The translations under genes were made by a program, and so were the position numbers. The notes under the pieces are model-generated. The model saw only the letters and a program-made list of their open reading frames with translations. It was not told the origin of the DNA and did no database searches. This document shows positions 1-64,000 of a DNA stretch of 64,000 nt, in pieces (positions within the stretch are counted from its first letter, which is position 1; every line of letters starts with the position of its first letter). Source of the DNA: Gemmatimonadaceae bacterium (GTDB taxonomy: Bacteria; Gemmatimonadota; Gemmatimonadetes; Gemmatimonadales; Gemmatimonadaceae); contig DASXUN010000021.1 of NCBI GenBank assembly GCA_036504815.1, positions 372,001 to 436,000 of the forward strand, given 5' to 3'.

Positions 1-2
1 TG

Positions 3-656
3 GCCGACCTCAGCACCGTCTGGGTGGAAGGCGAGGTCTTTGAGCAGGACATGGCGAACGTGCGCACGGGCCAGTCGGTGCACGCCGATTTCGACGCGCT
101 CACCGGCCGGCACCTGATGGGACGGATCTCGTACATCTATCCCACGCTCGACCCCCAGACCCGCACCGTGCGCGTGCGCGTCGTGCTGGCCAACCCCGGC
201 CTGCAGCTCAAGCCGGGGATGTATGCCACCCTCCTGATTGCGGGCACCGCACGCCCTCGGGTGCTGACCGTGCCGCGCACGGCGGTGCTCTCGACCGGCG
301 AACGCAGCATCGTCTTCGTGCGCGACACGTCGGGTCATCTCACGCCGCGTGAAGTGGCGCTGGGCGCATCCAACGACGAGCGCGTCGAGATCCTGCGCGG
401 ACTCGAAGCGGGAGAAACCGTGGTGTCTTCGGCGACGTTCCTCGTCGACGCGGAATCGAACCTTGGCACGGCGCTTGGCGGCATGGGCAACATGCCGGGC
501 ATGGAGATGACGACACCGCCCAAGCGGCTCGACGCGGCGCCATCGGCCACCAAGCCGCCCGGCACCGCGCCCACGAAGACGAAGGATCCGATGGCCGATA
601 TGCCGGGAATGGAAGGCATGGATCACTCGGCGCACACCGCTCCCAAGAAGCCCTGA
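3..656 (+). CDS. cusB: CusB-type RND periplasmic adaptor, C-terminal part (5' truncated by window)
   Basis: This is the C-terminal 217 residues of a membrane-fusion (periplasmic adaptor) subunit of a heavy-metal RND efflux pump. The reading frame is open to the window edge, so the true start lies upstream. The segment opens with a DLSTVWVEGEVFEQD-like strand typical of the adaptor beta-barrel and membrane-proximal domains of CusB proteins. The last ~60 residues form a low-complexity tail rich in Met with a His pair (MGNMPGMEM, MADMPGMEGMDHSAH), as expected for Cu(I)/Ag(I) binding. It sits 10 bp upstream of the CusA-like pump gene, so the two are almost certainly co-transcribed. The family role is to dock the inner-membrane pump to the outer-membrane channel and deliver periplasmic metal; Cu/Ag as substrate is inferred from the tail and from CusA. 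Confidence 0.9.
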   Translation, partial: ADLSTVWVEGEVFEQDMANVRTGQSVHADFDALTGRHLMGRISYIYPTLDPQTRTVRVRVVLANPGLQLKPGMYATLLIAGTARPRVLTVPRTAVLSTGERSIVFVRDTSGHLTPREVALGASNDERVEILRGLEAGETVVSSATFLVDAESNLGTALGGMGNMPGMEMTTPPKRLDAAPSATKPPGTAPTKTKDPMADMPGMEGMDHSAHTAPKKP

Positions 657-666
657 GGCGACGACC

Positions 667-3600
667 ATGCTCAAGCGCATCATCGAGTGGGCGGTCGCCA
701 ACCGGCTGATCGTCGTGCTCTTCACCATCGCCGCGGCCATCGGCGGTGTGATTGCCATCCAGCGCACGCCGCTGGAGGCGCTCCCCGACCTGTCGGACGT
801 GCAGGTCATCGTGCAAGCCGATTACAACGAGCAGGCGCCGCGGATCGTCGAGGACCAGGTCACGTACCCCATCGCCGCGGAGATGCTGAAGGTGCCCGGC
901 GCGCATGCGGTGCGCGGGTACTCGTTCTTCGGCGTCTCGTTCGTCTACATCATCTTCGACGACGGCACCGACCTGTACTGGGCGCGGTCGCGCGTGCTCG
1001 AGTACCTGAATGGCATCAAGGGGAAGCTGCCGGCGACGGTGACCCCGACGCTTGGCCCCGACGCGACGGGTCTCGGCTGGGTCTATCAGTACGCACTGGA
1101 GGACACGACCGGACGGCTCAACCTCGCCGAGCTGCGAAGTGTGCAGGACTGGTACCTGCGCTACGCGCTGACCGCCGTGCCTGGCGTCTCGGAGGTGGCG
1201 AGCATCGGCGGCTACGAGAAGCAATACCAGGTGGACATCGATCCGGCGAAGCTGCTGGCCTTCGGCATCCCGGTGACGCGCGTGATGGCGGCGCTGCAGA
1301 ACGCGAACAACGATGTCGGCGCCATGACCATGGAGCTCTCGGAGCGCGAGTACATGGTGCGCGGCCTCGGATACCTGAAGTCGATTGCCGACATCGAGAA
1401 CGTCGTGGTCGGGGCGACGCGCGACGGCACGCCCATTCGCGTGCACGAGCTGGGGCGCGTGAGCGTGGGGCCGGCCATTCGACGCGGCGTGGCGGAACTG
1501 GACGGGCGCGGTGATGCCGTGGGCGGCATCGTGGTGATGCGCTTCGGCCAGAACGCGCTGACTACCATCCAGAACGTGAAGGCAAAGCTCGCGAGCGTGC
1601 AGAAGGGCCTGCCGCCGGGGGTCATCGTGCGCCCCGTCTACGATCGCAGCTCGCTGATCGAGCAGGCCATCGAGACACTCAAGGGGAAACTGTTCGAGGA
1701 GTCCGTGATCGTCGCGCTCGTCTGCGTGCTCTTCCTGTTCCATGCGCAGTCGGCGCTGGTGGCCATCCTCACGCTGCCGATCGGCATCCTGATGGCGTTC
1801 ATCGCGATGCGGTGGGTTGGTGTCAATGCCGACATCATGTCGCTCGGCGGCATCGCCATTGCCATCGGCGCCATGATCGATGGTGCCATCGTGATGATCG
1901 AGAACATGCACAAGCACCTTGAGCGGGCGGTGGAGGCGAGGGAAGGTCCGTCGGTGGGCGGCCAACGCCCCGCGTCCTTCAACTCGTCGGTGCTCACGAC
2001 GGCCGAACGGTGGCAGGTGGTCGTGGAGAGTTCCAAGGAAGTCGGGCCGGCGCTCTTCTTTTCGCTGCTCATCATCACCGTGGCGTTCCTGCCCGTCTTC
2101 AGCCTCGAGGGACAGGAAGGACGGATGTTCCGGCCGCTCGCGTTCACCAAGACGTTTTCCATGGCCGCCGCCAGCCTGCTCTCGGTGACGCTCGTGCCGG
2201 TCGCGATGGGATTGTTCATCCGCGGCCGGATCTTCCGGGAGCGGGCGAATCCGCTCAACCGCGCGCTGATCCGGCTCTATCGCCCGGTCATCGACTTCGT
2301 GCTGCATCGCCGCGGGCCGGTGATCGTGGCGGGCATGGTGACGCTCATCGTGACCTGGGTGCCGTGGACGCGCATCGGCAGCGAGTTCATGCCGGTGCTG
2401 GAGGAAGGCACGATCCTCTTCATGCCCACGACGCTTCCGGGCATTCCGGTGGCGCGCGCCCGCGAACTCCTGAAGCAGCAGGATTCGGTGCTCAAGAGCT
2501 TCCCGGAAGTGGAGCACGTGTGGGGCAAGTCGGGCCGCGCCAACACGGCCACCGACCCGGCGGGTTTCGACATGATCGAGACCACCATCTCCCTGAAGCC
2601 GAAGGACCAGTGGCGTCCGGGACTGACGTACGACGGGCTCGTGGCGGCCATGGACTCGGCTGTCCGCATGCCCGGCGTGACCAATGCGTGGACCATGCCC
2701 ATCAAGGGGCGCATCGATATGCTCGCCACCGGCATTCGCACGCCGGTGGGCATCAAGGTGTTCGGTCCGGACCTGGGCGAGCTGGAGCGCATCGGGAAGG
2801 AGATCGAACAGGCCGTGCAGATGGTGCCGGGGACGCGCAGCGTGTTCGCCGAACGTGCGGTGTCCGGCTATTACCTGGACATCGACATCGATCGCGCGGC
2901 CGCGGCACGTCACGGCGTGAACATCGCCGACGTGCAGGCGGTGATCGCCACCGCGATCGGCGGCATGACCATCACGCAGACGGTGGAAGGACGTGAGCGC
3001 TACGGCGTGCGCGTGCGCTATCCGCAGGAACTGCGCGAAACGCCCGAGCAGCTCGCGTCGGTGCTGGTGCCGATGAACCACGATGCCGGCGCACCGGCGT
3101 CGCTGGGTGGTGGCGGGGCCATGGGTGGCTCGGCGATGGGCGGTTCGGTGATGTCCGCTGGCACGGCGCAGATTCCGCTCGGGCAGCTCGCCACGATCAA
3201 GCAGGTGGCCGGGCCGATGGTGGTGCGCACCGAGGGCGCGATGCCCACGGCGTGGGTCTACGTGGACGTGGCCGGCCGCGACATCGGCAGCTATGTGGCC
3301 GACGCCCGGCGAATGGTCGACGACATGGTGAAGCTGGCGCCCGGCTACTCCATCGTGTGGAGCGGCCAGTACGAGTACATGCAGCGGGCCAAGGAGACGA
3401 TGAAGCTCGTGATTCCCGCGACGCTCGCCATCATCTTCCTCCTGCTCTACTTCAACTTCAAGAGCGTCGGCGAGACGCTGATCGTGATGCTCTCGCTGCC
3501 GTTTGCGCTGGTCGGCGGCATCTGGTTCATCTGGGCGCTGGGCTACAACTGGTCGGTGGCGGTCGCCATCGGCTTCATCGCGCTCGCCGGCGTCGCCGCG

Positions 3601-3927
3601 GAAACCGGGGTGGTGATGCTCATCTACCTTGACCACGCGTGGAAGGCGCAGATGGCGCGGGTCGGCCGTCCGACGCTGGGCGACTTGTACCAGGCCGTCA
3701 TCGAAGGGGCGGTGGAGCGTGTGCGGCCCAAGATGATGACCGTGTGCGCAATCATGGCCGGCCTGCTGCCGATCCTGTGGGGCAACGGGACGGGCGCCAG
3801 CGTGATGAAGCGCATCGCCGCGCCGATGGTCGGCGGCATGCTCTCGAGCACCGTGCTGACGCTCGTCGTGATCCCGGCCGTCTACTCGCTGTGGAAGGAA
3901 CGCACCATCAACACGTCCGCGGAGTGA
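667..3927 (+). CDS. cusA: CusA-type Cu(I)/Ag(I) RND efflux pump
   Basis: This is a full-length (1086 aa) inner-membrane heavy-metal RND transporter that drives proton-coupled metal export. The intramembrane proton-relay segment reads AIGAMIDGAIVMIENMHK, close to the CusA rather than the CzcA subtype. Three methionines at residues 586, 636 and 685 (FMPTTLPG, FDMIETTI, RIDMLATG) match the spacing and context of the E. coli CusA metal-site methionines 573/623/672, which supports Cu(I)/Ag(I) as substrate. Odd: around residues 803-832 there is a Gly/Met-rich insertion (LGGGGAMGGSAMGGSVMSAG) in the second periplasmic loop. The start ATG follows the adaptor stop by 10 bp. It is flanked by the adaptor gene and a DUF411 gene, giving a copper-handling operon; no regulator is in view. 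Confidence 0.95.
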   Translation: MLKRIIEWAVANRLIVVLFTIAAAIGGVIAIQRTPLEALPDLSDVQVIVQADYNEQAPRIVEDQVTYPIAAEMLKVPGAHAVRGYSFFGVSFVYIIFDDGTDLYWARSRVLEYLNGIKGKLPATVTPTLGPDATGLGWVYQYALEDTTGRLNLAELRSVQDWYLRYALTAVPGVSEVASIGGYEKQYQVDIDPAKLLAFGIPVTRVMAALQNANNDVGAMTMELSEREYMVRGLGYLKSIADIENVVVGATRDGTPIRVHELGRVSVGPAIRRGVAELDGRGDAVGGIVVMRFGQNALTTIQNVKAKLASVQKGLPPGVIVRPVYDRSSLIEQAIETLKGKLFEESVIVALVCVLFLFHAQSALVAILTLPIGILMAFIAMRWVGVNADIMSLGGIAIAIGAMIDGAIVMIENMHKHLERAVEAREGPSVGGQRPASFNSSVLTTAERWQVVVESSKEVGPALFFSLLIITVAFLPVFSLEGQEGRMFRPLAFTKTFSMAAASLLSVTLVPVAMGLFIRGRIFRERANPLNRALIRLYRPVIDFVLHRRGPVIVAGMVTLIVTWVPWTRIGSEFMPVLEEGTILFMPTTLPGIPVARARELLKQQDSVLKSFPEVEHVWGKSGRANTATDPAGFDMIETTISLKPKDQWRPGLTYDGLVAAMDSAVRMPGVTNAWTMPIKGRIDMLATGIRTPVGIKVFGPDLGELERIGKEIEQAVQMVPGTRSVFAERAVSGYYLDIDIDRAAAARHGVNIADVQAVIATAIGGMTITQTVEGRERYGVRVRYPQELRETPEQLASVLVPMNHDAGAPASLGGGGAMGGSAMGGSVMSAGTAQIPLGQLATIKQVAGPMVVRTEGAMPTAWVYVDVAGRDIGSYVADARRMVDDMVKLAPGYSIVWSGQYEYMQRAKETMKLVIPATLAIIFLLLYFNFKSVGETLIVMLSLPFALVGGIWFIWALGYNWSVAVAIGFIALAGVAAETGVVMLIYLDHAWKAQMARVGRPTLGDLYQAVIEGAVERVRPKMMTVCAIMAGLLPILWGNGTGASVMKRIAAPMVGGMLSSTVLTLVVIPAVYSLWKERTINTSAE

Positions 3928-4009
3928 GCGGCGCGGACACCAAAACCCTGAGGCATGCCACGGTGGCGTGCCCGACATCGACGCCGGCTGCGGCCGGCAT
4001 GGAGCAGAT

Positions 4010-4501
4010 ATGACGGATGGGACTCGCACCACACCATTGCTTTCGCGTCGTCAGTGGATCGGCATCACCGCCGGTGGCGTGGCGACGTTCGCGGCGGTCT
4101 TTGCGTTCCGGCGCGTCGGAGGCGCGGCCGACGCCACGCAACTGACTCTTCACACCACAAAGGACTGTCCGTGCTGCCACAAGTGGGCGGCACATCTCGA
4201 GAGCAACGGCTTCCGCGTGCGGACCAACCTGGTGGACGACCTGACGCCGGTGAAGCGTTCGCTTGGCGTGCCGCCCGAGCTGGAATCGTGCCACAGCGCG
4301 GAGATCGGGGGATATGTCGTGGAAGGGCATGTCCCCGCCGACCAGTTGAAGCGCTTTCTCGCCGAGGGGTCCTCCGAACGCGGCCTCGCGGTGCCGGGCA
4401 TGCCGGGGGGGTCGCCGGGGATGGAGAGCGATCCCAAGGTGCCGTACGAGGTGCTGGCCTTCCGCGCGGACGGCACCACGCGGGTGTTCGCGCGCGTCTA
4501 G
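4010..4501 (+). CDS. DUF411 metal-binding protein with N-terminal export signal
   Basis: This 163-aa protein has an N-terminal SRRQWIGITAGGVATF segment that looks like a (possibly twin-arginine) export signal, followed by a DUF411 domain. The key motif is TTKDCPCCHKW near residue 50, with a further Cys in ESCHSAEIGGYVVEGHVP. DUF411 proteins commonly sit in copper-resistance loci and are thought to bind Cu in the periplasm. ATG 4010 is preferred over an upstream GTG at 3968 because GGAG lies 5 nt before it and the signal peptide then begins near the N-terminus. The gene lies 82 bp after cusA on the same strand and is followed by a strong hairpin at 4520-4560, so it is probably the last gene of the copper operon. 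Confidence 0.85.
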   Translation: MTDGTRTTPLLSRRQWIGITAGGVATFAAVFAFRRVGGAADATQLTLHTTKDCPCCHKWAAHLESNGFRVRTNLVDDLTPVKRSLGVPPELESCHSAEIGGYVVEGHVPADQLKRFLAEGSSERGLAVPGMPGGSPGMESDPKVPYEVLAFRADGTTRVFARV

Positions 4502-4519
4502 GCCAGGCTGCCGCACTAT

Positions 4520-4560
4520 CGATCGGTTCGCGTTCGAACTTCTCGAACGCGAACCGATCG
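4520..4560. terminator. Perfect 18-bp inverted repeat between convergent genes
   Basis: The arm CGATCGGTTCGCGTTCGA (4520-4537) is repeated as its exact reverse complement at 4543-4560 with a 5-nt loop. It lies just after the DUF411 stop and 7 bp from the stop of the convergent nuclease gene. A bidirectional terminator is the simplest reading, although the T-run is short (GGTCTTT). Confidence 0.75.
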
Positions 4561-4567
4561 CGGTCTT

Positions 4568-5212
4568 TCATCCGCTGGCTCCACAACGGCGGGCCCGGAA
4601 ATCCACGGGCCGGCACCGAAACGCCCACGCCTGCCAGAATCCCTTCCTCGCCTCGCGCGCGGCGCGTTCCGCCCGCTGCATCCGCTCGAGATAGCGCACG
4701 TTTTCGTAGGCGAGCACCAACGCCCAACCGTTCGCGACCATCCGCTCGTTGATCATCACCGACCCGACCCACGCATAGGCCAGCGTGCGGCCGTAGCGGT
4801 CGGTCGGCGAACGGTCGAGTTCAAGACGCACCGTGGTGCTGGGGCCGGCCAGTGACGCGAGTTGCCTCTTGGCCATCTCCCCCCACGGCTTCTGCGCCAT
4901 TTCGGGTGCGTCGATGAGCAGCAGGCGCACCTGGCGCCCATCGGCGCACGTGAACGAATCGCCATCGGACAGCCGTGCCACGACGCACATGAACGCGCTC
5001 GCGGAAGGCAACGCGCTTGACTCGATAGTCGGCGGCACCGCGGCGAACTGCACGGCGGCCGTCGCTGGTGTGCGGCTGCGGGTGTCACCCCGCGACAGCG
5101 AAGTGTCGAATACGGCCGCGGCCTGTCGCTCGAGCGACGCCTGGCCACATCCCGTGAGGAACATGGCCAGGATCCACGCCATCCGCCGCGCACGCCGCGC
5201 CGTGTGGGTCAT
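4568..5212 (-). CDS. Thermonuclease (SNase-like) lipoprotein
   Basis: Starting at ATG 5212 the protein is 214 aa and begins with a lipoprotein-type signal (MAWILAMFLTGCG), so it is likely exported and lipid-anchored. The C-terminal ~125 residues are a staphylococcal-nuclease-like domain: LSDGDSFTCADG, VRLLLIDAPE (catalytic Arg), WGEMAK (Glu) and DRYGRTLAYAW (second Arg), all in the expected order. The family cleaves DNA and RNA in a Ca-dependent way; extracellular nucleic-acid degradation is the likely role. The start is chosen because it places the signal peptide first and lies 26 bp below the stop of the upstream M20 gene on the same strand, so the two may be co-transcribed. The frame remains open upstream but only overlaps the M20 gene. 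Confidence 0.85.
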   Translation of the reverse strand: MTHTARRARRMAWILAMFLTGCGQASLERQAAAVFDTSLSRGDTRSRTPATAAVQFAAVPPTIESSALPSASAFMCVVARLSDGDSFTCADGRQVRLLLIDAPEMAQKPWGEMAKRQLASLAGPSTTVRLELDRSPTDRYGRTLAYAWVGSVMINERMVANGWALVLAYENVRYLERMQRAERAAREARKGFWQAWAFRCRPVDFRARRCGASG

Positions 5213-5237
5213 TGGTTCACGCCCGTCCCACCCGCGT

Positions 5238-6473
5238 TCAGGGGGCAGTGCCAGCAAGCGCGGCAATGATGCGCAGCGCCCACTGCGGTCCGAGATACCC
5301 TGCCGCGCCGTCATCGTACCATTCATCGTGCGAGTGCGCGCCATTGCCGTCGCCGCCGCCATCAATGGTGATGGCGGGAATGCCAAGTGAAATGGGATAG
5401 TTGGAGTCGGTGCTCGAGGCGCCGATGCTCGGCTTCAGCCCCAACTGCCGGGCCGCCGCGACCGCCGTGCGCACGATGAGTGCCGAGTCGGATTGCGCCC
5501 CGGTCGGCCGAATGCCGATGGTGTCGAGGCGCACCGTGAGTCCCTTGGTCGAGCCGGGCCACCGCGCCAATTCCGCCGCGACGGCATCATCAATGGCCTT
5601 GCGCACCAGCACGTCCACCTTGGCCAGCTCCTCGGCGGATTCGCTGCGCATGTCCACGTCCATCACCGCTTCCATGGCGATGGAGTTCACGGACGTGCCG
5701 CCAGAGACGATGCCGACGTTGAAGGTCGTCTTCGGTGAACGGGGGACCTTGATGTCGCTGATCGTGGCAATGGCGCGTCCCATCGCATGAATGGGGTTCG
5801 GCATGCCGAACGCGCCATAGCTGTGACCGCCGGGGCTGCGGAAGTGGACGTTGTAGCGGTTGCTCCCGACAGCGCGGCTGACGATGTCGTTGCCGGCGCC
5901 GTCCACCGAGATGAAGTAGTCCACCTGTCCCTTGTGCGTCGTGCCAAGCAGGTGACGCGTGCCGCGCAGGTTGCCCGGCCCTTCTTCGCCCACGTTGGCG
6001 ACGAAGATCACGCGCCCCGCAAAGCGGAGCCCCGACTGCTTGACGGCGCGCGCCGTGCTGAGCACCACCGCAAGACCGCGGCAGTCGTCGCCGATGCCGG
6101 CGCCCTTGTACCGCGTGCCGTCACGCGTGACCGCCACGTTGGTCCCCTCGGGGAAGACCGTGTCGAGGTGGCCGGCGATCACGACCGTGGGACCCTTCGA
6201 CACGCCCGCCAGTTCGGCGACCACGTTGCCGACCTGGTCGACATGGGCGTCGGCATAGCCGAGGGCGAGCATCTCCTTCTGGAACGCGAGGCCGCGTGCC
6301 TGCTCCTTGAATGGCGGCGCGGGAATCTCGCAGAGAGCGACCTGCTTCTGCAGCGTCCACGCGTTGTCGGTCTTCAGCTGGGCGAGCGCCCTGGCGAGGG
6401 CGGGGGAGTCGGCAGTCGGCTGTTGCGCGGCGAGCGCGATGGGGGCGAAAAGCAGGAAGGCAGTTCGGCGCAT
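5238..6473 (-). CDS. Exported M20/M28-type metallopeptidase
   Basis: This 411-aa protein begins with a signal peptide (MRRTAFLLFAPIALAAQQ), which places the start at ATG 6473 rather than at the longer frame. The Zn-peptidase motifs are in order: VIAGHLDTVFPEG (first His and Asp), GIGDDCRGLAVVLSTA (bridging Asp), NVGEEGPGN (catalytic Glu plus Zn Glu), and a dimerisation-domain stretch HFRSPGGHSYGAFG. The fold is the M20 di-zinc carboxypeptidase/aminoacylase group; substrate is not predictable. Because it is exported it probably trims peptides in the periplasm. It is divergent from the acyl-CoA ligase gene and lies upstream of the nuclease gene on the same strand. Confidence 0.9.
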   Translation of the reverse strand: MRRTAFLLFAPIALAAQQPTADSPALARALAQLKTDNAWTLQKQVALCEIPAPPFKEQARGLAFQKEMLALGYADAHVDQVGNVVAELAGVSKGPTVVIAGHLDTVFPEGTNVAVTRDGTRYKGAGIGDDCRGLAVVLSTARAVKQSGLRFAGRVIFVANVGEEGPGNLRGTRHLLGTTHKGQVDYFISVDGAGNDIVSRAVGSNRYNVHFRSPGGHSYGAFGMPNPIHAMGRAIATISDIKVPRSPKTTFNVGIVSGGTSVNSIAMEAVMDVDMRSESAEELAKVDVLVRKAIDDAVAAELARWPGSTKGLTVRLDTIGIRPTGAQSDSALIVRTAVAAARQLGLKPSIGASSTDSNYPISLGIPAITIDGGGDGNGAHSHDEWYDDGAAGYLGPQWALRIIAALAGTAP

Positions 6474-6662
6474 GGGTCGGCGGGTGGCGGATGGGAACGA
6501 GAGCGGCGGCGTTGCCATTCAAAGGATAGTCGCCTAGACGCCGGATGATCAGGGGCGCGTCCGGCAGGACCGGGCGCGATGTCCGCCCCGGCGGTGAACC
6601 CCGTGACGCGAACCCGCGACCCTGCCATATTGCCGGGTCGTCCATCCCACCCCTCCGCTCCC

Positions 6663-8363
6663 ATGGTCAATCGTCCCTGGCTCAAGCACTACGATCCCGG
6701 TGTTCCTCACACGATCGGTGAGTACCCGGATCGCACCCTGCTCGACTTCATTGACGACGGGTTGCGCGAGCGCCCCGATGCGCCGGCCCTGCTCTTCAAG
6801 GGGCGCACGATCACCCTGCGGGAACTCGACCAGCTGAGCAACGCCTTCGCGAACACGCTGCTGGGCCTTGGCGTGACCAAGGGCGATCGCGTGGCCCTGC
6901 TGCTGCCCAACTCGCCGCAGTTCTTCATCTGCGAGCTGGGCGCCTGGAAGATCGGCGCCATCGCGGTGCCGCTGAACCCGATCTACACCGACGACGAACT
7001 CGTCGGACCGCTGAAGGACACGGCGCCCAAGGTGGTGGTGACGCTCACGCCGCTCTACGCGCGCGTGAAGTACGTGCAGCCGACGGTCGGCAATCCGCAC
7101 ATCATCGCCACGAGCATCAAGGAGTACCTGCCCACGGCGTCGCGCCTGCTCTTCACCCTGTTCCTGGAGAAGAAGCTCGGGCACCGCATTGCGCTGCAGG
7201 CGGGCGACCACTGGCTGCAGGACCTGCTGGCGAGCCATGCCAGCGTGCCGGGCCCAACGTTCCGTCCAGGCCCGGACGACGACTGCATGATCCTGCTGAG
7301 CGGCGGCACGACGGGTACGCCCAAGGGCGTCCGTGTGCACCACAACGGTCTCGTCAGCACGGGCCTGCAGGTGCGCGCCTGGTTTGCCGACGCGTTCCAC
7401 CCGTGGACGGACGTCTACATGCTGCCGCTGCCGATGTTCCACTCATATGGCGCGTGCGGCGTGCAATCGGTCTGCTTCATCGGGCACAATCCCATTGCCC
7501 TGGTGCCGAACCCGCGCGACCTCGACGACACGGTCAAGACCTTCAAGCAGGTGAAGCCGGCGATCTTCTGCGGGGTGCCAACGCTGTACAACGCGCTCCT
7601 GAACCACGCCGACGTGAAGAACGGCACGGCGCATTTCTCGTCACTGCGCGCCTGCGTATCCGGCGCCGCGCCGCTGCTGGCCGAGACGAAGAAGCGGTTT
7701 GAGGCAGCCACCGGGGCGCGCATCGTCGAAGGGTACGCGCTCACCGAGACGCTCCTCGCCGCAACGATCAATCCGATTCTCGGCGTGCAGAAGCTCGGGT
7801 CGGTGGGAATTCCGTTTCCCGACGTGGACGCCATGATCGTGGATGCCGATGACCCGATGAAGGTGCTCCCGGCGGGACAGGTGGGAGAGATCATCCTGAC
7901 CGGTCGCCAGATCATGCGCGGCTACTGGAACAACCCGGAGGAGACCGCCATCATGCGGCGGGTCGGTCCCGACGGCCGGGAGTGGATCTACAGCGCCGAC
8001 CTCGGCTACATGGACGAAGACGGCTACATCTTCATCGTCGACCGCAAGAAGGACCTCATCAAGCCGGGCGGCATGCAGGTCTGGCCGCGCGAGATCGAGG
8101 AAGTGATCCAGTCGCACCCCGCGGTGGCCGAGGTGGGGGTGCGCGGATTCCCCGATGACTACAAGGGCGAAATCGCCGTGGCCTTCGTGGTGCTGCGCCC
8201 GCACGCGTCGGCGACCGCCGAGGAACTGCGCGCGTACTGCAAGGAGCACCTGGCGTTCTACAAGGTTCCGGGCAAGGTCGTCTTCCGGAAGGACCTGCCC
8301 AAGTCGCTGGTCGGAAAAGTGCTCCGCCGGATGCTCACGCTCGAGGCGGGCGAGGCGACGTAG
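6663..8363 (+). CDS. fadD: Long-chain fatty-acid-CoA ligase (AMP-forming)
   Basis: This 566-aa adenylate-forming enzyme would activate a carboxylic acid, probably a fatty acid, to its CoA thioester via an acyl-AMP. Diagnostic motifs are the AMP-binding loop LLSGGTTGTPKGV, the core motif GYALTETLL, and the hinge region YSADLGYMDEDGYIFIVDRKKDLIK, with the conserved C-terminal Lys in KSLVGKVLRR. ATG 6663 (MVNRPWLKHYDPGVP) is the natural start of the family; the frame continues upstream without domain content. The exact chain-length specificity, and thus the symbol, is inferred by family resemblance. A 10-bp stem hairpin follows at 8390-8416. Confidence 0.88.
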   Translation: MVNRPWLKHYDPGVPHTIGEYPDRTLLDFIDDGLRERPDAPALLFKGRTITLRELDQLSNAFANTLLGLGVTKGDRVALLLPNSPQFFICELGAWKIGAIAVPLNPIYTDDELVGPLKDTAPKVVVTLTPLYARVKYVQPTVGNPHIIATSIKEYLPTASRLLFTLFLEKKLGHRIALQAGDHWLQDLLASHASVPGPTFRPGPDDDCMILLSGGTTGTPKGVRVHHNGLVSTGLQVRAWFADAFHPWTDVYMLPLPMFHSYGACGVQSVCFIGHNPIALVPNPRDLDDTVKTFKQVKPAIFCGVPTLYNALLNHADVKNGTAHFSSLRACVSGAAPLLAETKKRFEAATGARIVEGYALTETLLAATINPILGVQKLGSVGIPFPDVDAMIVDADDPMKVLPAGQVGEIILTGRQIMRGYWNNPEETAIMRRVGPDGREWIYSADLGYMDEDGYIFIVDRKKDLIKPGGMQVWPREIEEVIQSHPAVAEVGVRGFPDDYKGEIAVAFVVLRPHASATAEELRAYCKEHLAFYKVPGKVVFRKDLPKSLVGKVLRRMLTLEAGEAT

Positions 8364-8389
8364 CGCCCGCCGGCACTCCGGAACGCACG

Positions 8390-8416
8390 AACGGCGCGAC
8401 TAGAATTCGCGCCGTT
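8390..8416. terminator. Hairpin between convergent fadD and a small gene
   Basis: AACGGCGCGA (8390-8399) pairs perfectly with TCGCGCCGTT (8407-8416) across a 7-nt loop, followed by TTC on the plus strand. The loop contains the stop codon of the small minus-strand gene. Probably a shared terminator. Confidence 0.6.
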
Positions 8417-8576
8417 TCATTTCCTTGAAGAAGGCCTGATTCTCGAAGTCTTCTTCCGCCCGCTTGGGCGCCGTCTTGTCGTAGGTCTTGCCGAACTCGC
8501 TGCGCGGCTTCACCGGCCCCGCCTTGGCGAGTTTCTTCAGCAGCTTCTGCACTTCGTTGTCGCGCGGATTGGCCAT
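8400..8576 (-). CDS. Small basic hypothetical protein (58 aa)
   Basis: A short frame on the minus strand starts at ATG 8576 (MANPRDNEVQKLLKKLAKAG) and ends EMKRREF at TAG 8400. It is charged, Lys/Glu-rich and probably mostly helical, with no signal peptide or membrane segment. The codons use G/C at third positions as in neighbouring genes, and the frame exactly fills the space between the fadD terminator and the promoter region of the DUF542 gene, which supports its being real. I do not recognise a family. The longer overlapping minus frame here is a shadow. Confidence 0.6.
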   Translation of the reverse strand: MANPRDNEVQKLLKKLAKAGPVKPRSEFGKTYDKTAPKRAEEDFENQAFFKEMKRREF

Positions 8577-8715
8577 GGCACCGGATGGCTGAGGGACGTG
8601 CCTGCAATCTAACCAAAGCGCCCGCCACAGAAATGCCCTTCGGTGGCCTGTGGGACAATGACGGCCGGCGCCTTGGGCCGCCGCGCCGCGACAATCCGTG
8701 GATTCCCCGACAGAT

Positions 8716-8738
8716 AAGTGGTAGATTATATACCACTT
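8716..8738. promoter_or_regulatory. 23-bp NsrR-like palindromic operator
   Basis: AAGTGGTA (8716-8723) and TACCACTT (8731-8738) are perfect inverted arms. Read as an 11-1-11 palindrome, the half-sites AAGTGGTAGAT and AAGTGGTATAT differ at one base. That 23-bp, 11-1-11 layout beginning with AAG is the architecture of sites bound by the NO-sensing Rrf2 protein NsrR. It lies 37 bp before the start of the DUF542 gene, in an AT-rich patch that could carry the -10 element. The assignment to NsrR is inferred; no regulator gene is in the window. Confidence 0.6.
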
Positions 8739-8775
8739 TCTACGTAAGTTCCTACTTCACCTTCTGGAGGACATC

Positions 8776-8973
8776 GTGCCTGACACCACGACCGCCACGA
8801 TCACCGGCGACCTGACGCTCAACGAGATCAGCCTCGCCCAGCCCCGCGCTCTCGAGGTCTTCGAACGCCATGGGCTCGACAGTTGCTGCGGCGGCGCCAA
8901 GACGCTCGCTTTCGTCTGTGAACGGCATGGCCTCGATCTCGAGTCCGTGCTTGCGGAACTGCGCGCGCTGTAA
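8776..8973 (+). CDS. DUF542 (RIC/ScdA N-terminal domain) protein
   Basis: This 65-aa protein consists only of the DUF542 domain that normally forms the N-terminus of the di-iron Fe-S-cluster repair proteins (RIC: YtfE/ScdA). The signature is the HGLDSCCGGAKTL segment with the invariant CCGG. In RIC proteins the di-iron hemerythrin-like domain follows; here it is absent, so this is the stand-alone form. Start is GTG 8776 with TGGAGG 5 nt upstream. An NsrR-like palindrome lies upstream and two membrane proteins follow within 24 and 38 bp, suggesting a nitrosative-stress operon. Role in NO handling or Fe-S repair is inferred from family and context. Confidence 0.85.
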   Translation: MPDTTTATITGDLTLNEISLAQPRALEVFERHGLDSCCGGAKTLAFVCERHGLDLESVLAELRAL

Positions 8974-8997
8974 CGTCACGTCTACCCGGCTCTGCCC

Positions 8998-9444
8998 ATG
9001 GATTGGTTCGTCCGCTATTTCATCAAGAGCGCCCTCGTCTATCTGGGCCTCGGCATCTGCTTCGGTATCTGGATGGGCTATTCGCCGAACGCCGTCATCT
9101 ACCGTCCGGCGCACGCCCACCTGAACCTGCTCGGCTTCGTGTCGATGCTCATCTTCGGCGTGGCGTACCATGTGATCCCCCGGTTCACGGGCCATCCATT
9201 GCACAGCCGCCGGCTGGCCGAAGTGCACTGGTGGGCATCGAACACCGGGCTGGTGACGCTGGTGCTCGGTTTCATCTTCCTCCCGTGGAGACCGGAGGCG
9301 CGCCTGGCGATCGAAGCGGGGGCGGTGCTGGCGGCGGCGGGAGCGTTTGCCTTCATCTACAACCTGTGGCGAACGCTCGACGGCACGGGGCCAAAGCCGC
9401 GCATGGACAACGGGCAGGCACGCCGGCTGCCGATGTCGGGCTAG
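8998..9444 (+). CDS. Short heme-copper-oxidase subunit I-like membrane protein
   Basis: This 148-aa protein has about four membrane segments. The stretch RPAHAHLNLLGFVSMLIFGV followed by AYHVIPRFTG resembles the second and third helices of cbb3-type oxidase subunit I (CcoN) and NorB, including the His-x-His heme-ligand motif. It is far shorter than a real subunit I (about 450-500 aa) and lacks the Cu-B ligands, so it is not a complete oxidase. It sits 24 bp after the DUF542 gene and before a second protein of similar design. A heme-binding role in NO stress is plausible but unproven. Confidence 0.7.
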   Translation: MDWFVRYFIKSALVYLGLGICFGIWMGYSPNAVIYRPAHAHLNLLGFVSMLIFGVAYHVIPRFTGHPLHSRRLAEVHWWASNTGLVTLVLGFIFLPWRPEARLAIEAGAVLAAAGAFAFIYNLWRTLDGTGPKPRMDNGQARRLPMSG

Positions 9445-9482
9445 TCGCTGGCGCCGGCGCGCGGGCTCACTAGGATAGACGC

Positions 9483-9938
9483 ATGCATTCCCTCGCGCGC
9501 CGCTATCTGAAGACGGCCATCGTCTTTCTCGTCGTCGGGTTGATGCTCGGCGTCTGGCTCCTGCTGCGCCGCGAGTTGGGCGGTGCCGCCATCTCGGCGC
9601 GCGAACTCAGCGCGCACACGCACGCTCTGCTCGTCGGTTTCGTGATGATGATGATTGCCGGCGTCGCGCTCTGGCTCTTCCCGCGGCCGACGGCGGAAGA
9701 CCGGCGATACCAGCCCAGGCTTGCCGAAACGGCGTGGTGGTGCATCGCCCCGGGGACCGCGCTGCGCATCAGCGCGGAGGTGCTGGCCGGATTCGATCCC
9801 GGCCCGGGCCTGCGGCTCGTCATCGTCCTTGGCGGCCTGTTGCAGGCGGTGGGGCTGGGGCTGGTTTTCTGGACGCTCTTTCCGCGCATTCGCGCCGCCG
9901 GGAGTGCGCAGCGCGAGGCGAAGGGCGAGCGCTTCTAG
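9483..9938 (+). CDS. Second short heme-copper-oxidase-like membrane protein
   Basis: This 151-aa protein is laid out like the previous one: an N-terminal helix, then a helix starting ELSAHTHALLVGFVMMMIAG with a His-x-His pair, ALWLFPRP, and two further hydrophobic helices. It appears to be a diverged paralogue of the preceding gene; the pair might form a heterodimer that holds heme between them. It is too short to be a terminal oxidase. It ends 4 bp before the stop of the convergent OsmC gene. Function is inferred only from motif resemblance and from the upstream DUF542 gene and operator. Confidence 0.6.
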   Translation: MHSLARRYLKTAIVFLVVGLMLGVWLLLRRELGGAAISARELSAHTHALLVGFVMMMIAGVALWLFPRPTAEDRRYQPRLAETAWWCIAPGTALRISAEVLAGFDPGPGLRLVIVLGGLLQAVGLGLVFWTLFPRIRAAGSAQREAKGERF

Positions 9939-9941
9939 GGC

Positions 9942-10382
9942 CTACGCCGGCTGGGGATCGACGCTCACGTCAATCTCGATCCCCTCGCGAATGGCGGCGC
10001 TCACCACGCAGAAGTCCTCGAAGATCTCGAGGCAGCGCACCATGCGCTGTTGCTGGTCGACCGGCACCGAAGGCGCGAGACGCACCGCCACCTTCTTCAC
10101 GCGCAGTCGCCCCCGTTCATTGCGCCCGTTCGTGACATGCACCTCGGTGCGCATGGCCGGCACCTCCACGTGCGACTTCCGCAGGCAGAAGAGCAGGCTG
10201 GCGCCCAGGCAGCCGGCGATGCCCGCGGCGAGCAGTCGCGAGGGATCAGGACCTTCATCGTGGCCGAGCGGGGATGTCTCGTCGATGGTCATCGGCGGAA
10301 TGCCGCTGTCGCCGAAGTCGACCGTGAAGGCGTAGTTGTCCTTGAGCGTGAGCGAGAACGACACCGGGGAATCTTCGGACAT
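9942..10382 (-). CDS. OsmC family peroxiredoxin-like protein
   Basis: Starting at ATG 10382 (MSEDSPVSFSLTL) this is a 146-aa OsmC-like protein. The two characteristic cysteine regions are visible: AAGIAGCLGASLLFCLRKS in the central helix and FEDFCVVSAAIREG near the C-terminus. OsmC/Ohr proteins reduce organic hydroperoxides with these cysteines; in some subfamilies a different function applies, so substrate is uncertain. A GTG 12 nt upstream (10394) is an alternative start. The gene follows the DUF4010 membrane protein by 24 bp on the same strand and may be co-transcribed with it. Confidence 0.85.
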   Translation of the reverse strand: MSEDSPVSFSLTLKDNYAFTVDFGDSGIPPMTIDETSPLGHDEGPDPSRLLAAGIAGCLGASLLFCLRKSHVEVPAMRTEVHVTNGRNERGRLRVKKVAVRLAPSVPVDQQQRMVRCLEIFEDFCVVSAAIREGIEIDVSVDPQPA

Positions 10383-10406
10383 GGGAGGCGCCACCAGGCA
10401 GGCAGG

Positions 10407-11684
10407 TCAGGGAAGCAGCACGAGCGTCGCCGCCAGTGCCACGAACATCAGCGAGAGCGCCGCGGCGACGCGCAGCCGGAACGTCCCGCGGCCGACGATA
10501 CCAGCGATGATACCCTTGGCGAGCGTATTGGATGCGACGGCCACCGCGATGGCACGTGCCGCGGTGGTGCTGGTGTCGGCCCCGCCCAGGCGTGTCATTG
10601 CCACCGAGATGGCGTCGACGTCGGTCACGCCGAAGAGCGCGGCGGTGGAGTAGATGCCCGTCTCGCCGAAGGTGCTGCGCACGAAGGCCATGAAGAGCAG
10701 CACCACCTGGAAGGCCAGCGCCATCTGCAGCGCGGCCGTGAGGTTGAGCGGACTGCGCGGAGATTCCTCGGCCGCGGACTGCGACGTGACCGGGGTGCGG
10801 GCGGCCCACCACGAACAGACAACGCCAACGACGAATGGCGCGGCGAGGTAGGGCAGGGCCGCGATTCCGACGGAGGCGTTCAGGAGCAGCACCACGATGA
10901 TCACGCGCGGAAAGAGCACCGTGGAGGCGCCGATCACGCCGGCCGCATAGGCGGGGCGCAGCGCCTCCTCGTCGCGGCTGCTGCGCGCGAATCCCCATGT
11001 GACGGCGGTGGACGACACGAGCCCGCCCAGCGCGCCCGTCACGGCATATCCGCGCTCGCGGCCCACGACGCGCCGTGCGAGGTGACCGATGAAGTTGAGT
11101 CCCGAGATGACCAGCACGAGCATCCACGTGGCGCGTGGCGTGACCTCGCCGACCGGTGTCGCAATCGTGGTGGGAAGCACGGGAAGCACCACGAGCGCGA
11201 GCACGGCGAAATGCAAGGCGGCCCGCATCTCCACCGGATCAAGGTGGTCCACCCATCCGTGCAGCCGATGCTTCTCGGCCAGCGCGAGGACGACCAGCGC
11301 TCCGATGCCTGCGGCGAACCGCAGCGCGCCGGTGCCCGCCATCACGCCAAGGGCGAGCACAACGAGCGCGGCGGTCTCGGTGGTGCCGTCCACGGCGTGC
11401 TCGGTGTCCTTCTGGGCCGTCACGACGTAGGCGCCGACGGCCAGCAGGGCCCCGGCGGCCACGAGGGCGACGCCGATGAGTGCGGCATCGTGGGCCACGA
11501 AAAGTCCGCCCAACCCGCCGAGCAGGCCGATGAGCAGGAAGGTGCGAATGCCGGCAAAGTCCTGGTCGGGCCCGATGGCATGTCCGGACCGCTGCCGTTC
11601 AATGCCGACGGCCAACCCCACGAGTCCGGCCACCGCCAGCCGGGTGGCGGTGTCGAGTGTCTCGGGAAAGACGGGCAAGGACAT
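10407..11684 (-). CDS. MgtC/SapB-DUF4010 membrane protein
   Basis: This 425-aa polytopic membrane protein has an N-terminal MgtC/SapB-like module (GLVGLAVGIERQRSG, then FAGIRTFLLIGLLGGLGGL) and a C-terminal DUF4010 domain (GALGGLVSSTAVTWGFARSS, FGVTDVDAISVAMTRLGG). This two-domain arrangement is widespread and usually annotated as an MgtC family or DUF4010 protein. Transport or Mg-related function is not established. About 12 hydrophobic segments are visible. ATG 11684 is well placed. The downstream OsmC gene follows within 25 bp. Confidence 0.85.
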   Translation of the reverse strand: MSLPVFPETLDTATRLAVAGLVGLAVGIERQRSGHAIGPDQDFAGIRTFLLIGLLGGLGGLFVAHDAALIGVALVAAGALLAVGAYVVTAQKDTEHAVDGTTETAALVVLALGVMAGTGALRFAAGIGALVVLALAEKHRLHGWVDHLDPVEMRAALHFAVLALVVLPVLPTTIATPVGEVTPRATWMLVLVISGLNFIGHLARRVVGRERGYAVTGALGGLVSSTAVTWGFARSSRDEEALRPAYAAGVIGASTVLFPRVIIVVLLLNASVGIAALPYLAAPFVVGVVCSWWAARTPVTSQSAAEESPRSPLNLTAALQMALAFQVVLLFMAFVRSTFGETGIYSTAALFGVTDVDAISVAMTRLGGADTSTTAARAIAVAVASNTLAKGIIAGIVGRGTFRLRVAAALSLMFVALAATLVLLP

Positions 11685-11725
11685 GTGAGTGACCGGCCGG
11701 CAGCCCTGAGGGGCCGCCGCCGGGA

Positions 11726-12301
11726 CTAGCCGCCGACCTTCTTGCGCACGAGTTCCGCGATTTCCTTCTCCAGCGCGCCGCTCGAATGGCAGGCGACCGA
11801 CGCGTCGCGCGAGAAGTTCGGCGACTTGCCGGTGGCATCGATGCGCGTGATGAGGTTGAGCCCGCCCTTGGGGTTCGTCGTGAGCGTGCTCGAGATCGAC
11901 ATCATGATGTCGTACGTCTCGGCATTCGGGATGCCCTGCGCGTTGCCGCAGTCAAGAATCTGCTGCATCGGCAGGCGGCCGATGCGACGGCGCACCTTGT
12001 AGGCGTCGTTGCCGATCAGGTGCTGCCCGTCCACCAGCGTTCCGATCGGAATCTTCAGTTCCCCGTACGTGACGTTGAGCGCCGTCCAGGCCGCGTCCAT
12101 GGAGCCCACGATCAACTGCGTGTAGCCCGCATTCACGTCGACGGTGTTGATGTTGATGTTCGAGGTCGGCGTGACGACGCGCTGGGTGATGGGGGTGATG
12201 GTCGTGGGGGTTGGATTCGCCGCGGTTCCGCCTTTGGAGCCGGCGCATCCGGCGGCGGATAGCGCAACAAGCACGACGACGAGCAGGGCGGCCTTGGTCA
12301 C
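11726..12301 (-). CDS. Hypothetical lipoprotein (191 aa)
   Basis: The start is GTG 12301, with GGAG 6 nt upstream, giving VTKAALLVVVLVALSAAGCAG, a lipoprotein signal with the lipobox Cys at AAGC. After a Thr/Pro-rich linker there is a compact domain containing IPIGTLVDGQHLIGNDAYKV, a Cys pair (ILDCGNAQG and VACHSSG) that could form a disulfide, and GGLNLITRIDATG. I do not recognise a named family, although small lipoproteins of this layout occur in Gemmatimonadota. The upstream extension of the frame is not coding. It is separated by 70 bp from the CarboxypepD_reg gene upstream on the same strand. Confidence 0.7.
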   Translation of the reverse strand: MTKAALLVVVLVALSAAGCAGSKGGTAANPTPTTITPITQRVVTPTSNININTVDVNAGYTQLIVGSMDAAWTALNVTYGELKIPIGTLVDGQHLIGNDAYKVRRRIGRLPMQQILDCGNAQGIPNAETYDIMMSISSTLTTNPKGGLNLITRIDATGKSPNFSRDASVACHSSGALEKEIAELVRKKVGG

Positions 12302-12371
12302 GGAAAACTCCAATCGTTGATGCCTACCATACCATGGGGCCGGAACGGCAGTTCCGGCAACTGGCGCCGCG

Positions 12372-13580
12372 CTACCAGTCGGCGAACGTGGTCCAGAGCA
12401 GGGCGACCGGACAGTCCGCGGTCCGGTATTCGGGCGGCGCGTCCTGCCCGCGAGGATACAGTTCCAGCGCGCGCCACGTCCAGCGTGGCTGGGCGACGAA
12501 GAACTCTCGCGCCACGGGGCGCCCATCGAGCCACCAACGGCAGGTCTGGGCGAGCGGGAGCGTGACCAGCGCTGCGCTGTCACTGGTCAGCGCCGCGCCC
12601 GTGAGAAGTTGGATGCCACTCCGGTCGCCGCGCTGCAGCAAGCGGAGGTAATCGCTGCCGCGCGCGCCGTCATCGTTCGCCGCGAGCATCGGCTGGAGTT
12701 GCACGGTGACGGGCCGATCGCTGCCGACGATGGGGGCCACCCACGGCGCGTATCCGGCGGCACGCACGTCGACCGTCACCGTGCCATTCGGGACATCAGC
12801 AACGGTGAACGCCCCCTCCGCATTCGTCGTGGCGTGCCGCTCGGTCCCTTCCACCGTGACGTATGCACCCGGCACGGGCCGCCCCTCGGCGTCGCGCACC
12901 GTCCCCCACAGCGATTCCACGCCCGAGGAGAGCACCAGGTCACTCGCCGCAAGGCCGCGCGGTCCCATCCTGATGAATGCCGACGCCGTGTGCGCCGAGT
13001 CGCGCGCATAGGCATGGAACCAGGCGTCGCGCGGGATACCGCACGCAATCCAGACCTGCCGCGATTCCTCGGGGAGGGTCCGCACGGTGCCGGGACGCGC
13101 CGATTCGCCCGACATGCTGCCGAGCATCCAACTGACCGACACATTGACCCTGCGCCGCGTCCCGTCGGCCGCGCGCACATTGCCGAACGCCACGGTTGGC
13201 GAGAGGCTGTCAGGCGTCTCGCCGCACAGCCGGCGACGAATCGGATCGAACGCCGGCGTTCCCAGTGCCACGAAGGCGCTCGCGCCCGCAAATACGCGCA
13301 CGGTGAGCGTGGAGCCGAGGACGCCCACGGAATCGAGCGCGGGATGGCTAAAGATCACCGCCCACTCACCGGGCGGCACGCTGTCGATCACGAACCGCCC
13401 GGCGCTGTCGGTGGTCACGCCCCGGCCAAGCTTGGGGAGCTGCACCACGGCGCCGGGGAGGACATCGCCCAGCAGCGAATCAACCACGACGCCCCGCACG
13501 CGCCCGGTGCGCCCCTGCGCCGGCAGCAGCGACGCGGAGCAGGTGACCGCAAGCAAGATGACGGAAAGAAACGTCCGCAC
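12372..13580 (-). CDS. Exported CarboxypepD_reg-domain protein
   Basis: This 402-aa protein has a signal peptide (MRTFLSVILLAVTCSASLLPAQG) and two carboxypeptidase-regulatory-like beta-sandwich domains. The first is RVRGVVVDSLLGDVLPGAVVQLP with TDSAGRFVIDSVPPGEW; the second is LWGTVRDAEGRPVPGAYVTVEG with TNAEGAFTVADVPNG. Such domains are structural and common in surface or periplasmic proteins and TonB receptors of this phylum. The region between and after the domains has several Cys but no enzymatic motif I recognise. It is transcribed divergently from the O-antigen-ligase-like gene. Confidence 0.8.
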   Translation of the reverse strand: MRTFLSVILLAVTCSASLLPAQGRTGRVRGVVVDSLLGDVLPGAVVQLPKLGRGVTTDSAGRFVIDSVPPGEWAVIFSHPALDSVGVLGSTLTVRVFAGASAFVALGTPAFDPIRRRLCGETPDSLSPTVAFGNVRAADGTRRRVNVSVSWMLGSMSGESARPGTVRTLPEESRQVWIACGIPRDAWFHAYARDSAHTASAFIRMGPRGLAASDLVLSSGVESLWGTVRDAEGRPVPGAYVTVEGTERHATTNAEGAFTVADVPNGTVTVDVRAAGYAPWVAPIVGSDRPVTVQLQPMLAANDDGARGSDYLRLLQRGDRSGIQLLTGAALTSDSAALVTLPLAQTCRWWLDGRPVAREFFVAQPRWTWRALELYPRGQDAPPEYRTADCPVALLWTTFADW

Positions 13581-13683
13581 AGGATGGCGCTGGAGTGAGA
13601 TGCGGAACGTCTCCCCTCTGCCGTTTCACCGCAAGTGCCGCGAGCCCTTTCGGCGACAGAGGGAGTCCGTTAGCTCTTACGGC

Positions 13684-15291
13684 GTGCAATCCGCCGCCGC
13701 CCTTCGTCGAACGAGCCTGGCCAGCGCCTGGACCCTCGTGGTATTGGCGGGCGTCGCCGTGCTCGTGGCGCTGCCGTACCGGTCGTTCGACCTCGACCGG
13801 TTCTTCGTGCCCAAGGAGATGGCCCTGCACGTCGGTGCGGCGCTGACGCTGACGCTGGTGGTTGCGAGCGGCATTGCGCTGCCGCGCACGCGCACCGACC
13901 GCAACCTCATCGTCTTTCTCGCCCTCTCGGCGGTATCCGCGCTCCTCGCGGTCAACGGCTGGCTGGCGTTGCGCGCGCTGTCGATCAGCGTAAGCGCGGC
14001 CTTCGTCTGGTGGGCGGCGCGCGCCACGGCGGTCCACGGCGGCCGCGAGGTGCTCATTCGCGGTCTCGCGACCGCGACGGTACTCGGTGCGGCCACGGCG
14101 CTGGCGCAGGCGTATGGGGTGTCGAGCGAGCTCGCCTCGATGAGCCGGGCGCCGGGCGGCACATTCGGCAATCGCAACTTCATGGCGCACGTGGCGGCAG
14201 CGGGCGTGCCGCTGCTGGGGTATCTGGCGCTGACGGCGCGCGGATTTCCCGGCGCGCTGCTGGCCGCGGTGGGACTCGGGATCAATGCGGCGGCGTTGGT
14301 GCTTTCGCGGACGCGGGCCGCCTGGCTGGCGCTGGTGGTCTGTGCGATGATCGTCGTGCTCGCGTGGCTGTGGCGGCGTGGCACGCTCTGGCGTGATGCG
14401 GCGGCTCGGCGCGGGCTCATTCTCATCATCGCCGGGGTGGTCGTCGGCGGCGCCGGGGCGGTCGTTCTTCCCAATTCCCTCGACTGGCGCAGTGACAATC
14501 CGTATCTCGAATCGGCCAAGGGGATGGTCAACTACCGCGAGGGAAGCGGCCGTGGGCGCCTCAGGCAGTACGTGAACTCGGTGACGCTGTCGCTGCAGCA
14601 CCCGACGCTTGGCGTGGGACCGGGGAACTGGGCGGTCGAATATCCCGGCGTCGCGCCGCCCAATGATCCGTCGTTGAACCAGGAGACGGGCATGACGGCC
14701 AATCCGTGGCCGTCGAGCGACTGGATGGCGATGCTGTCGGAGCGCGGGATTCCCGCTTTCGTAGTGTGGGCCATGCTGCTCGCCGGACTGGCCATCAGCG
14801 GACTCATCGGGTGGGGACGGCTCGACTTGCCGCTCGACGAACGATTGCGAGCCGTTACGGCGACCGCCGTGGTGGCCGTCGTCGCCGTCGAAGGCGCCTT
14901 CGACGCCGTGCTCTTGCTGGCGACTCCCACCCTGATCTTCTGGGCGACGATGGGCGCGCTGATTCCACCTGTCCCGGTGGAACAGCTGCCCGCCCCTCTG
15001 GGGCGAGGACGCCGCATCCTGCTCGCCATCTCGGCGCTCCTGCTGGGACTGATGGCCGCGGAATACAGCGCGCTCAAGATCGCATCGATGGCGGCGTATA
15101 GCTCAGGCCAGATGGGGCGGGCGGTTTCGCTCGATCCAGGGTCATTCCGAGCCCGCCTGCGCTATGCGCAACTCATGATGGCACGCACCAGCCGCACGCG
15201 CGGCTGCGTCGAGGCCAAGGCGGCGCTGGAGCTCTTTCCGCGCTCACCCGACGCGCGGCGTCTTGCCGCCGGGTGCAAGAACGGGCGCTAG
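13684..15291 (+). CDS. O-antigen ligase-like (Wzy/WaaL) membrane protein
   Basis: From GTG 13684 this is a 535-aa polytopic membrane protein with about 12 hydrophobic helices. A large periplasmic loop after ALVLSRTRAAWLALVV contains GSGRGRLRQYVNSVTLSLQHPTLGVGPGNW, the conserved Wzy_C segment of O-antigen ligases and polymerases. The C-terminal part after the last helix (AVSLDPGSFRARLRYAQLMM) looks TPR-like, as in many WaaL-family proteins. ATG 13600 is an alternative start, but its extra 28 residues are not membrane-like. It probably transfers or polymerises a surface glycan; no glycan cluster surrounds it, so the substrate is unknown. Confidence 0.8.
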   Translation: MQSAAALRRTSLASAWTLVVLAGVAVLVALPYRSFDLDRFFVPKEMALHVGAALTLTLVVASGIALPRTRTDRNLIVFLALSAVSALLAVNGWLALRALSISVSAAFVWWAARATAVHGGREVLIRGLATATVLGAATALAQAYGVSSELASMSRAPGGTFGNRNFMAHVAAAGVPLLGYLALTARGFPGALLAAVGLGINAAALVLSRTRAAWLALVVCAMIVVLAWLWRRGTLWRDAAARRGLILIIAGVVVGGAGAVVLPNSLDWRSDNPYLESAKGMVNYREGSGRGRLRQYVNSVTLSLQHPTLGVGPGNWAVEYPGVAPPNDPSLNQETGMTANPWPSSDWMAMLSERGIPAFVVWAMLLAGLAISGLIGWGRLDLPLDERLRAVTATAVVAVVAVEGAFDAVLLLATPTLIFWATMGALIPPVPVEQLPAPLGRGRRILLAISALLLGLMAAEYSALKIASMAAYSSGQMGRAVSLDPGSFRARLRYAQLMMARTSRTRGCVEAKAALELFPRSPDARRLAAGCKNGR

Positions 15292-15358
15292 CCGGCACGC
15301 CGCCACCATCGCGGCGAGCGCCGCCACGCTCAGTGAGCGACGCAGTCGCTCGGCTCGT

Positions 15359-16549
15359 TCACGACGTCTTGAGGCGATAGGCGGCGCCGAGGATGGCGCC
15401 CAGCACGGCATCGAGGTGCGCGTCCTCGGAGACCGTTCCTTGCGCCGTGCGCGGCGAGCCGCCGCCTCGTCCGCCAACCGGCTGCAAGGCCTCCTTGAGC
15501 AGCGCGCCCGCGTTGGCATCGACATCGGCCGACACCGCCACGGCAAGCGTGCGCGATGTACCCACTGCGCCGGCGGCAATTGTAGCCGGGAGCGCAGCAC
15601 ACGCGGCTGCCCAGGCCCGCAGCTCATCGGCGGACATGCCGTCGGCGGCGCGAAGGCGGCAAATGCCGTCGGCTCCGGGTGCCGTGGCCGCCCACTGCGC
15701 GCGCGCGCGATACCCGGCCACCTCCTCGATGAGCTTGCGGTTCACCGACGCGAGCGACTTGGCGTCCTCCACGCGCGCCTGCACGATCGCCGGCACTTCA
15801 TCGATGCCCGCTGACAGACGTTCGGCGATGCCGCTGAGCACATCGTAGTCGGCGCGTGCGCGGCGCGTGGCGCGGGCGCCGCAGACAAACTCGAGGCGCA
15901 CGTTGTCGCGGATCTTCTCGACCCGGCGGAGCAGGATGGCGCCGATTTCACCGGTGGCGCGCAGGTGCGTGCCGCCGCAGGCACTCACGTCGTGGCCTTC
16001 GATGGTGACGATGCGCAGGGTTCCAGTGCGGGCCGAAGGGCGGCGCAGGCGCGGCGCCACCGCCGCGGCATCCTCGAACGTCACCGTCACGGGGCGATTC
16101 TCGGTGATGAGCGCGTTGGCATACTCCTCGAGGCGCCGAAGCTGCTTGGGTGAGACGGACGAGGCGCCGATCTCGAGCGTGGACATGCCGTCACCAAAGT
16201 GCACGCTCACCGTGGGCCAGTCGAAGAGGGCGTCGCACGTTCCCGAAAGCAGGTGCTGCCCCGTGTGCTGCTGCGCGAAGTCCCAGCGTCGCGCCCAGTC
16301 AATCTCGCCATGCACGGCATCCGGACCGTCGTACGGCGCGGCGAGCAGGTGCGCCACGCGTTCGTCCTCATCCACGACATCCACGACGCTCACGCCGCCA
16401 AGCGTTCCCAGGTCGTTCGGCTGGCCGCCGGACGTCGGATAGAACGCCGAGCGGTCGAGATACAGGCGCCGGCCGCCCTCGGCGCGCGCTACGATCGACG
16501 CATCGAACGAACGGAGGTAAGTGTCGGTGTAGTAGAGACGGTTCGTCAT
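15359..16549 (-). CDS. AlaX-type alanyl-tRNA editing protein with DHHA1 tail
   Basis: From ATG 16549 (MTNRLYYTDTYLRSF) this is a 396-aa protein related to the editing half of alanyl-tRNA synthetase. Zn-binding motifs are present: QQHTGQHLLSG (HxxxH) and SACGGTHLRATGEIG (CGGTH). The C-terminal part with GGRGGGSPRTAQG is a DHHA1-like domain. The family hydrolyses mischarged Ser- or Gly-tRNA(Ala). The long form with DHHA1 corresponds to AlaX-L proteins. Upstream extension of the frame runs through an intergenic inverted repeat and is not coding. Confidence 0.88.
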   Translation of the reverse strand: MTNRLYYTDTYLRSFDASIVARAEGGRRLYLDRSAFYPTSGGQPNDLGTLGGVSVVDVVDEDERVAHLLAAPYDGPDAVHGEIDWARRWDFAQQHTGQHLLSGTCDALFDWPTVSVHFGDGMSTLEIGASSVSPKQLRRLEEYANALITENRPVTVTFEDAAAVAPRLRRPSARTGTLRIVTIEGHDVSACGGTHLRATGEIGAILLRRVEKIRDNVRLEFVCGARATRRARADYDVLSGIAERLSAGIDEVPAIVQARVEDAKSLASVNRKLIEEVAGYRARAQWAATAPGADGICRLRAADGMSADELRAWAAACAALPATIAAGAVGTSRTLAVAVSADVDANAGALLKEALQPVGGRGGGSPRTAQGTVSEDAHLDAVLGAILGAAYRLKTS

Positions 16550-16556
16550 GGAAACA

Positions 16557-16645
16557 GTGATGGCAGATGGCGGAGGGCTGATGGCGGATGTTAATGGGTA
16601 TTTGGTCTCTTCATCAGCCATCAGCCGTCCGCCATCGGCCATCAC
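16557..16645. repeat. 34-bp imperfect inverted repeat of GATGGC-type units
   Basis: The left arm (16557-16590) and right arm (16612-16645) are reverse complements at about 31 of 34 positions, with a 21-nt loop. Each arm is built of GATGGCNGATGGCGGA-like units, the same simple repeat seen at 50140-50168. It sits between korB and the AlaX start, and would form a long hairpin in RNA or a cruciform in DNA. Confidence 0.7.
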
Positions 16646-16676
16646 CAAGAGGCCACACCGAAGGTAAGCGTGCACA

Positions 16677-17732
16677 TCATCTGTATCGTTCCATCAGGTG
16701 ATTGAGTGCCGCACTCCCCGGGCACAGCTGCTCGAACGGCAAGTGAGCCAGCGGCGTCGGCACGGTGCGCTGCATGTCGTGCATGCAGCGGCCGGCGTCG
16801 TCGATGAACAGGATGCCGGTGGCCACTTCGCCCTTCCTGATGCACGCCTGCACGTGGCGATACGCCATATCACGGCTGCGCGGATTGTAGCCGGGCGCCG
16901 TCGCGTGCAGCCGCACCTCGCTGCCGTCATGCATGCGAACCACCGTCATCTCCTCGTGCGTCTCGGGGACCTTGATCTCGCGCCGCAGAGGGACGAAGTC
17001 GGTCATCACCGTTTCCACCTCGTGACGGCGCATGTAGGCGTAGCTCTTGGCCGACCCTTCGTGGTCGTTGAACGACACGCACGGCGAGATCACGTCCACG
17101 AGTGCGAACCCGCGGTGCGTCATCGCGGCCTTGAGGATCGGCACCAGCTGGCTCTTGTCGCCCGAGAAGGAGCGCGCCACGAACGTCGCGCCGAGGGTGA
17201 GCGCGAGCAGCACGGGATCAATGGGCGTCTGTTCGTTCACCTCACCCTTGCGCGACATGCTGCCGAGATCGGCCGACGCCGAGAACTGCCCCTTGGTGAG
17301 GCCGTAGACGCCGTTGTTCTCGATCACGTACAGCATGTTCACGTTGCGGCGGATTGCATGCGCGAGCTGGCCGAGTCCGATGTTGAGCGAATCACCATCG
17401 CCGGAAATGCCGATGTACGTCAGCTCACGGTTGGCCGCGTTGGCGCCGGCCGTCACTGACGGCATGCGGCCGTGCACGGCATTGAAGCCGTGCGACTGCT
17501 TCATGAAGTACGCGGTGGTCTTGGACGAGCAGCCGATGCCGCTCATCTTCGCGGCGCGGTGCGGCGGCAGGTCGAGCTCCCAGAACGCCTGCACGAGCGC
17601 GGCCGTCACCGAGTCGTGGCCGCAGCCGGCGCAGAGCGTCGACATGGCCCCTTCGTAATCGGCCTTCGACAGCCCGATCTGGTTCTTCTGCGCGCTCGGG
17701 TGGCGCACCGACGGCTTGCTGATGGAACTCAT
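16677..17732 (-). CDS. korB: 2-oxoacid:ferredoxin oxidoreductase beta subunit
   Basis: This 351-aa subunit binds thiamine diphosphate. The GDGDSLNIG motif (residues 111-119) followed by ENNGVYGLTKG is the ThDP/Mg site, and cysteines in TLCAGCGHD (34 and 37), GIGCSSK (68) and ISPCVSFN fit the [4Fe-4S] ligands of the KorB family. With KorA it forms an OFOR that oxidatively decarboxylates a 2-oxoacid (2-oxoglutarate by family resemblance) to acyl-CoA, passing electrons to ferredoxin. Its start overlaps the alpha-subunit stop by 4 bp, showing translational coupling. Substrate assignment (2-oxoglutarate versus pyruvate) cannot be fixed by eye. Confidence 0.92.
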   Translation of the reverse strand: MSSISKPSVRHPSAQKNQIGLSKADYEGAMSTLCAGCGHDSVTAALVQAFWELDLPPHRAAKMSGIGCSSKTTAYFMKQSHGFNAVHGRMPSVTAGANAANRELTYIGISGDGDSLNIGLGQLAHAIRRNVNMLYVIENNGVYGLTKGQFSASADLGSMSRKGEVNEQTPIDPVLLALTLGATFVARSFSGDKSQLVPILKAAMTHRGFALVDVISPCVSFNDHEGSAKSYAYMRRHEVETVMTDFVPLRREIKVPETHEEMTVVRMHDGSEVRLHATAPGYNPRSRDMAYRHVQACIRKGEVATGILFIDDAGRCMHDMQRTVPTPLAHLPFEQLCPGSAALNHLMERYR

Positions 17733-19528
17733 GCGGACGCTCCGGCGAGATGCGTGGACATTGCGGTCACCAATTCATCAGCCGTCATCGGTTGGCCGGC
17801 GAAGTCGAGCACCGGGATCATCTGGTCGCGCGGGAAGCCGGTCTCGATGGTCAGCAGCGCGCGCAGTTGGGCGTCACGGTTCTGCTCCACCACGAAGAGC
17901 GTCTTGTACCGATCGAGGAACTCCCGCACCTCGGGAGCAAACGGGAACGCGCAGATGCGCATCGCGTCGGCGCGAACGCCGTGTTCGCGCAGCCGCACCA
18001 CCGCCTCGCGCACCGGCGCCTCGGAACTGCCAAGGAAGACAATGCCGACGTCGGCGCCGTCCTGTCGGGAGATCACCGGCTTGGGAAGCGTGTGCGCGGC
18101 CGTCTCGAGCTTCCGGCGAATGCGGTCGAGCACTTCCGCGTAAGCCGCGGAGTCCTCGGTATAGGCGCCGTGCTTGTCGTGCCCCGAGCCGCGCGTGAAG
18201 TACGCGCCCTTGCCGCTGACGCCGGGCAGCGTGCGGGCGGCAACCCCATCGCCATCGGCGTCGAGGTAGCGCGAGAAATTCTTCACCTGCTCGAGCGCCG
18301 CGGCATCGAGCACCTTGCCGCGGTCGGGGCGATAACCGTCATCCCACGTCAGGCGCGGCATCATCCAGTCATTCATGCCGATGTCGAGGTCCGACGCCAC
18401 GAAGACCGGCGTCTGGAAGCGCTCCGCCGCATCGAATGCCGCCACCGTCAGGGTGAAGCACTCGCGCGGATCGGCGGGAAAGAGGATGATGTGCTTGGTG
18501 TCGCCGTGAGACGCATATGCCATCGTCAACAGGTCGGCCTGCTGCGTGCGCGTGGGCAGGCCGGTGGCCGGTCCCGCACGCTGCACGTTGATGAACACGC
18601 CGGGAATCTCGGCGTAGTAGGCGTAACCGAGGAATTCCTGCATCAGCGAGATGCCGGGTCCCGACGTGCAGGTGAACGACCGCGCCCCCATCCAGCCGGC
18701 GCCGATGACCATCCCTGCCGCGGCCAGCTCATCCTCGGCCTGGATGATGCAGTAGCGGTTGAGTTTGGTGTCGGGGTCGACGCGGAATTCCTGGCAGAAT
18801 TCCTTGAACGCATCCATCAGCGAGGTGCTGGGCGTGATGGGATACCACGCACCAACCGTTGCGCCGGCATAGAGCGCGCCGAGCGCGCAGGCCGTGTTGC
18901 CGTCCATGAGCACCGCGCCGGCAGTCTCGTTCATCGGCTCGCAGCGGAACGGCAACGGACAGTCGAAGTGCCTGCGCGCGTAGTCGTAACCCATGCGCAC
19001 GGCGCGATGGTTGGCCTCGAGCAGCGATTTCTTGCGGCCGTAATTCTCGGTCAGCATCTGCTCGATCACGGCCATGTCGATCTGCAGCAGGGCGGCGAGC
19101 GCGCCGGCGTACGCGATGTTGCGCAGCAGCGTGCGGTCGCGGTCGCGCGTGAACGCCTCGCGGCACATCTGGCCCAGCGGCACGCCGAGGATGGTGACGT
19201 CGTCGCGCACGAGCTTCGGGTCGAGCGGCCAGGACGAGTCGTACATCAGGTAGCCGCCCGGGCGCAGCGAGGCGATGTCCTGCGGATAGGTGGAAGGGTT
19301 GAGCGCGACGATGAGGTCGATCACCGGCGGACGCGCCGTGAAGCCCTCGTGGCTCACGCGAATCTCGTACCACGTGGGCAGCCCCTGGATGTTCGACGGG
19401 AAGATGTTCTTGCCCGTGACGGGAATGCCCATGCGGAAGATCGCCTGCATCAGGAGGGTGTTGGCGCTGGCCGAGCCGGTCCCGTTGACGGTGGCCGACT
19501 TGAAGGCGAAGTCGTTGATGCCGCTCAT
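17729..19528 (-). CDS. korA: 2-oxoacid:ferredoxin oxidoreductase alpha subunit (gamma-alpha fusion)
   Basis: This 599-aa protein fuses the gamma domain (residues ~10-190; NGTGSASANTLLMQAIFRMG) to the alpha pyrimidine-binding domain, as in KorA of Mycobacterium-type enzymes. The alpha part begins AVLMDGNTACALGALYAG and carries WYPITPSTSLMDAF and GARSFTCTSGPGISLMQEF, the typical 2-oxoacid-binding motifs. It overlaps the upstream flavoprotein gene and the downstream beta gene by 4 bp each. A full-length antisense frame covers it but is a GC-rich shadow. Confidence 0.92.
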   Translation of the reverse strand: MSGINDFAFKSATVNGTGSASANTLLMQAIFRMGIPVTGKNIFPSNIQGLPTWYEIRVSHEGFTARPPVIDLIVALNPSTYPQDIASLRPGGYLMYDSSWPLDPKLVRDDVTILGVPLGQMCREAFTRDRDRTLLRNIAYAGALAALLQIDMAVIEQMLTENYGRKKSLLEANHRAVRMGYDYARRHFDCPLPFRCEPMNETAGAVLMDGNTACALGALYAGATVGAWYPITPSTSLMDAFKEFCQEFRVDPDTKLNRYCIIQAEDELAAAGMVIGAGWMGARSFTCTSGPGISLMQEFLGYAYYAEIPGVFINVQRAGPATGLPTRTQQADLLTMAYASHGDTKHIILFPADPRECFTLTVAAFDAAERFQTPVFVASDLDIGMNDWMMPRLTWDDGYRPDRGKVLDAAALEQVKNFSRYLDADGDGVAARTLPGVSGKGAYFTRGSGHDKHGAYTEDSAAYAEVLDRIRRKLETAAHTLPKPVISRQDGADVGIVFLGSSEAPVREAVVRLREHGVRADAMRICAFPFAPEVREFLDRYKTLFVVEQNRDAQLRALLTIETGFPRDQMIPVLDFAGQPMTADELVTAMSTHLAGASA

Positions 19529-21303
19529 CGCGCCTCCACGCCCGCGTAGGCGAGCTTCAGGTCGAATCGCTGCATGTCCCAGGCCGCGGTGGGGCAGCGG
19601 TCGGCGCAGAGCCCGCAGTGCAGGCAGACATCCTCATCCTTCACCATCAACCGCTTGGTCTGCGGCAGCGGCCCCGAGACGAAGAGATCCTGCATCATGT
19701 TGCGTGCGGGTGCCGAGAGATGCTGACGGAGTTCCTCTTCGGAGGCGCGCTCCTCGGTGATGGTGAGACAGCTCGTCGGGCAGATGTCGATGCAGGCGTC
19801 GCACTCGATGCACAGGGCGTCGGTGAACGCGGTCTGGATGTCGCAGTTGAGGCAGCGCTCGACTTCGCGCGCGGCCTGTTCCGGGGTGTAGCCCAGCTCG
19901 ACCTCGACGCTCACGTCGCTGAAGCGCTTCACGAGTTCCTCATGCTGCATCTTGGCGCGCGACGACGGGTTGTAGTCGTTGCTGTACTCCCATGCGCCCA
20001 TCCCCAGCTTGGTGCTCGTCAGCGTCATGCCCTCGGGCGGACGGTCGGTGAGCGGGCGTCCGCTGCAATGCAGGTGGATGGAGATGGCCGCCTGATGGCC
20101 GTGCGCCACCGCCCAGATGATGTTCTGCGGCCCGAAGGCCGCGTCACCGCCAAAGAAGACGCCGGGGCGCGTGCTCTGGTGCGTGACCTTGTCCACCACC
20201 GGCATGTGGCGCGCGGCGAACTCGATGCCGAGGTCGCCTTCGATCCACGGCACCGCATTGTCCTGGCCGATGGCGAGGATGACGGCGTCGCAGGGAATCA
20301 CCACGGTGCCGGTCACTTCGCTCGCCTGATTGCCGGCGGCGTCCTCGCCCCAGCGCAGCTGGTCGAATTCCATCCCCGTGAGCACGCCGTTCTCGACGAT
20401 GAAGCGCCTGGGGGCGTGGTTCTCGAGGATGTGCACGCCCTCTTCCTCGGCGTCCTCCAGCTCCCACGGCGATGCCTTGAAGTGTGCGCGGCCGCGGCGC
20501 GCGACCACCGACACGTCGCGGGCGCCCAGCCGCCTGGACGTGCGGCAGCAGTCCATGGCGGTATTGCCGACGCCGATGATCAGGACGCGTCGTTCGATGG
20601 ACTCGATGTGGCCGAAGTGCACGCCGGCGAGCCAGTCGAGGCCGACGTGGATGGTTGGCGCATCGTGCCGGCCGGGAATCTCGAGGTCCTTTCCCTTGGG
20701 CGCGCCGGTGCCGACAAAGACCGCGTCGTAGCCTTCTTCGAGCAGCGCGCGCATGCTCGTCACCGGCGTCTCGTACTTCATGTGCGCGCCCATGTCGATG
20801 ATGTAGCCGCACTCTTCGTCGATCACGCTCGCCGGCAGGCGGAACGACGGAATGCTGAACCGCATCAGCCCGCCCGGGTTGCAGTACTTCTCGTAGATGG
20901 TGACGTCGTAGCCGAGCGGAAGCAGCTCGTTGGCGACCGTAAGGGATGACGGTCCCGCGCCGACGAGCGCGACTCGCTTGCCATTCTTCTGGGCTGGCGC
21001 CTTGGGAAGTCGACCGGTGATGTCGCCGCGCAGGTCGGCGGCCACGCGCTTCAGGCGGCAGATGGCCACCGGCTTGTCGTCCACGCGTCCGCGCCGGCAG
21101 GCCGGCTCGCAGGGACGGTCGCAGGTGCGGCCGAGAATGCCCGGGAAGACGTTGGACTCGCGGTTCAGCAGGTACGAGTCGGCGTACCGTCCCTGCCCAA
21201 TGAGACGCAGGTACTGCGGCACATTGGTGTGGGCCGGACAGGCCCACTGGCAATCAACGACTTTATGGAAGTACCGTGGGTCTGTGACGTTCGTGGGGGC
21301 CAT
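19525..21303 (-). CDS. GltD-like FAD oxidoreductase with two C-terminal [4Fe-4S] sites
   Basis: This 592-aa protein starts with a GltD/DPD-type Fe-S domain (CQWACPAHTNVPQYLRLIG and RTCDRPCEPACRRG), then an FAD site (RVALVGAGPSSLTVANEL) and an NAD(P)H site (LIIGVGNTAMDCCRTSRRLG). At the C-terminus are two ferredoxin motifs, CIECDACIDICPTSC and CLHCGLCADRCPT. It is the first gene of a translationally coupled three-gene operon with korA and korB. The likely role is to move electrons between NAD(P)H and the OFOR, possibly replacing free ferredoxin. It is not a glutamate synthase small subunit, as no large subunit is near. Confidence 0.88.
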   Translation of the reverse strand: MAPTNVTDPRYFHKVVDCQWACPAHTNVPQYLRLIGQGRYADSYLLNRESNVFPGILGRTCDRPCEPACRRGRVDDKPVAICRLKRVAADLRGDITGRLPKAPAQKNGKRVALVGAGPSSLTVANELLPLGYDVTIYEKYCNPGGLMRFSIPSFRLPASVIDEECGYIIDMGAHMKYETPVTSMRALLEEGYDAVFVGTGAPKGKDLEIPGRHDAPTIHVGLDWLAGVHFGHIESIERRVLIIGVGNTAMDCCRTSRRLGARDVSVVARRGRAHFKASPWELEDAEEEGVHILENHAPRRFIVENGVLTGMEFDQLRWGEDAAGNQASEVTGTVVIPCDAVILAIGQDNAVPWIEGDLGIEFAARHMPVVDKVTHQSTRPGVFFGGDAAFGPQNIIWAVAHGHQAAISIHLHCSGRPLTDRPPEGMTLTSTKLGMGAWEYSNDYNPSSRAKMQHEELVKRFSDVSVEVELGYTPEQAAREVERCLNCDIQTAFTDALCIECDACIDICPTSCLTITEERASEEELRQHLSAPARNMMQDLFVSGPLPQTKRLMVKDEDVCLHCGLCADRCPTAAWDMQRFDLKLAYAGVEAR

Positions 21304-21423
21304 GCGTTCGCCTCGGGGCTAGTCTGGAAATTAGGGGGTTGAGACGCGGACGAGGCAAGTTGACCGTTGCAAATCCCGCGGCGTTCTCCAGCTTTTCCTG
21401 CCTACCTCTCAGGCGGTCTTTCC

Positions 21424-22050
21424 GTGCCACTCGGCCCCTCTCCCACCACGCGCCACCCCATCACGGGCGCCGAGCGCGTCGCCTTCCTCAGGAACTTCAT
21501 CACGCGTCCGACCATCGAGGTCGGCGACTACACGTATTACGACGACCCCGACGGCGCGGAACAGTTCGAAAAGAATGTCCTGTATCACTTCGACTTCATC
21601 GGCGACCGGCTGATCATCGGGAAGTTCTGTTCCATCGCGGCCGGGGTGCGCTTCCTGATGAACGGCGGCAATCATCATGTGGCCACGCTGTCGAGCTACC
21701 CGTTCGCGATCTTCGGCAACGGATGGGAGCCGGCGATGCCCGAGTCGTGGCCGCACAAGGGTGATATCCGCGTGGGCAACGACGTATGGATCGGCTACGG
21801 CGCGACCATCCTGCCGGGCGTGACCATCGGCGACGGCGCGGTGATCGGCAGCCTGAGCGTGGTAACCGGCGATGTCCCCCCATACGCCATCGTCGGCGGC
21901 AACCCGGCGCGCGTCATCCGCCACCGCTTCGACGATGCGACTATTGCACGCCTGCTCGCACTCCGTTGGTGGGACTGGGACATCGAAAAGATCACGCGCA
22001 ACGTCGCGGCCATCGCCGGCACCGATCTCGGCGCGCTCGATCGAGACTGA
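21424..22050 (+). CDS. Vat/CatB-type xenobiotic O-acetyltransferase (hexapeptide repeat)
   Basis: From GTG 21424 this is a 208-aa left-handed beta-helix acyltransferase. It strongly resembles streptogramin A acetyltransferases: [45 protein letters not shown] and MNGGNHHV (catalytic His), then hexapeptide coils [19 protein letters not shown]. Members acetylate hydroxyl groups of antibiotics such as streptogramin A or chloramphenicol, but environmental homologues often have unknown substrates. The GTG start gives the usual short N-terminus ([15 protein letters not shown]). It is followed by repeat copy R1. Confidence 0.85.
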
Positions 22051-22071
22051 CTTCTCCGCGGCACTCAGGCC

Positions 22072-22241
22072 TTTTTCACCACGGAGGCACGGAGAACTGC
22101 CTGAGGGCCACGGAGGACTGCAACGTCTTTGAATAACAACGCGCGCCACGCATTGATTTGCGTGGCGCGCTGTTGTTACCCCAAGAAGTTGTAGTTCCTC
22201 CGTGGCCCTCGGCTTTTCCTCCGTGCCTCCGTGGTGAAGAA
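22072..22241. repeat. Long palindromic repeat, copy R1
   Basis: About 170 bp, reading TTTTTCACCACGGAGGCACG at the left end and its mirror CCTCCGTGGTGAAGAA at the right. Nested inside are GAGGGCCACGGAGGA / TCCTCCGTGGCCCTC and a central hairpin GCGCGCCACGCA-6 nt-TGCGTGGCGCGC flanked by AACAAC/GTTGTT. It lies between convergent genes. Four further copies occur in the window. Confidence 0.9.
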
Positions 22242-22272
22242 GTCCGGCGTGGTGAGAAAAGCCAGCGTTGCG

Positions 22273-23919
22273 CTACGGAACAGGCTTGTCGTGGACCGTC
22301 GGATACGTGATCCCGAGCTGGTCGAGATACGACTTGTACTTCTTGGGATCGTAGTAGTACTTCCGCATGTCCTCACGGTACTTCATGAGGATGTCCTTGT
22401 TCAGCCAGATGGGCGGCTGGTCGGTGGGACCGATGAGCGGGTAGTACTTGATGGTCTTGGTCTGCACATCGTTGAAGTAGTCCCACGCATCCTTCACGAG
22501 CTGCGGCGTGGTGAGGATGTCGAGGATCGTCATCGCCTGCACCTTCGCGCCGGCCACCACGCCCTTGTGCGCGAGCGGCGTCGCCATGGCAATGGCGTTG
22601 GCCCAGTTGTGGCCCGGCAGCCCCGGGATGTTCGACGGGAAGCGCAGGGTGACGGTCGGCACGTTCCAGCTCACGTCGCCGATGTCGTCCGAACCGCCGC
22701 CCATACGCGCCGCTTCCGGCACCGGCCCTTCGATGCGTCCGGTCCCGGTGGTCAGTCCACGCTCGGGCTGGCCGAGTTCCCGCTGGATCCCCTTCGCGAG
22801 CGCCTGGTCCTTTTCGTCCCACGCCGGCATCCCGACCTTCTTGATGTTGGCGTACATGTCCTCGGCCACGGGACGCGAGAAGTGGCCGCTCCACCCGGAG
22901 CCGACAATCATCACGGTGTCGAGCGACACGTCGCTCATCATCGCGGCGCCCAGCGCCACCTTCTTGCCGAGCTCGAAGTTGGCCTTCACATGCTCGGCGT
23001 CGCGCTCACGGAAGTAGAACCAGATGGTCGCCGTGCTCGGCACCACATTGGGCTGGTCGCCGCCGTCGGTGATCACGTAGTGCGACCGCTGCTGCAGCTC
23101 GAGATGCTCGCGGCGGAACTCCCAGCCCACCCCCATCAGCATGGCGGCGTCGAGCGCGCTCCGGCCGCGCCACGGCGCGCCGGCGGCGTGGGCGCTCTGT
23201 CCCTTGAACCGGAACTGCGCCGAGATGAGCGCGGTGCTGCTGCTCTGACCCCACGACACGCCGAGGTCCTGCCCGACGTGCGTGAAGAGCGTGATGTCCA
23301 CGTCCTTGAAGATGCCGGCCCGCACGAGGAAGGCCTTGCCCGCCATCTGCTCCTCGGCGACGCCCGGCCAGAGGACCAGGGTCCCGGGCATCTTCTTCGC
23401 TTCCATGATCTCCTTCACGGCGAGTGCCGCCGCGATGTTCAGCGGCACGCCCGAGTTGTGCCCCTCGCCGTGGCTGGGCGCGCCCTGCAGGTACTGGTCG
23501 CGATATCCCACGCCCGGCTTGGTGTTGGTCTGCGGGATGCCGTCGATGTCGCTGCCCAGCGAGATCACCGGCTTGCCGCTGCCCCACTTGGCCACCCACG
23601 CGGTCGGCATGCCGGCCACGCCGCGCTCCACCTTGAAGCCGTTCTGCTCGAGAATCCCGGTCAGGTACTTGGAGGTCTCGAACTCCTGCATGCCGAGTTC
23701 GCCGAACGAGAAGACCTGATCCACCATCTCCTGCACGAGCTTGGCCTTGGCATCAATCTTCTTGGCCACCTCGGTCTTGAGGGCCTCGAGTTCTGGCGAG
23801 GCCGGGTAGACGTACTTGATCGAGTCGGCCGCGGTGCTCTGGCGCTGCGCGGTGAGCGTCAGCGGCAGGCAGGCGGTCAGGCTGGCGAGCGCCAGCGATC
23901 GGAACAACGAACGGGTCAT
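22273..23919 (-). CDS. Exported M20 amidohydrolase, AbgB-like
   Basis: From ATG 23919, with GGAGG at 6 nt, this is a 548-aa exported protein (signal MTRSLFRSLALASLTACLPLTLTAQ). It belongs to the AbgB-like branch of M20 amidohydrolases: SLGSDIDGIPQTN, GHNSGVPLN, GVAEEQMAGKAF and a long dimerisation region QSAHAAGAPWRGRSALDAAM. AbgB itself acts with AbgA on p-aminobenzoyl-glutamate; exported homologues in this phylum likely cleave other amide bonds. The C-terminal YYYDPKKYKSYLDQLGI tail is typical. Longer frame upstream is not coding. Confidence 0.88.
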   Translation of the reverse strand: MTRSLFRSLALASLTACLPLTLTAQRQSTAADSIKYVYPASPELEALKTEVAKKIDAKAKLVQEMVDQVFSFGELGMQEFETSKYLTGILEQNGFKVERGVAGMPTAWVAKWGSGKPVISLGSDIDGIPQTNTKPGVGYRDQYLQGAPSHGEGHNSGVPLNIAAALAVKEIMEAKKMPGTLVLWPGVAEEQMAGKAFLVRAGIFKDVDITLFTHVGQDLGVSWGQSSSTALISAQFRFKGQSAHAAGAPWRGRSALDAAMLMGVGWEFRREHLELQQRSHYVITDGGDQPNVVPSTATIWFYFRERDAEHVKANFELGKKVALGAAMMSDVSLDTVMIVGSGWSGHFSRPVAEDMYANIKKVGMPAWDEKDQALAKGIQRELGQPERGLTTGTGRIEGPVPEAARMGGGSDDIGDVSWNVPTVTLRFPSNIPGLPGHNWANAIAMATPLAHKGVVAGAKVQAMTILDILTTPQLVKDAWDYFNDVQTKTIKYYPLIGPTDQPPIWLNKDILMKYREDMRKYYYDPKKYKSYLDQLGITYPTVHDKPVP

Positions 23920-24062
23920 GAGGGTCCTCCGGTGGGGTCGGCGTCCGGGAACGTAACGCACCAACCCCGCGGTGGGTTGGAAGGCGGGCGGGGGGCGGGG
24001 ACTCGGCGATATTATGAAGACAACCACCGCCGGGCGTAATGTCCGGTACACCACGGAGTCGT

Positions 24063-24221
24063 ATGGGCAAGCTGCTCGGATTCGTCGGTTCGATCGTCGG
24101 CAGCTACGCCGGCTGGTATCTGGGCGCGCCCATCGGGATGTTTGCGGGGCTGATGATGAGCGTCGTCGGTGGCGGTGTGGGGCTCTACTACGGACGCAAG
24201 TTCGGCAAGCAATACGAGTAG
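24063..24221 (+). CDS. Small glycine-zipper membrane protein (52 aa)
   Basis: The protein MGKLLGFVGSIVGSYAGWYL continues with GAPIGMFAGLMMSVVGGGVG and ends in a Lys-rich tail. The Gly-xxx-Gly pattern and two hydrophobic stretches suggest a helical hairpin in the membrane. I choose ATG 24063 because residues before it are not membrane-like. It is 3 bp upstream of the GNAT gene and probably co-transcribed. Function unknown. Confidence 0.7.
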   Translation: MGKLLGFVGSIVGSYAGWYLGAPIGMFAGLMMSVVGGGVGLYYGRKFGKQYE

Positions 24222-24224
24222 CGC

Positions 24225-24740
24225 ATGCCTACGGTCGAAGTGACCATCACCTACCTGGAGATGGAGCATCCCGCGATGCTCCGGGCCCGGCGGACCACAC
24301 GCCCCGGCGTCGCGGTCGAGCGCATCGACCCGCCGTCGGCGGAGATGGCGGCGCACTTCTACTGTGACATCGGCAACGACTATTTCTGGCTGGAGCGCGC
24401 CGCGTGGTCCGAGGAACAGTGGGAAGATGCGCTGGCGCGTCCGGGGACCGAGTTCTGGGTGCTCAAGGTGGACGGCGACGAGGCGGGTTTCTTTCTGCTC
24501 ACAATGCCGTCGCCGCGCACCCGCGAGATCGAGTACTTCGGCCTCTTCTCGTGGTTCGCGGGGAAGGGGCTTGGTGCGCACCTGCTCACCTGCGCCATCG
24601 AACGCGCGTGGGAGGCCGGCGCCGATCGCGTGATGGTGAACACCTGCACGCTCGACCATCCCGGCGCGCTCCCCAACTACCTCGCCCGCGGGTTCGAGGT
24701 GGTGCGCAAGCGCTCCGAATGGCGCGTGCTGCCGGAGTAA
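24225..24740 (+). CDS. GNAT-family N-acetyltransferase
   Basis: This 171-aa protein has the GNAT fold signatures: VLKVDGDEAGFFLL (strands 2-3), IEYFGLFSWFAGKGLGAHLL (acetyl-CoA pyrophosphate loop, G-K-G-L-G) and NTCTLDHPGALPNYLARGFEVV (C-terminal motif). It would transfer an acetyl group from acetyl-CoA to an amine; acceptor unknown. It lies in a run of four small same-strand genes (24063-25476) with short spacers. Confidence 0.82.
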   Translation: MPTVEVTITYLEMEHPAMLRARRTTRPGVAVERIDPPSAEMAAHFYCDIGNDYFWLERAAWSEEQWEDALARPGTEFWVLKVDGDEAGFFLLTMPSPRTREIEYFGLFSWFAGKGLGAHLLTCAIERAWEAGADRVMVNTCTLDHPGALPNYLARGFEVVRKRSEWRVLPE

Positions 24741-24746
24741 CCAACC

Positions 24747-25022
24747 ATGTCCCGCGCCTTCACCAAGGAAGATTCCGGCAGCTGGGGTGATCCGTCCAAG
24801 CGGTTCTCGCTGCCGCCGCGTGACGACCCGGGTTATGACGCCGCGGCCGCCGAGACCCTGCTGGAAGCGGCGCGCACGGGCGACACGGGGAGCGCCGAGA
24901 TGGCGACCGGCTATTACTGGGGAGAGCCCACGCTGCGGCCGCACGTGGAGCGCATCCTCGAGCGCGCACGTCGCGACCATGACGACCGCCTGGAACAGCT
25001 CGCCGAGCGGTTTCTCCGCTGA
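24747..25022 (+). CDS. Hypothetical soluble protein (91 aa)
   Basis: The protein begins MSRAFTKEDSGSWGDPSKRF and has a Pro-rich N-terminal half and an acidic/Arg-rich helix at the C-terminus (ERILERARRDHDDRLEQLAE). No signal peptide, Cys motif or membrane segment. It is 6 bp after the GNAT gene and 16 bp before the DUF2721 gene, so operon membership is likely. I do not recognise a family. Confidence 0.65.
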   Translation: MSRAFTKEDSGSWGDPSKRFSLPPRDDPGYDAAAAETLLEAARTGDTGSAEMATGYYWGEPTLRPHVERILERARRDHDDRLEQLAERFLR

Positions 25023-25038
25023 ATGATAGGTTAGAGGT

Positions 25039-25476
25039 ATGGACCAGGAACCTGTCTCCACCATCGCCCACGTCATCCAGCTGTCGGTTGCCCCGGTCTT
25101 CCTGCTGACGGGTATCGCCGGCCTGCTCAACGTCCTCACCGGGCGGCTGGCCCGCGTGATCGACCGGGCCCGCGTCATCGAGCGCGCACTGCACGAGGAA
25201 GATCCGCACGAGACGATCGCGGCGCACGAGCGGTTGCGCACGCTGGCCACGCGGGCGCGCTGGATCAACGTCGCCATCAGCCTATGCGTGGCGTCGGCGA
25301 TCTTCATTGCGACGGTCGTGATGGTGCTCTTCGCAGGCGCCTTCTGGGGCGCCGACTACCGCGGCATCGTGGCCGGGCTGTTCATCGTGGCAATGGTGGC
25401 GCTGATCGGCGGCCTGATCTTCTTCATGCGCGAGATCGGCCTCGCCACTTCAAGCCTGCGCATCGGGCCGCACTAG
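25039..25476 (+). CDS. DUF2721 membrane protein
   Basis: This 145-aa protein matches DUF2721: an N-terminal helix VIQLSVAPVFLLTGIAGLLN, then the conserved basic stretch TGRLARVIDRARVIERAL, and two C-terminal membrane helices. The family is of unknown function. It is the last of four closely spaced genes on the plus strand and is convergent with the M20 carbamoylase-like gene. Confidence 0.85.
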   Translation: MDQEPVSTIAHVIQLSVAPVFLLTGIAGLLNVLTGRLARVIDRARVIERALHEEDPHETIAAHERLRTLATRARWINVAISLCVASAIFIATVVMVLFAGAFWGADYRGIVAGLFIVAMVALIGGLIFFMREIGLATSSLRIGPH

Positions 25477-25512
25477 CGCGGACTGGCAACAGCGCAGCGC
25501 TTGCGGGGCTGC

Positions 25513-26841
25513 TTACGCCTTGTCCGCCGCCAGCACCGCGTTGAGCAGCACATCCGCCCCGTGCGCCACATCGTCCGGCCGGGTGAACTCGCGCGGCGAG
25601 TGGCTGATGCCACCCACACTCGGCACGAAGATCATGCCCATTGGCGCGATGCGCGCGATCTCCTGCGCATCGTGCCCCGCGCCGCTTGGCATGCGCTGGT
25701 GCGAGAGCGCCAGCGCGTCGGCGCTCGACTGAATCCAGTCCATCACGTGCGCATCGGACAACGCCGGCTCGCTGTCCACGAGACGCTTGAACTGGAACGT
25801 CGTGTTGGTAGCGCTGCCGATCTCGCGCCCCAGCTGCTCGAAGCGCTGCGTGAAGTGCTCGATCCTGGACTGGTCGAGGTCGCGCAGGTCCACGGTGAGC
25901 ACCACCTGGGCCGGAATGACGTTGGTGGTGTTGGGCGAGACGGTCAGGCGACCGACGGTGGCGACTTGCCGGCCCGGCTCTCCGCGCACGGCATCGTTGA
26001 CGGCCACGGTGAACTTGGCAGCGGCGAGCATCGCGTCCTGCCGCTGGTCCATGGGCGTTGCGCCGGCGTGATTGGCGAAGCCGGTGACGGTGATCTCGAA
26101 CCAGCGCAGGCCGACGATGCCCTGCACGACGCCAATTTGCTTGCCGGCCTTCTCGAGGCGGCCGCCCTGCTCAATGTGCAGCTCAATGTAGCAGGCGATG
26201 TCGCCGCGTTTGCGCACGGCGGTTAGCAGCCTGGACACATCGCCGCCAATGAGCCCGATCCCTTCGCGGATGGTCTTCCCCGAGCGCGCGACCTTGTCGA
26301 GGTCGGCATCGGTGAGGGCGCCAATGACGAGCTTGCTGCCGATCGTGCCGCCCTCTTCGTTCTGCCAGACCACGACCTCGAGCGGGTGGCGCAATCGGAG
26401 CGAGCGTTCGCGCAGCGTGCGCGCCACCTCGATGGCCGAGAATGAGCCGAGTGGGCCGTCGAAGTTGCCGCCGTCGGTGACCGAGTCCACGTGCGATCCG
26501 ATGAGAATCGGCTTCAACGAAGCATCGGATCCCTCGATGCGGGCGAGGATGTTGCCCGCCGCGTCGACGCGCGGCACCAGGCCAGACTGCACGAACAGGT
26601 CGCGCGTGAAGGCGCGCCCTTCGAGGTCGGCCAGAGAATACGCCACGCGATTGATCCCGCCGGCCGTGCGGCCTATCCGGTCGAAGGCGGCCAGCCATCC
26701 GTTGAGGCGATTGCCGTTCACGCGCGGCACCTCGCCGAACGAAAGCGGGGAGGCCGTTGCGAGGCGCCCGGCCACGCCCGATCCCAGCAAGGGAAGGGCG
26801 GCCACGGCGGCGGAGTGGTGCAGGAAGTCGCGTCGGCGCAT
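25513..26841 (-). CDS. Tat-exported M20 hydrolase of the hydantoinase/carbamoylase group
   Basis: This 442-aa protein begins with a twin-arginine-type signal (MRRRDFLHHSAAVAALPLLG). The di-zinc site motifs are those of N-carbamoyl-L-amino-acid hydrolase and allantoate amidohydrolase: LIGSHVDSVTDGGNFDGPLG, VVWQNEEGGTIGSK, CYIELHIEQGGRLEKAG and NHAGATPMDQRQDAM. The enzyme would cleave an N-carbamoyl or ureido group; exact substrate unknown. It is transcribed alone, divergently from the DEAD-box gene. Confidence 0.88.
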   Translation of the reverse strand: MRRRDFLHHSAAVAALPLLGSGVAGRLATASPLSFGEVPRVNGNRLNGWLAAFDRIGRTAGGINRVAYSLADLEGRAFTRDLFVQSGLVPRVDAAGNILARIEGSDASLKPILIGSHVDSVTDGGNFDGPLGSFSAIEVARTLRERSLRLRHPLEVVVWQNEEGGTIGSKLVIGALTDADLDKVARSGKTIREGIGLIGGDVSRLLTAVRKRGDIACYIELHIEQGGRLEKAGKQIGVVQGIVGLRWFEITVTGFANHAGATPMDQRQDAMLAAAKFTVAVNDAVRGEPGRQVATVGRLTVSPNTTNVIPAQVVLTVDLRDLDQSRIEHFTQRFEQLGREIGSATNTTFQFKRLVDSEPALSDAHVMDWIQSSADALALSHQRMPSGAGHDAQEIARIAPMGMIFVPSVGGISHSPREFTRPDDVAHGADVLLNAVLAADKA

Positions 26842-26934
26842 CAGGGGCCTCGGAGCTTGTCGGGACGGTCCAATGTACGCGACCCTGCTAGCTTTCAGTA
26901 GGCGCCCGGCGCCTGCCCTCCAACCCGACTGCTC

Positions 26935-28290
26935 GTGGCCTTTGCCTCACTGAAGTTGCATGCCTCCCTCCAGCGGGGGCTCAAGGAACTGGGCTTCACC
27001 CGCCCGACGCCCATCCAGGTGGATGCCATCCCGCCCGCGCTCGAGGGGCGCGACCTGCTCGCCTGCGCGCAGACGGGGAGCGGCAAGACGCTGGCTTTCC
27101 TGTTGCCCATCCTGAACCACCTGATGGACAAGAAGCGCGGCGTCACGCGGGCGCTGGTGATCACGCCGACACGCGAACTCGCGGCGCAGATCGTCGAGGA
27201 CATGAACGAGGTGGCGGTGCACACGCCGCTCACGTCGGCCGCCGTATACGGCGGCGTGGGAATGGGGCCGCAGGAACATGCCTTCCGCATCGGCGTGGAC
27301 GTGCTGGTCGCCTGCCCGGGACGCCTGCTCGACCACTTCCGCCAGCCGTACGCGAAGCTCGAGCATCTCGAATACCTGATCCTCGATGAAGCGGACCGGA
27401 TGCTCGACATGGGCTTCCTGCCCGACATCAAGCGCGTGCTCAAGCACCTGCCGCCGCGCAAGCAGACGCTCTTCTTCAGCGCCACCATGCCGGGTCCCAT
27501 CGCGGCCCTGGCGCACGAACTGCTCAGGAACCCCGCGACCATCAATCTCGAGCGCAAGTCGGCGCCGGCCACGGGAATCACGCAGGCGGTGTATCCGGTG
27601 GCGCAGGAGCTGAAGGGCGAACTGCTGGTGAAGCTCCTCGCGGGCGGCGCCATGAAGGAAGCGCTGGTCTTCACGCGCACCAAGCACCGGGCGAACCGCC
27701 TGGCCGAGTTCCTGTCGAAGCGCGGCATCAACACCGAACGCATTCACGGCAACCGGTCGCAGGCGCAGCGCACCAAGGCGCTCGATGGGTTCAAGGACGG
27801 GACGTACCGCGTGCTGGTGGCCACCGACATCGCGGCGCGCGGTATCGACGTGGAAGCGCTGGGGCACGTGGTGAACTTCGATGTCCCCAACGTCCCCGAG
27901 GATTACATCCATCGCGTGGGACGCACGGCGCGGGCTGAACTCACCGGCGAGGCGTACACCTTCGTGGCGCCGGACGAGGAAGAGGAACTGCGCGCCATCG
28001 AGAAGGCGATCAGCCGCCGCCTGCCGCGCGTGACGGTGCCGGACTTCGACTACAAGGCGAGGCCGGCGGCCAAGCTCGAGATTCCGCTGGCCGAACGCAT
28101 TGCGGCGATTCGCGCGAAGAAGTCGGAGGACCGCGCGCGTGCGGCGGCCAAGCTGGCTCGGCAACAGGGCGGACCGGTGAACCCGGCGGCGCGAAGCGAC
28201 TCGCGCGCGGAGTCGGGCGGCGGGCGGGGACGGAAGCCGTTCCGCGGCGGACGTGGACGCAGCGGGCCGTCGCGTGGGTCGCATTCTTGA
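26935..28290 (+). CDS. DEAD-box RNA helicase (RhlE-like)
   Basis: This 451-aa helicase has all the usual motifs: Q-motif FTRPTPIQVDAIP, AQTGSGKT (motif I), PTRELAAQ (Ia), DEADRMLDMGF (II), SATMPG (III), TDIAARGIDVEAL (V) and HRVGRTARA (VI). The C-terminal ~80 residues are basic and Gly/Arg-rich, as in RhlE proteins. The start is GTG 26935. It would remodel RNA in ribosome assembly or decay. The gluQ-RS frame begins inside its last codons. Confidence 0.92.
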   Translation: MAFASLKLHASLQRGLKELGFTRPTPIQVDAIPPALEGRDLLACAQTGSGKTLAFLLPILNHLMDKKRGVTRALVITPTRELAAQIVEDMNEVAVHTPLTSAAVYGGVGMGPQEHAFRIGVDVLVACPGRLLDHFRQPYAKLEHLEYLILDEADRMLDMGFLPDIKRVLKHLPPRKQTLFFSATMPGPIAALAHELLRNPATINLERKSAPATGITQAVYPVAQELKGELLVKLLAGGAMKEALVFTRTKHRANRLAEFLSKRGINTERIHGNRSQAQRTKALDGFKDGTYRVLVATDIAARGIDVEALGHVVNFDVPNVPEDYIHRVGRTARAELTGEAYTFVAPDEEEELRAIEKAISRRLPRVTVPDFDYKARPAAKLEIPLAERIAAIRAKKSEDRARAAAKLARQQGGPVNPAARSDSRAESGGGRGRKPFRGGRGRSGPSRGSHS

Positions 28291-29194
28291 TGCGTTGAAC
28301 CTGGCCCCGGGGTGGCGGACGCGTTTCGCGCCCGCTCCGACGGGCTACCTGCACCTCGGCCATGTGGTCAACGCCATCTATGTGTGGGGGATGGCGCGCG
28401 CGCACGATGGACGCGTCGTCCTGCGCATCGAGGATCACGACCGCTCACGCTGCCGCGCGGAGTACGAGCAGGCGTTGCTCGACGATCTCGAGTGGCTGGG
28501 CTTCGTGCCGGATGAGGGCGCCATCGCGGACTTTCGCGCGGGGGCGAACCCGCTGCGCCAGAGCGACAGCGCGTGGCGATACGCGGCAGCCATCACCGCG
28601 CTCGAACTTCGCGACCTCGTGTATCCGTGCCGCTGCTCACGCGGCGACATTGCGCGGCTCGTGGAAGACCGACCCAACGAGGAGATGCGGTATCCCGGCA
28701 CCTGCCGCGATGCGGGGCTGTCACCCGCGCAGTTTCCGCAGCGACGCGTGAGACTGGGCCCCGAGCGCGAGCGGTTCTTCGACCTGTTGCGCGGCCCGCA
28801 GGAGCAGGTGCCGGCGGAACAGTGCGGCGACGTCCTCGTGCGCGACCGACTGGGCCAATGGACCTACCAGTTCGCGGTCACGGTGGACGATCTCGATCAA
28901 CACATCGACCTGGTGATCCGCGGCGAAGACCTGCTTGACTCCACCGGACGTCAGCGTAGCTTGGCGCGACTGCTCGGGCGGCGGCGTCCGCTGCATTTCA
29001 TGCACCATTCGCTGGTGCGGCATCCAGACGGCGCCAAGCTGAGCAAGTCGGCCGGCGACACGGGCGTGCGCGAACTGCGCGCGGCGGGGGCGCAGGCGAC
29101 CGAGGTGATTGGACGCGCGGCGCAACTCGCGGGACTGCAGGCGGCGGATGCGCCCTGCGGCGCGCACGAGGTGCGGAAGTTCTTCGTCTCGTAG
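28253..29194 (+). CDS. gluQ: Glutamyl-Q tRNA(Asp) synthetase
   Basis: This ~313-aa protein is a truncated glutamyl-tRNA synthetase lacking the anticodon-binding domain. It shows the class I motifs RFAPAPTGYLHLGH and AKLSKSAGD, and the zinc-site cysteines YPCRCSRGDI and RYPGTCRD typical of GluQ-RS (YadB), which attaches Glu to queuosine in tRNA(Asp). The GTG at 28253 overlaps the helicase gene by 38 bp; GTG 28274 is an alternative that shortens it by 7 residues. Same strand as the helicase, so translational coupling is likely. Confidence 0.88.
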   Translation: MDAAGRRVGRILDALNLAPGWRTRFAPAPTGYLHLGHVVNAIYVWGMARAHDGRVVLRIEDHDRSRCRAEYEQALLDDLEWLGFVPDEGAIADFRAGANPLRQSDSAWRYAAAITALELRDLVYPCRCSRGDIARLVEDRPNEEMRYPGTCRDAGLSPAQFPQRRVRLGPERERFFDLLRGPQEQVPAEQCGDVLVRDRLGQWTYQFAVTVDDLDQHIDLVIRGEDLLDSTGRQRSLARLLGRRRPLHFMHHSLVRHPDGAKLSKSAGDTGVRELRAAGAQATEVIGRAAQLAGLQAADAPCGAHEVRKFFVS

Positions 29195-29274
29195 CCGACG
29201 CCACACGCCGGTTGCTTCTAGTCAGCACCAACCGGACACGCGTAAGTTGGAGCAGCCTTTTTCCCGGGTCTCCG

Positions 29275-31911
29275 ATGCGCCGTATCGCCCTGCTTGCGCT
29301 CCTCGCCGCCACCGCGGCCTGCTCGCCTTCCGCTCCGTCCTCGCGCGCCACGCCGGTTGCGGCCGCGGTCATCTACCCCGGCGCCGACTGGGAGCGCGTC
29401 AGCGATCCTAGCGCCGTCGGCTGGTCACGCGAGCGCCTCGACAGCGTGCGTGCCACGCTGAGCCACATGGCGACGACGGCGATGATCGTCACCGAACACG
29501 GCCGCGTCGTCTTCGAGTACGGCGACCTCACCAGGCAGAGCTACCTGGCCTCGGTGCGGAAGAGCGTGCTCTCGATGCTCTACGGCATCGAGATCGCGCG
29601 CGGCAAGGTAGACACGTCCAAGACGCTTGCGCAGCTCGGCATTGACGACCTCGGCGGGCTGTTGCCGAGCGAGAAGGAAGCGACGGTACAGGACCTGCTG
29701 AGCGCGCGCTCGGGGGTTTACCACCCCGCGTCGAACGCCGGGGACAACCTGGCCGACGCGCCGCCGCGCGGGTCGCAGAAGCACGGCACGTACCAGCTGT
29801 ACAGCAACTGGGACTTCAACGCGGTCGGCGCCATCTTCGAGCAGCAGACGGGCCGCAACATCTACGACGCCGTCGAAGCGGAGATCGCGCGTCCCATCGG
29901 CATGCAGGACTGGCGCCGTGACCTGCAGCAGAAGTCGGGCGACACGACGGCCTCCAAGTATCAAGCGTATCACATGTATTTCTCCACGCGCGACATGGCG
30001 CGCATCGGCTACCTGATGCTCCGCAACGGCGCGTGGAACGGAAAGCAGATCGTCCCCGCCGACTGGGTGCAGAAGAGCACGAGCGCCATCACGCCCGTGA
30101 ACCAGATGCACCCGTCGGCCACGCGCCGCGGCCGTTTCGGCTACGGTTATTTGTGGTGGCCGTTCGACGGCGACTGGAACACGGGGCCGTATGAAGGCGC
30201 CTACTCGGGGATCGGCGCCGTGGGACAGTACATCACGGTCATTCCGAAACTCGACATCGTCATCGCGCACAAGACGGAACCGCGCGCCGGGAGCCCCGGG
30301 GTGCAGCATCCGCAATTCTGGGCGCTGGTGGACCAGGTCGTTGCCGCGCGCACCGGCGCGCTTCCACAGCCGAAGAAGTCGACCATTCCGCCGTACGATG
30401 TGATCGTGACGAATGGCACGGTGATTGACGGCACGGGTGCGCCCGGCGTGAAGGCCGACGTCGCCATTCTCGGGCGGCATATCATGCGCGTTGCACCGAA
30501 CCTCAACCCGACTGACGCCGAGCGTGTGATTGACGCCACGGGACTGATTGTCGCGCCCGGGTTCATCGACATGCACGTGCATCTCGAACCGCTGATGCAG
30601 CTGCCGGGCGCCGAGAGCCATGTGCGCCAGGGCGTCACGCTCGCCCTCGGCGGCCCCGACGGCGGCGGCCCGTGGCCGCTTGGCACCTACATGGACTCGG
30701 CCGACCGCGCCGGGCTCGGCATCAACGTCGCGTACCTGACCGGACATAACATCATCCGCGAAACGGTGATGGGGACGGAGAACCGCGCCCCCACGCCCGC
30801 CGAACTCGCGCGGATGAAGAGCATGGTGGCGCAGGCGATGAACGAAGGCGCCTTCGGCATCAGCACCGGCCTGCGCTACATCCCCGGCTACTACTCGAAC
30901 GTGGATGAGGTGATTGCCCTCTCCGAGGAGGCGGCGAAACGCGGCGGCATTTACACGTCGCACTTGCGCGAGGAAGGGGTGGGTCTGCTCGACGGTGTCG
31001 CCGAGGCACTTGAGATCGGACGGCGCGCGAAGATCCCGGTGATGCTCACGCACCACAAGGCCATCGGCCGCCAGGCATGGGGGAAGAGCGTCATCACGCT
31101 CGCGATGGTGGATTCAGCGCGAAAGGCCGGCACCGACGTGATGATTGACCAGTACCCGTTCACCGCGTCGTTCACGTCACTCAGCGTGCTGATCCCACCC
31201 TGGGCGCTGGCCGGCGGCAACGTCGAACTGCGCAAGCGGCTCGACAATCCCGTGCTGAGGGACAGCATCACCAAGGGAATGATCGACCTGCTGCTCAACG
31301 ATCGCGGCGGCGGCGACATCAGCCGGGTGCAGTTCGCGATCGTCGCGTGGGACAAGTCGCTGCAGGGGAAGACGCTCTCCGACTGGGCCATCCAGCGCGG
31401 TCTCAAGCCGACGCCGGAGAATGCGGTGCCGCTCATCCTGGAAGGCGTGCTGAAGGGCGGGGCGGGAATGGTGTATCACGTCATCGAGGAAGCGGACGTG
31501 AAGCGCATCATGGCGCACCCGATGACGATGATTGCCAGCGACGGACGCCTGACCAAGCTCGGCGAAGGGGTGCCGCACCCGCGCAATTACGGCACCTTCC
31601 CGCGCGTGCTGGGCAAGTACGTGCGCGAGGACCACGTGCTCACGCTCGAGCAGGCCATCAACAAGATGACCGCGATGCCGGCGGCGCGGCTCAACCTGCG
31701 CGACCGCGGGTGCCTGCGCGCCGGATGCGTGGCCGATGTGACAATCTTCGACGCGTCCACCGTGCGCGACATGGGGACGTTCACCGATCCGCACCACTAC
31801 CCCGTGGGGATTCCCTGGGTGCTCGTGAATGGTGAACCCGTGATTGCGAACAACGTCTTCACCTCAGCGCGCCCAGGGCGCGTCATCCGGCGGCCGGTCG
31901 GTCGGCAGTAG
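29275..31911 (+). CDS. Lipoprotein fusing a serine beta-lactamase domain to a D-aminoacylase/amidohydrolase domain
   Basis: From ATG 29275 this 878-aa protein has a lipobox (LLAATAACSP, Cys16). Residues ~40-365 are a class C beta-lactamase/PBP-like domain with SVRK (S93-K96, the S-x-x-K motif) and YSNWDF (Y-x-N). From about residue 374 (YDVIVTNGTVIDGTGAPGVK) an N-acyl-D-amino-acid deacylase-type amidohydrolase follows, with GFIDMHVHLEP (H434, H436), later His and Asp in HLREEG, MLTHHKA and TMIASDGRL, and a C-terminal composite domain. Possibly both domains act on D-amino-acid-containing cell-wall peptides. The fusion runs as one uninterrupted frame. Confidence 0.88.
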   Translation: MRRIALLALLAATAACSPSAPSSRATPVAAAVIYPGADWERVSDPSAVGWSRERLDSVRATLSHMATTAMIVTEHGRVVFEYGDLTRQSYLASVRKSVLSMLYGIEIARGKVDTSKTLAQLGIDDLGGLLPSEKEATVQDLLSARSGVYHPASNAGDNLADAPPRGSQKHGTYQLYSNWDFNAVGAIFEQQTGRNIYDAVEAEIARPIGMQDWRRDLQQKSGDTTASKYQAYHMYFSTRDMARIGYLMLRNGAWNGKQIVPADWVQKSTSAITPVNQMHPSATRRGRFGYGYLWWPFDGDWNTGPYEGAYSGIGAVGQYITVIPKLDIVIAHKTEPRAGSPGVQHPQFWALVDQVVAARTGALPQPKKSTIPPYDVIVTNGTVIDGTGAPGVKADVAILGRHIMRVAPNLNPTDAERVIDATGLIVAPGFIDMHVHLEPLMQLPGAESHVRQGVTLALGGPDGGGPWPLGTYMDSADRAGLGINVAYLTGHNIIRETVMGTENRAPTPAELARMKSMVAQAMNEGAFGISTGLRYIPGYYSNVDEVIALSEEAAKRGGIYTSHLREEGVGLLDGVAEALEIGRRAKIPVMLTHHKAIGRQAWGKSVITLAMVDSARKAGTDVMIDQYPFTASFTSLSVLIPPWALAGGNVELRKRLDNPVLRDSITKGMIDLLLNDRGGGDISRVQFAIVAWDKSLQGKTLSDWAIQRGLKPTPENAVPLILEGVLKGGAGMVYHVIEEADVKRIMAHPMTMIASDGRLTKLGEGVPHPRNYGTFPRVLGKYVREDHVLTLEQAINKMTAMPAARLNLRDRGCLRAGCVADVTIFDASTVRDMGTFTDPHHYPVGIPWVLVNGEPVIANNVFTSARPGRVIRRPVGRQ

Positions 31912-31933
31912 AGCGCTGGAGTCCGGGTGATCC

Positions 31934-33478
31934 CTACGGACTCTTCACGACTTCAATCCGCTCGATCTTGTCTCCCTCGAGCACGTTGTCCGCGACCTCG
32001 ATTCCCTCGACGATCTCGCCGAAGATGGTGTAATCTCTGCCGAGCCGCAGGTTGTCCTTGAGGTTCACGAACCACTGCGAATCACCGGTGTCGTGGCCGC
32101 GCGTGCTCATTCCGACCGTGCCGCGCACATGAGGCACCGTGCCCAGCTCGTCGCGAATGAACAGCGGATGGCCCACGTATTCGTTGTCACCGGCGCTCGG
32201 TCCCTGAATGACGAAGTCCGGTTCCACGCGGTGCCAGGCGCGGCCGTTGTAGTAGCCCGTCTGCGCGAGTTGCAGCACGCACGCGGCCATGATGGGCGCC
32301 ACGTCGCCGCGCAGCCGCACCACGAACGCGCCGCCGCCGCCCTGCTCGGCCATCACCACGCGCAGGCGGACGTCGGCGCCAAGGGCAAGGCGCACGGCGT
32401 GATCGGGCACGGTGCCCAGGAACGGCGTGCACTTGGCCTTCCCGGGGGTGCCGAGCTTCGTGGCGATGGCCGAGGCGGCGTTGGCTACCTCGCAGTCGAA
32501 GTCGGTGGAGAGCTCACGCACGGCCGGCAGCACGGATGCATCCGCCACCTCGGCGAGGCGGGCCAGCACTTCAAGGCGAGCGTCGCGGGAGGTCTCACTG
32601 TAGTCGGCGCGCAACTGGTATGACGCCTGCACGAGCGCGCGTCGCAGGGCGGGCGTGGCCGGTGCGCCCTTCAGGGCCATCGCCGCCGCGCGCACCGCCT
32701 GGTATCCCTTGGCGTCCAGTGCCGCTATAAAGAGCGAATCGTCGACGTGTGCGGTGAGCCGTGACAGCCCGGCCATCGCCGCTTCCTTGACGTTGTCGTT
32801 GTCGTCGCGGGCAAGGGTCCGCAACGACTGCGTATCGGCCAGTACCGACGCGGCCCGGGCGACATACACGCGCACCCAGGGCAGCGCGGTATGCTGGATC
32901 AAACCCGGGAGCGCCAGCTGTATCGCATCGGGTGACAGCTTTGCGAGTGCGACGATGCCATGCGCCGCCGGTTGCCACGCCGCGCCATCGCGCGTGCGAG
33001 ACGATGTGTTGGAGGTGGCCATCCATTGGCGCAGCGTCGCGATCACTGCCGAATCACCCCGACAGGCCGGGGCGGCGAGGTCAGCCGCCCGCAGCCGCAC
33101 GTGCCACAATTCATCCGCCAGCGCCGTGCGCACGGCGGCACAGTCCACTTTCTTGGGATCCAGCGCCCGATACCGCAGGCGCCAGGCGGGTTCCGCGTAC
33201 TTGGGCGGGGCCGGGAGCGCCGGCCCCAGCGAATCACGCGCCGCAAACCGTGGCTCACGCATGCGAGCAAGCGCGCGCCGGGCAATCAGCGAGACGCGCG
33301 CATCCGCGCTCCTGGCTCCCATCGCGAGTGCGCGATCCGTGGAGTCGCGCCGGTCCTCGGCCGCGAGGATGCGCCGAGTGAGGACGGTATCCGGCTCCGA
33401 TGCCGGACTCTGTGCGGCAAGTGGAGCAGCGAGCACGGCGGCACAGAGGCTCGCGGTGCGCAAGGCGGGCTGTCTCAT
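31934..33478 (-). CDS. Exported cyclophilin-type peptidyl-prolyl isomerase with HEAT-like region
   Basis: From ATG 33478 the 514-aa protein has a signal peptide (MRQPALRTASLCAAVLAAPLAAQ). Residues ~40-350 are Ala-rich helical repeats of the HEAT type (VRLRAADLAAPACRGD, VKEAAMAGLSRLTAHVDD, VRAAAMALKGAPATPALRRAL). The C-terminal ~150 residues are a cyclophilin domain: YYNGRAWHRVEPDFVIQGPS, GTVGMSTRGHDTGDSQWFVN and YTIFGEIVEGIEVADNV. It likely acts as a periplasmic foldase with a protein-binding scaffold. It is divergent from the S9 peptidase gene. Confidence 0.87.
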   Translation of the reverse strand: MRQPALRTASLCAAVLAAPLAAQSPASEPDTVLTRRILAAEDRRDSTDRALAMGARSADARVSLIARRALARMREPRFAARDSLGPALPAPPKYAEPAWRLRYRALDPKKVDCAAVRTALADELWHVRLRAADLAAPACRGDSAVIATLRQWMATSNTSSRTRDGAAWQPAAHGIVALAKLSPDAIQLALPGLIQHTALPWVRVYVARAASVLADTQSLRTLARDDNDNVKEAAMAGLSRLTAHVDDSLFIAALDAKGYQAVRAAAMALKGAPATPALRRALVQASYQLRADYSETSRDARLEVLARLAEVADASVLPAVRELSTDFDCEVANAASAIATKLGTPGKAKCTPFLGTVPDHAVRLALGADVRLRVVMAEQGGGGAFVVRLRGDVAPIMAACVLQLAQTGYYNGRAWHRVEPDFVIQGPSAGDNEYVGHPLFIRDELGTVPHVRGTVGMSTRGHDTGDSQWFVNLKDNLRLGRDYTIFGEIVEGIEVADNVLEGDKIERIEVVKSP

Positions 33479-33633
33479 GGCAGCCAATCGACGCCACTCT
33501 CGTGGACGCCGCAAGGGGACTGTTGGTTGATGCCCAGCGAACCCCTCACCGAACGCGTATCAATTGGATGGCAACGCCCCGGGGTGCGATCCTCGCGCCG
33601 CCGGGCCAATCGGGACCTCAACACCAGAACCCC

Positions 33634-36345
33634 GTGCCCACTCGCTCTCTTCTCGTCCGCGTCGGCCGCCTGGCGGCGCTCGTTCTCCTCCTCGTCTCGC
33701 CGGCGTTCGCGCAGCAGGCCGCCGACGGCAACGCGAATGCCAGGCTCACGGCCATTCGCGAGACGCTCGCCAAGGAAGGGTACATCGAGCCCGCGACGGA
33801 GATCGCCAAGCTCATCACCGCGCCGCGGCATCAGGTCGTGTCGCTCTCGAACCTGAGCCCCGACCGGAAGTACTTCCTGCGCGAACAGACCGACGGCCTG
33901 CCGAGCGTGCAGGCGTACGGCAAGCCGCACGTCTATTACGCCGGCCTGCAGGTGGACACCAAGGCGAACCGCGCCCGCGCGCTGACCGCCCGCGGCGCCA
34001 TCGCGCTTCAACTCATCGACGCGCGCACCGGAAGCACGATCAACTTCGAGGCGCCAAAGGGAGCGACCATCACTGCTCCCGCCTGGTCGCCCGACAGCAG
34101 GAAGGTCGCGTACATCGCCAACTTCGATGCCGCGTCACACGTCTTCGTCGCCGACATCGCGACCGGCAAGTCGGTGCAGGTCACCAAGACGCCGCTCCTC
34201 GCCACACTCGTGACCTCGGTGGACTGGACGGCCGACGGCAAGAGCTTGGTTGCCGTGCTCATCCCCGAGCCGCGCAAGGAGATGCCGAAGAAGCCAGACA
34301 TCGCCACCGGCCCGCAGGTGCGCCTCTGGACCGACGGCACCAAGGCCGCTGAGCGCAACTATGCGTCGCTGATGGAGGAGCCGTGGGAGTTCGACCAGTT
34401 CGAATACTTTGTCACCGGCCAGCTCGCGGTGATCGACCTGGCGAAGAAGACGGTGAAGAAGGTCGGCACGCCGACGATGATTTCGTCGGTGGACGCTTCG
34501 CCCGACGGAAAGTACTTCCGCCTCTCGATCACGCAGAAGCCGTTCTCGTACGTGACGCAGTATTCGTCGTTCGGCAGCGCCGATGTGGTGTGGGATGCCG
34601 AGGGGAAGCAGATCGCGCAGATCTCCAAGCGTGATGTCCGCCTGGCGAACGACACCACCGGTGGCCCGGGTGGCTTTGGCGGTCGCGGCGCGGCGGGGAG
34701 CAAGAAGGGACTCGCCTGGATGCCGCAGGGCGATGGGTTCTACTACATCGCACAGGACTCGGCGGCGCGCAGCGACAGCACGCGTCCCGCGGATGGTCCG
34801 CCGGCCGCTGGCGCGGGTGCCGCCGGTGCCCGCGGCGGCGCGCCCGCCGCACGTCCGGAAAAGGTGGTGCAGTGGCTGCCACCGTTCGGCGACAAGGACA
34901 TCAAGGTCATCTACCAGTACACGGCGGCGATTGCGACCGCTGTCTTCTCGGACGATGCGCAGACGCTCTTCGTCGCGACCAACAACAATGGCACGGGTGA
35001 GATCTTTGCGGTCAAGTTGAGCGATCCGACCAAGCGCATGAGCATCGTGCGCCAGCGCGGCTGGACGCCCGCCTTCGCCGGCGGCGCGCGCGCGGCGGGC
35101 TTTGCAGGCGGTGGCGGACGCGGCGGGGCCGACACGCTGTCGTTCTACACCAATCCTGGGTCGATGCTCACCAAGCGCGGCACCAACGGCGGGGAAGTCG
35201 CCGTGGTGAGCGCCGCCGGCGAGGTCTTCCTGAAGGGAACGCAGTACTCGCGCGACTTTCTGGCCAACCCGCCCAGGGACTTCCTCGACAAGGTCGAGAT
35301 GGCAACCGGAAAGAAGACGCGCGTTTTCGAGGGGGCGGCCAAGGATGTTGTCGAGTCGCTGGGCTCGCTGCTCGATGACGACGGCGCCTTTGCCATCGTG
35401 ACGCGCGAGTCGCCGACGCAGGTGCCGAACAGTTTCCTCAAGGATCTCAAGGGTGGCACGGTCACCCAGTTGACCAAGAACGTGGATCCGGCCCCCGAGT
35501 TCACCGCCTTCCAGCGCAAGCGGATCGTGGTCACCCGCGCCGACGGCATCAAGTTCGTGGTGAACGTCACGCTGCCGGCCAACTACACGGCCGGCACGCG
35601 CCTCCCCGGGATGTTCTGGTTCTATCCATACGAGTACACCGATCAGGGCGGCTACGACCGTTCGATCCGCACGGAGAATGCGAGCCGCTTCCCCACGTCG
35701 GGGCCGCGCACGATCGAGTTCCTCGCGGCGCAGGGTTACGCGGTGGCGAACTTCAACCCGCCCATCATTGGTGAGGCGGGGCGCATGAATGACAACTACG
35801 TGTCGGACCTGCGCATGAACCTGTACGCCGTCATCGACGAACTCGACCGGCAGGCGATCATCGACCGCACTCGGCTCGGACTTGGCGGGCACAGCTACGG
35901 CGCGTTCAGCACGGTGAACGCGATGGTGCAGACGCCGTTCTTCAAGGCCGGCATTGCCGGCGACGGCATGTACAACCGCACGCTGACGCCGAACGGCTTC
36001 CAGAGCGAACGGCGCGACCTGTGGAACGGCCAGCGCACGTATCTCGAGATGTCGCCGATGCTGAATGTCGACAAGCTCCAGGGCGCCCTGCTGATGTATC
36101 ACTCCATCGAAGACCAGAACGTCGGCACCGATCCCATCAGCTCCATCCGCCTGATGCAGGCGCTGCGCGCCAACGGCAAGGTGGCGTCGCTGTTCATGTA
36201 TCCGTACGAGGACCACGGCCCGGTGACCAGGGAGACGCTCCTCGACCAGTGGGCGCGCTGGACCAACTGGCTCGATCTCTACGTGAAGAACGACGGCATG
36301 TCGCTCGCCAGGAAGAAGCCCGCCGCGCCGGCAACACAGCCGTAG
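33634..36345 (+). CDS. Exported S9 family prolyl oligopeptidase-like peptidase
   Basis: From GTG 33634 this 903-aa protein has a signal peptide (VPTRSLLVRVGRLAALVLLL...FAQQ). The N-terminal part is a beta-propeller (LSPDRKYFLREQTDGLPSV and ITAPAWSPDSRKVAYIAN), interrupted by a Gly/Ala-rich low-complexity loop near residues 385-410. The C-terminal alpha/beta-hydrolase domain has the nucleophile elbow GLGGHSYGAFS (Ser754) and a C-terminal His in YPYEDHGP. ATG 33568 is an alternative start that would put 22 non-signal residues first. Role: periplasmic peptide cleavage. Confidence 0.88.
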   Translation: MPTRSLLVRVGRLAALVLLLVSPAFAQQAADGNANARLTAIRETLAKEGYIEPATEIAKLITAPRHQVVSLSNLSPDRKYFLREQTDGLPSVQAYGKPHVYYAGLQVDTKANRARALTARGAIALQLIDARTGSTINFEAPKGATITAPAWSPDSRKVAYIANFDAASHVFVADIATGKSVQVTKTPLLATLVTSVDWTADGKSLVAVLIPEPRKEMPKKPDIATGPQVRLWTDGTKAAERNYASLMEEPWEFDQFEYFVTGQLAVIDLAKKTVKKVGTPTMISSVDASPDGKYFRLSITQKPFSYVTQYSSFGSADVVWDAEGKQIAQISKRDVRLANDTTGGPGGFGGRGAAGSKKGLAWMPQGDGFYYIAQDSAARSDSTRPADGPPAAGAGAAGARGGAPAARPEKVVQWLPPFGDKDIKVIYQYTAAIATAVFSDDAQTLFVATNNNGTGEIFAVKLSDPTKRMSIVRQRGWTPAFAGGARAAGFAGGGGRGGADTLSFYTNPGSMLTKRGTNGGEVAVVSAAGEVFLKGTQYSRDFLANPPRDFLDKVEMATGKKTRVFEGAAKDVVESLGSLLDDDGAFAIVTRESPTQVPNSFLKDLKGGTVTQLTKNVDPAPEFTAFQRKRIVVTRADGIKFVVNVTLPANYTAGTRLPGMFWFYPYEYTDQGGYDRSIRTENASRFPTSGPRTIEFLAAQGYAVANFNPPIIGEAGRMNDNYVSDLRMNLYAVIDELDRQAIIDRTRLGLGGHSYGAFSTVNAMVQTPFFKAGIAGDGMYNRTLTPNGFQSERRDLWNGQRTYLEMSPMLNVDKLQGALLMYHSIEDQNVGTDPISSIRLMQALRANGKVASLFMYPYEDHGPVTRETLLDQWARWTNWLDLYVKNDGMSLARKKPAAPATQP

Positions 36346-36377
36346 CCGACGCTAAACTTCTTCCGGAGACGCTGGGC

Positions 36378-36545
36378 TTTTTCACCACGGAGGCACGGAG
36401 AACGACCTGAGGGCCACGGAGGAACTACAACTTCTTGGGCAACAACGCGTGCCACGCAGAGTCTTGCGTGGCGCGCTGTCTTTACCTCCAGTTGTGGCAG
36501 TTCTCCGTGGCCCTCGCTTCTCCTCCGTGCCTCCGTGGTGAAGAA
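36378..36545. repeat. Long palindromic repeat, copy R2
   Basis: 168-bp copy with the same outer arms (TTTTTCACCACGGAGGCACG and CCTCCGTGGTGAAGAA), the GAGGGCCACGGAGGAAC / GTTCTCCGTGGCCCTC second arms and a central GCGTGCCACGCA / TGCGTGGCGCGC hairpin. It fills half of the 347-bp gap between the S9 and M16 genes, both on the plus strand; the rest of the gap shows only the AGAGG ribosome-binding site of the M16 gene. Confidence 0.9.
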
Positions 36546-36692
36546 ACCCTCCGAAAGCACCCAATGCCAGCCATGGAACCGCACCCCACCCGCTTCCGTA
36601 GAGGATCCGCGCCTGCCACAATTTCAGCATCCGTGCACGCCCCCAGCGGTCCGCCGCGCGCGCGCCGTTCCTATCATCTCCCAGAGGTACGC

Positions 36693-39485
36693 ATGACCCG
36701 CACTCTCGCCCGCCGCGCCGCGCGGTCGGTGACCGCCCTCGCCCTGCTCCTCGCGCTTCCGGTCCTGGCCGTGGCCCAGCTGCCGGCCGGCATCACGAAA
36801 GGCGCGACCGTCGAGGGGATCACCGAATACAACCTCGCCAACGGCCTCAAGGTCCTGCTCTTTCCCGATGCCTCCAAGCCCACGACGACGGTGAACATCA
36901 CCTACCTCGTCGGGTCGCGGCACGAAGGGTACGGCGAAACGGGGATGGCGCACCTGCTCGAGCACCTCGCCTTCAAGGGGACACCCAGGCACTCGAACAT
37001 CCCCCAGGAACTGACCGAGCACGGCGCGCGCCCGAACGGCACCACCTGGTACGACCGCACGAACTACTTCGAGACGGTCCCGGCCACCGACAGCAACCTC
37101 GTCTGGGCGCTCGACCTCGAAGCCGACCGCATGGTCAACTCGTACATCGCCAGGAAGGACCTGGAGAGCGAGTTCACGGTCGTGCGCAACGAGTTCGAGA
37201 TGGGCGAGAACGACCCGCTCAGCATCCTGATGGAACGCGCAATGTCGACGGCCTACCTGTGGCACAACTACGGGAAGAGCACCATCGGCGCGCGGGCCGA
37301 CATCGAGAATGTCCCCATCGAGCGGCTCAAGGCCTTCTACCAGAAGTATTACCAGCCCGACAACGCCGTGCTGATCGTGGCGGGGAAGTTCGACGTTAAC
37401 CGCACGCTGGGGCTCATCGCCGAGAAGTTCGGCGCCATTCCCCGGCCGCTCCGGTCGCTCGACCGCGGCAACATGATCTTCCCGACGTACACGGCGGAGC
37501 CGACGCAGGACGGTGAGCGCTCGGTCACCCTGCGTCGCGTCGGCGACGTGCAGGCCACGATGGCGCTCTATCACATTCCGGGCGGCACCGACAAGGACTA
37601 TCCCGCGGTCGACGTCCTCACCCAGATCCTCGGCGACCAGCCCTCCGGCCGTCTGTACAAGGCGCTCGTGGAGAAGAAACTCGCCGCCGACGTCGGCTCG
37701 ATGAGCTTCCAGTTCAAGGAGCCCGGCATCTTCCTCGCGTATGCCAACGTCCGGCAGGCGCAGTCGCTCGACAGTGCAAGCAACGCGCTGCTCGCGACGC
37801 TCGACGGCGTGACGTCCACGCCGCCCACCAAGGAAGAGGTCGAGCGCGCCAAGACCGCCCTGCTGAAGCAGATTGATCTGACGCTCAACAATTCCGAACG
37901 GGTGGGCCTCGGCCTTTCCGAATGGGCCTCGATGGGTGACTGGCGCATGCAGTTCGTGCACCGCGACCGTTTGAAGGCGGTCACGCCGGAAGACGTGCAG
38001 CGCGTGGCCAGGTCGTACTTCAAGCCCGACAATCGCACCGTCGGTCGCTTTATCCCGACGCCCAAGCCCGATCGTGCCGACATCCATTGGGTGACGACCG
38101 ACGAGATTGTCGCCGCAACCAAGGACTACAAGGGGAATGTCGCGCTCGCCGAGGGCGAGGTCTTCGATCCGTCCACGACCAACATCGAGAAGCGCACGAC
38201 GCGCGCTGCCCTGCCGAACGGCTTCAAGCTCGCGCTGCTTCCCAAGCAGACGCGCGGCAACACCGTGAATGCCCAGCTCAACCTGCGCTTCGGCGACGAG
38301 AAGTCGCTCGCCGGGCGAACCACCGCGTCGCAACTGATGGGCTCGATGCTCGACAAGGGGACGAAGAGCAAGTCGCGCCAGCAGATCAAGGACGAGTTCG
38401 ACAAGCTGAAGGCGCGCGTCCTCATCGGCAGCGCGGGGAACAACATCTCCGTCCGGATCGAGACCACGCGCCCCAACCTGCTTCCGACGCTGCGGCTGGT
38501 CGCCGAGGTGCTCAAGGAGCCGGCGTTCGACGCCAACGAATTTGAGTTGCTGCGCACGGAAAACCTGGCGGGCCTCGAGCAGAACAAGTCGGAACCCATG
38601 TTCCTGGCCTCCGTCGCCCTCCAGCGCGCTGTCAACCCGTGGCCGAAGAACCATCCGCTCTACGTCGGCACGGTGGACGAACAGATTGCCGAACTGAAGG
38701 CGCTGAAGCTGGAGGACGTCAAGAAGGTCTACACCGAGTTGGTGGGTGCTTCGTACGGCGACCTCGCCATGGCTGGTGACTTCGACCGCGACTCGGTGAC
38801 CGCCGTGATGAAGGATCTCTTCGGCGGCTGGAAGAATCCCAAGCCGTTTGCGCGGATGAAGCGCAAGGCGTTCGATGTGCCGGCCAAGACCGAGCAGATC
38901 GAGACGCCCGACAAGGCCAACGCCCTCTGGCTGAGCGGCCTCAACCTGGCCGTACGCGACGACCAGCCGGAGTACCCCAGCCTGGTGCTTGGCGACTACA
39001 TCCTCGGCGGCGGCTTCCTCAACTCGCGTCTTGCCGTGCGCATCCGCCAGAAGGACGGCCTCAGCTACGGCGTGGGCTCGGCGTTCGGCGCGCAGGCGCT
39101 CGACAGCGCCGCCATCCTGCAGACGTACGCCATCTACAACCCGGAGAACGTGGTCCGCCTCGAGAGCGCGTTCGGCGAGGAGATCGGTCGCTGGGTGAAG
39201 GACGGCGTGACGGCCGACGAACTCGAGAAGGCCAAGCAGGCCTGGCTGCAGGGACGCCAGCAGTCGCGGGCGCGCGACGCCGAGCTGGTGAATCGGCTGT
39301 CGCAACAGACGTTCCAGCAGCGCACCATGGCCTTCGACCAGACCGTCGAGGACAAGGTGGCCAAGCTCTCGGTGGACGAGGTGAACGCCACCATCAAGAA
39401 ATACGTGAACCCGGCGAAGTTCGTGATCATCAAGGCCGGCGACTTCAAGGGCAAGCCGCCCAAGCCGATGCCAGTCAAGCCTTAG
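36693..39485 (+). CDS. Exported M16 zinc metallopeptidase (insulinase family, two-lobed)
   Basis: From ATG 36693, with AGAGG upstream, this 930-aa protein has a signal peptide (MTRTLARRAARSVTALALLL). The inverted zinc motif HLLEH is at residues 87-91, with the distal Glu in VVRNEFEMGEN. The C-terminal half is a second, inactive M16 lobe (RFGDEKSLAGRTTASQLMGS), so the active and inactive lobes are on one chain as in pitrilysin-like enzymes. It would degrade oligopeptides in the periplasm. The upstream extension of the frame translates repeat R2 and is not coding. Confidence 0.9.
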   Translation: MTRTLARRAARSVTALALLLALPVLAVAQLPAGITKGATVEGITEYNLANGLKVLLFPDASKPTTTVNITYLVGSRHEGYGETGMAHLLEHLAFKGTPRHSNIPQELTEHGARPNGTTWYDRTNYFETVPATDSNLVWALDLEADRMVNSYIARKDLESEFTVVRNEFEMGENDPLSILMERAMSTAYLWHNYGKSTIGARADIENVPIERLKAFYQKYYQPDNAVLIVAGKFDVNRTLGLIAEKFGAIPRPLRSLDRGNMIFPTYTAEPTQDGERSVTLRRVGDVQATMALYHIPGGTDKDYPAVDVLTQILGDQPSGRLYKALVEKKLAADVGSMSFQFKEPGIFLAYANVRQAQSLDSASNALLATLDGVTSTPPTKEEVERAKTALLKQIDLTLNNSERVGLGLSEWASMGDWRMQFVHRDRLKAVTPEDVQRVARSYFKPDNRTVGRFIPTPKPDRADIHWVTTDEIVAATKDYKGNVALAEGEVFDPSTTNIEKRTTRAALPNGFKLALLPKQTRGNTVNAQLNLRFGDEKSLAGRTTASQLMGSMLDKGTKSKSRQQIKDEFDKLKARVLIGSAGNNISVRIETTRPNLLPTLRLVAEVLKEPAFDANEFELLRTENLAGLEQNKSEPMFLASVALQRAVNPWPKNHPLYVGTVDEQIAELKALKLEDVKKVYTELVGASYGDLAMAGDFDRDSVTAVMKDLFGGWKNPKPFARMKRKAFDVPAKTEQIETPDKANALWLSGLNLAVRDDQPEYPSLVLGDYILGGGFLNSRLAVRIRQKDGLSYGVGSAFGAQALDSAAILQTYAIYNPENVVRLESAFGEEIGRWVKDGVTADELEKAKQAWLQGRQQSRARDAELVNRLSQQTFQQRTMAFDQTVEDKVAKLSVDEVNATIKKYVNPAKFVIIKAGDFKGKPPKPMPVKP

Positions 39486-39502
39486 TGTGCTTGCGGCTTG
39501 GC

Positions 39503-39672
39503 TTTTTCACCACGGAGGCACGGAGGAAAGGCTGAGGGCCACGGAGGACTGCACAACTGGGGTAAAGACAGCGCGCCACGCAATGTTCTGCGTGGCGCGC
39601 TGCCTTTACCCCCAGAGTTTGCAGTTCCTCCGTGGCCCTCAAGCAGTTCTCCGTGCCTCCGTGGTGAAAAAA
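39503..39672. repeat. Long palindromic repeat, copy R3
   Basis: 170-bp copy lying 18 bp after the M16 stop and ending 3 bp before the stop of the convergent aminopropyltransferase gene. Outer arms TTTTTCACCACGGAGGCACG / CCTCCGTGGTGAAAAAA; second arms GAGGGCCACGGAGGAC / TTCCTCCGTGGCCCTC; central GCGCGCCACGCA / TGCGTGGCGCGC. Confidence 0.9.
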
Positions 39673-39674
39673 CC

Positions 39675-42600
39675 CTAATGGCTCACCGAACCACCCGCTC
39701 GCCGTCGTGCGACGAGTGCCTGCAGCACCTGCACCCGGAGGTCGTCCTTCTCCAGCACGCTGAACGGGTCGAGCGAATCGAAGACCTTGCGCGCCGTCAC
39801 GCGGTCGCCGGTCTGCACCAGGGCCACCACTCCGGCGGGGCGAAGAATGTCCACCGGAATCCACGTGTGCCCGGCCACGCGCGACTTGAGTTGTGGCGTC
39901 AGCTCCGTCACCACTGTCGGCCAATCGTACGTGCCGACCGCGCGCATGAAGCGCCAGGCCGAGTGCGCCGCCGCCGGCGCCTGCCAGCGCGTCATGTACC
40001 GTTCGACGTCGGCGTAGTAGGCGGAGTCGATGACGCCGCTCATCCCGCCGTGGAGGTCGCGCTCCACCTCGAGCGTCATCCGGAACCAGGTGAACCAGTC
40101 CTTCGGCGCGCGCGGCACCGCCATCACGTCGCGCAGGATATCGCGGCGCGACAGCGCCTGCCGGTACTCCCGCTCGCGGGCCGTGGAGTCCGTGGCCGGG
40201 AGCGGAACGTCGGCGCGCAGCCGCGTCCCCAACGCGCGCATCGTGCTCCGCGGCAGCGCGAGTCCCGCGTCAATCTCGGTGCCAAACCCGATGCGCCGCC
40301 CCTCGAGCGCGGCAAAGATATCGAAGCGATCACCCGACACATCCATCAGTCCCATGGCCGCGATCTTCCGGAACCGCGTCCGCTCCGCTCCGAGATCGAG
40401 CACGGGGCGGAAATCGGAGTTCATCAGCGTCCCGGACCGCACGATGGGCGCCAGCGACGCGTCGGTCGCCACCAGTGCGCCATCGAGCGCCTCGGGCGTG
40501 ATCGGCCAGAAACGCGTCAGGTCGTGGGCGACGTCCGGGTACTGAAAGACCGACCAGTCCGGGGCGGGCAGCGCCGCGTCAGGCGACGCGACGATCAGGA
40601 TATCCACGTCGTTCGTCAGGTAGACGCGATACGACGCGAAATTGCGGTGCACGGCGCGCACCACGCTCAACACGAGCGCGTCGTCAATCTCATACAGGTG
40701 CAGCCACTGTCCAAAGACGCCGTGCGGCGCCAGGTACTGCCTGGCGCGGTGATAGAACTCATCCGTGAAAAGTCCGCTGACACCGCTGACCCACGGATTG
40801 GACGGCTCCGACAGGATGAAGTCGTACTGGCGGTGCGCCGACGCGAAGACCGAGCGGGCATCGTCGTACACGAAGTGCGAACGCTTGTCGTCGAAGACGC
40901 GCCGGTTCACCGGGTAGAACATTCGCGACCCGCGCACCATCTCGGGTTCAATGTCGATGGTCGTCAGCCGCTTGAGGTACGGACTGCCGAGCAGGAAGTG
41001 CGACGACATCCCCGACCCCTGCCCGATGACCGCCCCCTCGGCGGCGCGCGGCACATGCGCGAGCACGATCAGCGGCAGCAACAGCTGCGTGCTCTCGTCG
41101 CCTTCGATGGCGCGCACGCGGTGCGCCGTGGAGTCGAACCAGACCGCCGAGACCGACGCATCCGGCTTGCCGTTCGTGGCCAGGGCGTACTCGTTCTTCC
41201 CCGGTGTCTTGCGCACGCTCACCGTGGCGGTGCGGCCATCCTTGTAGAAGATGACATGCTTGGTGATGTGATCCACCTTGCCATACCGGTATACGCCGCT
41301 GGTAAGCACTTCGCGCGTGAACGGGGCATTGAGGGTGGAGCCAAGCACCACGAAAACCGTGGCGCCCGCCAGGGCGAAGGCGAACCGGCGGGACTCGTGC
41401 GATGTCCGGCCGGCGAGCCACATCAGCCAGACGCCGAGCACCATGTCAATGGCCGCGCCCGACACGAGCAGCGCCTTGAGCCCGATCAGCGGCATCAGCA
41501 CGAGGGCGGCGAGCGCGGCGCCAATGATGCTGCCAAGGGTGTTGATGCTGTACACGGCGCCAATGGCGCGTTCACCGGCGCCCGCGGTGAGCAGCATGCG
41601 CGTGATCAACGGGAGCGTGATCCCCGCGCAGAAGGTCGCCGGGAGCATCACCGCGAGGCAGAAGGCATACCGCACCAGCGAGAAGGCGCGATACCCTTCG
41701 TCGGTCTTGGCGAGCGCCTGAATGAGCGAGGCCATCCAGTCGAAGCTCATCATGTAGACCGACAGCGTGGCCACCGCGAGCGCGCCCATCACCCACTGCG
41801 TCACGGCCAGCGCGCGCATCGGATCGCGGAAGAAGTCGGCGCGCCGGCGCACCCAGAGCGCGCCGAGGGCAAGCCCGAGGATGAACGCCGAGAGCATCAG
41901 CTCGAACGAATGCGTGGCGCTCCCCAGCACCAGCGAGAGCATGCGAATCCAGGCGATCTCGTAGATGAACGACGAAACCGCCGTGCCGGCGGCGACGAAG
42001 ATCAGCGTGCGCCACAGCGCGACCGGCACGGCCGCGGATGGCGTCGCGGGCCCGGCGTCCACCGGCGCGTCGGTCTCTTGCTGCCGCAGCTGCACCGTCG
42101 CAATGACCATCGCGGCCACGATCACGTTGAGGATCGCGGCGGTGCGCAGCGTCCCGGGGAGCCCGAACGCCGCGATCAGCGCGAAGCCGGCCAGCAGCAC
42201 GCCCGCGGCCGCGCCGAAGGAGTTGGCGAAGTAGAGGTTGGCGAGCACCTTGCCGCTTCCCGTCTTGCCGTCGGGTGACGAGGCGCGCAGGAAGCCGGCG
42301 CTCATCAGCGGGAAGGTGGTGCCCAGCAGCATCGATTGCGGGAGGATCAGCACCGCCGCAACGATCCACTTGACGACGATCAGCGCGCCGCCGCCCGGCA
42401 GGGCGGGGAAGAGCGTGTCGTAGCAGAAGGCGGTGACGGCGCCGAAGACGGCGTGAAAGCCGAAGCCAATGACACCGCAGGCGGCTTCGGCGCGCGCGTA
42501 CCACATCAACGGCGAGGTGATCGACTGCGACCGGCGTGCGATCCACGCGGCGCCGGCGGACATGCCGCCGAGGAAGATCACCAGGACGATCGTCTGGGCG

Positions 42601-42716
42601 TAGGCGCTATGCCCGACGAAGAGCCCCAGGTAGCGACTCCAGATGGACTCGTAGATGAGACCCGCCGCCCCCGAAAGCACGAACGCGACGGTGAGGAGAA
42701 TCTGCAGCACGTTCAT
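39675..42716 (-). CDS. Membrane-fused spermidine synthase-like protein
   Basis: This 1013-aa protein combines an N-terminal polytopic membrane domain (about 12-14 helices, e.g. GLIYESIWSRYLGLFVG and VGHSAYAQTIVLVIFLGG) with a cytosolic aminopropyltransferase/SAM-dependent domain: GAVIGQGSGMSSHFLLGS (nucleotide-binding glycine loop), TTIDIEPEMVRGSRMF (ribose-binding acidic residue) and FILSEPSNPWVSGVSGLF. About 200 further residues at the C-terminus are helical and of unknown role. Such fusions are common in Gemmatimonadota and other phyla, and whether they make polyamines is not established. Start at ATG 42716. Confidence 0.85.
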   Translation of the reverse strand: MNVLQILLTVAFVLSGAAGLIYESIWSRYLGLFVGHSAYAQTIVLVIFLGGMSAGAAWIARRSQSITSPLMWYARAEAACGVIGFGFHAVFGAVTAFCYDTLFPALPGGGALIVVKWIVAAVLILPQSMLLGTTFPLMSAGFLRASSPDGKTGSGKVLANLYFANSFGAAAGVLLAGFALIAAFGLPGTLRTAAILNVIVAAMVIATVQLRQQETDAPVDAGPATPSAAVPVALWRTLIFVAAGTAVSSFIYEIAWIRMLSLVLGSATHSFELMLSAFILGLALGALWVRRRADFFRDPMRALAVTQWVMGALAVATLSVYMMSFDWMASLIQALAKTDEGYRAFSLVRYAFCLAVMLPATFCAGITLPLITRMLLTAGAGERAIGAVYSINTLGSIIGAALAALVLMPLIGLKALLVSGAAIDMVLGVWLMWLAGRTSHESRRFAFALAGATVFVVLGSTLNAPFTREVLTSGVYRYGKVDHITKHVIFYKDGRTATVSVRKTPGKNEYALATNGKPDASVSAVWFDSTAHRVRAIEGDESTQLLLPLIVLAHVPRAAEGAVIGQGSGMSSHFLLGSPYLKRLTTIDIEPEMVRGSRMFYPVNRRVFDDKRSHFVYDDARSVFASAHRQYDFILSEPSNPWVSGVSGLFTDEFYHRARQYLAPHGVFGQWLHLYEIDDALVLSVVRAVHRNFASYRVYLTNDVDILIVASPDAALPAPDWSVFQYPDVAHDLTRFWPITPEALDGALVATDASLAPIVRSGTLMNSDFRPVLDLGAERTRFRKIAAMGLMDVSGDRFDIFAALEGRRIGFGTEIDAGLALPRSTMRALGTRLRADVPLPATDSTAREREYRQALSRRDILRDVMAVPRAPKDWFTWFRMTLEVERDLHGGMSGVIDSAYYADVERYMTRWQAPAAAHSAWRFMRAVGTYDWPTVVTELTPQLKSRVAGHTWIPVDILRPAGVVALVQTGDRVTARKVFDSLDPFSVLEKDDLRVQVLQALVARRRAGGSVSH

Positions 42717-42743
42717 GGTTCGGGAAAATAGCGAACAATCGGT

Positions 42744-43925
42744 TCAGCTGTAGAGCAGCTTGGGCACCACTCGCTCGGCCCAGTCTCCGGTGTCGGTCCA
42801 CGATCGCACCAGCTCGGCGTCGATGTCCTGCGGCGCCGCATCGAAGTGGCGACGAATGTCCTTGCGACCGACGAGCCGTTCAAAATGCTGGTCGCCGCTC
42901 GGGTTGGCGGCGGTGGGATAGCGCGCCCACTGAAAACGCAGCCGGTGCGTGGTCACGATGGCCGCCATCAGCAGGAAGCCCAACGCCACCGGGCGCAGCG
43001 CGAGGGGGGACGTCACCGTGATGCCCACGCCGCGACATTCCTCACCGGTGTACGGTCCGCTGGCCGGGACGAACGTCACCTCGCGGAACTCGGCCCCCTT
43101 GGGAATGCGGCGCGAGAGCTCGGCGAGCACCGCGTTCACGTTGAGCCACGGCGCCCCCACGTGCTGGAACGGCACGTCCGTGCCGCGGGCGACGCTGAGG
43201 TTCGTCGCCTCGAACAGGCACGTGCCCGCGTAGACCTGAGCGCTCTCGAAGGTCGGCATGGCCGGCGACGTCGGCACCCACGGCAGCCCGAGATCGGGCC
43301 ACCGCATGGCGCGGCGCCACCCCTCGCACGTGAAGACGTCCAGCCGCACGCCGGCAAAATGCTCGCGCTGCCAGAGCATGGCGAGTTCGCCATTGGTGAG
43401 CTGGTGCCGGATTGGAATCGCATCCTCGCCGATGAACGACCGGCAGGCCGACTCGAGCACGGGCCCCTCGGCGCAATGCAGGTCACCACCCAGCGGATTC
43501 GGCCGGTCGAGGACGATGAGCGGCACCAGCGCCTCGGTGCACGCCGCCATCATGTGGTAGAGCGTCCAGGTGTACGTGTAGAAGCGCGCCCCCACGTCAG
43601 GGATGTCGAAGAGCACGACGTCGAGATCGCGCAGCATCGCCAGGTCGGGAGACAATCGTTCGCCGTAGAGCGACACCACCGGCACGCCGGTGAGCGGATC
43701 GGTGCCGTCCATCACCCGCGCCCCGTCGGGAGCGGTGCCGCCCAGCCCGTGCTCGGGGCCGAAGAGGCGCACGATCGGCACGCCCGCCTCGACGAGCGCG
43801 ACGCGCGAGTGCTTGCCGGTGTCGCCCGCCAGACGGGCGGCGTTGTTGGTGACGAGTCCCACCCGCTTGGCGCCGCCGAGCAGGTGCGGGTCAGCAATCA
43901 GGCGGTCAACGCCAAAGCGAATCAT
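42744..43925 (-). CDS. namZ: NamZ-like exo-beta-N-acetylmuramidase (DUF1343)
   Basis: This 393-aa protein matches DUF1343: GLVTNNAARLAGDTGKHSRV, LFGPEHGLGGTAPDGARV, VVLFDIPDVGARFYTYTWTL, LDRPNPLGG and PFQHVGAPWLN. The characterised NamZ releases terminal N-acetylmuramic acid from peptidoglycan fragments, so recovery of cell-wall sugars is the likely role. No signal peptide is visible at ATG 43925, unlike many homologues, which suggests a cytoplasmic form or a missed upstream start; the sequence upstream is the repeat region. Confidence 0.87.
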   Translation of the reverse strand: MIRFGVDRLIADPHLLGGAKRVGLVTNNAARLAGDTGKHSRVALVEAGVPIVRLFGPEHGLGGTAPDGARVMDGTDPLTGVPVVSLYGERLSPDLAMLRDLDVVLFDIPDVGARFYTYTWTLYHMMAACTEALVPLIVLDRPNPLGGDLHCAEGPVLESACRSFIGEDAIPIRHQLTNGELAMLWQREHFAGVRLDVFTCEGWRRAMRWPDLGLPWVPTSPAMPTFESAQVYAGTCLFEATNLSVARGTDVPFQHVGAPWLNVNAVLAELSRRIPKGAEFREVTFVPASGPYTGEECRGVGITVTSPLALRPVALGFLLMAAIVTTHRLRFQWARYPTAANPSGDQHFERLVGRKDIRRHFDAAPQDIDAELVRSWTDTGDWAERVVPKLLYS

Positions 43926-44000
43926 GGGCCAGAATTTCGCCGCCGATGCACGGTCGCGAAAGCTCTGGAGGCACGCAGGTCTTCTTCACTACGCTGGACT

Positions 44001-44167
44001 CTTCCACCACGGAGGCACGGAGAACAGCCGGAGGGCCACGGAGGAACTACAACGTCTTTGAATAACAGCGCGCGCCACACAGAACTCTGCGTGGCGCGAT
44101 GTCGTTACCCCAGTTGTAGTCGTTCTCCGTGGCCCTCAGCTTCCCTCCGTGCCTCCGTGGTGAAAAA
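44001..44167. repeat. Long palindromic repeat, copy R4
   Basis: 167-bp copy between namZ and a small minus-strand gene. The left end is slightly diverged (CTTCCACCACGGAGGCACGG) but pairs with CCTCCGTGGTGAAAAA; flanking GCTGG and CCAGC extend the palindrome outward. Central hairpin CGCGCCACACA / TGCGTGGCGCG. Confidence 0.88.
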
Positions 44168-44195
44168 CCCCAGCGGTGCTGCACGAAGGCCGGCT

Positions 44196-44501
44196 TTACG
44201 AAACGGGCTTCGGCGCCTCGGACGGCCCCTGCTGCGCGCCGACGTTCGGCGGACGGCGGCCCCATTGCCCGCCGCGCACATTGGGCTCGGCGCGGCGCGC
44301 GCAGCGATGGCGATAGAACTCCAGCACGCGCTCCTGCACCGAGGTGCGCGTGTCGTTGGACACCGCCTGGAACGGCGCGTAGCTCGACTGGTCGCCGGAG
44401 ACTGAGAACCACCACCAGAACTCGCCCTTCGTGCCTCGACGCTCCTCGATGGAGCAGACGTACGTGCGTCCGTCAGCGGCGAATTCAAATCCCTTGATCA
44501 T
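44196..44501 (-). CDS. Hypothetical protein (101 aa)
   Basis: From ATG 44501 (MIKGFEFAADGRTYVCSIEE), with AAGGAAG just upstream, this is a 101-aa soluble protein. The N-terminal ~70 residues look like a compact beta-rich domain (GEFWWWFSVSGDQSSYAPF), then a basic helix (VQERVLEFYRHRCARRAEP) and a Gly/Pro-rich tail. The frame continues upstream to 44591, but the RBS supports the shorter form. I do not recognise a family. Confidence 0.7.
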   Translation of the reverse strand: MIKGFEFAADGRTYVCSIEERRGTKGEFWWWFSVSGDQSSYAPFQAVSNDTRTSVQERVLEFYRHRCARRAEPNVRGGQWGRRPPNVGAQQGPSEAPKPVS

Positions 44502-44593
44502 GATCTTCCTTGCGGTGGGGGCGTACCTCAATCTAACCAATTGGACGTCGAATTGTCCGAATTCCCCAAAATTCCCTCTGAAAAAGGCCAATT

Positions 44594-45799
44594 CTACCGC
44601 CGCCGAGCGGTGATCAGCACGGCAATTTCATCGTTGCGGCCGTTGATGAAGTCCAACTGCACCCGCCCGTCGGGGCGCGTGCTCACGGTGCAGGGGACAG
44701 ACGAGTTGGTCAGCGCCCACCCTGCCGGGAGGACCACGATGTTGGACGGCCGCCCAAAGGCGCGATCCCACACCAACTCGTCCCCCACCAGCCGATAGCG
44801 CACCGAGTCGGTGTACGTCTCCGACATCCGCAGGCGGATGGACGCCCCCGCCTGCACCGGCGCAAAGCGGAAGACCACCGCCTCGGTGGTCGGCGTCACG
44901 TTCGATACGTCGAGCCCGGCCCGCGTGATGGCGTCGCCCTTCACAACCTCCCACGGCACCGGCTCGCCGGTGTCGAGGTTGATGGCGCTCGGCGTGCTCA
45001 CCGTGCTTCCCGCGCGCACCACATTCACGTACGTCGAGACGCCAGGGCGCGACTCCGTGTAGTCGTGGTAGAGGTCGAAGGCGTGCGTCTCGGGCGGCTG
45101 CAGGAAGTAGACGATCTCGCGGTTCTGGTGCGTGCGCTCACTCAGCCGGCTGGCCATCTCCCCCGTGCGCGCTGGCGCGGCGGGGAAGGGCGCCTTGAGC
45201 CGCAACGCCTTCAGTGTCACCGCCGCTTCACTCGGCGCGCTGTTCCAGAACGAGATCCCCACGCGCCCGTCCTTCTCCTGCAGCACCTGCGCCGGGAACG
45301 ACGATGAGAAGAGTTCCCATCCGGCTGGGAGCACGACGGTGTTGCGCTTGATGCCGAGCGGGCGCGTGAAGATCAGCGTGTCGCCGCGCATCAGGTACGA
45401 GAGCGTGTCGGTGTAGGTCTTGAGGATCAGGATGCGCTGTTCGCCGCCGTTGGCCGGCACCGGCCGCGAAAGCGTGACACGGATGTACCGCTGGGTGGAA
45501 TCAGCGCCGCGCACCCCGCCGGCGCGCGCCTCCAGCCCGCCCACCTCGCGGAACGCCAGTGGCTTCCCCGTGGCGCGGTCCAGCACCGACTCGTCGCTGG
45601 CCACGCTCCCCTTGCGAATGGGGTTGAAGTAGGCCGTCGCGCCGGGCGTGGTGGCCGTGATCTCGTAGATGATGCGGAACTGCGCCGACCCCGGGGCAAG
45701 GAGTTCGTAGCGCGTGTAGGCGTCGGCATCTGTCTGTCGCGCCGGCTGCTGGGCCGCGAGCGGAAGCGCGGCGCAGGCGAGAATCAGAAATGAGCGCAT
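44594..45799 (-). CDS. Exported hypothetical protein with duplicated beta-rich domain
   Basis: From ATG 45799 this 401-aa protein begins with a signal peptide (MRSFLILACAALPLAAQQ). Two similar halves are visible: the first has RNTVVLPAGWELFSSSFPAQV and the second SNIVVLPAGWALTNSSVPCTV, each preceded by a YTDTLSYLMRGD / YTDSVRYRLVGD-like strand, so it is an internal duplication. No enzymatic motif is evident. The upstream frame extension translates repeat R5 and is rejected as coding. Family unknown to me; periplasmic. Confidence 0.75.
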   Translation of the reverse strand: MRSFLILACAALPLAAQQPARQTDADAYTRYELLAPGSAQFRIIYEITATTPGATAYFNPIRKGSVASDESVLDRATGKPLAFREVGGLEARAGGVRGADSTQRYIRVTLSRPVPANGGEQRILILKTYTDTLSYLMRGDTLIFTRPLGIKRNTVVLPAGWELFSSSFPAQVLQEKDGRVGISFWNSAPSEAAVTLKALRLKAPFPAAPARTGEMASRLSERTHQNREIVYFLQPPETHAFDLYHDYTESRPGVSTYVNVVRAGSTVSTPSAINLDTGEPVPWEVVKGDAITRAGLDVSNVTPTTEAVVFRFAPVQAGASIRLRMSETYTDSVRYRLVGDELVWDRAFGRPSNIVVLPAGWALTNSSVPCTVSTRPDGRVQLDFINGRNDEIAVLITARRR

Positions 45800-45853
45800 A
45801 TCCAATACTGCAGACTCGTGCGGCATTCGAGAAAGGGTGCGTTGAAGCTGGGC

Positions 45854-46020
45854 TTTTTCACCACGGAGGCACGGAGGAGCTCGGAGGGCCACGGAGAACG
45901 GCAACTTCTTGGAGGAACTGCGTGCGCCACGCCATGCTCGGCGTGGCGCCCTGTCGTTACCCCAGTTGTTGCAGTCCTCCGTGGCCCTCAGCTTCCCCTC
46001 CGTGCCTCCGTGGTGAAAAA
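45854..46020. repeat. Long palindromic repeat, copy R5
   Basis: 167-bp copy between two divergently transcribed genes (starts 45799 minus and 46108 plus), so it cannot be acting as a terminator for either. Outer arms TTTTTCACCACGGAGGCACG / CCTCCGTGGTGAAAAA; second arms GAGGGCCACGGAGAAC / TCCTCCGTGGCCCTC; central GTGCGCCACGCC / GGCGTGGCGC. It fills over half of the 308-bp gap; the rest must hold both promoters. Confidence 0.9.
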
Positions 46021-46107
46021 GCCGAAGTGCCACCCCAAAGCAAAATCCGCCTGTCGTGCGTAACTGGACGAGGTACTATTCTGCACCACTTGGCACGGAG
46101 CCATCGC

Positions 46108-47964
46108 ATGCCACGCCGTTTCGCCCCCGTACTCGCCCTCCTCCTCGCCACCGGCACCGCGAGCGCGCAGGACGCCAAAACGGTCCCGCTCTTCGTCAAC
46201 GGCCAGGCACAGGTGGTTCCGGGCTTTGCCGATCCGGCCAAGTGGATACACGAGCGACTCTGGGTGGAAACCGACTTCGACAGCGACGGCGACGGCAAGA
46301 AGGACCGGGTGCACGTGGATGTCACGCGCCCGCTGCAGACGCAGACCGAAGGACTGAAGGTCGCCGTCGTCTACGAAAGCTCGCCGTACTTCGCCGGCAC
46401 GTCGGGTCCCCGCAAATACCTGTGGGACGTGAAGCAGGAAGTCGGCGCGCCGCCGCCCGAGCGCACGCACCAGCCGCCACCGCCGTTCCAGGCGGAGCGC
46501 AAGCCGATCGTCACCGGCGAGGTCAACACCTGGCTCCCGCGCGGCTTCGCCGTCGTCTACAGCGAAGCGCCCGGCACCGGCCTCTCGCAGGGCTGCCCCA
46601 CCGTCGGTGGGCACCCCGAGGAATACGCCCCCAAGGCGGTGATCGACTGGCTCAACGGCCGCGCCAAGGGCTACACCACCGCCACCGGCACCGAGGAAGT
46701 GAAGGCCACGTGGGCCACCGGCAAGGTCGGCATGACGGGGACGAGCTACAACGGCACCATCCCGCTCGCCGCGGCCACCACCGGCGTCGAGGGGCTCGAG
46801 GCCATCATCCCCATCGCGCCCAACACCAGCTACTACCACTACTACCGCAGCAACGGCCTCGTTCGCCATCCGGGCGACTGGCTCGGCGAAGACATCGACT
46901 TCCTCTACGACTTCATCTTCAGCGGCGCCCCCGAACTGCACGACGTCTGCAACGCGAAGATCCGCGACGGGCTCTACGTGCAGGGACGCGACCGGCAGCA
47001 CGGCGACTACAACGATTTTTGGGCCGAGCGTGATTTGCTGAACAAGATCAAGGGGGTGAAGGCCGCCACCTTGCTGGCGCACGGCGAGAACGACTGGAAC
47101 GTCGTTCCCGAACATTCGGTGCGCATCTACGAAGCGCTGCGCCGGCAGGGGACGCCGGCCGCGCTGTATTTGCATCAGGGCGGGCACGGCGGCCCGCCCA
47201 CGCTCGAGTTGCGCAACAAGTGGTTCTCGCACTACCTGTACGGCGTGGACAACGGCGTCGACAAGGATCCGCGCCTGTACGTGGTGCGTGAAGGGCAGCC
47301 CATCCGCGGCGGTACGCCCACCACGTACGCCGATTTTCCGAATCCCGACGCGAAGAGCGTGACGCTCTACCCCGTGAGCGGCGGCAACGGCGTGGGCGCG
47401 CTCTCGCTGCGGCCGAACCACGCGATGCTCCGCGAGACGCTCAGCGACGACGTGTCGTTCAGCGGCGCGGCGTTGTCGAGCCTCGAGTCGTCACCGCACC
47501 GGCTGCTGTATGCCACGCCGGTGCTCACCGACACGCTGCACTGGAGCGGGACGCCGCGCGTGACCATTCGCCTGTCGTCGAGCAAGCCAGCGGTGAACCT
47601 CAGCGTGTGGCTGGTGACGCTCCCGTTCGACAGCACCAAGATCGGGAGCGACGGCCTGGCGGGGGTGCAATCGCGCGGCTGGGCCGACCCGCAGAACTAC
47701 CGGTCGCTCACCAAGGGCGGCAACTACAATAGCAAACGCCCCGGCGAACCGCTGCAACCCGGCAAGTTCTACGACCTGACGTTCGACCTGCAGCCCGGCG
47801 ACCGGATGATCCCGCCCGGCAAGAAACTCGGCCTGCTGATCATGAGTTCGGACCGTAGCTTTACGTTGTGGCCGGCGGCGGGGACGGAGTTGACGATTGA
47901 CCTGTCGAAGACTTCCGTGGCACTCCCTGTCGTCGGTGGGGCTGACAAGGTGCGCACGAAATAG
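46108..47964 (+). CDS. Exported Xaa-Pro dipeptidyl-peptidase-like S15 hydrolase
   Basis: From ATG 46108 this 618-aa protein has a signal peptide (MPRRFAPVLALLLATGTASA). The S15/CocE catalytic elbow is VGMTGTSYNGT (Ser213), followed by ERDLLNKIKGVKAATLLAHGENDWNV (Asp region) and YLHQGGHGG (His). The C-terminal ~200 residues form the PepX_C jelly-roll (VTIRLSSSKPAVNLSVWLV). It would remove X-Pro dipeptides or hydrolyse related esters in the periplasm. The upstream frame extension crosses repeat R5. It is followed by a hairpin terminator. Confidence 0.9.
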   Translation: MPRRFAPVLALLLATGTASAQDAKTVPLFVNGQAQVVPGFADPAKWIHERLWVETDFDSDGDGKKDRVHVDVTRPLQTQTEGLKVAVVYESSPYFAGTSGPRKYLWDVKQEVGAPPPERTHQPPPPFQAERKPIVTGEVNTWLPRGFAVVYSEAPGTGLSQGCPTVGGHPEEYAPKAVIDWLNGRAKGYTTATGTEEVKATWATGKVGMTGTSYNGTIPLAAATTGVEGLEAIIPIAPNTSYYHYYRSNGLVRHPGDWLGEDIDFLYDFIFSGAPELHDVCNAKIRDGLYVQGRDRQHGDYNDFWAERDLLNKIKGVKAATLLAHGENDWNVVPEHSVRIYEALRRQGTPAALYLHQGGHGGPPTLELRNKWFSHYLYGVDNGVDKDPRLYVVREGQPIRGGTPTTYADFPNPDAKSVTLYPVSGGNGVGALSLRPNHAMLRETLSDDVSFSGAALSSLESSPHRLLYATPVLTDTLHWSGTPRVTIRLSSSKPAVNLSVWLVTLPFDSTKIGSDGLAGVQSRGWADPQNYRSLTKGGNYNSKRPGEPLQPGKFYDLTFDLQPGDRMIPPGKKLGLLIMSSDRSFTLWPAAGTELTIDLSKTSVALPVVGGADKVRTK

Positions 47965-48030
47965 ACGGTAGACGGTAGACGGTAGAACGACAGAGGGGCG
48001 CCCCGAGTTGGGAGCGCCCCTCTGTCGTTT
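47962..48030 (+). terminator. TAGACGG direct repeats followed by a strong GC hairpin and T-tail
   Basis: Three tandem TAGACGG units (from 47962) lead into a 17-bp stem: AACGACAGAGGGGCGC (from 47986) pairs with GCGCCCCTCTGTCGTT (48014-48029), ending in TTT. It lies directly after the S15 gene stop. Related hairpins with the GGGGCGC / GCGCCCC core occur at 50177, 51350 and 52407. Confidence 0.8.
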
Positions 48031-48060
48031 CGCTACGAAAACGTTATGCGGTGGCCCGCG

Positions 48061-48396
48061 CTACCACGCGAACATCTGGAGCAGGACGCCGAGGACCTTC
48101 CGCAGCATCGGCTCGGTGAGGGCGCCGAGGCGCTTCGTCAGGCGTTCCCGGTCCACCACACGCACCTGATCGAGCACCACGTGACCGTCCTTTCCCTCGA
48201 ACCGGCACGCGACGCGGAACGGGTACGCATGGACGCCGGTAGTCAGCGGGGCGACGATGAACGTCTGCAGGTGGGCGTTCAGTTCGTCCGGCGACACCAC
48301 CACGCAGGGGCGCGTCTTCCGCAGCTCGCGCCCCCGCGTCGGATTGAGCTGGACGAGGTAGACGTCGCCGCGGCGCGGGGGGCGCGCTACCGCCAT
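48061..48396 (-). CDS. mazF: MazF/PemK-type endoribonuclease toxin
   Basis: This 111-aa protein reads RGDVYLVQLNPTRGRELRKT followed by RPCVVVSPDELN, the classic MazF N-terminal signature, with LDQVRVVDRERLTKRLGAL near the end. MazF toxins cleave mRNA at short motifs. ATG 48396 is chosen; a GTG at 48402 is possible. The start overlaps the antitoxin stop by 10 bp, so the two are translationally coupled. Confidence 0.9.
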   Translation of the reverse strand: MAVARPPRRGDVYLVQLNPTRGRELRKTRPCVVVSPDELNAHLQTFIVAPLTTGVHAYPFRVACRFEGKDGHVVLDQVRVVDRERLTKRLGALTEPMLRKVLGVLLQMFAW

Positions 48397-48635
48397 TCCC
48401 ACTCGTCCGTGTCGAAGCGGGTGGCAGCGCCATCGCCGATCTTGGCCTCACCGGCGTTCGCGAGCCTGGCCGCGGCCTCCGCCCAGCCCGCACGCACCTG
48501 CCGCGACGGGCGAATCACCAGCGCCCCATCCTCGGCGCTAAGGTCCACCTCATCCTCGAAGCCCAGCTGCTCGATCAGCGGCTTGGCGAGCCGCAGGCCG
48601 CGGGAGTTGCCTATGCGCACAAGCCTGGCTTTCAC
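48387..48635 (-). CDS. mazE: MazE/AbrB-type antitoxin
   Basis: From GTG 48635, with GGAGG 5 nt upstream, this 82-aa protein begins VKARLVRIGNSRGLRLAKPL, a SpoVT/AbrB swapped-hairpin DNA-binding domain, and ends in an acidic/aromatic tail (FDTDEWEWR) likely to bind the toxin. It would neutralise MazF and repress its own operon through the palindrome at 48650-48670. The longer frame upstream would run over that palindrome. Confidence 0.88.
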   Translation of the reverse strand: MKARLVRIGNSRGLRLAKPLIEQLGFEDEVDLSAEDGALVIRPSRQVRAGWAEAAARLANAGEAKIGDGAATRFDTDEWEWR

Positions 48636-48649
48636 GGGTGCCTCCGAAA

Positions 48650-48670
48650 TGTGATTACAATGTAAGCACA
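48650..48670. promoter_or_regulatory. 21-bp imperfect palindrome, probable MazE operator
   Basis: TGTGATTACA (48650-48659) and TGTAAGCACA (48661-48670) are inverted with 1 nt between them and match at 9 of 10 positions. It lies 15 bp upstream of the antitoxin start, just before its GGAGG ribosome-binding site, the usual place for TA autorepression. Confidence 0.6.
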
Positions 48671-48792
48671 CATCGGGAGCAGGCACAACCGACCGCGGAT
48701 CCGGATCGTTCGCATGGCGGCAACATCATCGCGCGTAGCGTGACTCCCGTCACCGGTTCATTCCGGGACCAATCACTTGGTGGCTGCGAGGC

Positions 48793-49434
48793 CTATCCCG
48801 ACTCGCTCACCCGAAACCGGCACTGCGGATGCGCGCCGTGCTCGCACCGCTCCTCGGTGTGCGCCCCGGTGACCTTCTGCACCATCGCCCGCACCGCGCG
48901 GCACGTCTCGGGATGCTCGGCCACCGACTGCCCCAGCGGACAGCCGTAGCCGTGGATCAGCAGCCCGTCGCCGTCGGGTGTGACCTCGGCGTCGCCGCCG
49001 AGTGCCACCAGGGCGGCCGCGGCCGTGTTGACGCGCTCGCGCAGCGTGCCGCGCGCCTCGCCGCCCGCCGACTGCGCCAGCCGCGCGCCGACGTCGCGCA
49101 GCACCGCCGACAGTTGCGGCCCCTCGAGCCGGGCGAGCAGCGTCCCCATCACCGCGCTGAGCGCCGCCGGGTAGGCGCGCGAGAACATCAGCTCGGCGTC
49201 GGCGGTGAGCGCGTAGAGCGTGGCCGGCTTGCCGGCGCCGCCCCCGCGCCGCACCCCCGCGTTGCGCACCAGGCCGTCGCGCTCGAGCGCGCTCAGGTGG
49301 CTGCGCACCGCATTGCTGGTGGTGCCCACGGCGCGGGCAATCTCGTCCACGCTGCGCTCGCCGCGCCGCAGCTGGGCGGTGATGCGGCCGCGGGCGGTGG
49401 CACTGTCAATCGGCGATCCGGGAGTGGAGGCCAC
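48793..49434 (-). CDS. HTH transcriptional regulator with SufR-like C-terminal cysteines
   Basis: This 213-aa protein has an N-terminal winged helix-turn-helix (RSVDEIARAVGTTSNAVRSHLS) and a wing (RRGGGAGKPATLYALT) as in the SufR/DeoR-like family. Four C-terminal cysteines (165, 178, 197, 205; C-x12-C-x18-C-x7-C) lie in GYGCPLGQSVAEHPETC and RCEHGAHPQCRF. SufR uses a C-x12-C-x13-C-x14-C set to hold an Fe-S cluster; the first spacing matches, the others do not. An Fe-S or metal-sensing role is inferred. Start GTG 49434 has AAGGAG 5 nt upstream. Divergent from the DUF4142 gene. Confidence 0.8.
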   Translation of the reverse strand: MASTPGSPIDSATARGRITAQLRRGERSVDEIARAVGTTSNAVRSHLSALERDGLVRNAGVRRGGGAGKPATLYALTADAELMFSRAYPAALSAVMGTLLARLEGPQLSAVLRDVGARLAQSAGGEARGTLRERVNTAAAALVALGGDAEVTPDGDGLLIHGYGCPLGQSVAEHPETCRAVRAMVQKVTGAHTEERCEHGAHPQCRFRVSESG

Positions 49435-49492
49435 GGGTACTCCTTTGCAGGGACAGGGGTTAGCGCCCTTCCATGGTAGGCGGATAAGTCCT

Positions 49493-49536
49493 ATTAGTCA
49501 AATATATACTATTTATCATTGACATATTACACTAAT
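49493..49536. promoter_or_regulatory. AT-rich inverted repeat between regulator and DUF4142 gene
   Basis: ATTAGTCAAATATA (49493-49506) and CATATTACACTAAT (49523-49536) are inverted at 11 of 14 positions and overlap the -35 of the DUF4142 promoter. The island (49480-49555) is strikingly AT-rich for this genome. It is a candidate operator for the divergent SufR-like regulator. Confidence 0.5.
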
Positions 49537-49547
49537 CACCATACCAT
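49519..49547 (+). promoter_or_regulatory. Sigma70-like promoter for the DUF4142 gene
   Basis: TTGACA (49519-49524), a 17-bp spacer and TACCAT (49542-49547). The start codon at 49588 follows with AGGAGG about 6 nt before it. Clear consensus elements are unusual in this GC-rich window. Confidence 0.65.
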
Positions 49548-49587
49548 ATACAAGTAGGCCGTTCACCATATCCCCTCAGGAGGATCC

Positions 49588-50133
49588 ATGCGCCCCCCGC
49601 TGCTTCTCGCCGCTGCCGCCCTCATCGCCATCCCCGTACTCGGCGCCGCTCTGCCCAGCCATCCCGGCCACCACCGCGCCCGGGCGCTCGACGACCCCAC
49701 CATCGTGGCCATCTTCGACGCCGCCAACACCGCCGACATCGAGACCGGACGCCTGGCCAGGGAACGCGGCCAGAGCCAGGAGGTGCGCGACTTCGGCGCG
49801 ATGCTCGAGCGCGACCACACGCAGGTGCGCCAGCTGGGGCGCGATCTCGCCGGCAAGCTCGGCGTGAAGCCCACGCCCCCGGCCGATGACGCCGGCGCCC
49901 GCGATCACGCCGCGGCGATGAAGGCGCTGCGCGCCGCGTCCAAGGCCGACTTCGACCAGGCCTTTCTTCATCACGAAGTCGCGTTCCATAAGTCGGTCAT
50001 CGACGCCGTGACCACCACGCTGCTGCCGGCCATCAAGAACGCGGAGCTGAAGGATCTCGTGACCAAGGTCGCGCCGGCTTTCCAGGGACATATGCTGGCG
50101 GCGGATGCGCTGGCTAGGAAGCTGGCGAAGTAG
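49588..50133 (+). CDS. Exported DUF4142 protein
   Basis: This 181-aa protein has a signal peptide (MRPPLLLAAAALIAIPVLGA) and a DUF4142 four-helix, ferritin-like domain: ANTADIETGRLARERGQSQEVRDFGAML, ERDHTQVRQLGRDLAG and FLHHEVAFHKSVIDAV. DUF4142 proteins are periplasmic and often stress- or biofilm-related, but their function is not defined. It has its own sigma70-like promoter and a divergent SufR-like regulator, suggesting regulated expression. A hairpin follows at 50177. Confidence 0.88.
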   Translation: MRPPLLLAAAALIAIPVLGAALPSHPGHHRARALDDPTIVAIFDAANTADIETGRLARERGQSQEVRDFGAMLERDHTQVRQLGRDLAGKLGVKPTPPADDAGARDHAAAMKALRAASKADFDQAFLHHEVAFHKSVIDAVTTTLLPAIKNAELKDLVTKVAPAFQGHMLAADALARKLAK

Positions 50134-50139
50134 CTGGCT

Positions 50140-50206
50140 GATGGCGGATGGCAGATGGCGGATGGCGGAAAAGACGGAGGGGCGCCCCGGGTTCGGAGCG
50201 CCCCTC
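50140..50206 (+). terminator. GATGGC direct repeats followed by GGGGCGC hairpin
   Basis: Tandem GATGGCGGATGGCAGATGGC-type units (50140-50168) lead to a 9-bp perfect stem GAGGGGCGC (50177-50185) / GCGCCCCTC (50198-50206). Same layout as at 47962. It lies after the DUF4142 stop. Confidence 0.7.
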
Positions 50207-50246
50207 TGCCAATTCGCACGGCACGTGCTGGGCCGCGGAACCGTTC

Positions 50247-50426
50247 TTAGCGAGCACGTCGACCACGTTTACGGCGCTTCTGCCGCTTGCGCTCACGGTC
50301 GATGTGCCAGCGCAGCGCGGCACGAATGAACGCACTCCGTGAGCATCCAACGCGCCGGCAATAACCGTCGATTTCCGCGAGAAGCGATGCGTCTATGCGC
50401 AACGTGATACGGACCATGCGACTCAT
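50247..50426 (-). CDS. Ribbon-helix-helix (CopG-like) DNA-binding protein, 59 aa
   Basis: A short frame from ATG 50426 to TAA 50247 encodes MSRMVRITLRIDASLLAEID followed by GYCRRVGCSRSAFIRAALRW and a very basic tail. The beta strand, two helices and the S-RSAFIR motif are those of RHH/CopG repressors and antitoxins. No toxin partner lies directly next to it, so it may be an orphan antitoxin or a small repressor. Confidence 0.75.
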   Translation of the reverse strand: MSRMVRITLRIDASLLAEIDGYCRRVGCSRSAFIRAALRWHIDRERKRQKRRKRGRRAR

Positions 50427-50550
50427 GGCATCACACTAACACCGCGCCGCCGTTTGACCGTCACCATTTCATTGCGCTTTCATGCATCTCAGAAGCACGC
50501 GACCTGACCAGCGCCTCAGACGACGAGATGGCGTACCCTCGTGAGGCGCG

Positions 50551-50847
50551 TCATTCGGATTCGAACGCGGTCGGTACGTCGCGACGCGCGTGGAGGATTC
50601 GCGCAATGCCGACCCCCTGCGCACTGGCATAGTAGAAGAGCACGTAGGCGCCGATGGGGAAACTCATTACGCCAGGGTCGATGTCATCGCGCGCACGTCC
50701 TGCGGCGGGATACTGGGCGACCAACCGACACGCCGCCTCCAACGCGTCGAGCACACCGTTGACGGCACTGGGACGACTTGCGGTGATATGCGCCGCAATG
50801 TCGGCGAGATCCTGGGCTGCCGCGGGAGATAGCGTGACGCGATTCAC
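50551..50847 (-). CDS. parE: ParE-type toxin
   Basis: This 98-aa protein fits the RelE/ParE fold: VTLSPAAAQDLADIAAHI, LEAACRLVAQYPAAGRARDDI and IARILHARRDVPTAF. ParE toxins inhibit DNA gyrase. It overlaps the antitoxin stop by 4 bp (50844-50847), the usual coupling. Confidence 0.88.
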   Translation of the reverse strand: MNRVTLSPAAAQDLADIAAHITASRPSAVNGVLDALEAACRLVAQYPAAGRARDDIDPGVMSFPIGAYVLFYYASAQGVGIARILHARRDVPTAFESE

Positions 50848-51104
50848 GGGGTGCGACGCGGAGGTCTCTTCTTCCGCAGGCGGCTGAAGACATCGGCACC
50901 CGAGACGCCTTCGCCGCGCTCGAGCTGTGCTCGACCGGCCCTCACGTCACGGCGAAGGGCCTCCAGTCGCGCGGCGAGTTCTGCGTCCCGCTCCTGGAGC
51001 AGCCGAAGGCCGGCCCGTACCACCTCGCTCGCGGATCCATAGGACCCGCGCTTCACCTTCTCGTTCACAAAGGCCTCGAACTCAGGAGTCAGCGAAACGT
51101 TCAT
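50844..51104 (-). CDS. parD: ParD-type antitoxin
   Basis: This 86-aa protein begins MNVSLTPEFEAFVNEKVKRG and continues SYGSASEVVRAGLRLLQERD, the RHH domain of ParD antitoxins; the C-terminal half would wrap ParE. It should repress its own promoter through the repeats at 51136-51170. Confidence 0.9.
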   Translation of the reverse strand: MNVSLTPEFEAFVNEKVKRGSYGSASEVVRAGLRLLQERDAELAARLEALRRDVRAGRAQLERGEGVSGADVFSRLRKKRPPRRTP

Positions 51105-51135
51105 GTGGGTGCCCCGTCGGATGGTCCTAACAGCC

Positions 51136-51170
51136 TATTGCTGATAACAAGAAATAGCAATATTGGCTAT
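51136..51170. promoter_or_regulatory. Overlapping inverted repeats upstream of parDE
   Basis: TATTGCT (51136-51142) pairs with AGCAATA (51156-51162), and ATAGC (51154-51158) pairs with GCTAT (51166-51170) around AATATTG. They lie 32 bp upstream of the parD start, in an AT-rich patch, and are a candidate autorepression site. Confidence 0.55.
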
Positions 51171-51317
51171 TAGGCGCACCGGGCGGCGAACCCGATCCAG
51201 GGGGCAGTCGCCACGCCTTGACGGCAATGGCATCCACAATGAGGGCGAAGCTAACGACGGCTTGGATCTATCTCTCACCGTTTCGATGCACGGACAATCC
51301 GGTTTACGCGACGGGCT

Positions 51318-51368
51318 GACGGCAGACGGTGGACGGTAGACGAAGAAGAGCGCTCCAAAGCGGAGCGC
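51318..51368. repeat. GACGGTAGAC-type repeats plus GCGCTCC hairpin
   Basis: Direct repeats (GACGGCAGACGGTGGACGG and following, from 51318) adjoin the stem GCGCTCC (51350-51356) / GGAGCGC (51362-51368). Third member of the repeat-plus-hairpin family, located just past the end of the hicB remnant. Confidence 0.65.
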
Positions 51369-51394
51369 CCCTTTCGTGTTAGTTGCCTCGGTCG

Positions 51395-51550
51395 CTACGC
51401 CGCGACCTCCACATAAACCGCCGTCGTATGGGCCGCCGGTACGGGCTGACCATCGGCGCGCAGTCCGTCGAGGTGGAAGGTGATTGCCTCCCGCATGTTG
51501 GCCTCGACTTCTCCTCAGGTATGTCCGGTTAGAAGCGCAGGTCCCGCTAC
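51395..51550 (-). pseudogene. HicB antitoxin remnant
   Basis: In one minus-strand frame the sequence reads GPALLTGHT, stop (TGA at 51515-51517), then GEVEANMREAITFHLDGLRA and DGQPVPAAHTTAVYVEVAA to TAG 51395. The EANMREAITFHLDGL stretch with the DGxPVP tail is the typical C-terminal half of HicB antitoxins. The N-terminal half is missing and abuts the end of the HigA-like gene, and no HicA partner is present, so this is a broken antitoxin gene. Confidence 0.65.
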
Positions 51551-51855
51551 GCCACGCGATGCCCGCCGCGCCTCGGCTTCGTGACGATGGACACGGACAC
51601 GCCAAGTCGCGCCAGCATGTCAACAAGCGTGTCAATACTGAAGAGCTCGATGCGGCCGCGTACGAGGTCGCTAATGCGTGGCTGTGTCACACCCATCAGC
51701 TTGGCCGCGCGAGCCTGCGTCAGCCGGCGTTTCTTGATGAGGTCCGCCACCTGAATCATCAGGTCGCTGCGGATGAGCAGACGCTCGGCTTCTGGGCGCG
51801 GAAAGCCCACGTCAAGGAACACGTTGCCAGAGGACCGGTAGATGCGGATAGGCAT
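51547..51855 (-). CDS. XRE-family HigA-like antitoxin
   Basis: This 102-aa protein has a short N-terminal strand region (RIYRSSGNVFLDVGFPRPEA) and then an XRE helix-turn-helix (RLTQARAAKLMGVTQPRISD). The second half with the HTH resembles the antitoxins paired with Gp49-like toxins. It lies 3 bp downstream of the toxin gene on the same strand; toxin-first order is typical of higBA. It probably represses the promoter at 52200-52228. Confidence 0.85.
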   Translation of the reverse strand: MPIRIYRSSGNVFLDVGFPRPEAERLLIRSDLMIQVADLIKKRRLTQARAAKLMGVTQPRISDLVRGRIELFSIDTLVDMLARLGVSVSIVTKPRRGGHRVA

Positions 51856-51858
51856 GTA

Positions 51859-52194
51859 TCAGATCTCCGCGTGCATGCGGCAGGCCATCCGGAATCGCGC
51901 GCGCGCCACTTCGATGTCGAGCGGAGAGGTCTTACGGCGTTTCTTCTGAAAGAGGTGAAGCACGTAAATCCCCTCGGAGAATCTCGCGACGTAGAGTAGC
52001 CGGTACTCCCCGGCAGCGCTCACGCGGAGTTCAATGACGCCAGCACCGATCGAACGCATTGGTCGCCAACTGGATGGCGACCTTCCAAGCTGCACTTGAT
52101 ACAGGTCGAGACCAAGCTGACGGCGTGCCTCTGCCGGCAATTCACTCGCCGCGCGTCGCGATGAGCCGACCCAGAAGACGCCTTTCTGGGTCAC
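51859..52194 (-). CDS. Gp49-like/HigB-type toxin
   Basis: This 111-aa protein matches the phage-derived Gp49-like (RelE/HigB superfamily) fold: RAASELPAEARRQLGLDLYQ, SIGAGVIELRVSAAGEYRLL and YVLHLFQKKRRKTSPLDIEVARAR. Members are ribosome-dependent mRNA interferases. The start is GTG 52194, with no Shine-Dalgarno; the promoter -10 ends 5 nt before it, which fits a leaderless mRNA. Confidence 0.85.
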   Translation of the reverse strand: MTQKGVFWVGSSRRAASELPAEARRQLGLDLYQVQLGRSPSSWRPMRSIGAGVIELRVSAAGEYRLLYVARFSEGIYVLHLFQKKRRKTSPLDIEVARARFRMACRMHAEI

Positions 52195-52199
52195 GTTGC

Positions 52200-52228
52200 A
52201 CTATACAATAAATTGTATACCCTGGCAA
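52200..52228 (-). promoter_or_regulatory. HigBA promoter with operator palindrome in its spacer
   Basis: On the minus strand: TTGCCA (-35, 52228-52223), a 17-bp spacer, then TATAGT (-10, 52205-52200), each 5 of 6 to consensus. A perfect palindrome TATACAAT-AA-ATTGTATA (52202-52219) fills most of the spacer and part of the -10, so a bound antitoxin would occlude RNA polymerase. The GTG start is 5 nt after the -10. Confidence 0.7.
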
Positions 52229-52406
52229 GCCGCATCCCGCGAAATGGGACGGCGGCGGGCGCGATCGGTTTGGTGAGGAGCGCGGGCATACGGCAAGTTG
52301 CAGCCCGCCTGATCCAGCATCGTCACCATTCCATTGCACCGAGACGCCTTCGCGCCCCTTCGTGCCCTTTGTCCCTTCGCGGTATCAGTTGCCCGAAGAA
52401 GCAGAA

Positions 52407-52456
52407 GGGCGCCCCCAGTCGGAGCGCCCCCCTACCGTCTACCATCCACCGTCTAG
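52407..52456 (-). terminator. GGGCGC hairpin plus TAGACGGT repeats after the S9 gene
   Basis: Read on the minus strand, the S9 stop is followed by TAGACGCTAGACGGTGGATG-type repeats and a stem with GGGCGC (52407-52412) / GCGCCC (52424-52429). Same gene-repeat-hairpin order as at 47962 and 50140. Confidence 0.65.
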
Positions 52457-52459
52457 CGT

Positions 52460-54766
52460 CTATTTGATGATGTACTCCTTGGGCGGAATCGCACCCATAA
52501 GATGCGTCACGAAATAATCCCAGCGACGGCGCATCATATAGTTGCCGGCCGCGCCGTATCCGTGGGCCGCGTTCGGAATCAGCAGCAGATCAAAGTCCTT
52601 GTTCGCCTTGATCAGCGCGTCCACCACCAGCATGGTGTTGTCCACCGGGACGTTGTCGTCGGCGGTGCCGTGCGCGAGCAGCAGCTTGCCCTTGAGGTTC
52701 TTGGCCTGCAGCTGGTTCGCCTCGGCGGCGTAGTTGTCGTCGCTGCCGTTGCGCACCAGGAGCCCCTGGTAGCGCTCACCCCAGTCGTCTTCGTAGTTGC
52801 GCTGGTCGTGGTTGCCTGACTCGCTGATGCCGACCTTGAAGAAGTCGGGGTAGCGGAACATCGCGTCGGCGGTGATGAAGCCGCCGCCGCTGTGCCCCCA
52901 CATCGCGGCCTTGTCGATGTCGATCCACGCGTAGCGCTTGGCCAGGTTCTGCATCCCGGCCACCTGGTCCTCGAGCGTGTTGCCGCGTCCCATGCGACCG
53001 TAGTAGTAGTCGTGGAAGCTCTTGCTGCGCCCCGGGCCGCTCCCGCGCCCGTCGATGCTCACCACGATGAACCCGAGCTCGGCCAGCGCCTGCTTGTCGC
53101 CGCGCGCCGCGCTGAAGGCTCGGCTCCCCACGGAACCCGACTGCGGTCCCGGGTAGGCGTTGTTGATGATCGGGTACTTCTTGGTGCTGTCGAAGTTGGT
53201 GGGGCGGAAGAGCTGGCCGTAGATGTCGGTCTTGCCGTCAGCCGCCTTCACGCTGAATAGGATGGGCGGCTTCCAGCCCGCGGCCACCAGCTTGCTGATG
53301 TCGGCCTTCTCGAGCTCCATCACCAGCTTGCCCTTGGCGTCGCGCAGCGCGCTCACCGGCGGGGTGTCGGCGGTGGAATAAGTATCAACCAGATACTTAT
53401 TGTCGGGCGAGAGCCGGATGGTGTGCGTCCCCACGTCGGGGGTGAGCAGCACGGCCGGCCCCTTGCCGTCGAGCGTGGTGCGGAAGGCGTGGGCCAGGTA
53501 CGGGTCCTGCCCCGCCACGCGCCCCTGCGCCAGGTAGGTGATAGTGCGCGCCTTTTCGTCGATGCTGACGATCTCGCTCACCGGCCCTTCGCCGGTGGTG
53601 ATCGCGTTCTTCAGCTGGCCGGTGGTGAGATCATACAGGTAGAGCTGCGACCAGTCATCGCGCTGCGAGTTCCAGATGATCTCGTTCGAGTTCCAGAGCA
53701 CGCGGTAGCCGGTGATGGATTCGAACTGGGTGCTGACCGTTTCCTTGAGCACGTCGCGCACTTCGCCGGTGGCCGTGTTGGCGACGCGGAGGGTGACGCC
53801 CTTGTGGTCGCGCGGGGTGGAGGCGATGGCGAGCATGGAGCCGTCGTCCTTCCACTGCAGGTCGTCCATGGAGATGTCATCGCCGAGCATGGCCCGGTGG
53901 AAGTCCGGGGCCATCTTGAGGCGGGTGACCGTCTTGGACTCCACGTCAATGACGACGCGGTGGATCATGGAGACCACCGAATCGCCCGGGAACGGGTACT
54001 TCCACGATTCCAGCTTCGGGGCGCCCACCTGGTAGCGCACCATATGGAAGTCGGAGAGCTTGCGATCGTCCTGCTGCTGGGTGGCGATCTTCTTTGAATC
54101 CGGCGACCACTTGAGGACGGCGCGGGCGGAGTGGACCCAGCCTGCATTGTCAGTGGCGTAGCCGAAGTTCGGGGTGCCGTCGGTGGTGAGCTGGGTGACG
54201 GCGTTGGTGGCGACGTCGCGGACGTAGAGGTTCCAGTCTCTAATGAAGGCGGCCTTCTTGCCGTCGGGGGAGGTGACCTCGAGGGTGCGAGGGCCGCGGC
54301 GCCCCATCATCCCCGGCATGCCGGTGGCGGCCGCGTCGCCCAACTGCTTGCAGGCGTACGCCTTGAGGTCGCAGGCGTAGCGCTTGCCGGCGGTGCTGAA
54401 GGAGAGCGTATCGCGCTTGGGCGAGAGGTCGGCAGTCATGAAGGGGAGGGCATCTGCCTTGTAGCTCCCCCCTGACGCCGTGTTGACGGCGGCGGCCAAC
54501 TTTGCGTGGTCGAAGAGCGGGGCCGCCTTCTTCTTGGCCGGGTCGACGAGGATCCAGCTGACGCCATCCGGGCGGGTGGCGCGGTAGTAGAACTTCCCGT
54601 CGGGAGTCCACGTGGGATTCACCTGGCCGCCAACGACAAGGGCGTTGACGTTCTGACCGAGCATCTTGACGGCGCGGTCGTAGTCGGCGGTGGTGAGTTG
54701 CTTGTGGCCCTGGGCGGGAAGGGCGAGGGGAAGGGCGAGGGTGAGTATTAGCGAGCTGGAGCGCAT
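52460..54766 (-). CDS. Exported S9 dipeptidyl-peptidase IV-like peptidase
   Basis: From ATG 54766 this 768-aa protein has a signal peptide (MRSSSLILTLALPLALPAQG). The N-terminal two thirds is a DPPIV-type beta-propeller (VNPTWTPDGKFYYRATRPDG, VTSPDGKKAAFIRDWNLYVR); the C-terminal alpha/beta-hydrolase has ISIDGRGSGPGRSKSF-like, AAMWGHSGGGFITA (nucleophile Ser), LLAHGTADDNVPVDNT (Asp) and PNAAHGYG (His). It would cleave dipeptides from peptides in the periplasm. The longer frame upstream lacks a signal. Confidence 0.9.
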   Translation of the reverse strand: MRSSSLILTLALPLALPAQGHKQLTTADYDRAVKMLGQNVNALVVGGQVNPTWTPDGKFYYRATRPDGVSWILVDPAKKKAAPLFDHAKLAAAVNTASGGSYKADALPFMTADLSPKRDTLSFSTAGKRYACDLKAYACKQLGDAAATGMPGMMGRRGPRTLEVTSPDGKKAAFIRDWNLYVRDVATNAVTQLTTDGTPNFGYATDNAGWVHSARAVLKWSPDSKKIATQQQDDRKLSDFHMVRYQVGAPKLESWKYPFPGDSVVSMIHRVVIDVESKTVTRLKMAPDFHRAMLGDDISMDDLQWKDDGSMLAIASTPRDHKGVTLRVANTATGEVRDVLKETVSTQFESITGYRVLWNSNEIIWNSQRDDWSQLYLYDLTTGQLKNAITTGEGPVSEIVSIDEKARTITYLAQGRVAGQDPYLAHAFRTTLDGKGPAVLLTPDVGTHTIRLSPDNKYLVDTYSTADTPPVSALRDAKGKLVMELEKADISKLVAAGWKPPILFSVKAADGKTDIYGQLFRPTNFDSTKKYPIINNAYPGPQSGSVGSRAFSAARGDKQALAELGFIVVSIDGRGSGPGRSKSFHDYYYGRMGRGNTLEDQVAGMQNLAKRYAWIDIDKAAMWGHSGGGFITADAMFRYPDFFKVGISESGNHDQRNYEDDWGERYQGLLVRNGSDDNYAAEANQLQAKNLKGKLLLAHGTADDNVPVDNTMLVVDALIKANKDFDLLLIPNAAHGYGAAGNYMMRRRWDYFVTHLMGAIPPKEYIIK

Positions 54767-54930
54767 GCGGGCCCTATCTATAGAAGAGGGAAGGAATTGA
54801 AGATGGGCGGGGGGAGTGCGAAGCGGCAACTGGATCTTCATCGCAACTAGCAAACCTTTGACTAGCGCTTCGTCTCAGGATCTCGCAGTCTAAACCTCGT
54901 TACGCCGATCTCCAGCGATGTGAGGACCGA

Positions 54931-55677
54931 ATGGAAGCTGGCGGGATCTTCGTCGGACAAATCATCACCGCGGCCGGCCTCATTCTTGGCGTGCTACTCG
55001 CCTACCTGCAGGTGCAAAAGAATCACGCGGCGGCGTTGAAGCTACAGGAAGCACACCTTCGGAACGACCTAAAGCTCAGGCTGTACGATCGCGTCTCAGA
55101 GAGGTTTTCTACCTGCTCCTCTCTGCTTAGCAAAGCGCATTTCGTGCACACAGGGGTCTTCTCGGCATGGCACATGCGCGTGCGGCAAGGGTTCAGTGTA
55201 GCGCCCCAGCAGCTCGCGAGTGAAATGTCGGAGACCGCCCACGCCGGTGCGGCGAGCGTCAACGCCGTCCTCGAGATCGTCGAGCACTACGAGATTGCCT
55301 TTCCGCGTTTCGAGACGATTAGGCGTGAGCTCTCGGAGAAGCACCGAGAGTTGCTGGCAGCGCAGACCGCTCTATGGAACGCGATCATGATGTTCCTTCC
55401 GTTTGCAGATGCCACGACCGGCACGAAGGTAGGTCCTCTTGGATTCCCGACCGAGATCCAGTTGGCGGAGTTCGGATCTTTGCACACCAAGTACCAGGAT
55501 GTCTGCAATGATATCTCCGGATACATGATCGACCTGCAGATTGAAGCGCAGAATGAACTCCTGGGAGAGCTATTCGGGCGTACGGTCCCCCCGCGCAGTC
55601 CGCTGGACCCGGTGCACCAAGTCCTCGCACGCGATCCTTCGGAGGTCAAACAGCGTCCCCCTGGGCGACTCATCTAG
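54931..55677 (+). CDS. Cassette gene 1: membrane-anchored hypothetical protein (248 aa)
   Basis: The N-terminus holds one membrane helix (GGIFVGQIITAAGLILGVLL) followed by a long, mostly helical soluble region with a possible coiled coil (LQVQKNHAAALKLQEAHLRN). No enzymatic motif is seen. I do not recognise a family. It begins 26 bp after a core-like GTTACGC and is followed 9 bp after its stop by attC1. Small membrane-anchored proteins of this sort are common among integron cassettes. Confidence 0.7.
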   Translation: MEAGGIFVGQIITAAGLILGVLLAYLQVQKNHAAALKLQEAHLRNDLKLRLYDRVSERFSTCSSLLSKAHFVHTGVFSAWHMRVRQGFSVAPQQLASEMSETAHAGAASVNAVLEIVEHYEIAFPRFETIRRELSEKHRELLAAQTALWNAIMMFLPFADATTGTKVGPLGFPTEIQLAEFGSLHTKYQDVCNDISGYMIDLQIEAQNELLGELFGRTVPPRSPLDPVHQVLARDPSEVKQRPPGRLI

Positions 55678-55686
55678 CACTCGACG

Positions 55687-55820
55687 CCCTAACGGCGCTT
55701 GGTGCAGCCGGCCGTGCTTCGGAAGCGCGAGCGGGGACACCGCTGAGTGGATGGGCTGGTCAGCAGTGGCCCCGCTCTCACAGTTTATTGGAACGGCCGC
55801 AGCACAAGCCATCGTTAGGC
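55687..55820 (+). other. attC1 (cassette recombination site), 134 bp
   Basis: Terminal boxes CCCTAAC (55687-55693) and GTTAGGC (55814-55820) are inverted, the latter a perfect GTTRRRY. Inside, GCTTG (55697-55701) pairs with CAAGC (55805-55809) and GCCGGCCG with CGGCCGC, offset by unpaired bases as in attC sites; deeper, GAGCGGGG (55729-55736) pairs with CCCCGCTC (55770-55777). The whole element folds on itself. Confidence 0.75.
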
Positions 55821-55841
55821 AACTTAAAACCATCAGATCGA

Positions 55842-56453
55842 ATGAAGAAGAATGGCATCTTCCGATGGATGGCGACCGGCTCGGGCTTCCTAGAGCGCGC
55901 CCGTGTTTCACTTCGAGCATTCGATGAGCAGGGCGACGTCCAGCAACTCTTCGTGGCCGCGCTTATGCTGCGATTTGGCATTGAAGCGCGCCTGTTCGAG
56001 TACATCTATGCCGAGTTGCCAACAGACACCCGTGACGATGACATCAAGAAGATCTCGGACTTCGCCGCGACGAGACTCCTAGCTCGCCTCGTCGAATTGA
56101 ACCCACGAACCACCAAGCAGACGACGCACGTGTTCCGTCGAGCCGATGGTGGACAGGCGTTCGGCTTTCGCTACACACCTGTGACGAAGAGCCTTGCCGC
56201 AATTCACGGTCGCCTTGGTGGGCTTCTCCATTTCAACTACTTCAGGAAGAACTCTGAATGGTACGTCGACCAGCGGCCAGCCGCCGCCAGCGGCAACACT
56301 ATCCTGACCAGTCGCGATCTCATCGCGCAAGGAATCGAGGAACTCGCGCAAGCTACCTCTGGGACACTCCTCAACAACCCGACATTTGCACGAGAAGTCG
56401 CCGCTTTGAGGGAAGACTTGCAGGAACTCTCTACGCAGAACGGAGAAGTGTAA
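55842..56453 (+). CDS. Cassette gene 2: hypothetical protein (203 aa)
   Basis: From ATG 55842 (MKKNGIFRWMATGSGFLERA) the protein is soluble and mostly helical. Stretches such as ARVSLRAFDEQGDVQQLFVA, LRFGIEARLFEYIYAELP and SLAAIHGRLGGLLHFNYFRK suggest an all-alpha, HEPN-like or similar fold, but no R-x4-6-H signature is clear and I do not assign a family. It begins 22 bp after attC1; its stop TAA lies 10 bp before attC2. Visibly lower GC than the chromosomal genes. Confidence 0.7.
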   Translation: MKKNGIFRWMATGSGFLERARVSLRAFDEQGDVQQLFVAALMLRFGIEARLFEYIYAELPTDTRDDDIKKISDFAATRLLARLVELNPRTTKQTTHVFRRADGGQAFGFRYTPVTKSLAAIHGRLGGLLHFNYFRKNSEWYVDQRPAAASGNTILTSRDLIAQGIEELAQATSGTLLNNPTFAREVAALREDLQELSTQNGEV

Positions 56454-56463
56454 CGCGCCAGTT

Positions 56464-56568
56464 GCTTAACAAGCCGCTGCTGCCGACGAACGCAGGTGCA
56501 TTTGGTAGCGGCCGCTCCGCGGCCGCATTCTATTAGAGCGTTCGCAGCAGAACGCCGAGTCGTTATAC
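56464..56568 (+). other. attC2, 105 bp
   Basis: Left box GCTTAAC (56464-56470, perfect RYYYAAC) and right box GTTATAC (56562-56568). CTGCTGC and GAACGC on the left pair with GCGTTCGCAGCAG on the right, with extra unpaired bases on one side; the centre is a GCGGCCGC / GCGGCCGC hairpin. Its 3' half (56504-56556) is nearly identical to that of attC3. Confidence 0.75.
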
Positions 56569-56577
56569 CGATTCAAC

Positions 56578-57321
56578 ATGACCTTTCCGCATCCCGATGA
56601 TTTGGTTGGCATTCTCGCGGACGTGAAGCTTCTCGCGAAACGGTACCTTGCACTCACAGGGCGCCCTCTCGGCGTTACTGGGGAGATCGCGGAATTCGAA
56701 GCCGTCCGGTTGCTAGGCTTGGAGCTCGCGCCCGTGCGCCAATCGGGATGGGATGCGCTCGACCGCGCCACCGGCATTCGGTATCAAATAAAAGGTCGCG
56801 TTCTCAAGCCTGATGCCGGACCCGGGCAACGCCTCGGTTCCCTTACCGCCGCAAAAGAGTGGGACGCGGTGCTCCTCGTGATCCTCGATGAGAACTACGA
56901 GGCTCAGGTCATTTGGGAGGCAGCGCGAGACGCTACGCTGGCACGACTCGAGCGTCCTGGATCGAGAGCCCGCTCCGAACGTGGACAGCTTGGAGTTCAG
57001 GAACTCATCCGCGTCTCGAAGCTGCGGTGGGGCACTCCCTCATCCACGCGACGTCGGCCACTCGTGTCAAATGCCGCGGAGCTGCGATCGGACGGTGCGG
57101 TGCGCTACAAGTTCTCGCGTCTCGGATTCAAGGCTGACATCATCGAGCCGCTTCCTGACGACGGAGTCTTCGAAGTTGAGACTCCCAGAGGTCTCTTCCG
57201 GATGACGAAGCGAGATTTCGCGGTTGTCTTCGCCGCCGTACGCGCCTCCAAGAGCTACCAGGAAGGTCGTCTGTATCATTTTCCGCAGGTGCCGAAGCGC
57301 GCTGAGCGGTTCAGGGTGTAA
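56578..57321 (+). CDS. Cassette gene 3: DUF6998-like restriction-endonuclease-fold protein
   Basis: This 247-aa protein has an N-terminal domain LAKRYLALTGRPLGVTGEIAEFEAVRLL, then a segment with QSGWDALDRATGIRYQIKGR. The order E - D - Q-x-K is that of a PD-(D/E)xK-type nuclease core, and the sequence resembles DUF6998-type proteins. The C-terminal ~90 residues (FSRLGFKADIIEPLPDDGVFEVE) look like a separate small beta-rich domain. Start ATG 56578 is 10 bp after attC2. Nuclease activity is inferred only from the motif. Confidence 0.7.
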   Translation: MTFPHPDDLVGILADVKLLAKRYLALTGRPLGVTGEIAEFEAVRLLGLELAPVRQSGWDALDRATGIRYQIKGRVLKPDAGPGQRLGSLTAAKEWDAVLLVILDENYEAQVIWEAARDATLARLERPGSRARSERGQLGVQELIRVSKLRWGTPSSTRRRPLVSNAAELRSDGAVRYKFSRLGFKADIIEPLPDDGVFEVETPRGLFRMTKRDFAVVFAAVRASKSYQEGRLYHFPQVPKRAERFRV

Positions 57322-57322
57322 G

Positions 57323-57442
57323 TGTCAACGCGCAACGGCATTACAGGTCCATGCGCGCTGATGAGCGCGGGTGTCTTCGGTAGCGGAGGCTGTGCGGCCG
57401 CGTTCTATTTGAGCGTTCGCAGCAGAACGCCATGCGTTAGGC
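57323..57442 (+). other. attC3, ~120 bp (left boundary uncertain)
   Basis: Right box GTTAGGC (57436-57442) is a perfect GTTRRRY. The left box is less clear (TGTCAAC at 57323 or GCGCAAC at 57330). Positions 57379-57431 match attC2 (56504-56556) at 47 of 53 bases, including TGAGCGTTCGCAGCAGAACG-like sequence. The left half pairs poorly, so the element may be chimeric or degraded. Confidence 0.65.
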
Positions 57443-57477
57443 AGTATCGGCATCTCCTCCCTTGACTCCAGATTCCC

Positions 57478-58107
57478 ATGAGTGCAAGTGCGTTTGGCCA
57501 TCGTGCGATCAACCGACCGGACGGAAGCACTGCAGAAGCCTGGTTCGGCTACACGTGCGGACATTGCGGAAACAAGGTCTCAGGTGCCGTTCTCGCATGG
57601 GTGGGCAAGTCGCCTGGGGGTGTCATCCGCTGGCTTCAATGCTCCCAGTGCCACGACGCCTCCGTACAAGCAGACTCCGGCGAGGTTTATCCCGGAGTGG
57701 CCTTCGGTCCCAGTGTGGAAGGGCTCCCGCCAGACGTTGAACGGGCGTACGAAGAGGCTCGCCGTTGCATGTCTGTCAGCGCGCTCACGGCAACCGAGAT
57801 TCTTTGCCGGAAGATTCTCATGCACGTCGCAGTCGATAAGGGAGCCGAGCAAGGCGCCACCTTCGCTTCCTACATCGACCATCTCATCGACGAGGGATAC
57901 GTCACGCCTCCCATGAAGGAGTGGGTGAATCTTATCAAGAAGCACGGCAACGACTCGAACCACCGACTCGAAGCGCCTGACCGTGGACGAGCCGAAGGCA
58001 CCATTTACTTCACGGCGCAGCTGCTGCGAACGGTGTACGAAATGGCGCACCTTGCGACACGTTTCGGCGCTGGGCTGAACGCAAATCCTGCGGTCGGTGA
58101 GGCCTAA
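57478..58107 (+). CDS. Cassette gene 4: DUF4145 protein with zinc ribbon
   Basis: This 209-aa protein starts with a four-Cys zinc ribbon (YTCGHCGNKV and LQCSQCHDAS) and continues with a DUF4145 helical domain: ARRCMSVSALTATEILCRKI, LIDEGYVTPPMKEWVNLIKK, HGNDSNHRLEAP and IYFTAQLLRTVYEM. DUF4145 domains often accompany restriction-modification and other defence genes. It begins 35 bp after attC3, and its stop TAA is embedded in GCCTAAC (58102-58108), a perfect RYYYAAC box, as is common in cassettes. Confidence 0.82.
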   Translation: MSASAFGHRAINRPDGSTAEAWFGYTCGHCGNKVSGAVLAWVGKSPGGVIRWLQCSQCHDASVQADSGEVYPGVAFGPSVEGLPPDVERAYEEARRCMSVSALTATEILCRKILMHVAVDKGAEQGATFASYIDHLIDEGYVTPPMKEWVNLIKKHGNDSNHRLEAPDRGRAEGTIYFTAQLLRTVYEMAHLATRFGAGLNANPAVGEA

Positions 58108-58184
58108 CCCATGTTGGTACCGACGGCGGTAGCTAAAGCAGCGGGCACGGCGGCAGCCAGACGGCATCCGTCATCAAGATGTGA
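58102..58184 (+). other. Possible attC4, left half only
   Basis: A perfect RYYYAAC box (GCCTAAC, 58102-58108) overlaps the DUF4145 stop, but no GTTRRRY partner is visible before the next start at 58185. It may be a degraded attC marking the 3' end of the array. Confidence 0.4.
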
Positions 58185-60185
58185 ATGACAACTCCTGACC
58201 ATCAGTTGCTCGCCCCAGCCTACTTCGAAGCGTCGGCGCCCGACTTTCTTGCAAAGTCGGACAATGAGGTGCTCGGGGAGATGGCAAGGAGTTCTGCGTT
58301 CCCGCTTACAACTGAAGCCATCGGCGCATGGTCGGCCCAGTTGCCAATCATTCGCGAGGCCGTCGCCGGCCTTGAAGGCGTGGTCTTTCTTGAGTTCGAC
58401 ATCCCACGCCTTGGGAGTCGAGTGGACTGCGTCCTTGTCTCCGGAGCAGCGGTCATCCCGATGGAGTTCAAGGTTGGCGCCCGGCACTATAATCGAGAGG
58501 ATTACAACCAATCGTGGGACTACGGCCTAGACCTCAAGAACTTCCATCGGGCAAGCCATAGCGCCGCGATCTTCCCGATTCTCATCTGCACGGCAGCTAC
58601 GACCAGCGACAGCAGATGGCGGGAGCCGCACCGAGACGACGTGTACCCGCCGGCAAAGTGCAACGCTTCCGGCGTTCGCGCTCTTGTGCAGCAGGCAGTA
58701 GCCCTCGCCACGGGCGCAGCGATCGATGGCCCAGCCTGGGGTAGATCACCCTATCAGCCGACTCCAACCATTGTTGAGGCCGCCCAAGCTCTCTACGCGA
58801 GACATTCGGTCGAAGCTATCGCGCGGCACGACGCGGGAGCTCAAAACCTGAGTGTCACGTCGTTCCGGGTGGAACAGATCGTTGACGACGCAGCCCAACG
58901 AGGGCGCAAGGCCATCGTCTTTGTCACGGGTGTACCGGGCGCTGGTAAGACACTCGTCGGGCTCAATGTCGCCACAAGGCGTCGCGATCGGCTAAATCAG
59001 ACTCACGCAGTCTTTCTTTCCGGCAATGTGCCACTCGTACGCGTGCTGCGAGAAGCACTGGTACGAGATGAGCACACGCGGCAAGCCGCAACGCGCGCCA
59101 AGCCCGATCGAGAGCGCAAGGGAGCGATTGCGAATCGCGTCGAGCAGTTCATCCAAAGCGTGCACCACTGGCGAGACGACGGACTGCGGAATTCCGGCGC
59201 CCCCGACGATCACGTCGTCATCTTCGATGAGGCACAGCGTGCATGGGATCGACAGAAGACGGCGGACTTCATGCGCCGCAAACGCGGACTCCATGACTTC
59301 TCACAGTCCGAGCCCGAGTTCCTGCTGAACTATATGAACCGTCGACAAGATTGGGCGGTAGTAATCTGCCTAGTCGGCGGTGGGCAAGAGATCTACGATG
59401 GCGAGGCAGGGATCGGCGGCTGGCTCGATGCCGTTGCTGAGCATTTTGCTGGCTGGGATGTGTACATCTCACCATCCCTCGCCGACTCTGAATACACCGC
59501 GGAGTCAGCAATCGCAAATGTGTCAAGCAGAGCCGCTGTGAATCGTGAGACTGATCTTCACCTAAAGACGTCAATGCGCTCGTTTCGCGCCGAGAACGTT
59601 TCAGCGTTCGTGCGCCAGACACTTGATCTCGAGCTAAGCCAAGCGGCTGAGTCGCTGCGCCAAATGGATCGATATCCATTGGCGCTCACGCGCGATCTGG
59701 CGGCAGCCAAGTCCTGGATACGTGCCAACGCGCGAGGGTCCGAACGGTTCGGACTAGTGGCGTCATCATCGGCCAAGCGACTGAAGCCGTACGCAGTTGA
59801 TGTGCGGGTTGAAGTCGATCCGGTGCATTGGTTCCTGAACGACGCCACGGACACACGCTCGAGTTTCTACCTGGAAGATGCAGCCACTGAGTTTCAGGTA
59901 CAGGGACTCGAACTTGATTGGATCTGCATGAACTGGGACGCCGATCTGCGGCGACATGGCGACGGATGGAACTTCAACGAATTCCGCGTAGATGGCTGGC
60001 GGAAGATCCGACAAGAACGCCGGCAGAGATACCTACTCAATGCGTACCGCGTTCTTCTCACGCGGGCCCGGCAAGGCATGGTGATCTTCGTGCCCGAAGG
60101 GTCGAAGGATGATCCGACGCGGCGCGCTGAGTACTATGATGAGACGTACTCGTATCTGGCCAAGTTGGGTATTGCGCAGGTCTGA
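58185..60185 (+). CDS. DUF2075 nuclease-helicase (Schlafen-like P-loop) protein
   Basis: This 666-aa protein has an N-terminal nuclease-like region (VFLEFDIPRLGSRVDCVLVS then VIPMEFKVGARHYNRED, a D-x(n)-E-x-K arrangement) and a DUF2075/Schlafen-type SF1-like helicase core: VFVTGVPGAGKTLVGLN (Walker A), HVVIFDEAQRAWD (Walker B), WAVVICLVGGGQEIY (motif III), TSMRSFRAENVSAFV and a C-terminal NAYRVLLTRARQGMVIFVPE (motif VI). Related proteins are found in defence islands. It lies 77 bp after cassette gene 4 and before an HNH gene. Defence function is inferred. Confidence 0.82.
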   Translation: MTTPDHQLLAPAYFEASAPDFLAKSDNEVLGEMARSSAFPLTTEAIGAWSAQLPIIREAVAGLEGVVFLEFDIPRLGSRVDCVLVSGAAVIPMEFKVGARHYNREDYNQSWDYGLDLKNFHRASHSAAIFPILICTAATTSDSRWREPHRDDVYPPAKCNASGVRALVQQAVALATGAAIDGPAWGRSPYQPTPTIVEAAQALYARHSVEAIARHDAGAQNLSVTSFRVEQIVDDAAQRGRKAIVFVTGVPGAGKTLVGLNVATRRRDRLNQTHAVFLSGNVPLVRVLREALVRDEHTRQAATRAKPDRERKGAIANRVEQFIQSVHHWRDDGLRNSGAPDDHVVIFDEAQRAWDRQKTADFMRRKRGLHDFSQSEPEFLLNYMNRRQDWAVVICLVGGGQEIYDGEAGIGGWLDAVAEHFAGWDVYISPSLADSEYTAESAIANVSSRAAVNRETDLHLKTSMRSFRAENVSAFVRQTLDLELSQAAESLRQMDRYPLALTRDLAAAKSWIRANARGSERFGLVASSSAKRLKPYAVDVRVEVDPVHWFLNDATDTRSSFYLEDAATEFQVQGLELDWICMNWDADLRRHGDGWNFNEFRVDGWRKIRQERRQRYLLNAYRVLLTRARQGMVIFVPEGSKDDPTRRAEYYDETYSYLAKLGIAQV

Positions 60186-60206
60186 GGCACCCGCTTCTTC
60201 GGTGCC
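60186..60206 (+). terminator. Weak hairpin after the DUF2075 gene
   Basis: GGCACC (60186-60191) pairs with GGTGCC (60201-60206) across a 9-nt loop, followed by AATTT. Possible terminator or attenuator before the HNH gene. Confidence 0.4.
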
Positions 60207-60240
60207 AATTTGATGGTGTGTCTCACAGCCCGCGTGAACT

Positions 60241-61173
60241 GTGAAAGCATACGTTGCGGTTACTGACGGGGACTGGTTTCGGTTTCTGAGTGAACAGCCA
60301 GGAATCGATGAGGTCAACTTCTGGCAGCCTGGTGGTGGACGAGGCTTTAATGTCCTGACACTGGGCGCTCCCCTGCTGTTCAAGCTTCACGCGCCAAACA
60401 ACTTCATCGCTGGTGGAGGGTTCTTCGCGTCTTTCTCGCGGCTACCGATCAGCATCGTCTGGGAGACCTTTGGCGAGAAGAATGGAGTCGGCTCGTATGC
60501 TGCGATGCGAGCCCGCGTTGAACACTATAGGCGAAAGGGCGCGAATCCGCACGAAGACTATGAGATCGGGAACATCATCCTAGAAGACCCGTTCTTTTTG
60601 CCTCGAGAACAGTGGATTCCGGCCCCGACGGACTTCGCGCCAAGTGTAGTACAAGGCAAAGGCTACGATCTGACGCAGCCCGTAGGGCGTGCACTTTGGG
60701 ATGCAGTGATAGCAGCCCGTAGCGAAACGAAGGGTCGAGTTGCAGAGCGACCCGTCCAGATTGATGGGCCGATCTATGGCGAAGCGACACGCGGTCGTGT
60801 GCGGCTCAGGCAGGGCGCCTTTCGCGTGATGGTAACAGACGCTTATAGTCGGCGATGTGCCATTTCTGGTGAAAAGGCACTGCCCGTCCTTCAAGCGGCA
60901 CACATCAGACCAGTAGCAGAGGGCGGGCAGCATCGCCTAGACAACGGCCTGTTGCTTCGCTCAGACGTGCACACGCTCTTTGACCGGGGATATATCACTG
61001 TCACGCCCGAGCACGAAGTGCTCGTGGCCAGCAAAGCGCTGAAAGATGATTTCGACAATGGCGAGCCATATGCGCCGTTTCACGGGAGCAGGATTCTGTT
61101 GCCGGGAAATGAGGATGAGCGACCGTCCCGCGAGCAACTGCAGTGGCATAACGACACATTGTTCCGCGGTTAG
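60241..61173 (+). CDS. HNH endonuclease with N-terminal EVE/PUA-like domain
   Basis: This 310-aa protein starts at GTG 60241. Residues ~1-100 (VAVTDGDWFRFLSEQPGIDE, FVNFW-like strands and LLFKLHAPNNFIAGGGFFAS) resemble an EVE/ASCH (PUA-like) domain. The C-terminus is an HNH_2 domain: FRVMVTDAYSRRCAISGEKA, QAAHIRPVAEGGQHRLDNGL and DVHTLFDRGYITV. EVE-HNH fusions are known as candidate modified-DNA-dependent restriction enzymes. The MazG-like gene follows within 8 bp. The N-terminal assignment is by resemblance only. Confidence 0.78.
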   Translation: MKAYVAVTDGDWFRFLSEQPGIDEVNFWQPGGGRGFNVLTLGAPLLFKLHAPNNFIAGGGFFASFSRLPISIVWETFGEKNGVGSYAAMRARVEHYRRKGANPHEDYEIGNIILEDPFFLPREQWIPAPTDFAPSVVQGKGYDLTQPVGRALWDAVIAARSETKGRVAERPVQIDGPIYGEATRGRVRLRQGAFRVMVTDAYSRRCAISGEKALPVLQAAHIRPVAEGGQHRLDNGLLLRSDVHTLFDRGYITVTPEHEVLVASKALKDDFDNGEPYAPFHGSRILLPGNEDERPSREQLQWHNDTLFRG

Positions 61174-61181
61174 GAGGAAGG

Positions 61182-61535
61182 ATGGCCGATCGACTCGCTG
61201 AAATAGTCACACGCCTCCGCGAGTTTGTCGCCGAGCGTGACTGGGCGCAGTTTCATGACCCCAAGAACCTCGCGATGGCGGTTGCGAGCGAGGCGGGGGA
61301 ACTGCTAGCGGAGTATCGGTGGGTCTCAAGCACCGAAGCAGATGCCTGGTCCAAAGATCCGGCTAACCGGAATCGCGTCGCGATGGAGGCGGCGGACGTC
61401 GGAATAGCGTTGTTACTGCTTTGTGATCGCATCGGCGTTGATCTGCCGAACGCGATTGGCCAGAAGATCGAGCTCAACGCGCAGAACTATCCCGTAAATG
61501 CCTCTCGGGGCCGCGCTCTAAGGCCGGAGCTCTAG
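61182..61535 (+). CDS. MazG-like nucleotide pyrophosphohydrolase
   Basis: This 117-aa protein fits the all-alpha NTP-PPase (RS21-C6/dCTP pyrophosphatase) fold: HDPKNLAMAVASEAGELLAE (E-x2-E metal site) and VAMEAADVGIALLLLCDRIG (E-x2-D). It hydrolyses NTPs or dNTPs to NMP and PPi. The start has AGGAGGAAGG upstream and lies 8 bp after the HNH gene, so they are coupled. Nucleotide depletion could complement restriction during phage attack; that is inferred. Confidence 0.82.
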   Translation: MADRLAEIVTRLREFVAERDWAQFHDPKNLAMAVASEAGELLAEYRWVSSTEADAWSKDPANRNRVAMEAADVGIALLLLCDRIGVDLPNAIGQKIELNAQNYPVNASRGRALRPEL

Positions 61536-61565
61536 GTATCGGTTATCAGACTGTGCTGCGTCGTT

Positions 61566-61913
61566 TTAGCGGCTGTCACCCTCGCAATACGGACACTGCT
61601 CATACAAGTCGCTGTCCCACGCAGCATCACATGTGTCGCATACCTCAAGAGCCGTATCGGGTGCTTCGTCCACAATGACGTCGTGTGGCACAGGCTTGGC
61701 ACTACTGCAGTACGCCAGCCGATTCACCAGATGATAGCCGGACGTGAGCAACGGGCCGAACGGACCGTCCACGAGGGTCCATAGCGTGCGCGACTTGCGA
61801 TGGGCGCGAATAACACCGGGATCGATGACGCCGGTGCGCAGTGCTGGTAACTCGCTGATCGGGCCGAACTCGGCCGAAATCGCATCGGGCGACATCAGAC
61901 GTTGAATGGTCAT
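61566..61913 (-). CDS. Hypothetical protein with C-terminal zinc ribbon (115 aa)
   Basis: The protein starts MTIQRLMSPDAISAEFGPIS and has RTLWTLVDGPFGPLLTSGYH in the centre. The C-terminal VCDTCDAAWDSDLYEQCPYC segment holds two C-x2-C pairs, as in a rubredoxin-like or zinc-ribbon fold. I do not recognise a family. It is convergent with the MazG-like gene. Confidence 0.7.
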   Translation of the reverse strand: MTIQRLMSPDAISAEFGPISELPALRTGVIDPGVIRAHRKSRTLWTLVDGPFGPLLTSGYHLVNRLAYCSSAKPVPHDVIVDEAPDTALEVCDTCDAAWDSDLYEQCPYCEGDSR

Positions 61914-62319
61914 ATCGTTTGCCCGTAGGGGTTCTTCTGTTGTTGTTCGGCGGCTCCGTTAGGGCATACGTCGCGCGCTCTTTCGGCGTAACGCAAGGGA
62001 GCACTGTGTGCTGGGCATAAGCGACTCCCGTGGCTAGTACGTGCAATGTGCCGTCTAGGCACTGAAACGGAGACAGCGCCAGCATTCCAAATGCGAGGGC
62101 GAATATCGGGATGGAAGCGGTGACGCTGACTCAGCCTGCGACGTGCTCAATGTGAGACGTCATACGCGTGAACGCGAATCATCCAGCCGCTTGCGGAGCA
62201 CCTCACGTTCAAAATATGCGGGCAACAGAAGACTCCCAGCGACCTTTCGATCGCCGGAAGTCAGGTTGCGCTCGCGGGCTGGTGCTCTCTTTCTCGCCCG
62301 TATTTGCGCGACTACGTCG
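61914..62319. other. Gene-poor gap
   Basis: About 400 bp without a convincing gene. Only short frames occur. CGTTAGGGC at 61957 and GGCGTAACGC at 61984 loosely resemble cassette core boxes, but no paired palindrome is evident. The region presumably holds the promoter of the 115-aa gene and the 3' end of the lipoprotein transcript. Confidence 0.5.
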
Positions 62320-63171
62320 CTACTGCTTCTTGCTGCTGCCGAACTCGTCCGGCAGGGTCGGTCCTCCCCAGCCCAGGTTTCTTGCGGCAGCCCAACTGAT
62401 ATTGTTGAACCTCAAATCGAACACGTAGTAACCGTTGGACGTTGGCGACGTGGTGCTCTCGTTGCGGAATATGCCGCGGAAATACCCGCTGTAGTCCGTC
62501 GCGTTCTTGGTATTCCTGTAGAAGCCCTTTGGATTCTCGATCCCGGACAGGCCGATGGCGACGAGTTCATAGTCGTAGGTCAGGAACGTGCCCCTGGTTA
62601 CCTCGCCACTTCCGGGCTGTCCGCAAGCGTTCCACAACCGGGCGTAATCTTGGGGATCTTCTCTTGAAGGATAGGTCGCGTTCCGACCCTTGACGGTTAC
62701 CGTGAATGTCTCCAGGTCCTTGCTCCACCATGCGCTCTGGTTTTGCCAGGTGTCGGCATTCTCGTCGGCCATCTGAGCAAAGCCTTCGTTGACGTTGCTC
62801 GGGTTCGCTCTGCCGTCGTTTGCGAACCAGTTGGTCAGGACGACGTTATTGTCGATGTAGTACTCCGGCGCATTCCTGACCACGAAGAGCGCACCGTCCC
62901 GCTGCGGCCACGCGACGTCAGAGCAGCGTGCGTTGCGCCCGCTCTTTGCGTCGGCCCACGTGTCGTACACTGACACGCTGCCGGTGTAGCCGAACCGCTC
63001 GGACGACGCGTAGAAGTGGTCGCCGCCCGCTGACGCACTCTGTCCTTGCGACTGGAAGGCCGTGGACTGCCGTGCCACCGCGGCCTCGTTGCCGGCTATA
63101 CTCGTCGGCTCCGTCGTGCATCCAGTTGAAGTCAGCACGACCGCTGCGACAATCGCTGCGGAATATCTCAT
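62320..63171 (-). CDS. Hypothetical lipoprotein (283 aa)
   Basis: The N-terminus MRYSAAIVAAVVLTSTGCTT is a lipoprotein signal with the lipobox Cys at STGC. The mature part is rich in Gly, Ser, Asn and aromatic residues (GYTGSVSVYDTWADAKSGRN, WQNQSAWWSKDLETFTV) and looks beta-rich. Two Cys outside the signal (ARCSDVAW and LWNACGQPG) could form a disulfide. No family recognised. It ends in KKQ close to a low-complexity region. Lower GC than the chromosomal genes, so probably acquired. Confidence 0.7.
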   Translation of the reverse strand: MRYSAAIVAAVVLTSTGCTTEPTSIAGNEAAVARQSTAFQSQGQSASAGGDHFYASSERFGYTGSVSVYDTWADAKSGRNARCSDVAWPQRDGALFVVRNAPEYYIDNNVVLTNWFANDGRANPSNVNEGFAQMADENADTWQNQSAWWSKDLETFTVTVKGRNATYPSREDPQDYARLWNACGQPGSGEVTRGTFLTYDYELVAIGLSGIENPKGFYRNTKNATDYSGYFRGIFRNESTTSPTSNGYYVFDLRFNNISWAAARNLGWGGPTLPDEFGSSKKQ

Positions 63172-63466
63172 CTCTCGCCTACCTCAGAAATTGAAGGACA
63201 CCTGTGGTGAAGAGCGATTAGTTCGGGGCGATCAATACCACCTCACTGTCAAAGGGGCGTCAGGGCGCCTACTGCGTGATTCCTTAGAACGGCTATCTCT
63301 TTACGCCGTGCTGGAGTGTGTAGAGGTTTCCCTCGCCCGGTGTAAGGGTTTCGAATGAACTTCCGCCTCCGTCCTCGTGTGCCTCGCCGTCACTGAGAAG
63401 CGCTGCTCCGCGCGGCAGTCGCACTGCGTGCTAACGGTCGATTACCAGCTAGCTTCCTTCCACTGA
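63172..63466. other. Intergenic region before recQ
   Basis: About 295 bp with no gene-like frame. It presumably carries the recQ promoter and the divergent lipoprotein promoter. A GCGTGCTAACGG string at 63427 loosely resembles a cassette core box but has no pair. Confidence 0.4.
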
Positions 63467-64000
63467 ATGCCCACCCCCGCCCTCACCGTCCTAACCACCG
63501 TCTTCGGCTACCCCTCCTTCCGCGGTAATCAGGCGGAGGTGATCGAGCACGTCGCCGCCGGCGGCGATGCCCTGGTGCTGATGCCCACGGGGAGTGGCAA
63601 GTCGCTCTGCTACCAGATCCCGGCCCTCATGCGCCCGGGCGTCTGTGTCGTGGTCTCGCCCCTCATCGCCCTCATGCACGACCAGGTGGCTGCGCTAGGC
63701 GAACTGGGTGTCCGTGCCGCCTATCTCAACTCGACGCTCAGCGCCACCGAGGCCGCCGCCGTCGAACGTCAGGTCCGCGCCGGCGAGCTCGACCTCGTCT
63801 ACGTTGCCCCCGAACGCCTGCTCACCGATCGCTGCCTGCAGCTGCTCGAGTCGTCCACGCTCGCGCTCTTCGCCATCGATGAAGCCCACTGCGTCTCGCA
63901 GTGGGGGCACGACTTCCGTCCAGAGTACATCCAGCTCTCGGTCCTGCACGAGCGCTTCCCCGCCATCCCGCGCATCGCGCTCACCGCCACGGCCGACCGC
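63467..64000 (+). CDS. recQ: RecQ-type ATP-dependent DNA helicase, N-terminal part (truncated by window)
   Basis: From ATG 63467 the frame is open to the window end (178 codons). It reads VFGYPSFRGNQAEVIEHVAA, LVLMPTGSGKSLCYQIPA (Walker A with the RecQ-type S-L-C-Y-Q-I-P), VVVSPLIALMHDQVAAL (Ia), FAIDEAHCVSQWGHDFRPEY (DEAH box plus the RecQ aromatic-rich loop) and IALTATADR (III), all in RecQ order. It unwinds DNA during recombination and repair. GC is back at the chromosomal level here, so the accessory block ends before it. Confidence 0.92.
   Translation, partial: MPTPALTVLTTVFGYPSFRGNQAEVIEHVAAGGDALVLMPTGSGKSLCYQIPALMRPGVCVVVSPLIALMHDQVAALGELGVRAAYLNSTLSATEAAAVERQVRAGELDLVYVAPERLLTDRCLQLLESSTLALFAIDEAHCVSQWGHDFRPEYIQLSVLHERFPAIPRIALTATADR

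Follow-up and report, generated by a model that had tools for sequence, protein, structure and literature searches.

How a row of integron gene cassettes comes to stand in a bacterial chromosome with no integrase gene beside it is the question raised by the 64-kb stretch of Gemmatimonadaceae DNA analysed here (referred to as the window), which belongs to a draft genome of 31 contigs. Four gene cassettes, each on the plus strand, form an array at positions 54900-58181 of the window, between genes for an S9 peptidase and a helicase. No intI was found in the 64-kb window by tblastn with two IntI proteins, and a Rfam gathering search and a tRNA scan of the window gave no matches.

Layout of the array and its attC sites

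The features of the locus are as follows:

52460-54766, minus strand: S9 (DPP IV-type) peptidase gene, left neighbour (Pfam DPPIV_N/Peptidase_S9)
54767-54899: intergenic DNA left of the crossover, 133 bp, probably native
54885-54906, plus strand: attI-core-like simple site GCAGTCTAAACCTCG|TTACGCC, crossover between 54899 and 54900
54900-55814, plus strand: cassette 1, borders at G|TT boxes (ORF 54931-55677, 248 aa, hydrophobic N-terminus)
55687-55822, plus strand: long-hairpin (type 2) attC of cassette 1 (R2 87.7 bits)
55815-56562, plus strand: cassette 2 (ORF 55842-56453, 203 aa)
56463-56570, plus strand: attC of cassette 2, type 1 (R1 117.8 bits)
56563-57436, plus strand: cassette 3 (ORF 56578-57321, 247 aa, type II methyl-directed restriction enzyme-like)
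57337-57444, plus strand: type 1 attC of cassette 3 with a diverged left half (R1 62.9 bits)
57437-58181, plus strand: cassette 4, truncated 3' end (ORF 57478-58107, 209 aa, DUF4145)
58102-58181, plus strand: type 2 attC reduced to its left half (leave-window-out profile; R2 only 12.1 bits)
58185-60185, plus strand: SLFN-g3/PDC-S41 helicase gene, right neighbour (Pfam 8.9e-76, PADLOC PDC-S41 1.5e-264)

The crossover triplets (G|TT) lie at 54899, 55814, 56562 and 57436, with the ORFs of cassettes 1-4 starting 31, 28, 15 and 41 bp past them. The initial annotation had described four unrelated plus-strand genes, each beginning 10-45 bp past a GTTRRRY-like box, and this spacing was reproduced as 15-41 bp from the triplet. 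The stop codon that it had placed within a GCCTAAC motif (58103-58109) is real and belongs to the cassette 4 ORF. It had further proposed that every gene is followed by an imperfect palindrome or an RYYYAAC box; three full attC sites do occur, but the left half of the third has diverged and only a left half remains of the fourth.

For the identification of attC sites, training sets of eight shorter-type (type 1) and eight longer-type (type 2) sites were assembled from the same genome and its relatives, and from the aligned sets two covariance models were built, R1 for type 1 and R2 for type 2. Using these models, matches were obtained in the window at 55687-55822, 56463-56570 and 57337-57444, all on the plus strand. 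The first two sites had been included in the training sets (of R2 and R1, respectively) and the third in neither; as a non-training site it was matched by R1 with 62.9 bits and an E-value of 1.6e-15. Covariance matches at 55687-55820 and 56464-56568 had been named in advance as a check on the cassette reading, and they were found with 87.7 (R2) and 117.8 bits (R1). Since two window sites formed part of the training sets, the test was repeated over the 64 kb with sequence profiles lacking any window sequence. These leave-window-out profiles matched the first attC at 9.6e-6, the second at 1.3e-30 and the third at 6.8e-21, as well as a half site at 58104-58150 (E 3.4e-6), and the remaining above-threshold matches in the window were cross-matches inside the four sites. 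Because the fourth site is matched only as the left half of a long-type attC, cassette 4 is read as truncated.

The consensus folds of both types correspond to the attC hairpin. That of type 1 has two unpaired (extrahelical) bases on the R''-L'' arm at columns 19 and 26, 7 columns apart, and that of type 2 has eight pairs which are maintained through changes on both sides. Compared with shuffled sequences, the hairpin of the first attC gave a z of about -4 with 0 of 200 shuffles as good, and for that of the second z lay between about -2.5 and -2.8. Taken on their own, the third and fourth sites did not stand out from shuffles. With three attC sites of 62.9-117.8 bits less than 1 kb apart, the locus is a CALIN as commonly delimited (at least two same-strand attC less than 4 kb apart), and the earlier reading as a cassette array or CALIN is borne out by both the covariance models and the leave-window-out profiles. 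The four window genes are true integron gene cassettes, distant from intI, and mobility through attC x attI recombination by IntI is predicted for the array.

The integrase and intI-less attI sites

Of the six tyrosine recombinases that the genome encodes, that on contig C27 belongs to the integron integrases. It is full-length (TIGR02249 419.1 bits, cut-off 265) and possesses the added domain of IntI, the WQWVFPA...RHH region having been aligned in nine relatives. The integrase had been supposed to be elsewhere or lost, and with intI found on C27 at 419 bits the former was correct and the latter was not. The same chromosomal stretch accompanies intI in three congeners (G120, G127, G128); a gene within this stretch is, from our reading of its ORF translation, presumably glutaminyl-tRNA synthetase-like. 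The attI lies downstream of the intI stop codon, with intI and cassettes read in one direction, and conserved attI boxes and cores occur just 3' of intI on the same strand in G120, G127 and G128, and more loosely in other genera. Across the family, an IntI above the cut-off was detected in 93 of 179 genomes, compared with none of 14 control genomes. Some genomes carry at least two full-length intI genes at separate loci, for example G127 (L076, L077).

At the end of contig C27 an IS3-like element interrupts the array, and contig C20 starts with the matching IS end (L007 1-140 on C27, L105 1-160 on C20); these two contig ends probably represent one locus. No obvious target duplication was formed at the flanks of the element. 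Contig C20 holds one full attC and one that is internally deleted; in the latter (L105 about 476-520) the inner hairpin is gone, so that almost nothing separates the R''-L'' half from R'. On contig C15 (L106 6413-6520, minus strand) a solitary attC remnant was seen, its R boxes decayed; it neighbours a trypsin-like gene, and a phage-type tyrosine recombinase lies about 1.6 kb away.

On contig C4, an array of five same-strand attCs starts with a complete attI and no intI, and no IntI gene was found within 19 kb around the array. Over 52 bp its attI shares 88% identity with the C27 attI beside intI, and the attI region includes boxes which in G022 are found within the 3' end of a real intI. Further intI-less attI sites of this kind, here called docks, were found in G120 (two), G121, G123, G127 and G129. 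The dock at the amylase/esterase locus is common to G000, G120, G127 and G129, whereas G122 and G125 lack it. Where the sequence allows the first cassettes to be read (G000, G120, G129), they are not the same; the G127 contig stops at the core. Among seven docks of the window's genus, the boxes are 64-95% conserved (core 95%) and the spacers 38-49%. No intI was found in the dock-bearing drafts G121, G123, G129 and G056, and some docks without a detected intI in their draft genome may be dead relics.

It was also considered whether the C4 array is a continuation of the C27 integron split off by assembly. This was rejected, as C4 runs from the amylase/esterase gene into attI with no contig break; it is also ruled out by the orthologous locus in other species and by a complete genome with the same layout.

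That genome is G045, one of five Gemmatimonas genomes in which docks were found (G045, G056, G057, G063, G068). In its one complete contig a single intI locus is found around position 4315487. Two docks lacking intI lie around 4665081 and 4679738; behind the first come at least four attCs on the strand of the dock, and behind the second at least six. The two docks share 83-87% identity with each other and with the attI of their own intI (own attI: 83-85%, 130 columns), 85% with a dock of G068, which is probably a close species, and 52-66% with the attI sites of more distant species. Given one intI locus and two docks in a complete genome, the docks are no assembly artefact.

A number of smaller observations were made at these sites. 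Docks at different loci begin at nearly one point of the former intI 3' end, around CACCCACGTTAGGCTGACCGG (left borders at L017 about 7424, L122 about 377, L138 about 508 and L124 about 7130), and these borders often lie close after the stop codon of a host gene, as though the dock had been moved whole. A partial match to the long-type attC hairpin lies 3 kb past the C4 array (C4:179732-179812; L017 14733-14813). In G121 (L069 8836-9830), an IS110-type transposase gene ends about 15 bp past the attI crossover of an intI-less dock, with an attC array nearby on the opposite strand.

The insertion site in the window and in relatives

The protein of the S9 peptidase gene has counterparts of 82-89% identity in five congeners. 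About 130-137 bp separate the S9 start from the helicase start in G120, G124 and G128, with no cassettes between, and in G126 the S9 gene adjoins recQ. As S9 and helicase genes are adjacent without cassettes in three congeners, the window array is an insertion. None of the cassette genes was found as an ordinary gene between the same neighbours in syntenic relatives, an outcome by which the initial annotation had proposed to be judged.

The left flank (133 bp, from the S9 start to the first crossover) was compared with the corresponding gaps: against the whole gap of G124, 0 of 1000 shuffles were as good, and against that of G128, 1 of 1000, with no match to the intergenic region of G120. When only the last 64 bp left of the crossover were compared with the empty site of relatives, 41 and 93 of 1000 shuffles were as good, and the match of this part is not convincing. 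These alignments make it probable that the left flank is native; the cassettes would have entered directly before the helicase start codon, at a putative pre-insertion site.

The left edge of the array, GCAGTCTAAACCTCGTTACG, is the sole match to GCAGTCTAANNNNCGTTA in the 64-kb window, even with two mismatches allowed. A profile of the docks likewise gave a single window match, at 54862-54908, which is weak (E 0.36). Upstream attI boxes were not found at the window site, which has the bare core GCAGTCTAAACCTCG|TTACG only. Given a unique core without upstream boxes, the site is read as a secondary-site insertion and not as a deleted integron.

The interval between S9 and recQ (window 54767-63466) is a variable spot in the genus. 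Its length is about 150 bp in G126; in G120, where it includes the helicase gene, it is about 2.3 kb; and in the window it contains helicase, HNH and MazG-like genes as well as the cassettes.

Origin of the array and its cassette genes

We consider it probable that the window holds a four-cassette CALIN made in trans by the genome's own IntI, in a family that appears to use one intI with several docks. IntI would have acted in trans on the folded single-stranded attC of circular cassettes, recombining it with the attI-core-like site, in double-stranded form, that immediately precedes the helicase start codon; the cut would fall between G and TT. Further cassettes would have entered after the first, and the right end of the array would have decayed to leave half an attC. 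The docks would be loading stations, that is, complete intI-less attI sites at fixed chromosomal places filled in trans, of which the window site may be a rougher, secondary version. The integrase-free copies of the landing site in the same bacterium and in its relatives suggest that one enzyme serves several landing sites, and service in trans is the reading to which box conservation and the different cassettes at orthologous docks point. With modest confidence, and on sequence comparison, we extend this to Gemmatimonadaceae as a whole: one intI may serve several complete intI-less attI sites in trans, with selection keeping these sites at conserved loci and each loading and exchanging its own cassettes.

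A different history would make the window array the remnant of a complete integron from which intI and the upstream attI boxes were deleted, and the docks relics left after successive loss of intI. Docks in the window's genus do retain the terminal portion of the intI coding sequence together with attI (a motif lying within the real intI 3' end in G022), and several dock-bearing drafts have no detected intI. However, the S9-helicase gap of relatives is about 137 bp with no att boxes, the window has neither intI nor the full attI box set, dock boxes are conserved whereas dock spacers are not, and orthologous docks hold different cassettes; we regard loss from a complete integron as unlikely. 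Arrival of the cassettes as a block on another mobile element (transposon, IS or genomic island), and not through IntI, appears more doubtful still. It would accord with the variability of the S9-recQ interval, where HNH and MazG-like genes also occur, and with the IS3-like element interrupting the main array, but the left border lies exactly at a G|TT crossover behind an attI-core-like sequence, and neither border of the array showed a transposase, an integrase or a tRNA. Ordinary operon genes with chance palindromes, as the close spacing and single strand of the genes might suggest, are hardly credible given leave-window-out profile matches to 1e-30 and near-identical attC sites in the C4 array. 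This operon reading is refuted by those profiles together with the absence of the cassette genes between the same neighbours in syntenic relatives.

The usual view of CALINs is that they are degraded integrons or the product of off-target scatter. Among three proposed routes to them is off-target insertion by an IntI located elsewhere (PMC8618304). Integrons in Gemmatimonadota are already known: the phylum is listed as integron-bearing (PMC8618304) and a Gemmatirosa replicon carries a large array (PMC9024848), so that the remark of the initial annotation that arrays outside Proteobacteria are poorly described is only partly right. The window array agrees with CALINs in the usage of IntegronFinder (PMC9024848) in having at least two close attC, single-gene cassettes on one strand and no adjoining intI, but it starts at an attI-core-like site and the C4 array with a complete attI. 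Off-target secondary or attG insertion (PMC10127599; Loot et al. 2024 via PMC12444791) likewise involves a non-integron site and a G|TT junction; here, by contrast, insertion is deduced from a natural genome and relatives without it, and the window site resembles the host attI core. In Xanthomonas, one intI locus with CALINs at several conserved chromosomal loci is already known, whereas an attI at the CALIN start is not mentioned in the accessible portion of that paper (PMC12444791) and the docks here have conserved attI boxes. The one earlier attI-bearing CALIN found in the literature is that of a Shewanella prophage (PMC9892861), where an attI matching that of a complete integron starts an intI-less array; it is a single case, whereas docks recur family-wide, at orthologous loci and in a complete genome. 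Archaeal integrons (PMC9668308) share with Gemmatimonadaceae an attI immediately downstream of intI but belong to other organisms, and the extra intI-less copies are found in Gemmatimonadaceae.

In the literature searched, no text combining Gemmatimonas with integron and cassette was found. As far as that literature shows, the family-wide occurrence of attI docks that lack intI, with both boxes and loci conserved and with a complete genome among the carriers, is apparently new. Programs searching for intI and attC only will miss docks, and in IntegronFinder 2.0 the attI search is off by default, only class 1 attI being known (PMC9024848). If arrays that have a conserved attI of their own are loaded in trans by one integrase, some of the CALINs in public genomes would be functional loading stations, and integrons could be distributed systems.

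As regards the genes loaded at the window site, cassettes 1 and 2 gave no Pfam family, no NCBIfam family above cut-off and no PADLOC family. The cassette 3 protein matched PADLOC mREase_II (E 3.6e-38), and the cassette 4 protein matched Pfam DUF4145 (5.5e-12) and, weakly, PADLOC PD-T7-4. Beyond the array follow the gene of the PDC-S41/SLFN-type helicase and genes encoding HNH and MazG-like proteins. Of the four loaded genes, two are phage-defence-like, one strongly and one weakly, and stand immediately ahead of a resident defence helicase. Judged from these matches, the array likely serves to load defence genes ahead of a resident defence gene, and the position of such genes before the helicase fits cassette loading as a route to defence islands.

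What the first reader, a model, noticed from the sequence alone, without database searches (positions are those of the whole stretch)
56578..61535. Defence-like gene set: PD-(D/E)xK protein, DUF4145, DUF2075 nuclease-helicase, EVE-HNH, MazG
Within 5 kb lie a nuclease-fold protein, a zinc-ribbon/DUF4145 protein, a nuclease-helicase, an HNH endonuclease with an EVE/PUA-like domain, and a nucleotide pyrophosphohydrolase. The last three are closely spaced and same-stranded. EVE-HNH proteins are proposed modification-dependent restriction enzymes and MazG-like enzymes can deplete nucleotides. As a set they could be an undescribed anti-phage module next to a cassette array.
Basis: inference. Interest (0 to 1): 0.7.

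Follow-up and report, generated by a model that had tools for sequence, protein, structure and literature searches.

The report
Modified-DNA cutter paired with nucleotide hydrolase
Next to an array of mobile gene cassettes, a bacterium carries a likely anti-phage gene set in which an enzyme expected to cut chemically modified DNA is paired, here and in distant relatives, with an enzyme expected to destroy cytosine DNA building blocks.

Summary
The five genes are present at the stated coordinates, but they are not one module. The first two (PD-(D/E)xK, DUF4145) are integron cassettes inside the array. The last three form a compact operon that is not a cassette. Its conserved core is the last pair: a PUA-like (ASCH/EVE-type)-HNH endonuclease followed 8 nt later by a MazG of DCTPP1 (dCTP pyrophosphatase) type. 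In 395 genomes of the phylum, 15 of 25 strong MazG matches lie within 70 nt of a relative of this HNH protein, and 20 of 25 beside it or a Schlafen-group-3 (SLFN-g3, old DUF2075) helicase, always same-stranded (0.01 HNH neighbours expected by random placement). SLFN-g3 is a recurrent but optional partner: the window's subfamily (PADLOC candidate PDC-S41) has no MazG beside it at 24 related loci, and a same-genus genome carries it alone in the same hotspot. Best reading: type IV-like restriction of cytosine-modified phage DNA coupled to hydrolysis of (modified) dCTP. Whether MazG starves the phage or protects the host from its own nuclease is open. No paper describing the association was found. 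Defence itself is inferred, not shown.

The parts
55684..55823 (+). attC-like recombination site closing cassette 54931-55677
   Evidence: Folds as a long imperfect hairpin with complementary ends CCTAACG...CGTTAGG; z -3.89, 0 of 200 shuffles as good
56463..56567 (+). attC-like site closing the cassette with ORF 55788/55842-56453
   Evidence: Same repeat family as 4 copies on contig C4 of the same genome; fold z -2.75
56578..57321 (+). Cassette gene: PD-(D/E)xK protein like PADLOC mREase_II (modification-directed type II nuclease); a separate system
   Evidence: PADLOC PDLC03209 E 3.6e-38; repeats on both sides
57340..57445 (+). attC-like site closing the PD-(D/E)xK cassette
   Evidence: Same repeat family; weaker fold, z -1.50
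57478..58107 (+). Cassette-like gene: DUF4145 protein; its own closing attC not found
   Evidence: Pfam 5.5e-12; PADLOC PD-T7-4 only 1.2e-6; 58101-58184 does not fold as attC, z -0.48
58185..60185 (+). SLFN-g3 nuclease-helicase, PDC-S41 subfamily; N-terminal PD-(D/E)xK-like motif (E70, D81, E94-x-K96) and SF1 helicase (Walker A 249-256, DEAQR 348-352)
   Evidence: PF09848 8.9e-76; PDC-S41 1.5e-264; residues invariant in 18 and 10 sequences; model pLDDT 80, VIA Z 19.2 UvrD, 18.7 SLFN11
60241..61173 (+). PUA-like (ASCH/EVE-type)-HNH endonuclease, predicted modification-dependent nuclease; H221, N235, H244 conserved
   Evidence: HNH_2 2.5e-12; profile hits VcaM4I 1.9e-13 over the HNH part; residues invariant in 40 sequences; model pLDDT 88, VIA Z 13.1 VcaM4I, 13.8 TagI, 11.9 ASCH
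61182..61535 (+). MazG of DCTPP1 type, predicted (modified) dCTP pyrophosphatase; E37, E40, E69, D72, W21, H25, W47 conserved
   Evidence: Closest PDB relatives RS21-C6/DCTPP1, E 4e-23; residues invariant in 21 sequences

Best explanation
The HNH and MazG genes form a two-gene, modification-dependent (type IV-like) restriction module, joined here by an SLFN-g3 nuclease-helicase. Proposed mechanism: the N-terminal PUA-like domain flips out and recognises a modified cytosine in phage DNA and licenses the C-terminal HNH domain to cut. MazG, a DCTPP1-type pyrophosphatase, hydrolyses dCTP and C5-modified dCTPs, lowering the supply of the phage's modified precursors or keeping them out of host DNA. 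The SLFN-g3 protein (PD-(D/E)xK-like nuclease plus SF1 helicase) would act on cut or replicating phage DNA as a second, optional effector. Shown: gene identity, intact catalytic residues, HNH-MazG co-occurrence on one strand in many genomes, recurrence of MazG with SLFN-g3. Inferred: defence, cytosine-modification specificity, substrate of MazG, functional coupling of the SLFN-g3 protein in this window.
For: 15 of 25 strong MazG matches (E<1e-20) in 395 phylum genomes lie within 70 nt of an HNH relative and 20 of 25 beside HNH or SLFN-g3, all same strand; 0.01 HNH neighbours expected by random placement. 14 of 27 full-length HNH relatives have MazG. Pair distances correlate (15 pairs, r 0.78, 0 of 5000 permutations). 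In G042 the HNH stop and MazG start overlap. All three genes together in G221 (SLFN-g3, MazG, HNH, second HNH) and, within about 5 kb, in L016, L021, L041, L052. MazG near SLFN-g3 on plasmids of Halomonas, Marivirga, Halalkalicoccus, Priestia, Nocardiopsis eucommiae and L. plantarum (6 of 23) and beside HNH_2 in N. flavescens. MazG next to other predicted modification readers: MrcB_N in Priestia, EVE+NOV_C in G131. Homologues: VcaM4I binds 5mC/5hmC (PMC7897488, abstract and one section); DCTPP1 prefers dCTP and 5-methyl-dCTP (PMC4491611 passages). Foreign base composition: 57-61% GC in the island against 66% for the window.
Against: Most HNH relatives in the named-genome scan lack MazG: adjacent in 3 of 57 loci (L009, L050, L051), so HNH can work alone or with a second HNH. 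The PDC-S41 subfamily has no MazG beside it at 24 related loci, some cut by contig ends. G376 carries that helicase alone at the same locus. 16 of 23 plasmid MazG relatives have neither SLFN-g3 nor HNH in the stretch viewed (and annotations). The MazG profile was built from loci partly chosen for a nearby HNH, which favours that neighbour. No phage, nucleotide or cleavage data.
Confidence: 0.5

Rival explanations
1. Hotspot juxtaposition: the helicase (a stand-alone candidate, PDC-S41) and the HNH-MazG pair are two independent systems that landed side by side between the DPP-type peptidase and RecQ, as the cassettes did.
For: Same-genus G376 has the helicase alone next to the peptidase and G174 has it at a contig end there; G114 has peptidase and RecQ 134 nt apart; G031 carries a helicase-N-domain/Fic protein in the same gap. 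0 of 24 PDC-S41-type loci have MazG.
Against: 55-nt same-strand spacing. PDC-S41-type helicase also lies beside the HNH in L047 (convergent) and L053 (same strand), and 3.8 kb away in G086; MazG joins a different SLFN-g3 subfamily in many lineages.
Confidence: 0.4
2. Self-protection: MazG does not attack the phage but cleans the host pool of modified dCTPs, so that the host's own DNA does not become a target of its modification-dependent HNH.
For: DCTPP1 hydrolyses 5-methyl and other C5-modified dCTPs (PMC4491611, PMC7162842, passages). Bell et al. 2020 note MutT-type pyrophosphohydrolases next to SauUSI type IV homologues (PMC7641849, passage). NUDIX/MutT genes also sit near MazG-SLFN-g3 in Priestia and L. 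plantarum.
Against: Many HNH relatives live without MazG. MazG also pairs with SLFN-g3 without any HNH.
Confidence: 0.3
3. Abortive infection by nucleotide depletion: infection activates MazG to drain dCTP, like known dCTP deaminase and dGTPase defences (recalled, from no call).
For: DCTPP1 accepts plain dCTP; MazG is listed among predicted but untested defence domains in PMC13092281 (section 8).
Against: No sensor or regulatory domain on the 117-aa MazG.
Confidence: 0.2
4. Not defence: a DNA repair or nucleotide housekeeping operon.
For: SF1 helicase, nuclease and sanitising hydrolase all occur in repair (general knowledge).
Against: Patchy distribution (29 and 84 of 395 genomes), hotspot with an empty site, carriage of relatives on plasmids, match to a defence-candidate model.
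Confidence: 0.08

Closest known systems
VcaM4I, EVE-HNH modification-dependent restriction endonuclease (PDB 6yex)
   Same: N-terminal PUA-superfamily domain, C-terminal HNH, similar length; profile 1.9e-13 over the HNH part, VIA Z 13.1 over 224 residues
   Different: No sequence match over the N-domain, which is structurally nearer to ASCH domains; VcaM4I's gene context was not examined
TagI, SRA-HNH (PDB 6ghs)
   Same: Same nuclease fold and layout (Z 13.8, 111 residues)
   Different: Sensor domain is SRA
DCTPP1 / RS21-C6 dCTP pyrophosphatase
   Same: E 4e-23; metal-binding acidic residues and the RDWxQFHxPxNL motif conserved
   Different: Bacterial, in an operon with a nuclease; substrate untested
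PADLOC PDC-S41 (phage defence candidate) / SLFN-g3 helicases
   Same: E 1.5e-264 over residues 12-665
   Different: The model name marks it as a single-gene candidate (reading of the name, recalled); here followed by HNH and MazG
SauUSI homologues with adjacent MutT (Bell et al. 2020)
   Same: Modification-dependent restriction gene beside a nucleotide pyrophosphohydrolase (passage)
   Different: Different nuclease and different hydrolase fold

Membership tests
EVE-HNH modification-dependent restriction enzymes (VcaM4I type) | C-terminal HNH nuclease with conserved catalytic residues | tested here: met
   HNH_2 2.5e-12; H221, N235, H244 invariant in 40 sequences
EVE-HNH modification-dependent restriction enzymes (VcaM4I type) | N-terminal PUA-superfamily domain of the EVE type | tested here: inconclusive
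   PUA superfamily clear; ASCH Z 11.9 (137 aligned, rmsd 3.1), EVE 2eve Z 8.1 (130 aligned, rmsd 3.9), THYN1 7.8; no EVE hit in Pfam
EVE-HNH modification-dependent restriction enzymes (VcaM4I type) | Cuts DNA only when it carries modified cytosine | not testable with these tools
   Needs purified enzyme
SLFN-g3 / PDC-S41 | PF09848 helicase domain and full-length PDC-S41 match | tested here: met
SLFN-g3 / PDC-S41 | N-terminal nuclease with PD-(D/E)xK residues | tested here: inconclusive
   E70, D81, E94, K96 invariant; the fold of this domain alone was not searched
DCTPP1-type MazG | Best relatives are dCTP pyrophosphatases; ExxE...ExxD metal site | tested here: met
DCTPP1-type MazG | Hydrolyses dCTP and C5-modified dCTP | not testable with these tools
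   Enzymology needed
Integron gene cassette (SLFN-g3-HNH-MazG operon) | attC site at the 3' end | tested here: not met
   No copy of the repeat beyond 57445 in the window, no attC-like pattern printed for 54601-64000 (a strict pattern that also missed the known sites), 58101-58184 z -0.48
Integron gene cassettes (54931-58107) | attC sites between genes and an integron integrase in the genome | tested here: met
   Three sites; IntI-like integrase on C27, 307 bits, below the model cut-off of 435
PD-T7-4 (DUF4145 gene) | Full-length match to the PADLOC model | tested here: inconclusive
   E 1.2e-6 over positions 44-154 of 211

The most novel reading that the evidence does not exclude
Pairing a modification-dependent nuclease with a nucleotide-pool sanitiser is a general design of type IV-like immunity. 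The nuclease destroys phage DNA with modified bases, and the DCTPP1-type MazG (or NUDIX/MutT in other versions) destroys the modified dNTPs set free or made during infection, either blocking modified phage genomes at source or keeping modified bases out of host DNA, a form of self-immunity without a methyltransferase. SLFN-g3 nuclease-helicases, MrcB_N, EVE-NOV_C and PUA-HNH proteins are exchangeable partners around this hydrolase.
Probability: 0.3. Interest if true: 0.8.

Novelty: new variant of a known kind. Interest (0 to 1): 0.57.

Why it matters
MazG-type hydrolases have been predicted but not validated as defence genes (PMC13092281, section 8). A conserved partnership with a probable modified-cytosine nuclease gives a concrete substrate guess and a cheap test. 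It would also address how cells with modification-dependent nucleases keep modified nucleotides out of their own DNA.

Tried and rejected
Five-gene module: rejected. Cassette structure separates the first two genes, and neither accompanies HNH or SLFN-g3 relatives as a full-length gene (110 loci; 3 PDDEXK partial hits, 0 DUF4145).

HNH-MazG gene fusion in G046 (L172): first read as a fusion (note). Comparison with its sibling G042 shows a frameshift and a 39-nt deletion, so it is not used as fusion evidence. It is still counted as a pair.

SLFN-g3-HNH-MazG as a cassette: rejected, no closing attC. A strict text pattern for attC printed nothing, not even the known sites, so it carries little weight.

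EVE as the exact domain class: not settled; ASCH scores higher, while EVE and YTH rows sit at Z 7-8. Foldseek ranks VcaM4I first, then ASCH.

Gene calling: two home-made gene callers mis-called genes in GC-rich loci. Counts therefore rest on stop-to-stop ORFs with profiles and on genome-wide positions.

Viral contigs: SLFN-g3 in 11 loci, MazG in 5; no three-gene set seen in those 16 loci. Neighbour clustering gave no other frequent partner that could be named.

Rows dropped before counts: only MazG matches with E<1e-20 were used (25 places). The weaker rows start at 1.3e-11 and were treated as other MazG families or fragments; the list itself was cut ('more matches are not listed'). HNH rows used were the 34 best plus G109 (2.9e-11), added because it adjoins MazG. 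SLFN rows were those above 40 bits plus the G191 fragment (24.6 bits), added because it adjoins MazG. G045 and G224 show identical coordinates and may be near-duplicates. The 24 PDC-S41-type loci are L132-L151 and L179-L182; one of them (L149) keeps the N-domain only; shorter fragments were left out.
Full report
What is there. The window is G000:C21:372001-436000.

Cassettes versus operon. Imperfect palindromic repeats of attC type close the ORFs ending at 55677, 56453 and 57321. Two of them belong to a repeat family that also occurs four times on contig C4 of the same genome. DNA folding gives z -3.89, -2.75 and -1.50 for the three sites. An integron-integrase-like gene lies on contig C27. 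So the PD-(D/E)xK gene is a cassette, and the DUF4145 gene is cassette-like but lacks a recognisable closing attC (58101-58184, z -0.48). The three following genes have no such repeat at their end. They are same-stranded with gaps of 55 and 8 nt, and a ribosome-binding sequence overlaps the HNH stop.

Locus history. In same-genus G114 the flanking DPP-type peptidase and RecQ are 134 nt apart. G376 has only the SLFN-g3 gene next to the peptidase, and G174 has it at a contig end beside the peptidase. G031 has, in the same gap, a protein whose first ~143 residues are 64-65% identical to this helicase's N-domain and whose remainder is a Fic domain. None of the nine other same-genus genomes in the phylum sample matched the HNH protein. 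This is an exchange hotspot; the island has 57-61% GC against 66% for the window.

The conserved core is HNH plus MazG. Fifty-seven loci encoding HNH relatives were found in named genomes. MazG is directly adjacent in three (L009, L050, L051), an SLFN-g3 helicase lies within about 5 kb in six (L016, L021, L041, L047, L052, L053), and a second HNH protein is a more common neighbour (11 loci). Inside the window's own phylum the picture is stronger. Of 395 genomes, 84 have an HNH match, many of them C-terminal only, 202 have any MazG match and 199 any PF09848 match, 93 over the cut-off. Of 25 strong MazG matches, 15 lie within 70 nt of an HNH relative, 7 within 2 kb of an SLFN-g3 domain, 20 beside either and 2 beside both (the window and G221), all on the same strand; random placement predicts 0.01 HNH neighbours. 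Without the window the figures are 14, 6, 19 and 1 of 24. Of 27 full-length HNH relatives 14 have MazG (13 of 26 without the window). Pairwise distances of 15 HNH-MazG pairs correlate (r 0.78; 0 of 5000 permutations), which shared descent of the genomes could also produce. Caveat: the MazG profile was built partly from MazGs that had been found near HNH.

SLFN-g3 as a recurrent, optional partner. The helicases beside MazG in L016, L021, L161 and L052 belong to another SLFN-g3 subfamily (PF09848 E 1.4e-86 or better); L041's was grouped with them by a home-made profile and by PADLOC hits. G221 carries SLFN-g3, MazG, HNH and a second HNH in a row. In the plasmid collection, using the window's MazG alone as query, 23 records matched and all 23 neighbourhoods were viewed, 3.5-5 kb each side where the record allowed. 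SLFN-g3 lies near MazG in six (Halomonas, Marivirga, Halalkalicoccus, Priestia, Nocardiopsis eucommiae, L. plantarum), and HNH_2 directly follows MazG in N. flavescens, so 7 of 23 have a partner. In Priestia the order is MutT, MrcB_N, MazG, SLFN-g3; in L. plantarum NUDIX, PLD/DEAD helicase, MazG, GIY-YIG-SLFN-g3. Against this, the window's own PDC-S41 subfamily has no MazG at 24 related loci, so its union with HNH-MazG here may be recent.

Mechanism. The HNH protein model (pLDDT 88) matches VcaM4I (Z 13.1), TagI (13.8) and, for the N-domain, ASCH (11.9) ahead of EVE (8.1). VcaM4I's EVE domain flips 5mC/5hmC into a pocket (PMC7897488, abstract and the EVE section read). The MazG is closest to DCTPP1/RS21-C6 (4e-23); that enzyme prefers dCTP and 5-methyl-dCTP (PMC4491611 passages; PMC7162842 passages). 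Both proteins thus point to cytosine modification, which I take as the best reading: cut the modified DNA, hydrolyse the modified (or plain) dCTP. The SLFN-g3 protein keeps nuclease-type and helicase motifs and aligns with UvrD and human SLFN11. Every step of function is inferred.

Prior work. DefensePredictor lists MazG among predicted, unvalidated defence domains (PMC13092281, section 8). Bell et al. 2020 describe EVE-HNH proteins and MutT-like genes beside SauUSI homologues, with no occurrence of MazG or DUF2075 in the main text (PMC7641849, word search and passages). A 2025 review of restriction describes TagI and VcaM4I as two-domain enzymes (PMC12707154, passages). Searches for the association found none (PDC-S41 by name: 0 papers). 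The library lacks most subscription papers and bioRxiv.

Noticed in passing
L149:7579-8880 (G031:C31): Same-genus hotspot protein: first ~143 residues 64-65% identical to the window's SLFN-g3 N-domain with its E/D/ExK residues, remainder a Fic domain with HPFLDGNGR. The N-domain seems to be an exchangeable module.
   Followed up: partly
window:56578-57321, residues 156-247; L134:7814-8968, L151:3021-3986, L179:9059-10186: The C-terminal domain of the PD-(D/E)xK cassette protein recurs in larger proteins encoded directly upstream of SLFN-g3 genes in three genomes.
   Followed up: no
window:58185-60185: The model of the bacterial SLFN-g3 protein, N-domain included, aligns with the linker plus helicase of human SLFN11 (residues 387-899; Z 18.7, rmsd 7.5), hinting that the linker of human Schlafens may derive from a nuclease-like domain (domain borders of SLFN11 recalled).
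   Followed up: no
L187:516-2021 (G131:C30): An EVE plus NOV_C protein directly follows a DCTPP1-type MazG: another modification reader beside this hydrolase.
   Followed up: partly
L011, L012, L015, L016, L031, L036, L039, L041, L042, L043, L050, L152, L161, L173: A second HNH_2 protein often neighbours the PUA-HNH gene, perhaps a two-nuclease unit.
   Followed up: partly
G000:C27:1149-2102; L007 (G000:C4:160000-179900): Integron integrase on a 9.3-kb contig and a further attC-bearing array on C4; the window's array has no integrase beside it.
   Followed up: partly
window:54931-55677 and 55788-56453: Two cassette ORFs upstream without any Pfam or PADLOC family.
   Followed up: no
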